The notes beneath the pieces are model-generated. The model worked only from the letters and a program-made list of their open reading frames with translations. It was not told where the DNA came from and ran no database searches. Below, in pieces: positions 1 through 7,907 of a stretch of DNA of 7,907 nt. The stretch spans positions 1 to 7,907 of the forward strand of contig JAKAPB010000069.1 in the NCBI GenBank assembly GCA_021823045.1. Reading direction: 5' to 3'. Origin of the DNA: Actinomycetes bacterium. Lineage in GTDB: Bacteria > Actinomycetota > Acidimicrobiia > Acidimicrobiales > Acidimicrobiaceae. Within the stretch, counting starts at the first letter, position 1; every line of letters begins with the position of its first letter. A program made the translations under genes and the position numbers.

Positions 1-182
1 AGGGCACCCTCTTCTGTTGGGATCCCGGTACGGCGGTCTATAAGGATGAAACCGACCTCTGCTTCGAGTTTTGAAAGGTGGGTTGATACGTTGGATTGAA
101 CCGTTCCTAGGGCAGCTGCGGCGGTGGAGAAGCCCCCGTAGTCCATTACCGCGACCATCGAACGCAATTGTCGAATATCCAT
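1..182 (-). CDS. LysR-family transcriptional regulator, N-terminal fragment
   Basis: Only the first 60 codons lie in the window; the C-terminus runs off the left edge. The translation starts MDIRQLRSMVAVMDYGGFST and continues with AAAALGTVQSNVSTHLSKLE, then GFILIDRRTGIPTEEG. This is the classic LysR winged helix-turn-helix: an initial helix, the F-S-x-A-A recognition region, an S-N-V-S-x-H-L-x-K-L-E helix, and the wing ending T-x-E-G. The ATG at 182 is preceded by AGGGG with a 4-nt spacer, a plausible ribosome binding site. The gene diverges from the 6C RNA and murT. LysR proteins normally regulate themselves and a neighbouring or divergent gene through a C-terminal ligand-binding domain, which is not visible here, so no ligand or target can be proposed. 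The family call is firm. Confidence 0.9.
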   Translation of the reverse strand, partial: MDIRQLRSMVAVMDYGGFSTAAAALGTVQSNVSTHLSKLEAEVGFILIDRRTGIPTEEGA

Positions 183-191
183 TTGTCCCCT

Positions 192-208
192 TATCTAATT
201 AACAGATA
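192..208. promoter_or_regulatory. Candidate LysR operator (T-N11-A dyad) upstream of the LysR gene
   Basis: TATCTAATTAACAGATA is a dyad with perfect 5-bp arms (TATCT/AGATA) around a 7-bp AT-rich centre. It contains the T-N11-A core (T at 194, A at 206) typical of LysR-type operators. It sits 9 nt upstream of the LysR start codon, where autoregulatory sites of this family are usual. The dyad is seen directly; binding by this regulator is inferred. Confidence 0.5.
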
Positions 209-252
209 GAGAATATCGCACCATAGGTGGAAACTCGCGCTCAGATTCCGAC

Positions 253-258
253 GATAAT
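253..258 (+). promoter_or_regulatory. Candidate -10 element for the 6C RNA
   Basis: GATAAT matches the TATAAT consensus at 5 of 6 positions. It lies 7 nt before position 265, just ahead of the first stem of the 6C RNA at 268. No convincing TTGACA-like -35 is visible at normal spacing, although GGAAAC occurs at 229-234. The placement is suggestive, but the element rests on one hexamer. Confidence 0.35.
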
Positions 259-264
259 GGTTAA

Positions 265-360
265 CAGCAGATTGAATTCCCCCCTCAATCTGGACATTTC
301 GAAGGAGTTGGCATCCCCCCCGCCAACTCCTTCGTGTTTAACGGTAAAGTTTCTTTTTTT
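265..360 (+). ncRNA. 6C: 6C small RNA (two C-loop hairpins)
   Basis: Two hairpins follow each other closely. The first has a perfect 8-bp stem (CAGATTGA at 268-275 with TCAATCTG at 285-292) closing the 9-nt loop ATTCCCCCC. The second has a perfect 13-bp stem (CGAAGGAGTTGGC at 300-312 with GCCAACTCCTTCG at 322-334) closing the 9-nt loop ATCCCCCCC. The stems are unrelated in sequence, but the loops are nearly identical and carry six and seven cytosines. This is the defining pattern of the actinobacterial 6C RNA, a trans-acting small RNA family whose C-rich loops are thought to pair with G-rich mRNA sites. A U-rich tract at 350-360 probably marks the 3' end, giving about 95 nt. The tract is separated from the second stem by 15 nt, so it is not a textbook terminator. 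The 5' end is inferred from the -10-like hexamer. The strand follows from C-rich rather than G-rich loops. Confidence 0.88.
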
Positions 361-460
361 CCGATAGATCGAGCTGGAGCGGGCTCGCTGCGAGTAATCA
401 ATAACGCTATCTGGGATGACTTCCTTTTAGGCTTATCTTTTTTGAAGCGCTGATACCCGT

Positions 461-1843
461 ATGCTTGAGGCGGATGCGATGTCTGATACTGAAATCCGAA
501 AATCTGTCTGGTCTGCTTCCCAAAGGTTGATCAGAAAGCGGCTGGCCCTTCTAGTGGCTCGAGCTTCTGTTCGAGCCCTGCGTTTTTTTAAGCTTGGCCA
601 GGGTCAGTCGCTCCCTGGCAAGATTGCATTGAGGATTGACCCCGAGATCCTCTCTGAACTCGTGAGAACCATCGACGTCGTGTTGGTCAGCGGAACTAAC
701 GGAAAGACCACCACTACGGCTCTCCTGGCGTCGGGACTAGAGCGGTCGGGGCTCACCGTCACCAATGCCGGGGGTTCGAACATGACCGGCGGAGTTGTTT
801 CGGCGCTCATTAGTGGTCTTCGTTCGCACACACGGGCAAGCTTTGCCGCTCTTGAGGTCGACGAGATCTACTTGACGCCGGTGGCTAGGGCCGTAAAACC
901 AAAGGCGATTATTCTGCTGAATCTGTCTCGGGATCAGCTAGATAGGACGCAGGAGGTAAGGAAAATTGCGAGAAGGTGGAAGTCGCTGTTAAGCGAGCTC
1001 CCAGAAGTAAAAGTGGTTGCAAACGCCGACGACCCGTTGATCGTATTTGCCGCTTCGGAGGTTTCAGACGTTACTTGGGTGGCGGGGGGAATTTCCTGGA
1101 CAGAGGATTCTTCTGGCTGCCCCGTCTGTACTGGGCGCATCACATTTTCCGGGGGTAGTTGGCAGTGCAACTGTGGCTTTCAAAGGCCAGAGGTTACCTG
1201 GTTTCTGAGTGGCGATTCGGTAGTCACCTCGCCAGCGGGGAATATCGCTCTAGAGCTAAATATCCCCGGCTCGTTCAATGTCCGAAATTCATTGATGGCC
1301 CTTGCTGGGTGCGCCTGCGTCGGAGTTGAGGCGGAAATAGCGGAGAACGGTATGACAGGGGTCGTTTCGGTAAGTGGGAGATTTCAGACCTATTCGCTTC
1401 CAGGAACCGACGGTAGCGTCATGTTGACACTCGCAAAGAATCCCGCAGGGTGGGTCGAGCTCATAGCTATGGTCGATTCCTGGATGAAAGACCGGGCAAT
1501 TGTTATTGGACTCAATGCAAAGTTCGCCGATGGGAAAGACCCCTCCTGGATCTGGGACGTGCCATTTGAGATCTTTAGGGGGCATGCGGTCGTTGTCTGC
1601 GGAGAGAGAGCCACTGATATGGCACTCCGGCTGCGCTATGCCGAGGCTGAGGCTTTAGTTGTTCCCGATCCCTATTCTGCGATTGTCGTGGCTTCAAAGA
1701 GAAAGGCAGACGTCGTCGTACTTGCCAATTACACCTGTTTTCAAAGGGCACGCAAGGACCTCGAGACAAGCGGCTCCACTGCTCGGATTGTCAGGGCTCT
1801 TTTTGGTATTGGTGGATTTTTGTCTATAGGGGGCAGAATTTGA
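461..1843 (+). CDS. murT: Lipid II isoglutaminyl synthase, Mur ligase-like subunit MurT
   Basis: MurT works with GatD to amidate the alpha-carboxyl of D-Glu in the lipid II stem peptide, giving D-isoglutamine; MurT activates the carboxyl with ATP. The 460-residue length is normal. Visible elements in order: the ATP-binding P-loop SGTNGKTTTT (77-86); LEVDE (131-135) and NLSRDQLDR (154-162) of the Mur ligase central domain; a Cys4 zinc ribbon inserted in that domain (C220, C223, C236, C238, spaced CxxC...CxC); SFNVRN (271-276); and the C-terminal DUF1727 domain with LAKNPAGW (324-331) and ADGKDPSWIWDV (356-367). An Asp of the last segment is expected to complete the GatD active site, as in the S. 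aureus complex; I cannot say which. An alternative start at 479 (MSDTEIRK) has GAGG at 466-469 with a 9-nt spacer, whereas the 461 ATG has no clear ribosome binding site, so 479 may be the true start. The stop overlaps the gatD start. Confidence 0.93.
   Translation: MLEADAMSDTEIRKSVWSASQRLIRKRLALLVARASVRALRFFKLGQGQSLPGKIALRIDPEILSELVRTIDVVLVSGTNGKTTTTALLASGLERSGLTVTNAGGSNMTGGVVSALISGLRSHTRASFAALEVDEIYLTPVARAVKPKAIILLNLSRDQLDRTQEVRKIARRWKSLLSELPEVKVVANADDPLIVFAASEVSDVTWVAGGISWTEDSSGCPVCTGRITFSGGSWQCNCGFQRPEVTWFLSGDSVVTSPAGNIALELNIPGSFNVRNSLMALAGCACVGVEAEIAENGMTGVVSVSGRFQTYSLPGTDGSVMLTLAKNPAGWVELIAMVDSWMKDRAIVIGLNAKFADGKDPSWIWDVPFEIFRGHAVVVCGERATDMALRLRYAEAEALVVPDPYSAIVVASKRKADVVVLANYTCFQRARKDLETSGSTARIVRALFGIGGFLSIGGRI
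1828..1842 (+). promoter_or_regulatory. Ribosome binding site and TTG start of gatD
   Basis: AGGGGG at 1828-1833 lies 6 nt before the TTG at 1840-1842. The TTG overlaps the murT stop codon in the sequence TTGA. This placement, together with the protein's good N-terminus (a short lead into a glutamine-amidotransferase strand), favours TTG as the start. The 4-nt overlap suggests translational coupling, giving matched amounts of the two subunits. Confidence 0.7.
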
Positions 1844-2619
1844 GCGATGCAGTCTCGATCGTGACAGTTTTTCCTGACCTTTTGGGTACCTATGGTGATG
1901 GTGGCAATGCAAAAGTTCTTGCTGCCAGGCTGAAGCTCAGGGGTATCGCCGTAAATAACCTGGAGGTTCGATCGTCCGATCCGCTTCCTCAAGGTGCCGA
2001 TATCTATTTGGTGGGTGGAGGAGAAGATTCCCCACAAGTCGAGGCTTCTAAGATTCTGGGAAGATCGAGGGTTTTGCACCGTGCTGTCGAAGCTGGGTCC
2101 TACGTGTTGGCGGTCTGTGCTGGACTGCAAATTTTTGGAGAATACTTCGTAGATTCCGAAGGCGACCAGGTTCCGGGTTTGGGTATTCTCGATTGCTGGT
2201 CAGTCAAGATGTCAGGGGCTAGGGCGGTGGGCGAGCTCCTCGTCAGTGCAGAGCTTAACGGAGGAGAAGATCTCCTTGTGGGTTACGAAAATCATGGCAG
2301 TTCTACACATTTGGGTCCCGATGCTCGGCCGTTTTCCAAAGTGGTAGTCGGTGTCGGAAATTCGAGGATTGCTAAGGCGGACGGAGTTCGCTACAAAAAT
2401 GTCATAGCAACTTATATGCACGGACCGGTTTTGGCCAGAAACAGCGAACTTGCCGACTATATACTTCGTGGAGTATTGGGTGAACTGCCCACTCTTCCGG
2501 ATCGCCAACTCTCGAGATTGGCTAGACAACTACATCAGGAGAGGGTCAGTGCTGCCTTGAAGTCCCACAAGCCGAATCTCCGCAACAGGATCGTGCTGGG
2601 TCTGAGAGGCCACAAGTGA
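1840..2619 (+). CDS. gatD: Lipid II isoglutaminyl synthase, glutaminase subunit GatD
   Basis: GatD is the class I glutamine amidotransferase that releases ammonia from glutamine and passes it to MurT for amidation of lipid II in the cytoplasm. The 259 residues fit the family, with a slightly long basic C-terminal tail. The fold markers are VTVFPDLLGTYGDGGNA (8-24), YLVGGGEDSPQ (56-66), the nucleophile elbow AVCAGLQIFG with Cys93 (91-100), GYENHGS (148-154), and TYMHGPVLARN with His194 (191-201). Cys and His here match the catalytic pair of the CobB/CobQ-like amidotransferases. Arg128 lies in the region where S. aureus GatD has a functionally important Arg128. The third catalytic residue of the usual triad is supplied by MurT in the known complex. 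The TTG start overlaps the murT stop by 4 nt, so the two genes form one translationally coupled operon ending at the terminator at 2671-2716. Confidence 0.94.
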   Translation: MSDAVSIVTVFPDLLGTYGDGGNAKVLAARLKLRGIAVNNLEVRSSDPLPQGADIYLVGGGEDSPQVEASKILGRSRVLHRAVEAGSYVLAVCAGLQIFGEYFVDSEGDQVPGLGILDCWSVKMSGARAVGELLVSAELNGGEDLLVGYENHGSSTHLGPDARPFSKVVVGVGNSRIAKADGVRYKNVIATYMHGPVLARNSELADYILRGVLGELPTLPDRQLSRLARQLHQERVSAALKSHKPNLRNRIVLGLRGHK

Positions 2620-2670
2620 TTCTTTGCTAGCAGACGATGGGATGACCTACTATTTCTAGGAGCTAAGTCG

Positions 2671-2716
2671 AGAGGCCTGGGGGAGGTGATATGTTCCCCC
2701 AGGCCTCTAAGTTTTT
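2671..2716 (+). terminator. Rho-independent terminator of murT-gatD
   Basis: A perfect 14-bp GC-rich stem (AGAGGCCTGGGGGA at 2671-2684 with TCCCCCAGGCCTCT at 2695-2708) closes a 10-nt loop. It is followed by AAG and then TTTTTCTCT from 2712. It lies 52 nt after the gatD stop and faces the convergent acn gene, whose stop is at 2736. The T-run exists only on the plus-strand side, so it mainly serves murT-gatD, although the stem could also slow read-through from acn. Confidence 0.88.
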
Positions 2717-2735
2717 CTCTGCCTCTTTGGCTGCT

Positions 2736-5000
2736 CTAGCTGGCCATGTTCCTACGGATCACATTGAGTGCCCCACCCGATTTGAACCAATCGATGTGTT
2801 CGACTGACATAGTGTGCGTCGCCTCGAAATTGACGGTTGATCCGTCGGGGTGGGCTACTTGACACTGGACCGCCTTGCCCGGCTCTAGGGATGCGAGACC
2901 AAGTACATTTATCTTGTCGTCCCTCCCGATGAGCGAGTAGCTGGCTGGATCTTTGAATGTCAGTGGGAGAACGCCTTGCTTCTTGAGGTTGGTCTCATGG
3001 ATCCTAGCAAACGAACGGGCCAGTATTACCTTTGCCCCGGCGTATCTCGGCTCCATCGCTGCATGCTCCCTCGAGGATCCCTCTCCGTAGTTCTCGTCTC
3101 CGATTGCCACCCAAGCGACTCCAGCAGCCCGGTAGTGCTCGGCAATGTCCGGCAGAGATTCCTCCTGATTATGTAGCTGACAGTAGCCAGTTCCCGGCTT
3201 GGAGCCGAATGCATTTACCACGCCGAGGAAGAGGTTCTTTGAGATGTTGCGCAAATGACCCCGGTAGCGCAACCACGGACCCGCAGCCGATATGTGGTCG
3301 GTTGTGCACTTGCCAACCGCCTTCATCAGAACTACTAGTCCGGCGAAGTCTTTTCCATCCCAGGCTGGGAATGGTTCCAACAGGTGAATCCGGTCGGAGT
3401 TTGGATCGACCGCAACCTCTACGGTTGAGCCGTCTTCTGGTGGAGCGATAAAACCCGATTCTCCGGATTCGAAACCTTTAGCAGGGAGCTCCTCTCCGGT
3501 GGGAGCATCGAGCTTGAATCCGTCGACTTCATCGGTTAGCGGATTGAAGTCCAGCGTTCCAGCCAAAGCGTAGGCTACGACAATCTCGGGAGATCCGATG
3601 AAGGAGAGGGTAGCTGCGTTCCCATCATTGCGCTTTGGAAAGTTTCTGTTGTATGAGCTGAGAATCGAGTTTGACTCGCCCTCTTTTATGTCGTTCCTTT
3701 TCCACTGCCCGATACACGGTCCACAGGCGTTGGCGAGCACGACTGCCCCGATCGCTTCGAGGTCCTGGAGGAGTCCATCTCTTTCTATGGTCGCCCTTAC
3801 CCGCTCAGATCCTGGCGTGATCAACAATGGCACTTTCGCCGTTAGGCCTTTAGCTGCGGCCTGCCGTGCAATATTTGCAGCCTTGGTGATGTCCTCATAA
3901 GAGGAGTTTGTGCACGATCCGACCAGGCAGGAGGAGAGTTTGGTAGGCCAAGAGTTTTCTTTAGCGTCCGATCCCATCTTCGACACTGGCCGTGCAAGAT
4001 CTGGGGTGTGTGGGCCGACAATGTGTGGCTCTAAGGTATCTAGGTCGATCTCGATGACCCGGTCAAAGTATTGTTCGGGATTCTTCTCTACCTCGGGGTC
4101 GGCCTGTAGGTGATGTGCGTTCTGGTCGGCAAGATCTGCGATCTCTTCCCTTTGAGTGGACTTCAGGTATGCGGCCGAGTGACTGTCATAGGGGAATAGA
4201 GAGCAGGTAGCCCCGATTTCTGCACCCATGTTGCAGATAGTCGCTTTTCCTGTCGCCGAAATCGAGCGGGCGCCCTCTCCGAAGTATTCGACAATCGCAC
4301 CGGTACCACCTTTGACCGTCAGAATTTCTGCGACCTTTAAGATGATGTCCTTCGGAGCGGTCCAACCCTTTAGCGATCCCTTGAGGTTTATGCCGATGAG
4401 CTTTGGGTAGCGAACTCCGAAGGTGGATCCGACCATCACGTCTACTGCGTCGGCTCCACCGACGCCGATTGCAATCATTCCCAGACCGCCAGCATTGGGG
4501 GTGTGGCTATCGGTACCGATCATCATTCCGCCCGGAAAGGCGTACTGCTCGATAACGACCTGATGGATGATGCCTGAACCGGGCTTCCAAAAGCCGATCC
4601 CGTATTTTGCGGAGATGGTCCGTAGAAAGTCGTAGACCTCCTTGTTGGTGACCTCCGCCGACTCTAGATCGGTGCTAGCCCCGAATTGTGCCTGGATGAG
4701 GTGGTCGCAGTGGACGGTGGAGGGGACGGCAACTCTCTTGAGCCCAGCAGTCGAGAACTGCAGAAGGGCCATCTGGGCGGTAGCGTCCTGCATCGCAACC
4801 CGATCTGGGTACAATTCAGCGTAGGCGACACCCCTTTCTAAAGACTGATTTTCTGGATCAGAGAGGTGTGAGATGAATATTTTCTCGGCGAGCGTGAGTG
4901 GCCTACCAAGACGCTTTCGAGCAATTTCGGTTGCTGTATCGAACTTCTTGTAGGCTCCTCGAACCAGCTCTACCGGAGTTCCCGAACTGACCTTTCCCAT
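2736..5000 (-). CDS. acn: Aconitate hydratase, mitochondrial type
   Basis: Aconitase converts citrate to isocitrate via cis-aconitate in the TCA cycle, using a [4Fe-4S] cluster. Visible motifs: [10 protein letters not shown] (96-105), [14 protein letters not shown] (161-174), the cluster cysteine Cys363 in GSCTNSS (361-367), [16 protein letters not shown] (394-409), the other two cluster ligands Cys426 and Cys429 in [10 protein letters not shown] (424-433), [10 protein letters not shown] (451-460), and, in the swivel domain, [20 protein letters not shown] (634-653) with the catalytic Ser642/Ser643 and Arg644 region. The last motif is followed by [15 protein letters not shown]. At 754 residues, with this motif wording, it resembles the mitochondrial aconitase class rather than the roughly 900-residue AcnA/IRP class common in other Actinobacteria, or AcnB. 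The ATG at 5000 has AAAGGA with a 7-nt spacer. No frameshift or missing catalytic residue is seen. It is divergent from the GntR regulator. Confidence 0.96.
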
Positions 5001-5038
5001 CTGATATTCCTTTCACCGATACTTCTAAGACGCTGCAT

Positions 5039-5069
5039 TTGCAATTATGACAGACCCAGGCTATATAAT
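5039..5069 (+). promoter_or_regulatory. Candidate promoter of the GntR regulator
   Basis: A perfect TATAAT lies at 5064-5069, with TTGCAA (4 of 6 matches to TTGACA) at 5039-5044, at a long 19-bp spacing. Transcription would begin near 5076. That is almost exactly where the conserved N-terminal region of the regulator begins in frame, so the message would have little or no leader. The -10 match is good; the rest is inference. Confidence 0.45.
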
Positions 5070-5073
5070 ACAA
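5044..5073 (-). promoter_or_regulatory. Candidate promoter of acn
   Basis: On the minus strand, CATAAT (5 of 6 to TATAAT, plus-strand 5044-5049) is preceded after 18 bp by TTGTAT (plus-strand 5068-5073). A start near 5037 would give a leader of about 36 nt before the acn ATG. The two hexamers overlap the candidate promoter of the divergent regulator, so the two genes could compete for polymerase or share one operator. The -35 is weak. Confidence 0.4.
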
Positions 5074-5081
5074 GTATAAGA
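5064..5081. promoter_or_regulatory. Candidate operator dyad between acn and the GntR gene
   Basis: The core ATAC-AA-GTAT at 5068-5077 is a perfect dyad. Further matching pairs occur outward (T5066/A5079, T5064/A5081), with mismatches between them. It covers the regulator's -10 and the acn -35-like hexamer. GntR/HutC-type regulators bind short dyads in exactly this position relative to divergent genes. AT-rich promoter DNA makes short dyads likely by chance, so support is modest. Confidence 0.3.
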
Positions 5082-5165
5082 CAGGTTCGGGACCCAAGAT
5101 ATATAACTATCGCAAATGACTTAAGGCGCCAGATCTCCGAGGGGAGCCTGGGGTCTGGCGAGCTT

Positions 5166-5834
5166 TTGCCTTCTGAAGCGACTCTATCGCGAACATACGA
5201 GGCGAGTCGAATCACGGTAAGAAAAGGACTCGAGCTCCTTAGGAAAGAGGGGATAGTTGAATCTAGGCAGGGATTTGGGTGGTATGTAGTTTTCAAGCCA
5301 TTGGCTCAGACCCTTGGACGATTCTCGACGATAGAAGACCAACTTGATGAGATAGGCGTTGTCGCTAGGCGTAAAATCCTGAGCTCGAGGAGGATGGTTC
5401 CTACTGGGAGAATTCTCGAGGTGTTGGGGGGTGAAGAGTTACTCGAAGTTGCAAGGTTGAATCTGGCCGATGGAGTCCCATTTGCTCGAGTTACCGTATG
5501 GGTTCCCGCATTCCTCGGAGAGAGTTTCTCCCTACGGGATTACGAGGAGAAGTCTTTCTATCAGCTACTCTCGGAAAGCGATGGTTTGAAGAGGCCGCTG
5601 ACTAATGCGACCCAGACGATAGCGGCAGTGGCAATGCCCGAAGGCGATGCCAAACTTCTCGGCGTACCGCCAGGATCCCCGGCTTTGGAATGTGAGCGGA
5701 CTACTTTCGACGAAAGCGGATTTCCGGTCCTATATTCCGAGTCGATCTTCCCTGGGAACCGAACGGTATTTGTTACTGAATTAACCTCCCAGGTCGGGTC
5801 GATCGCACCTAGCGGGCTTAGGTTGGTCGACTAG
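5166..5834 (+). CDS. GntR-family regulator with UTRA domain (HutC type)
   Basis: The coordinates use the first canonical start in this frame, a TTG at 5166, giving 222 residues. The family homology begins earlier: in the same frame, from about 5091, the DNA reads DPRYITIANDLRRQISEG and then LGSGEL, the normal first helix and turn of a GntR winged helix. The HTH continues in the listed protein as PSEATLSRTYEASRITVRKG (2-21) and LELLRKEGIVESRQGFGWYV (22-41). After a linker comes a UTRA effector domain (about 65-215), with ARLNLADGVPFARVTVWVP and the ending PVLYSESIFPGNRTVFVTEL. UTRA domains bind small metabolites such as sugar phosphates, histidine-pathway compounds or fatty acids; the ligand here is unknown. 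No ATG, GTG or TTG occurs in frame between the stop at 4869 and 5166, so the true start is unresolved: a rare initiator near 5076, or a frameshift. It is divergent from acn and probably regulates itself and perhaps acn. Confidence 0.85.
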   Translation: MPSEATLSRTYEASRITVRKGLELLRKEGIVESRQGFGWYVVFKPLAQTLGRFSTIEDQLDEIGVVARRKILSSRRMVPTGRILEVLGGEELLEVARLNLADGVPFARVTVWVPAFLGESFSLRDYEEKSFYQLLSESDGLKRPLTNATQTIAAVAMPEGDAKLLGVPPGSPALECERTTFDESGFPVLYSESIFPGNRTVFVTELTSQVGSIAPSGLRLVD

Positions 5835-5861
5835 CTGATAGGCCGTTGTAGCAATCTGGTG

Positions 5862-6773
5862 TCACCGATTGAAGAGCTTTGTCGGCCAGCGATCAAGTTT
5901 GCGCCCCTTTGACAGTGAGCTAACCCTGTTCCACTTCTCTATCCAGCCGCGGCTAGCGGGAGCCAACGGCGGCGTCTCCCCTTTGGCGGAACGCCTAGCA
6001 GCGGATAGAAAATCACTATGGAGTTCGTCTGCGAGCCGATCAATTGCGGCCTGTATAGTTTTGGTCAGCTCTCTTGGGTCATCGGAATCGCTCGCGTAGA
6101 TAGGAGCACCGTAGCTGGCGGTTACCGTGCCGGGCTTGAAACGCTTTGACGTCTTATTGAGTATCTCGTAGGTGCCTTCGAGGTATATCGGAACTATCGG
6201 AGCCCCGGTCCTTATGGCCAACTGGGCAACCCCAGTCTTGTGCTGCTGGCCCAGCCCGTCTGGGGTCCGCCCTCCCTCGGGAAATATCAGTAGATTCCAG
6301 CCCTCCTTGATGAGGTCTACCGCTAGCTCTCCTGCTCTCCTTGAGGGTTTTGACCTTTCGATTGGAATTGCAGACAATACACCAGACCACAATATGGCCT
6401 TCCAACGCTTGTCGAAAAAGTAGTCCGCTCCGGCTCCCACTACGCAGCGGTGCCTGAACTTAGCTGGAAGAGTCGACAGCATGACCGGCGTGTCTATATG
6501 ACTCGAGTGATTTGCTGCAAAGATTACGGGAGCAGATAGGTGGTCGATGCGATCCTGGTTTTTGATCTCAGGAGACGCAATCACCTCGACGCCCGGGCGC
6601 ACGACAGCGTCTAGGAGCATCGCTCGAATTAGACGAACCCCATAGCGACGCGACCAACCAGTGTCGTAGTTGGAACCGAGCTTCGACTTGGCAGGTGGCT
6701 CATCTAAGGTGGTCGGCCTCTGGGGCTTAAAGAGCAGTAGTGAAATCTTGCTATTTGGGCTTATCAACTTCAT
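5862..6773 (-). CDS. PlsC-type lysophospholipid acyltransferase (1-acylglycerol-3-phosphate O-acyltransferase family)
   Basis: This family transfers an acyl group from acyl-ACP or acyl-CoA to a lysophospholipid or another alcohol at the cytoplasmic membrane; the classic member makes phosphatidic acid. The 303-residue protein shows the family's blocks in order: NHSSHIDTPVM (88-98), containing the catalytic H-x4-D (His89, Asp94); AIPIER (136-141), containing the block II arginine; FPEGGRTPDG (164-173), the substrate-binding block III; and GAPIVPIYLEGT (180-191), block IV. The first 45 residues precede the catalytic domain, are rich in Lys, Pro and Ser and lack a signal peptide. The tail after about 250 is basic and proline-containing. 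The substrate cannot be told from sequence. The ATG at 6773 lies 7 nt beyond the stop of the LarA-like gene, and its ribosome binding site GAGG (plus-strand 6779-6782) overlaps that stop codon, so the two genes are almost certainly co-transcribed. Confidence 0.9.
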   Translation of the reverse strand: MKLISPNSKISLLLFKPQRPTTLDEPPAKSKLGSNYDTGWSRRYGVRLIRAMLLDAVVRPGVEVIASPEIKNQDRIDHLSAPVIFAANHSSHIDTPVMLSTLPAKFRHRCVVGAGADYFFDKRWKAILWSGVLSAIPIERSKPSRRAGELAVDLIKEGWNLLIFPEGGRTPDGLGQQHKTGVAQLAIRTGAPIVPIYLEGTYEILNKTSKRFKPGTVTASYGAPIYASDSDDPRELTKTIQAAIDRLADELHSDFLSAARRSAKGETPPLAPASRGWIEKWNRVSSLSKGRKLDRWPTKLFNR

Positions 6774-6780
6774 CTCTGCC

Positions 6781-7907
6781 TCAATGTACGTTGGCCATTA
6801 GTAGCGGTGGTGAGTGGAGGTGGGTGACTGATGGATCCCTGCCCACTACCGAAGAAGCGATTTCGAGGGCATCCGCCATAGTTGAGGCGCTTTGATAACC
6901 CAATCGTCGTGTAGTTTTTGGGTCGCCGCCCAAGATTATGACCCCACCGAGGTGGTCGAGGGCGTGTGCGCCCCAGTACCACATGTAAAAGGGATGTACG
7001 CCATGATATGCGTGCCCGTGACGATAGAGGTGGATGTACCACGGGTCGGTAGCGAAGCGCTCTTCAAACCTTTTTTCGATTACCAAAGGATCGGTTGACT
7101 CCGGCAGGACTTGGTCGAAGAAGTCGATGTAGCTCGGGTGGAAAGTGGGGTCAAACTCGGGACGAGTTGGGTGGGAGAGTATTACTACGCCACCCTTTCG
7201 GACGAGCGGTGCTCCTTTGTACATGTTAAAGAAGTACCCGAGTCCGAGGCAGTGGACCAGAATTGGATTCATGATCGAATTCACGTTGTATGGGCCGATA
7301 AACGGCAGGCCGATGGTCAGTATGTCGGTCTGGCCAGCCACGTCCACCTGCTGCTGCCTATAGACGTTTTCCAGAGTCTTCTTATGAACTGCCTCGACCT
7401 CGCCTGAGTGCACCCCGGTCAACCCGTAGGGAGATTTGACGTTTTGGAAGATTTTTCTCGCCGCCCATGGTGGTGTCAACTTCAGCGACTCTGAAACTGC
7501 GAGGAAGCTGGCCCTATCCTTTAGCCCCCACTCCCACTCCCTCTTTTGCAAGAAGGAGAATTGCGATGGGAAAGTATTGGTGTTGAGGGTGGTTTCGATC
7601 TGATAGATTTTGATTCCGCTATCTTTGATCAACTTTCCCATTCGCCAATTTGAGCTATGTAGCTCTGAGTTGTCACGATCCATGAATGATTTTGAATGAA
7701 CCATAGTCTTGACGTTGTGGTGGTGGCGAAGGGAGCGATAGCTTGCGAGACCGGTGGCAACCGACTTGTGTCCCCCGTCCATTGAAACCAGATTTATGTT
7801 GACGTAGATAATTAGGTCTGAAGTGGCGGCATACTTGTTTAGCTCAACCTCTTCACCCTGCTCGGTCTTACCGATAAATAGCAGATTGTCTCTGTCTTCG
7901 GCGTCGT
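6781..7907 (-). CDS. LarA-like (DUF2088, nickel-dependent racemase family) protein, N-terminally cut by the window
   Basis: The frame is open from the stop at 6781 to the right edge, giving at least 375 codons. An internal ATG at 7782 is not the start, because the frame continues upstream with conserved-looking sequence (LLFIGKTEQGEE, then DLIIYVNINLVSMDGGHKSV). LarA enzymes racemise 2-hydroxyacids using a nickel-pincer nucleotide bound to a lysine. Counting from M at 7782, DGGHKSVATG places Lys6 where LarA has its cofactor lysine (Lys184 in L. plantarum). His22, in RHHH, falls 16 residues later, as His200 does. The residue 10 before the lysine, His174 in LarA, is here Ile in VNINLVS. A His/aromatic-rich stretch RHGHAYHGVHPFYMWYWGAH lies near 250-270. 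The family call is strong, but lactate racemization is not supported. No larB, larC or larE is in the window. It is co-transcribed with the acyltransferase. Confidence 0.82.
   Translation of the reverse strand, partial: DAEDRDNLLFIGKTEQGEEVELNKYAATSDLIIYVNINLVSMDGGHKSVATGLASYRSLRHHHNVKTMVHSKSFMDRDNSELHSSNWRMGKLIKDSGIKIYQIETTLNTNTFPSQFSFLQKREWEWGLKDRASFLAVSESLKLTPPWAARKIFQNVKSPYGLTGVHSGEVEAVHKKTLENVYRQQQVDVAGQTDILTIGLPFIGPYNVNSIMNPILVHCLGLGYFFNMYKGAPLVRKGGVVILSHPTRPEFDPTFHPSYIDFFDQVLPESTDPLVIEKRFEERFATDPWYIHLYRHGHAYHGVHPFYMWYWGAHALDHLGGVIILGGDPKTTRRLGYQSASTMADALEIASSVVGRDPSVTHLHSPPLLMANVH

Follow-up and report, generated by a model that had tools for sequence, protein, structure and literature searches.

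The left end of a 7,907-nucleotide stretch of DNA from an Acidimicrobiaceae-like genome (the window) holds a LysR-type regulator gene on the minus strand and murT on the plus strand, and the 278-bp gap between their starts contains two adjacent hairpins with runs of C in their loops. Which kind of RNA do these hairpins belong to, and what controls it? The sequence-only reading of this locus had assigned positions 265-360 to the actinobacterial 6C RNA, an assignment to which we return below. Its coordinates cover the RNA, and its description of two neighboring perfect hairpins (8 and 13 bp) with C-loops, beside LysR and murT in such a genome, was borne out on the plus strand. The functional unit likely begins upstream of position 265, at a LysR-type box at position 205 (Table 1).

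Table 1 Coordinates of the genes and predicted elements in the window.
Feature	Position	Strand	Remarks
LysR-type regulator gene, start	1-182	-	translation MDIRQLRSMVAVMDYGG...; cut by the window edge; divergent from the RNA
LysR-type box GATAGAGAATATC (GATA-N5-TATC)	205-217		predicted LysR binding site
-10-like hexamer GATAAT, RNA promoter	253-258	+	48 bp from box start; kept in relatives
Predicted small RNA, ~80 nt	265-345	+	fold z-score -6.15; kept in 37/42 family genomes; ends inferred
Hairpin 1, 8-bp perfect stem	268-292	+	C-loop 276-284 = ATTCCCCCC
Hairpin 2, 13-bp perfect stem, probable terminator	300-334	+	C-loop 313-321 = ATCCCCCCC; 13/13 pairs covary
murT	461-1843	+	Mur_ligase_M and MurT_C (Pfam); downstream neighbor, outside the RNA
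gatD, murT partner gene	1840-2619	+	GATase_3 (Pfam)

The full-length LysR homologue at L002:832-1749 carries HTH_1 and LysR_substrate domains (Pfam). A MurT search returned close relatives at 89 and 88% identity (two MAGs), 76 and 74% (two) and 58% (one); these five closest relatives are labelled Acidimicrobiaceae or Actinomycetes, and all five carry two hairpins at the same position. Window positions 180-360 gave no match when compared with plasmid records. At the right edge of the window, a minus-strand frame (6781-7782) showed a weak match, below cut-off, to Lar_N, the lactate racemase N-terminal domain.

The region folds into an unusually stable structure, with -36.9 kcal/mol for 255-365 (z-score -5.70) and -33.3 kcal/mol for 265-345 (z-score in Table 1), and none of 200 shuffles was equally stable in either case. 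As a background, 220,800 strand-bases of locus flanks away from the RNA contained 19 single C-loop hairpins (stem of at least 7) and 2 pairs of them within 40 nt, which means that such pairs are rare, yet not unheard of.

A model built from six sequences was run on the 42 genomes of the family to which G002 belongs; full-length matches at E≤0.01 were obtained in 37 of them, and any match at E≤1 in 39. We then collected 43 loci with two C-loops, including the window and omitting places where a model match came without a locus or without two C-loop hairpins. Their hairpin-2 stems fall into 27 distinct sequences that differ between clades, whereas the loops retain runs of five to nine C, in agreement with the earlier proposal that the C-loops are kept on unrelated stems. 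Setting aside L041 and seven close duplicates among the 43, we aligned the remaining 35 loci by sequence alone and found changes on both sides in all 13 pairs of hairpin 2, so that the compensatory changes that had been named as a check on the RNA are indeed present in related genomes. Cells with both-side changes numbered 91 against 26.5 in shuffles; further pair types showed no excess in the same 35 loci (22 against 24.9). Paired cells amounted to 95.0%, compared with 79.2% in shuffles and 29-55% when the strands were slid by one to three columns, full pairing being partly due to construction, since loci were extracted only with a hairpin 2 of 10 bp or more. The aligned covariation count covers hairpin 2; hairpin 1, to which our first model (R1) fitted poorly, was assessed by folding each locus, and its C-run was found by eye to lie in a loop in all of the other 42 loci. 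Comparison of the loci thus shows kept C-loops on a conserved fold, and the element is almost certainly a real conserved structured RNA.

Could the element instead be two ordinary terminator hairpins, with C-runs that arose by chance or as an assembly artefact? Hairpin 2 alone does resemble common terminators, and matches to a single-hairpin model are frequent, but the covariation, the recurrence in many independent assemblies, and the strand bias and fixed promoter spacing described below make this explanation extremely improbable.

The conserved RNA resembles 6C (RF01066) in having a pair of neighboring hairpins, each with a loop of about six C and the second of them terminator-like, and in being a small free-standing RNA. 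However, an Rfam search of the window gave no gathering match to 6C. When 84 bases were searched, the RF01066 model aligned over its full length and matched both hairpins in register, but its score of 21.8 bits lay under the cut-off of 47. Six of 20 relatives were listed at E≤5, with 23.4-33.5 bits. No match was obtained at E≤10 in G001-G005 and G007 (in G003 and G004 only some of the candidates were scored), all of which carry the RNA or a one-hairpin relative. The cut-off was passed in none of 198 genomes of the class, 27 of which had a match at E≤1, with at most 22 candidates scored per genome. These failures are weak evidence alone, because a control, the 6C of Corynebacterium glutamicum that is reported as such in excerpts of PMC4046766, also stayed below cut-off. 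The covariance-model search that the sequence-only reading had proposed therefore gave no gathering match for the window or for the control, and 6C membership was not supported by the score of the window, nor by its neighborhood.

Indeed, the differences from 6C are not limited to score. The stems of our RNA have no evident sequence in common with those of 6C. Mycobacterial 6C lies near Ms1, generally with one gene between them, according to the available part of PMC9569102, whereas our RNA adjoins lysR and either murT or a HAD/acyltransferase gene; Ms1 was not found in the window by Rfam, and the canonical 6C neighborhood is absent. Some of the relatives have three loops, and a putative box for the LysR protein stands at a fixed distance from the RNA. 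By Rfam score the RNA is not a 6C, while its design would be expected to work like that of 6C/B11.

That the RNA is a divergent but true 6C orthologue, moved next to lysR in this class, is in our view somewhat doubtful. The full-length alignment in register and the scores of the six relatives speak for such descent, as does the HAD-IB domain protein encoded downstream in some relatives, since the canonical 6C of L016 (Actinopolyspora, 67.6 bits) also adjoins a HAD-IB gene. Against it, all RF01066 scores lie under 47, and our model R2 finds nothing in L016 or anywhere else in that genome. The HAD part matches the neighbor of 6C in the L016 genome (1.1e-22) no better than it matches a paralogue there (2.2e-22), and because of this tie the HAD gene was not taken to prove descent from 6C; moreover, the HAD gene in L016 is on the other strand, and our RNA has no Ms1 beside it. 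Finally, FsrA (RF02273), an unrelated C-rich RNA, scores higher, at 27.4 bits. Descent from 6C would in any case be compatible with a LysR-controlled C-loop mechanism.

FsrA itself is a Bacillus RNA tied to iron. Like our RNA it is small and C-rich, and its model aligns with hairpin 2 and part of the C-run, yet the score is far from its cut-off of 80 and the RNA has no iron context. In L016, we also observed an Ms1 match at 1-223 on the minus strand (40.2 bits, cut-off 162), and the HAD gene is located between it and the 6C, an arrangement published for mycobacteria in the portion of PMC9569102 at hand. A two-C-loop RNA in genome G177 (L020, 1506-1585, minus strand) reached 46.2 bits by the 6C model, just under the cut-off, and has no LysR box; the LysR gene of this genome lies elsewhere and has neither hairpins nor box. 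In the open-access papers searched, we found nothing linking 6C RNA with Acidimicrobi-, and nothing joining Acidimicrobi-, small RNA and LysR; the accessible part of PMC2864571 does not mention 6C.

The sequence-only reading had named LysR as a neighbor and overlooked its link to the RNA. Including the window, 37 of the 43 loci (36 of the other 42) have a homologue of this LysR encoded divergently from the RNA. The six without an adjacent LysR are L034, L037, L038, L041, L051 and L057; in L038, the RNA lies between the genes for acetoacetate-CoA ligase and malic enzyme. By eye, L034 and L057 resemble L038, in that the C-loop RNA precedes a malic-enzyme gene and has no LysR beside it, and the -35 and -10 elements of all three appear strong. 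Model R2 contributed another 22 loci, of which 21 had LysR. Its overall matches, 94 of 247 in one search and 16 of 41 in another, are not counts of the RNA, because those near E 0.1 include lone terminators. In the large genome searches, between 11 and 22 candidates were scored for each genome, so that absences are to be read as lower bounds.

To avoid circularity, we also started from the LysR protein alone. It had a match at 1e-30 or better in 99 of the 198 class genomes, and all 99 divergent regions were examined, divided into 50 closer homologues (at least 39% identity) and 49 more distant ones. Beside the closer homologues, at least one C-loop hairpin was present on the divergent strand in 44 of 50 regions (6.9 in shuffles), at least two in 30 (0.59 in shuffles) and at least three in 7, while the opposite strand had a C-loop hairpin in one region. 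C-runs of at least five outnumbered G-runs of that length by 108 to 5 in these 50 regions. Beside the distant homologues, 30 of 49 regions had at least one C-loop hairpin, against 7.7 in shuffles and 5 on the opposite strand; the two-hairpin form is not established there, because it occurred in only 2 of 49 (0.73 in shuffles). In a sample of the phylum, the LysR was found in 23 of 296 genomes, all of which were already part of the class sample. Comparison of these loci shows that the RNA is linked to one LysR gene.

The region between LysR and the RNA contains a conserved box. A GAT-N7-ATC motif was found in 42 of the 50 closer regions (2.3 in shuffles) and 40 of the 49 distant ones (2.4 in shuffles), and the strict GATA-N5-TATC form in 28 and 1, respectively. 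The box is in register with the predicted RNA promoter: among the 43 loci, box and -10-like hexamer lie 47-50 bp apart in 34 of the 37 LysR-adjacent RNAs and in 0 of the other 6, one of which has the box without the hexamer. When the regions were instead collected from LysR, a -10-like hexamer stood 47-50 bp away from 39 of the 89 boxes, compared with 0-6 in each of eight other 4-nt windows; a small peak, 8 loci, was seen at the single offset of 31. Hairpins and box also occur together. The two-by-two counts were 42/2/0/6 for the closer homologues (Fisher 1.8e-6), where all six LysR genes without hairpins lack the box as well; the counts of 30/0/17/2 for the distant homologues were not significant (p 0.15), and over all 99 the link had a p of 0.0002. 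Among these six closer LysR genes, that of G201 belongs to a genome with two RNA copies elsewhere, and in G118 and G083 the next gene starts by eye ~75 and ~110 bp from lysR, which leaves little space for the RNA.

Neither a good -35 for the RNA promoter in the window nor a sigma-70-type site in a consensus promoter scan of positions 1-700 was found, which fits an activator-dependent promoter without being proof of one. A centre near -54 is a suitable position for the site of a LysR activator. At the level of sequence, the locus has a divergent LysR gene and, ahead of the RNA promoter, a LysR-type site, and it is very likely that the LysR protein controls the RNA. In this respect, the locus resembles GcvA-GcvB and OxyR-OxyS of enteric bacteria, in which the LysR-type gene adjoins, diverges from and controls a small RNA, although the RNAs are unrelated and the control of our RNA is predicted.

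It has to be considered whether the box serves only lysR autoregulation, the RNA being constitutive or driven by other factors. The box lies 11-30 bp from the lysR start in many closer homologues, and autoregulatory sites are common at such a distance. However, its spacing is fixed with respect to the -10 of the RNA and variable with respect to lysR (2-57 bp in closer and 24-177 bp in distant homologues), and those closer lysR genes that have no hairpins beside them have no box either, in six out of six cases. Autoregulation alone is thus unlikely, and control of the RNA by LysR remains the reading that we favor.

The LysR protein itself appears generic, with CynR as its best NCBIfam match (124 bits, cut-off 277). 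OxyR-type redox sensing was considered and rejected: among 17 aligned LysR proteins (those caught by the motif out of 30, the other 13 being dropped), no cysteine column reached 30%, which makes a sensor of this type unlikely.

Since the RNA lies upstream of murT and in the same direction in the window and in many relatives, it might alternatively act in cis, as a leader or attenuator of the murT-gatD operon. However, the gene downstream of the RNA differs between genomes. For the 38 closer LysR loci with flanks, murT was within reach in 11, a HAD-IB/acyltransferase gene in 21, both in 1 and neither in 7; in L107 and L109, a HAD/acyltransferase gene is followed by murT. This variable neighbor argues for a free RNA rather than a murT leader. 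In addition, murT starts 127 nt past hairpin 2, with a block between them that looks promoter-like and conserved by eye. We therefore consider a cis-acting leader to be very improbable. Control of either murT or gatD in cis was rejected on account of the variable neighbor and because the G-run before gatD in the window is missing from four relatives. The block in question, a TAGGCT-like sequence at ~427-440 shortly before murT, is kept in close relatives and may be a separate murT promoter, as judged by eye.

The earlier proposal of a masked ribosome-binding site in stem 2 was not supported. The sequence GAAGGAG is present in the left arm (301-307), yet there is no start codon at a useful distance from it, because the C-loop comes next. 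As its letters also differ in many members, we rejected this candidate.

As to termination, the T-tract after hairpin 2 is weak in the window (TGTTTAACGG), and a terminator scan detected none at the RNA. In the LysR-first regions whose last hairpin is strong (58 regions), the mean is 3.8 T per 12 nt, and 18 of the 58 have at least 5.

We infer from the comparison of these loci a stand-alone, trans-acting small RNA of ~80 nt, which would be transcribed from its own promoter and ended by hairpin 2. The divergent LysR-type protein would bind the GATA-N5-TATC box, which lies ~54 bp ahead of the RNA start, and, in response to a small molecule, would activate the RNA, repression being the less likely direction of control. 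The RNA would present two C-runs, or three in some relatives, in its hairpin loops, and free C-runs held on stems are suited to pairing with G-runs. By pairing with G-rich stretches at the ribosome-binding sites of several mRNAs, the loops could block translation. Such pairing has precedents: either C-loop of B11 pairs with a G-tract in the eccB4 leader, on the evidence of compensatory changes described in excerpts of PMC10470900, and the terminator C-loop in M. marinum binds G-tracts beside ribosome-binding sites, as stated in the available part of PMC12395582. The scan for G-rich ribosome-binding sites proposed in the sequence-only reading was carried out and brought no clear excess, GAGGGGG-N2-8-ATG occurring at 110 places in four genomes against 84 for the reversed pattern, and the action on targets is thus drawn by analogy. 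By this analogy, the RNA probably acts in trans on G-rich ribosome-binding sites. The reading as a whole, a LysR-controlled C-loop small RNA that blocks such sites, spread over the class and sometimes three-looped, also seems probable.

From the 110 places, 30 loci and 12 further stretches were inspected. By eye, and as leads only, a G-rich start recurs among the closest relatives before an apparent enoyl-CoA hydratase in G001 and G002 and before an apparent sugar ABC-transporter ATPase in G001-G003.

The length of the C-run varies from 6 to 9 C among close relatives (window 268-334, L001 2313-2380, L002, L003 and L005). These differences are possibly assembly errors. They could also matter, because in M. 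abscessus single-base changes in such C-runs lead to a partial loss of B11 function, as reported in portions of PMC10470900.

The design of the C-loop RNA is already known from 6C/B11, and what appears to be new is the link of such an RNA to a LysR regulator. The RNAs may represent an undescribed class-wide family in which two or three C-loop hairpins are present and a single dedicated LysR-type sensor is usually in control. Like 6C, they would block G-rich ribosome-binding sites globally, with their input via LysR, and would either have arisen independently of 6C or have kept a regulator link lost by 6C elsewhere; we find the arguments for and against this broader view to be evenly balanced. 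Such RNAs escape family models because their stems change fully, while the C-runs, the promoter spacing and the regulator stay. In mycobacteria, 6C/B11 affects growth, secretion and surface lipids, and to our knowledge little is known about what turns on C-loop RNAs. With a constantly spaced box that links an RNA of 6C design to a single LysR gene, the question of the switch becomes directly testable via the LysR ligand, and the three-loop forms, like those LysR genes that lack both hairpins and box, offer natural experiments.

We also noted several deviating arrangements of the RNA. Two nearby copies are found in G201 (contig 15, near 153905 and 155641), away from the LysR gene of this genome, and two copies lie close together on contig 36 of G239. 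In an AT-rich Acidimicrobiales MAG, a single C6 hairpin with an 11-bp stem (L011, 1561-1589) is located upstream of murT and adjoins, by eye, an apparent divergent LysR start; model R2 matches it as hairpin 2 with 20.8 bits. Three consecutive C-loop hairpins were seen in the LysR-first regions L154, L155, L157, L158, L168, L172 and L182, and likewise in L112, L116, L123 and L124. Some of the loops in these three-hairpin forms are exactly CCCCC, and the forms are mostly positioned upstream of a HAD-IB/acyltransferase gene.
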